Below, piece by piece: positions 1 to 11,507 of a stretch of 11,507 nucleotides of DNA. Source of the stretch: Pseudomonadota bacterium. GTDB lineage: Bacteria > Pseudomonadota > Gammaproteobacteria > Burkholderiales > Burkholderiaceae_C. Positions within the stretch are counted from its first letter, which is position 1; each line of letters begins with the position of its first letter. A program made the translations under genes and the position numbers. The notes under the pieces were generated by a model that did no database searches, was not told where the DNA came from, and saw only the letters and a list, made by a program, of their open reading frames with translations. The DNA is taken from positions 1-11,507 of the forward strand of contig JAEXBL010000008.1 of assembly GCA_023394015.1 (NCBI GenBank), in the 5' to 3' direction.

Positions 1-933
1 GTGTTCCTCGCCTTCCAGGGCACCTTCGCCGCCATCACCTGCTGCCTGATCGTGGGCGCCTTCGCCGAGCGCATCAAATTCTCGGCCGTGCTGGCCTTCA
101 TGGTGCTCTGGTTCAGCTTCAGCTACGTGCCGATGGCGCACATCGTCTGGGGCGGCGGCCTGCTGGCGCAGGACGGCGCGCTGGACTTCGCCGGCGGCAC
201 CGTGGTGCACATCAACGCCGGCGTGGCCGGTCTGGTGGGCGCCTGGCTGGTGGGCCAGCGCATCGGCTTCGGGCGCGAGGCCTTCACGCCGCACAGCCTG
301 ACGCTGACCATGGTCGGCGCCTCGCTGCTGTGGGTGGGCTGGTTCGGCTTCAACGCCGGCTCGGCCGGGGCCGCCGACGGCAGCGCCGCGCTGGCCTTCG
401 TCAACACCGTGCTGGCCACCGCCGCCGCCACGCTGGGCTGGCTGCTGGGCGAGGCGCTGCACAAGGCCAAGGCCTCGATGCTGGGCGCCGCCTCGGGCGC
501 CGTGGCCGGGCTGGTGGCGGTGACGCCGGCGGCCGGCTTCGTCGGGCCGATGGGCGCCATCGCCATCGGTCTGGTCGCTGGCCCGGCCTGCCTGTGGGGC
601 GTGAGCGGCCTCAAGCGCCTGCTGCGCGTGGACGACGCCTTCGACGCCTTCGGCGTGCCCGGCGTGGGCGGCATCGTCGGCGCGCGGCTGACCGGCGTGT
701 TCGCCGCGCCCGCCCTGGGCGGCACCGGCGGCGCCGATCCGGCCGGCTTTGCCATGGCGGCGCAGGTGTGGGTGCAGACGAAGAGCGTGCTGTTCACCAT
801 CGCCTGGTCGGGCGTGGTCTCGCTGCTGGCCTACAAGCTGGTCGACTGGACCATCGGCCTGCGCGTGAGCGAGGAGCAGGAGCGCCAGGGCCTGGACATC
901 GCCAGCCACGGCGAGACCGCCTACAGCCGCTGA
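1..933 (+). CDS. amtB: Ammonium channel AmtB, C-terminal part (5' end outside window)
   Basis: Inner-membrane channel of the Amt/Mep/Rh family that takes up ammonium. The window opens inside the gene: the GTG at position 1 is an internal Val codon, and about the first 98 residues of the mature E. coli protein plus any signal peptide are missing. The 310 visible residues align with E. coli AmtB without gaps at the sites checked, with an offset of 98: Phe9 (F107), Trp50 (W148), Asp62 (D160), His70 (H168), Phe117 (F215) and Ser121 (S219) are all present. The C-terminal tail, ending GLDIASHGETAYSR, is the conserved cytoplasmic tail that in this family contacts the PII protein GlnK. Oddity: codon 658-660 is CCC (Pro220) where E. 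coli has His318, the second twin-histidine. The reading frame is intact around it. No glnK is visible; it is often upstream, outside the window. Family assignment is secure; transport activity is not, given the substitution. Confidence 0.95.
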   Translation: MFLAFQGTFAAITCCLIVGAFAERIKFSAVLAFMVLWFSFSYVPMAHIVWGGGLLAQDGALDFAGGTVVHINAGVAGLVGAWLVGQRIGFGREAFTPHSLTLTMVGASLLWVGWFGFNAGSAGAADGSAALAFVNTVLATAAATLGWLLGEALHKAKASMLGAASGAVAGLVAVTPAAGFVGPMGAIAIGLVAGPACLWGVSGLKRLLRVDDAFDAFGVPGVGGIVGARLTGVFAAPALGGTGGADPAGFAMAAQVWVQTKSVLFTIAWSGVVSLLAYKLVDWTIGLRVSEEQERQGLDIASHGETAYSR

Positions 934-958
934 CGCGGCGCCCGCCCGGGCGTATTCA

Positions 959-981
959 GGGCCTGCCCCGGCGGCAGGCCC
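959..981 (+). terminator. Perfect hairpin downstream of amtB (possible terminator)
   Basis: A 9-bp perfect stem (959-967 with 973-981) has a 5-base loop and lies 26 bases after the amtB stop. No T-run follows, so it may be a weak or Rho-assisted terminator, or only a 3'-end stabiliser. The rest of the 934-1099 gap holds a second GC-rich hairpin (1051-1060 with 1071-1079, one bulged G) about 20 bases before glcE, and a small AT-richer patch at 1031-1050 where a promoter for glcE could lie. I see no convincing -35/-10 pair there. Confidence 0.3.
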
Positions 982-1099
982 GCTATGGTGCCAGATCGGA
1001 CCCCAGCGCCTGCGGGGCAGGCCCAGCCAGCTATGTATTTGGAAGTAACTGGCGCCGCCCCGCGCCGGCAGGGGGCGCCCAGCGGCTACCATCGGCGGC

Positions 1100-2170
1100 A
1101 TGCAAGCCGAGATGCAAGCCCTCATCGACAAGATCCGCAAGGCCGCCGAGCGCGGACGGCCGCTGCGCATCCGCGGTGGCGGCACCAAGGATTTTCATGG
1201 CCAGCAACTGCACGGCGACCTGCTCGACACGCGGCCGCTGGCCGGCGTGGTCAGCTACGAGCCAAGCGAGCTGGTGGTCACCGCCCGCGCCGGCACGCGC
1301 CTGCGCGACTTGCAGGCGCTGCTGGCCGAGCAGGGCCAATGCCTGCCCTTCGAGCCGCCGCTGTTCGGCGTCGCCAGCACCGTGGGTGGCGCCGTGGCGG
1401 CGGGCCTGTCGGGCCCGGCGCGCGCCAGCGTAGGCAGCCTGCGCGACTACGTGCTGGGCGTGCAGCTCATCAACGGCAAGGGCGAGCTGCTCACCTTTGG
1501 CGGCCAGGTGATGAAGAACGTGGCCGGCTACGACGTCAGCCGGCTGATGGCCGGCTCGATGGGCACGCTGGCGGTGGTCGCCGAGGTCAGCCTGAAGGTG
1601 CTGCCGGTGCCGCCGGCCGAGCGCACGCTGGTGTTCGAGCTGAGCGAGACCAGCGCCCGCCAGCAGCTCAACCGCTGGGGCGGCCAGCCGCTGCCGCTGA
1701 ACGCCAGCTGCTGGGCCGACGGCCAACTGGTGCTGCGCCTGCGTGGCGCCCGCGCCGCCATCGACAGCGCCACCAGGCTGATGGGCGGCCAGGTGCTGGA
1801 CCAGGAGCGCGCCGAGCGCCAGTGGGCCGCGCTGCGCGACCAGGCGCTGCCCTTCTTTCGCCTGGCACCGGGCGAGGCGCTGTGGCGCGCCAGCGTGCCC
1901 GACACCGCCACGCCGCTCAACCTGGGGCCGACACTGCTCGAATGGCACGGTGCGCAGCGCTGGGTCAAAGGCGCGCCGGCCGATGCCCCCCGCGTACGCG
2001 ACGCCGCCGCGCGTGCCGGCGGGCACGCCACACTGTTTCGCGGTGGCGACGGCAGCGTGCCCGTGTTCACCCCCTTGAGCGCGCCGCTGGCGCGCATCCA
2101 CGCGCAACTCAAGCGCGAGTTCGACCCGGCGGGCATCTTCGGCCCCGGCCGCATGTATTTGGATTTTTGA
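1100..2170 (+). CDS. glcE: Glycolate oxidase FAD-binding subunit GlcE
   Basis: One of the three subunits of glycolate oxidase, which oxidises glycolate to glyoxylate and passes electrons to the membrane quinone pool. The 356 residues match the usual GlcE length (about 350). An FAD-binding PCMH-type domain fills the N-terminal half, with RGGGTKDF near residues 25-32, GSLRDYVLG at 112-120 and VMKNVAGYDVSRL around 137-148, all typical of the GlcD/GlcE family. The C-terminal half is the less conserved oxidase cap. GlcE is shorter than GlcD (about 500 residues), which separates the two. The start is the first ATG; a second ATG at 1112 is equally possible, and neither has a strong Shine-Dalgarno sequence. 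The stop TGA is followed directly by the glcF ATG, so the two are translationally coupled. The partner glcD is not adjacent: an ammonium channel gene lies upstream instead. Confidence 0.93.
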   Translation: MQAEMQALIDKIRKAAERGRPLRIRGGGTKDFHGQQLHGDLLDTRPLAGVVSYEPSELVVTARAGTRLRDLQALLAEQGQCLPFEPPLFGVASTVGGAVAAGLSGPARASVGSLRDYVLGVQLINGKGELLTFGGQVMKNVAGYDVSRLMAGSMGTLAVVAEVSLKVLPVPPAERTLVFELSETSARQQLNRWGGQPLPLNASCWADGQLVLRLRGARAAIDSATRLMGGQVLDQERAERQWAALRDQALPFFRLAPGEALWRASVPDTATPLNLGPTLLEWHGAQRWVKGAPADAPRVRDAAARAGGHATLFRGGDGSVPVFTPLSAPLARIHAQLKREFDPAGIFGPGRMYLDF

Positions 2171-3415
2171 ATGCAGACCGACCTGGCGCCCGAATACCGC
2201 GACACCGAGCTTGGCCGCGAGGCCGAGGCGATCCTGCGCAAGTGCGTGCACTGCGGCTTTTGCACCGCCACCTGCCCCACCTACCAGCTGCTGGGCGACG
2301 AGCTGGACGGCCCGCGCGGGCGCATCTACCTGATCAAGCAGGTGCTCGAAGGCCACGCGCCCACCCGCGCCACGCAGCAGCACCTGGACCGCTGCCTGAC
2401 CTGCCGCAACTGCGAAACCACCTGCCCCAGCGGCGTGCAGTACGGCCACCTGATCGACATCGGCCGCCAGGTGGTGGAGGCCAAGGTGCCGCGCCCGCCG
2501 GCCGAGGCGCGCACGCGCCGGCTGCTGAAAGACGGCATCACCTCGCCCCTGTTCGGCCCGGCCATGCGCCTGGGGCAGTCGGTGCGCGGCTTTCTGCCCG
2601 CCGCCCTGAAGAACAAGGTGCCCGAGCGCCGCGCCGCCGGCGCCTGGCCCAAGCGCAGCCACCCGCGCAAGGTGCTGCTGCTGGAAGGCTGCGTGCAGCC
2701 GGCCATGGCGCCCAACATCAACGCCGCCACCGCGCGCGTGCTGGATGCCGCCGGCATCGAATGCGTGCTGCCGCGCGGCCAGGGCTGCTGCGGCGCGGTG
2801 AAGTTCCACCTGGCCGACAGCGAGGGCGGGCTCAGGCAGATGCGCGCCAACATCGACGCCTGGTGGCCGCACATCGAGCGCGAGTCGGTCGAGGCCATCG
2901 TCGTCAACGCCTCGGGCTGCGGCGTGCAGGTCAAGGAATACGGCCACCTGCTGCGCCACGAGCCGCGCTACGCCGACCGCGCGGCCCGCGTGTCGGCGCT
3001 GGCGCGCGACGTGAGCGAGCTGCTGCCCGACATCGCCGCCGCACTGCAGGGCCGCGTGCGCCCGCCCGCCGGCCCGCTGGCCTGGCACCCACCCTGCACG
3101 CTGCAGCATGGCCAGCAGCTGCGCGGCGGCGTCGAGCAGCACCTGGGCGCGCTCGGGTTCGACCTGCGCCCCGCGGCGCAGGAGCCGCACCTGTGCTGCG
3201 GCTCGGCCGGCACCTATTCGGTGCTGCAGCCCGAGCTGGCCACGCGCCTGCGCGACCGCAAGCTCGGCCACCTGCTGGGCGACAACGCCAATGAGCGCCC
3301 CAAGGCCGTGCTGTCGGCCAATATCGGCTGCATCACCCACCTGCAGTCCGGCACCGAGCTGCCGGTGCGGCACTGGGTGGAGCTGCTGGACGAAGCCCTG
3401 GCCGCTTCAAAATAA
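2171..3415 (+). CDS. glcF: Glycolate oxidase iron-sulfur subunit GlcF
   Basis: Electron-transfer subunit of glycolate oxidase, carrying electrons from the flavin subunits GlcD/GlcE towards the quinone pool. Two ferredoxin-type [4Fe-4S] motifs, CX2CX2CX3CP, lie at Cys25/28/31/35 and Cys75/78/81/85. Two CCG (DUF224-type) domains follow: Gly173-Cys174 with Cys206-Cys207-Gly208, then Cys342-Cys343-Gly344. This order and the 414-residue length are those of GlcF (E. coli about 407). LldE and GlpC are built from related parts but lack this exact arrangement beside a GlcE gene. The ATG abuts the glcE stop, so both subunits come from one message. The TAA stop lies in a short AT-rich repeat-like tract (3405-3430), and the next gene is convergent with only 17 bases between stops. 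Confidence 0.95.
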   Translation: MQTDLAPEYRDTELGREAEAILRKCVHCGFCTATCPTYQLLGDELDGPRGRIYLIKQVLEGHAPTRATQQHLDRCLTCRNCETTCPSGVQYGHLIDIGRQVVEAKVPRPPAEARTRRLLKDGITSPLFGPAMRLGQSVRGFLPAALKNKVPERRAAGAWPKRSHPRKVLLLEGCVQPAMAPNINAATARVLDAAGIECVLPRGQGCCGAVKFHLADSEGGLRQMRANIDAWWPHIERESVEAIVVNASGCGVQVKEYGHLLRHEPRYADRAARVSALARDVSELLPDIAAALQGRVRPPAGPLAWHPPCTLQHGQQLRGGVEQHLGALGFDLRPAAQEPHLCCGSAGTYSVLQPELATRLRDRKLGHLLGDNANERPKAVLSANIGCITHLQSGTELPVRHWVELLDEALAASK

Positions 3416-3430
3416 AGAGCTGCCAGCTTG
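3405..3430. repeat. Short AT-rich repeat-like tract at the glcF/gpx junction
   Basis: An AT-rich block ending in AGCTGCCAGC covers the last codons and TAA stop of glcF and reaches almost to the gpx stop. It resembles a short intergenic repeat I remember from Acidovorax-type genomes (an A-rich run followed by AGCTGCYAGCGCTTG). This rests on memory plus partial similarity to 9957-9990 (shared AGCTGCC and flanking A-run). Read on the minus strand, the small AGCT-GGC-AGCT hairpin (3418-3428) is followed by CTTTATTTT, so it might also help end the gpx transcript. Confidence 0.35.
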
Positions 3431-3432
3431 AT

Positions 3433-3927
3433 TCAGGCTTCAAGCGCGCGCTCGATGTCGGCCGCCAGCGATTCGGGCGGGCGCCGCGGCGCGTAGCGGC
3501 CGATCACCCGGCCGTCGCGGTCGAGCAGGAACTTGGTGAAGTTCCACTTGATCGCCCGCGTGCCCAGCACGCCCGGCGCCTCGGCCTTCAGCCAGGCGAA
3601 CAACGGGTGCGCCTGCGGGCCGTTGACGTCGCACTTGGCCATCAGCGGAAAGCCGACGCCGTAGCGGGCGCTGCAGAAGGCGCCGATGGCCGCCGCGTCG
3701 CCCGGCTCCTGGCGGCCGAACTGGTTGCACGGGAAGCCGATCACCGTGAAGCCCCGCGCCCCATAGCGCTGCTGCAGCGCCTGCAGCCCCGCCAGTTGCG
3801 GCGTGAAGCCGCAGGCGCTGGCGGTGTTCACCACCAGCCGCACCTGGCCGTCCCAACGCGACCAGGGCACGGCCTCGCCGTCCAGCGTGCGCAGCACCAG
3901 ATCGGCGGAAAGCCTTTCGTCGTTCAT
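3433..3927 (-). CDS. Glutathione peroxidase family thiol peroxidase
   Basis: Reduces hydrogen peroxide or organic hydroperoxides. The 164 residues form one thioredoxin-fold GPx domain. The peroxidatic Cys39 sits in NTASACGFTPQ; the rest of the catalytic tetrad is Gln73 (in CNQFGRQEPG) and Trp128-Asn129 (in IKWNFTKF). Cys85 in the FCSARYGVGFP segment is where thioredoxin-dependent bacterial and plant GPx proteins carry the resolving Cys, so thioredoxin is the more likely reductant despite the family name. It is a Cys enzyme, not a selenoprotein. No signal peptide is visible, so it is cytoplasmic. ATG is the start; no clear Shine-Dalgarno is seen. It is transcribed divergently from the gene at 4122 across 194 bases in which I found no convincing promoter, and converges with glcF. 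Confidence 0.93.
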   Translation of the reverse strand: MNDERLSADLVLRTLDGEAVPWSRWDGQVRLVVNTASACGFTPQLAGLQALQQRYGARGFTVIGFPCNQFGRQEPGDAAAIGAFCSARYGVGFPLMAKCDVNGPQAHPLFAWLKAEAPGVLGTRAIKWNFTKFLLDRDGRVIGRYAPRRPPESLAADIERALEA

Positions 3928-4121
3928 GGCCTAAGCCGGCGTGCAAAGTTCACGGCTGCGCAGTGTGACAGCAACGCGGACGCGCATCAATCAACGCCGG
4001 TGCGCCCATCGATGGCTTTGGTGCGTCCAAACGCAGGCGCGGGCGCGCCAGCGCGGCACAATGCGCGTTCGAGCCGGCGAGCCGGCCCGCGTCCACCCGC
4101 CCCTTTCACCCCACCGACCCC

Positions 4122-5132
4122 GTGCGCTACACCTACGTCTTCGTTGGCCTCACGCCGTCCGAGCGGGCGCTGCTCGAATCGCTGTTCGCGCTCAACGCCG
4201 GCGAGGTGGACGAGCTGCGGCCGGTGACGCGGCCGGAGGAGGCGCACCTGATCATCGTCAACGGCGACGACCGCTCGGTGGTCAACTGCCTGCGCCACAA
4301 CAACCCGCACGCGCTGGTGGTGCGGGTCGGCCACCCGCCCGGCGCGGCGCTGGACGAGATGCCCACGCTGCGCCGCCCGCTGGATATGCAAGGCGTGGCC
4401 GAGGTGCTGGCCGGGCTGGACTGGCCCGAGCTGCCGCCCGGCACCGAGCCGGCCGACTTCCACCCCTTGTCCGGGCCGCCATCGGGCCCGACCCTGGTGC
4501 CACCCGACACCAGCCAGCCGGCCGAGTCGCAGCCCGCCACGCCGGCGCCGGACGCCAGCGATTCGTCTTTCGCGCCCACCACGGCCTCGATGCCGGCCAC
4601 CGTGCCCGCCACCCATGCGGCGGGCATGGCCGGCCTGCCGGTGTCGGCGCGCGCCACCTGGGCCGTCAGCGAGCACGCGCCGCTGCTGCCGCCGCAGCCG
4701 CTGGTCGCCCCGCAGGCGCTGCCCGGCCAGGCCTTCAGCGACGACGCCCATGCCGACGTGATGGTGGTGGTGGGCATGCTGGGCCGGCGCTCGCACACGC
4801 TGCCGCGCGGCATCCGCCGGCTGGGCTTTCGCGTGCGCCTGATCGAGGGCGCCGACGCCGCGCTGGCGGCGTTCGCCGAACGGCCCCTGCCCTTCGTGTT
4901 TCTCGACCAGACCACCCTGGGCGAGGACCTGCTGCCGCTGGCGCGCACGCTGACCGCGCTGCGCCCCATGCCCGGCCAGCCGCCGCATGTGGTGGTGGTG
5001 GCGCGCCGCGGCACCGGCTTCGACCGCCTGCGCGCGCGCCTGGCGGGCTGCGTGTGGATGGCGGTGCCCATCGACCGCGCGCGCCTGGTGCGCTTTTTTT
5101 CCCACCGCGGCCTGCAGCCCCAGCAGCCCTGA
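4122..5132 (+). CDS. Uncharacterised protein with two degenerate receiver-like domains
   Basis: The 336 residues show two alpha/beta halves joined by a long Pro/Ala/Ser/Thr-rich linker (about residues 105-210), with no signal peptide or membrane segment, so a cytoplasmic protein. Residues 2-100 look like a receiver fold: a hydrophobic strand YVFVGL, a strand LIIVN ending at Asn47 where the phosphoacceptor Asp is expected, and a late LRRPLDMQGVAEVL segment resembling the K-P-(F/L) signature with Arg for Lys. The C-terminal half (about 214-330) repeats this, with MVVVGML, FVFLD ending at Asp262, VVVVARR, and VPIDRARLVRFF in place of the K-P segment. The fold is an inference from pattern alone; I recognise no family and assign no function. 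The start is GTG with no Shine-Dalgarno; the next in-frame Met is residue 80, so GTG is preferred. Codon use matches its neighbours. Confidence 0.75.
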   Translation: MRYTYVFVGLTPSERALLESLFALNAGEVDELRPVTRPEEAHLIIVNGDDRSVVNCLRHNNPHALVVRVGHPPGAALDEMPTLRRPLDMQGVAEVLAGLDWPELPPGTEPADFHPLSGPPSGPTLVPPDTSQPAESQPATPAPDASDSSFAPTTASMPATVPATHAAGMAGLPVSARATWAVSEHAPLLPPQPLVAPQALPGQAFSDDAHADVMVVVGMLGRRSHTLPRGIRRLGFRVRLIEGADAALAAFAERPLPFVFLDQTTLGEDLLPLARTLTALRPMPGQPPHVVVVARRGTGFDRLRARLAGCVWMAVPIDRARLVRFFSHRGLQPQQP

Positions 5133-5134
5133 GC

Positions 5135-5154
5135 GCGGGCCGGGCCTGCTTTTT
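5135..5154 (+). terminator. Probable Rho-independent terminator after the receiver-like gene
   Basis: A short stem (5135-5139 with 5145-5149, one G-T pair, 5-base loop) is followed at once by five T. It lies three bases after the TGA of the receiver-like gene, and its T-run overlaps the stop codon of the convergent permease gene. A wider inverted repeat, 5133-5139 with 5157-5163, encloses it. Confidence 0.5.
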
Positions 5155-6073
5155 ATCCCGCGCGCCCCGGCGGCCGAATCGACAGCAGGGCGGCCAGCAC
5201 GATCAGCGCGCCGCCGGCCCAGGTCCAGGCGGTGGGCGTGGCGGCGCCCAGCAGCACCGCCGAGACGGCGGCGAACACCACCTCGGCCAGCATGATCAGC
5301 GCCGTCACCTGCGCCGGCAGGCGCGCGGCGCCGTACTGCAGCGCCAGGTTGCCGCCCAGAAAGGCCAGGGTCAGCACCAGTGCCCAGGGCAGCCAGGCGG
5401 CGGACAGCGCCGGCGCCCCGCCCTCGGCCAGGCCGGCCAGCACCAGCGCGCCCGACATCAGCAGGCCGCCGCTGAACATGGCCAGCACGCGCGCATCGCG
5501 CGGCGTGTCGCGCCAGCGGCGCAGCAGGGCGTTGGTCAGCGCAAAGCAAAAGCCGCCCAGCAGGGCCAGAAAGTCGGCCGCGCCACTGGGCAGCGGCCAG
5601 GCCGCGCCCGGGCGGTGCAGCACCAGCACCAGGCCGGCCAGGGCCAGCACCAGCCGCCCCAGCGCCGCGCGCGTGGGCCGCTCGCCCAGCAGCCACCAGG
5701 CCAGGCCGACCGACCACACCGGCATCAGGTAGAACAGCAGGGTCACCCGCACCACGTCGCCCACGGTGACCGACCAGTTGAAGCCCACGTTGGTCATGCC
5801 CGCGGCCGCCACCAGGGCCAGCAGCTGCGGATGCGCCCACAGGCTGCGCAGGCTGCCGGGCCGCCAGGCCAGCAGCGCCGCCAGCGCGCCGGCATAGACG
5901 ATGACGGTGCTCCACAGCGGATGCAGCCCATGCCCGTGCAGCGCCTTGAAGGCGATCCACGACAGCCCCCACACCATGGCGTTGAACAGCAGCGCCAGCG
6001 CCGGCAGCGCAGGCAAGTGAGCAGGTACGGCAGGCATGGTGAAGATCAACAACGACAGCGCACGCAGCGCCAT
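5153..6073 (-). CDS. EamA/DMT-family permease
   Basis: Inner-membrane transporter of the drug/metabolite superfamily. The 306 residues contain about ten hydrophobic segments in two EamA repeats of about 140 residues each. Helix-turn signatures include FNAMVWGLSWIAFKAL in the first repeat and LALLGGFCFALTNALLRRW plus the late AEVVFAAVSAVLLG in the second, where EamA proteins usually have an E-P/V-hydrophobic helix. Substrate cannot be told from sequence. The ATG at 6073 lies 11 bases from the last hairpin of repeat copy A; a second in-frame ATG at 6037 would give 294 residues. Neither has a clear Shine-Dalgarno. It lies downstream of lplT on the same strand, 123 bases apart and separated by the repeat, so it may be co-transcribed with lplT. 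Confidence 0.88.
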   Translation of the reverse strand: MALRALSLLIFTMPAVPAHLPALPALALLFNAMVWGLSWIAFKALHGHGLHPLWSTVIVYAGALAALLAWRPGSLRSLWAHPQLLALVAAAGMTNVGFNWSVTVGDVVRVTLLFYLMPVWSVGLAWWLLGERPTRAALGRLVLALAGLVLVLHRPGAAWPLPSGAADFLALLGGFCFALTNALLRRWRDTPRDARVLAMFSGGLLMSGALVLAGLAEGGAPALSAAWLPWALVLTLAFLGGNLALQYGAARLPAQVTALIMLAEVVFAAVSAVLLGAATPTAWTWAGGALIVLAALLSIRPPGRAG

Positions 6074-6084
6074 AGAAAATTCAG

Positions 6085-6207
6085 ATGGCCGCGGAACAGG
6101 CCGTTCGAGAACGCCGTGGTCGGGGTCCCCCCGACCACCAGCGTTGTCCCCCTGGGGAAAGCCTGCCCCGGACTTGATCCGGGGGCGCGCAGCGCCTCAG
6201 GGGGGGG
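6085..6207 (-). repeat. Modular hairpin repeat, copy A
   Basis: Read on the minus strand it starts with CCCCCCTGAGG (6205-6195). It then has a 7-bp stem with 5-base loop (6166-6172 / 6178-6184), a small CCCC/GGGG hairpin (6147-6158), a perfect 10-bp stem with 3-base loop (6116-6125 / 6129-6138), and a 6-bp GGCC hairpin (6085-6104). Copies B (9060-9181) and L (7473-7585) share the same blocks in the same order; A and B share an identical run of about 26 bases around the 7-bp stem. It fills the lplT-permease gap, and its CCCCCCTGAGG end supplies the TGA stop of lplT (last residues ...APP). Confidence 0.85.
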
Positions 6208-7468
6208 CATTCCGTCCCCGCGCCACCCGCATCAGCTGCTTCACTTCGGCCGTGTGGTGGCGCAGGTTGTGGCGGTACCAGAGCTGGATCAGCGCCATGC
6301 ACACCACCACCACGCCGCCGAACAGCGCGATGGCACCGAAGGCCGACAGGCCCAGCCCGGTGGAGGCGCTGTAGAGAAAGCCCAGCGCCAGGATGCAGGC
6401 CTGCTCGTTGAAGTTCTGCACCGCGATCGAGCGGCCGGCGCCCATCAGGTTGTGGCCGCGGTGCTGCAGCAGCGCGTTCATCGGCACCACGATGTAGCCG
6501 CCCAGCGCGCCCATCACCACCAGGAAGGGCACCGCGATCCACAGCCGGTCGACGAACACCATGCCGATCACCAGCGCGCCCATCAGCACGCCCAGCGGCA
6601 TGACGATGGTGGCGCGGTCGAGCCGCACGCGCACCGACGCCAGCACCGCGCCGATGGCCGTGCCCAGCGCCACCACGCCCACCAGGCTGGCCGCCTGGGT
6701 GGTGCTGTAGTGCAGCGCCGCCGCGGCCCAGGCCAGCACGATGTAGCGCATGTTGCCCGACACGCCCCAGAACAGCGTGGTGGTGGCCAGCGAGATCTGG
6801 CCCAGCTTGTCGCGCCACAGGCGCACGTTGCAGCGCCAGAAGTCGGGCAGCAGCGCCAGCTTGCGCGCCGGCATGGGGCGCATCTTGACCCCGGTGCGCG
6901 GAATGCGCAGGTTGATGGCCGCGGCGATGGCGTACACCAGCACCAGCACGGCGATGGCCGCCTCGGGCCCGCTGTCGACGCCCGGCAGGCCCAGCGACAG
7001 CAGGTACGGCGCCAGGCGCGGCCCCACCAGCTGCCCGCCCAGCAGCACGCCGAGGATGATGGAGGCAATCGTCAGCCCCTCGATCCAGCCGTTGGCCTTG
7101 ACCAGCTGCGACGGCGGCAGCAGCTCGGTCAGGATGCCGTACTTGGCCGGCGAATACGCCGCCGCGCCCAGGCCGACGATGGCGTAGGCCAGCAGCGGGT
7201 GGCCGCCGAACAGCATGGCCAGGCAGCCGACCACCTTGATGGCGTTGCTGATGAACATGACCCAGCCCTTGGGCCGCGAATCGGCGAACGCGCCCACCCA
7301 GGGCGCCAGCACCACGTAGAACAGCGCGAACATGGGCACCAGCGCGGCGCGCTGCCACTCGGCCGTGTCGGAGGCGCGCAGCAGCTCCACCGCCGCCACG
7401 AACAGCGCGTTGTCGGCCAGCGAGCTGAAGAACTGCGCGGCCATGATGGTGTAGAAGCCGCGTTTCAA
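6197..7468 (-). CDS. lplT: Lysophospholipid transporter LplT (MFS)
   Basis: Major-facilitator permease of the LplT family, which flips lysophospholipids across the inner membrane for re-acylation. The 423 residues (E. coli about 397) show about twelve hydrophobic segments. Close matches to E. coli LplT include AAQFFSSLADNALF near the N-terminus, PWVGAFADSRPKG, the block GLGAAAYSPAKYGILTEL, LVKANGWIEG, the ISLATTTLFWG region, and GGYIVVPMNALLQHRGH with GAGRSIAVQNFNEQ near the C-terminus. The start is TTG at 7468 (KRGFYTIMAAQ follows); AGGGGGG four bases upstream is the only Shine-Dalgarno-like stretch and belongs to repeat copy L. An internal ATG at residue 9 is the alternative. The stop TGA lies in repeat copy A. 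The usual partner aas is not in the window; alr is divergent. Confidence 0.95.
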   Translation of the reverse strand: MKRGFYTIMAAQFFSSLADNALFVAAVELLRASDTAEWQRAALVPMFALFYVVLAPWVGAFADSRPKGWVMFISNAIKVVGCLAMLFGGHPLLAYAIVGLGAAAYSPAKYGILTELLPPSQLVKANGWIEGLTIASIILGVLLGGQLVGPRLAPYLLSLGLPGVDSGPEAAIAVLVLVYAIAAAINLRIPRTGVKMRPMPARKLALLPDFWRCNVRLWRDKLGQISLATTTLFWGVSGNMRYIVLAWAAAALHYSTTQAASLVGVVALGTAIGAVLASVRVRLDRATIVMPLGVLMGALVIGMVFVDRLWIAVPFLVVMGALGGYIVVPMNALLQHRGHNLMGAGRSIAVQNFNEQACILALGFLYSASTGLGLSAFGAIALFGGVVVVCMALIQLWYRHNLRHHTAEVKQLMRVARGRNAPP

Positions 7469-7472
7469 GGCG

Positions 7473-7585
7473 CCCCCCTGAGGTGGGACAACGCCAGTGG
7501 CCGGGCCAGGCCCGCTCCACGGCGTTCAGGCATGGCCTGCTGCGCGGCCATTCGATGGGGCGCACGTGGCCTGCTTCGCGGCCAC
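7473..7585 (+). repeat. Modular hairpin repeat, copy L (lacks the central module)
   Basis: On the plus strand it starts with CCCCCCTGAGG (7473-7483) and passes directly to the GGGACAACGCC block, so the 7-bp stem module of copies A and B, about 50 bases, is absent. It continues with the main hairpin in imperfect form (7497-7500 / 7517-7520 plus 7502-7506 / 7510-7514), then the perfect GGCC hairpin (7532-7551), and a second version of that hairpin (7566-7585) not seen in A or B. It is inverted relative to A and B and starts four bases upstream of the lplT start codon. Confidence 0.8.
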
Positions 7586-7661
7586 GAACCACCGGGAGTC
7601 AAGCTGGCGGCGGAAATAAAGAATGCGGGAAACAAACGAAACGACCTTGTGAGGTGCGGCG

Positions 7662-7670
7662 GTTATAGCA
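7662..7670 (-). promoter_or_regulatory. Candidate extended -10 promoter for lplT
   Basis: On the minus strand the sequence TGC-TATAAC fits an extended -10 element in the alr-lplT divergent region. No good -35 is present at 17 bases. Transcription from here would give a leader of nearly 190 bases containing repeat copy L. Confidence 0.35.
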
Positions 7671-7713
7671 CGCACCCCCCGGCGCGACATCGCGGTTTGC
7701 CGGGGTGCGCAGG

Positions 7714-7722
7714 TGCCAGAAT
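7714..7722 (+). promoter_or_regulatory. Candidate extended -10 promoter for alr
   Basis: TGC-CAGAAT resembles an extended -10 element; TTGCCG at 7697-7702 is spaced only 14 bases away, so the -35 is doubtful. It would place the start of transcription about 35 bases before the alr ATG. Confidence 0.3.
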
Positions 7723-7762
7723 CCATGGCATCCGCCCCTGATTGCCGCTGCCGCGTCCGCCC

Positions 7763-8860
7763 ATGCCCCGCCCCATCCACGCCACCATCCACACCGGCGC
7801 GCTGCGCCACAACCTGCAGCGCGTGCGCGCCGCCGCGCCGGGCGCGCGGGTGTGGGCCATCGTCAAGGCCAACGCCTACGGCCACGGCATCGAGCGGGCC
7901 TTCGAGGGTCTGCGCGGCGCCGACGGCTTTGCGCTGCTGGACCTGGCCGAGGCCCAGCGCGTGCGCGAGCTGGGCTGGCGCGGCCCGATCCTGCTGCTGG
8001 AGGGTGTGTTCGAGTCGCGCGACCTGGAGCTGTGCTCGCGCCTGCAGCTGTGGCACGCCGTGCACTGCGACGCGCAGATCGACTGGCTGGCCACGCACAA
8101 GACGCACCAGCCGCACCACGTGTTCCTGAAGCTGAACTCGGGCATGAACCGGCTCGGCTTCGCGCCCGAGCGCTTTCGCGCCGCCGCCGCGCGCCTGCAG
8201 GCGCTGCCGCAGGTGGACGAGATCTCGCTGATGACGCACTTCAGCGACGCCGATTCAGGCAAGGGCATCGCCGCACAGTGGGCCGTGTTCCAGCACGCCA
8301 CCGAGGGCCTGGCCGGCGAGCGCAGCGTGTGCAACAGCGCCGCCACCCTGCGCCACGGCCAGCAGCCCGAGGTGCGCGGCGACTGGGTGCGCCCCGGCAT
8401 CGCGGTCTACGGCTCGTCGCCCGACTTTCCCGCCCACGACGCGGCCCACTGGGGCCTGCGCCCGGCGATGAGCCTGAACGCCAAGCTGATTGCCGTCAGC
8501 GAGCTGCCGGCGGGCGCCAGCGTGGGCTACGGCTCCCTCTTCACCGCCGAGGCGCCGATGCGCGTGGGCGTGGCCGCCTGCGGCTATGCCGACGGCTACC
8601 CGCGCCATGCAGTCACCGGCACGCCGGTGCTGGTCGATGGCGTGCGCACCCGCACCCTGGGGCGCGTCAGCATGGACATGCTGGCGGTCGATCTGACCCC
8701 GGTGCCGCAGGCGCGCCTGGGCAGCGAGGTCACGCTGTGGGGCCAGGCCGGCAACGGCGCCGTGCTACCCATCGACGAAGTCGCCCACGCCGCCGGCACC
8801 GTGGGCTACGAGCTGATGTGCGCGCTGGCGCAGCGGGTGCCGACCACGGTGGTGGACTGA
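7763..8860 (+). CDS. alr: Alanine racemase
   Basis: PLP enzyme that interconverts L- and D-alanine, supplying D-Ala for peptidoglycan. With the ATG at 7763 the product has 365 residues, the normal size. The PLP lysine is Lys35 in [13 protein letters not shown]; the second catalytic base is Tyr256 in [12 protein letters not shown]. The N-terminal TIM-barrel domain carries MTHFSDAD and the C-terminal beta domain has [34 protein letters not shown] and [11 protein letters not shown], very close to E. coli DadX/Alr. An in-frame TTG at 7742 would add seven residues (PLPRPP-rich) and is less likely; neither start has a clear Shine-Dalgarno. It is divergent from lplT, and no coding gene follows on the same strand before the structured stretch from 8879. 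It could be a biosynthetic Alr or a catabolic DadX; no dadA is beside it, which favours Alr. Confidence 0.96.
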
Positions 8861-8878
8861 AGCGCAGCGCACGCAACA

Positions 8879-8969
8879 CATGACGAATGACCGCGCTCTG
8901 ACGAGCGCATGACCCATGACAAAGCGCCGTGCGCGGATCAAGGCCCTTTGTCATTGGCCACTCGTCATG
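8879..8969. other. Three-way-junction inverted repeat downstream of alr
   Basis: Arms 8879-8892 and 8956-8969 pair in register over 14 positions with two mismatches. Inside are a perfect 6-bp hairpin with 4-base loop (8893-8908) and a 9-bp stem (8916-8924 / 8946-8954). The pentamer ATGAC occurs four times on the left side (8880, 8887, 8909, 8916) and its complement twice on the right. No T-run follows, so it is not a standard terminator. It is the first half of the 325-base gene-free gap 8861-9185; 8970-9059 shows nothing I can name, and the remainder is repeat copy B. Confidence 0.6.
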
Positions 8970-9059
8970 GCGCGCCAGCGCCGGTCATCGAGCGCAGCGA
9001 AGCCGTGCTTCATTTCAGTGATCCAGGCCACTCACCTTGCATGAAACTCGAAGCGCATG

Positions 9060-9181
9060 ATGGTCGCGGAGCAGACCATGCGTGGGCGCCGTGGCCGGGG
9101 TTCCCCCGGTCACTGGCGCCGTCCCCATGGGGGAAGCCTGCCCCGGACTTGATCCGGGGACGCCGCAGGCGGCACAGGGGG
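9060..9181 (-). repeat. Modular hairpin repeat, copy B
   Basis: Same block order and orientation as copy A: 7-bp stem with 5-base loop (9141-9147 / 9153-9159), CCCC/GGGG hairpin near 9122-9133, 10-bp main stem with one G-T pair and 3-base loop (9091-9100 / 9104-9113), and the 6-bp terminal hairpin (9060-9065 / 9074-9079). The outer end is degenerate (CACAGGGGG in place of CTCAGGGGG). It lies between the convergent alr and TSUP genes, four bases beyond the TSUP stop. Confidence 0.85.
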
Positions 9182-9185
9182 TATT

Positions 9186-9944
9186 TCACCTCAAAAACGC
9201 GTCCCAGCCCGTCTTCAGAATCAGCGCGCCCACGACCACGATGAACACCCCGCGCACGAAGCCGGCGCCGTGCTTCAGCGCCAGCCGCGTACCAACCAGG
9301 CTGCCGGCCACGTTGGCCACGGCCATCACCAGGCCGATGTGCCACCACACGTGACCCTTCATGGCGAACAGCGCGATGGCGGCCACGTTGGTGGCCACGT
9401 TCAGCAGCTTGGCCGCCGCCGAGGCGTTGAGAAAGTCGTAGCCCAAGAGGCGCACGAACAGGAAGATGAAGAAGCTGCCCGTGCCGGGGCCGAAGAAGCC
9501 GTCGTACCAGCCGATGACGAGGCCGATGGCGCAGGCCAGCGCCGTCTCGCGCCCGCGCGCGTGGCGCGGGGCGTGGGTGCGGCCCAGGTCTTTCTTGGCC
9601 AGGGTGTAGAGCAGCACCGCCAGCAGGATGAAGGGCAGCGCGCGGCGCAGAAAGGCCGGGTCGATCAGCGTGACCACCCAGGCACCAATGAACGAGCCCA
9701 GCAGCGCCGCACCCGCCGCCGGCAGCAGCACCGGCCAGCGCATCTGCACGCGGCGGCTGTACTGCACGGTGGCGATGCCGGTGCCCCAGACCGAGGCGCT
9801 CTTGTTGGTGCCGAACAGCGTGGCCGGCGCGGCCTGGGGATAGACGGCGAACAGCGCCGGCACCAGGATCAGCCCGCCGCCGCCCACGATGGAGTCGATG
9901 CCGCCGGCCAGCAGCGAGGCCAGCGAGATGAGAAGCAGTTCCAT
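9186..9944 (-). CDS. TSUP-family (TauE/SafE) permease, YfcA type
   Basis: Inner-membrane protein of the TSUP family, whose studied members export or import sulfonates, sulfite or related anions; the substrate here is unknown. The 252 residues match the length of E. coli YfcA, with seven to eight hydrophobic segments. Key stretches are GGIDSIVGGGGLILVPAL near the N-terminus, LFGTNKSASVWGT around residue 45, and GWYDGFFGPGTGSFFIF with AKLLNVATNVAA in the second half, the usual YfcA signature. The ATG at 9944 is the first good start. It is transcribed away from argG's terminator and is probably a single-gene unit; -10-like TATCAT on the minus strand (10028-10023) is a weak promoter candidate. 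It converges with alr across the hairpin-rich gap. Confidence 0.93.
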   Translation of the reverse strand: MELLLISLASLLAGGIDSIVGGGGLILVPALFAVYPQAAPATLFGTNKSASVWGTGIATVQYSRRVQMRWPVLLPAAGAALLGSFIGAWVVTLIDPAFLRRALPFILLAVLLYTLAKKDLGRTHAPRHARGRETALACAIGLVIGWYDGFFGPGTGSFFIFLFVRLLGYDFLNASAAAKLLNVATNVAAIALFAMKGHVWWHIGLVMAVANVAGSLVGTRLALKHGAGFVRGVFIVVVGALILKTGWDAFLR

Positions 9945-9956
9945 CGCAGACGATGT

Positions 9957-10020
9957 GTTTTGCTATGAAAAAACAAGCTGCCGGCGCCTGCCTACCGGGC
10001 GCTGAGGGCCGAAAGAGCCC
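9957..10020. repeat. Probable dispersed Comamonadaceae-type intergenic repeat
   Basis: The block opens with TTTTGCTATGAAAAAACAAG and goes on through AGCTGCC to paired GGGC/GCCC segments. It resembles, from memory, a repeat that is common between genes in Acidovorax-like genomes; the 3405-3430 tract shares its A-run and AGCTGCC. It lies directly upstream of the TSUP start and would be in its leader RNA. Confidence 0.4.
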
Positions 10021-10027
10021 GGATGAT

Positions 10028-10059
10028 ACGCCGGGCGCGGCACGGCCGCTGCCCGGCGT
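10028..10059. other. Strong 13-bp hairpin between the argG terminator and the TSUP gene
   Basis: A perfect 9-bp stem (10028-10036 / 10051-10059) continues, past one bulged T, into four more pairs (10037-10040 / 10046-10049) with a 5-base loop. No T-run follows on either strand, so it is not an ordinary terminator. It could form in the leader of the TSUP message or as a cruciform. Confidence 0.5.
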
Positions 10060-10065
10060 GCGGGC

Positions 10066-10094
10066 AAAAAAGAAGGCGCCGATGCTGGCGCCTT
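10066..10094 (-). terminator. Rho-independent terminator of the argG transcription unit
   Basis: On the minus strand, a perfect 8-bp stem AAGGCGCC/GGCGCCTT (10094-10087 with 10080-10073, 6-base loop) is followed after one C by six T (10071-10066). It lies about 250 bases beyond the argG stop and nine bases after the end of a 66-codon open frame, so the argG message probably runs through that stretch to here. Confidence 0.75.
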
Positions 10095-10342
10095 GGAATT
10101 CATCAGCCAGAGGACGGCTGAATCTGAAAGCTTGTTGGTTGTGGTGGTCTGGTTTGTCTCCTGGGCCCCTTCGGCGCCATGGCCGCAGTGGCCGCGGCGC
10201 TTAAAGTGCCTTGAATGTACGTGCGGCCAGCGCCGCCGTACATCAGGATTTGCCCGTAAGCAAAAGCACCCATCCCCCGGCCAGCAGCCCCGCCAAGGCG
10301 CATTTCACAAACTTTAGACTTCGTTTTGGCGCCGTGGCCGGC
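10095..10342 (-). ncRNA. Structured argG 3' region: candidate small RNA or tiny gene
   Basis: This is the gene-free stretch between argG and its terminator. It is less GC-rich than its surroundings and contains a hairpin of nine pairs with one bulge (10217-10226 / 10233-10241) plus further GGCC and GGCGCC inverted repeats. A 66-codon frame on the minus strand (10303-10103, starting MRLGGAAGRGMGAFAYGQ) begins 39 bases after argG and stops just before the terminator. However, 25 of its 66 codons end in A or T and it uses rare AGA, AGG and TTA codons, unlike its neighbours. It has no clear Shine-Dalgarno and the C-terminal half is low-complexity. I therefore favour a long 3' untranslated region or 3'-derived small RNA over a protein. 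No confident internal promoter was seen. Confidence 0.3.

Positions 10343-11507
<1,165 letters not shown>

What the first reader, a model, noticed from the sequence alone, without database searches (positions are those of the whole stretch)
655..663. Ammonium channel with proline in place of the second twin-histidine
Codon 658-660 reads CCC, giving DAFGVPGVGGIVG where E. coli AmtB and most relatives have D-x-FGVHGVxGI. With a constant offset of 98, six other pore or signature residues line up exactly (F107, W148, D160, H168, F215, S219), so the proline falls on H318. The twin histidines line the conduction path and are among the most conserved residues of the family; fungal Mep2-like variants change the first one, not usually the second. 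The rest of the frame is intact, so this is not a decayed gene. Either this clade has a changed conduction or sensing mode, or one base (CAC to CCC) is an error or a very recent mutation.
Basis: partly seen in the sequence, partly recalled or inferred. Interest (0 to 1): 0.72.

Follow-up and report, generated by a model that had tools for sequence, protein, structure and literature searches.

The report
Probable sequence error in ammonium channel
An ammonium channel gene from an Ottowia-like bacterium seems to have lost one of its two pore histidines, but no relative examined shares the change, a second unlikely change lies beside it, and a conserved gene at the other end of the same stretch shows similar ones, so it is most probably a sequencing or assembly error.

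Summary
The residue is private: 338 of 338 related sequences examined have His, including the two closest proteins at 92% and 90% identity. No clade trait is seen. As a control I used argG, cut off at the other end of the window. It has Arg for Leu and Ala for Asp, 18 bases apart, at positions uniform in 30 of 30 loci and 120 of 120 proteins. All four changes read as A:T to C:G. Six genes between hold one such change (in gpx) at invariant second codon positions. Harsh changes of one class in two unrelated conserved genes fit a noisy metagenome consensus better than a new conduction mode. This is inferred: no reads were available, and a real, recent, damaging mutation is not excluded. Even a real loss of this histidine would not be a new kind of channel: H318A AmtB has been solved and assayed (passages). 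Low interest.

The parts
1..933 (+). amt, AmtB-type ammonium channel gene, 5' end cut off by the window start (310 codons seen)
   Evidence: PF00909, 326.8 bits; frame open to the stop at 931-933
658..660 (+). codon CCC (Pro) at AmtB position 318; relatives have His
   Evidence: 0 of 338 relatives share it; in 30 genome loci the codon is CAC 22, CAT 8
685..687 (+). codon CGG (Arg) at AmtB position 327; relatives have Ile, Leu or Val
   Evidence: 0 of 338 relatives share it: Ile 203, Leu 123, Val 12
10343..11506 (-). argG (argininosuccinate synthase), 5' end cut off by the window end; used as a control
11219..11221 (-). argG codon CGC (Arg) where relatives have Leu
   Evidence: Leu in 30 of 30 loci and 120 of 120 proteins
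11201..11203 (-). argG codon GCC (Ala) where relatives have Asp
   Evidence: Asp in 30 of 30 loci and 120 of 120 proteins

Best explanation
The gene is an ordinary Ottowia-like AmtB-type ammonium channel and the proline is most likely not in the organism. Base 659 is probably wrong in a thin or noisy consensus, as are probably base 686 and at least two bases of argG at the other end. Shown: the change is private, it has a second private and harsh change 27 bases away, and argG has similar ones. Inferred: that the cause is sequencing or assembly error, and that the window is a whole short metagenome contig.
For: His in 338 of 338 relatives, including proteins at 92% and 90% identity. Of 310 residues only two, this Pro and the Arg at position 327, are shared by none of the 338. 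argG has Arg for Leu and Ala for Asp, 18 bases apart, each at a column uniform in 30 of 30 loci and 120 of 120 proteins; the two solved relatives shown, 5us8 and 1k92, also have Leu and Asp. At invariant second codon positions 5 of the window's 10 private changes are A:T to C:G, against 24 of 178 in the relatives. Genes run off both window ends and no whole genome is held.
Against: No reads were seen. The mere number of private residues is not extreme: 2 in amt and 4 in argG, where single other sequences have up to 14 and 8, though the means are 0.78 and 0.63. The two end genes are also the best conserved of those compared, so oddities show more easily there. Of the five amt columns private against 30 genomes, only the Pro stays private against 338. 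The inner gene gpx also has one A:T to C:G change. That base 686 is T to G assumes a CTG ancestor; 27 of 30 loci have ATC there. I found no paper tying this error class to such contigs.
Confidence: 0.8

Rival explanations
1. The bases are real but very recent and damaging: in this strain amt has just been hit, so the gene is an incipient pseudogene, possibly in a mutator lineage (loss of MutT raises A:T to C:G changes; recalled, from no call).
For: The four changes stressed all read as A:T to C:G. The rest of the frame is intact and close to relatives, as expected if the hits are recent.
Against: argG, a biosynthetic gene, would have to be hit at two uniform positions at the same time. The changes sit in pairs 27 and 18 bases apart, while the six inner genes compared show no private residue at 659 invariant columns except a TTG start codon.
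Confidence: 0.16
2. A working Amt in which proline replaces the second pore histidine and changes selectivity or sensing.
For: H318A AmtB, with the other His intact, still supports growth of yeast on ammonium while methylamine transport is lost (PMC3647058, passages seen), so loss of this His need not abolish conduction.
Against: 0 of 338 relatives share it. Proline in mid-helix is harsher than Ala, and an Arg nine residues on in the same stretch would add to the damage (inference). argG shows the same kind of change with no channel to adapt. Only PF00909 is found in the part seen, no fused sensor domain.
Confidence: 0.03

Closest known systems
AmtB-type ammonium channel (Amt/Mep/Rh family, PF00909)
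   Same: Pfam match over 310 residues; Phe gate, W148, D160, H168, S219 present; ungapped around the site
   Different: Pro at 318 and Arg at 327, both private; 5' end not in the window
AmtB H318A, laboratory variant
   Same: second pore histidine lost, first kept; the structure is solved and transport assayed (PMC3647058, passages)
   Different: Pro instead of Ala, and a second change in the same stretch
Fungal Mep1/Mep3 type
   Same: a natural departure from the twin histidines (PMC9040831, passage)
   Different: Glu at the first histidine, fixed in a subfamily; here the second histidine, in a single sequence

Membership tests
Amt/Mep/Rh (PF00909), AmtB type | Pfam PF00909 above the curated cut-off | tested here: met
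   326.8 bits, cut-off 23.2
Amt/Mep/Rh (PF00909), AmtB type | First pore histidine (H168) | tested here: met
   CAC at 208-210
Amt/Mep/Rh (PF00909), AmtB type | Second pore histidine (H318) | tested here: not met
   CCC at 658-660 in the sequence as given; judged a probable error, unproven without reads
Amt/Mep/Rh (PF00909), AmtB type | Phe gate and outer binding site (F107, F215, W148, S219) and D160 | tested here: met
Amt/Mep/Rh (PF00909), AmtB type | Full-length protein with 11 membrane helices | tested here: inconclusive
   the first part of the gene lies outside the window
Amt/Mep/Rh (PF00909), AmtB type | Ammonium transport | not testable with these tools
   needs expression and assay
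Fungal Mep1/Mep3 type twin-His variant | Glu at the first pore histidine | tested here: not met
   His at 168

The most novel reading that the evidence does not exclude
The proline is real and the protein works: a natural Amt whose second pore histidine is replaced by a helix-breaking proline, with an Arg nine residues on as a partner change, giving a pore of altered selectivity.
Probability: 0.03. Interest if true: 0.55.

Novelty: not a real feature. Interest (0 to 1): 0.1.

Why it matters
If true, it would show that the second of the twin histidines can be given up in nature. As it stands it is a caution: a single private residue in a short metagenome sequence should be checked against a second conserved gene of the same sequence before a function is proposed.

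Tried and rejected
A clade-wide change: rejected, His in 338 of 338. These are 225 proteins (the best 120 of 8000 scored, and 105 further ones among the best 120 of 391) and 113 loci (80 kept of 588 relatives, 4, 29). They are not all independent: the four loci lie in the genomes of L001, L002, L005 and L008, and some genome loci encode listed proteins. Most of the 8000 proteins were scored but not listed, so I did not see their residue.

A search aimed at Pro-bearing relatives, scoring only residues 203-246: 120 of 391 hits were listed, none with Pro.

A nearby His taking the place: rejected, no gap there in the alignment to AmtB.

argG Thr108 (0 of 120 proteins) is not counted, since it is not private among the 30 loci. 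argG Val202 (absent in 30 loci and 120 proteins) is private but C to T. argG Asp149 is absent in 30 loci but present in 1 of 120 proteins.

Rows left out: inner genes were searched in 34 genomes that I chose among those (399 searched in each). For gpx, 22 of 30 fetched loci were used (four second copies and four distant single hits dropped). In one search relatives under 60% identity were also dropped: 13 of 30 for glcE, 3 of 22 for gpx, 1 of 30 for the MFS gene. The frames 4122-5132 and 5153-6073 were not compared. In one search I asked for six loci and the script printed two (L115, L116).

Papers: a listing of 10 of 20 papers with at least two of the terms AmtB, H318, His318, H318P and 'second histidine' shows none with both AmtB and H318P. 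A search for an Illumina A-to-C/T-to-G bias gave no direct support (12 listed); passages of PMC4381044 say that A and C are the more error-prone bases in MiSeq amplicons.

A structure prediction was not run, since such models respond little to point changes (recalled).

Full report
Bases 658-660 read CCC in a frame open from the window start to the stop at 931-933. The protein is an Amt (PF00909, 326.8 bits) whose first part lies outside the window. Against E. coli AmtB the offset is 98 and the part around the site has no gap. F107, W148, D160, H168, F215 and S219 are present and position 318 is Pro.

The residue is private. Of 225 related proteins all have His at this column; with 113 loci added it is 338 of 338. 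The two closest proteins, P0001 (92%) and P0002 (90%), read FGVHGVGG. A search scoring only the 44 residues around the site, so that Pro-bearing relatives should rank high, listed 120 of 391 hits, none with Pro. So no clade with this change is seen.

A second oddity lies beside it. Of 310 residues only two are shared by none of the 338: this Pro, and an Arg at AmtB position 327 (CGG, 685-687), where relatives have Ile 203, Leu 123, Val 12. P0001 and P0002 have Leu there. On a CTG ancestor the changes are A to C at 659 and T to G at 686, 27 bases apart; most genome loci have ATC at the second codon (27 of 30), so that inference is not secure. An Arg in this stretch next to a lost pore histidine looks like noise rather than tuning (inference).

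I then asked whether the rest of the window is sound. argG, cut off by the other end, has Arg where 30 of 30 loci and 120 of 120 proteins have Leu, and 18 bases on Ala where all have Asp. The solved relatives 5us8 and 1k92 also have Leu and Asp. On the coding strand these read as T to G and A to C. Against the genome relatives (30 per gene, 22 for gpx) amt has 5 private residues with 194 invariant columns and argG 3 with 264; glcE, glcF, gpx, the MFS gene, alr and tauE together have none with 659 invariant columns, apart from a TTG start codon. Four of the five amt residues do occur among the 338 and are ordinary variation. At invariant second codon positions the window has 10 private changes, 5 of them A:T to C:G, against 24 of 178 in the relatives. 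One of the five is in gpx, so the class is not confined to the ends.

Limits. The number of private residues is not extreme by itself: other sequences reach 14 in amt and 8 in argG. The two end genes are the most conserved of those compared, which makes noise easier to see there. That the window is a whole contig is inferred from genes running off both ends and from the lack of a held genome. No reads were seen, so error is inferred and not shown.

If it were real: single H318A AmtB loses methylamine transport but still supports growth of yeast on ammonium, and its structure is known (PMC3647058, passages). Changes of the twin histidines can make the transporter channel-like (PMC9040831, passages; PMC10433425, passages). 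A Pro form, if it folded, would join this known series.

Verdict. A probable base error in an ordinary amt gene (0.8); a real but recent damaging mutation (0.16); a working proline channel (0.03).

Noticed in passing
10343-11506 (-), codons at 11219-11221, 11201-11203 and 10901-10903: argG has three residues shared by none of 30 loci and 120 proteins: Arg for Leu, Ala for Asp, Val for Ala. Used as the control in this report.
   Followed up: yes
6084-6188 and 9059-9163: A 105-base direct repeat, 82% identical, in two places 2975 bases apart; the nature of the element was not examined.
   Followed up: no
1-3415: amt is followed by two genes that look like glcE and glcF (FAD-binding and iron-sulphur domains; gene names recalled). 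The three also lie close together in several relatives, for instance G019, G150 and G008.
   Followed up: partly
4122-5132: An open frame of 336 codons without a Pfam match.
   Followed up: no
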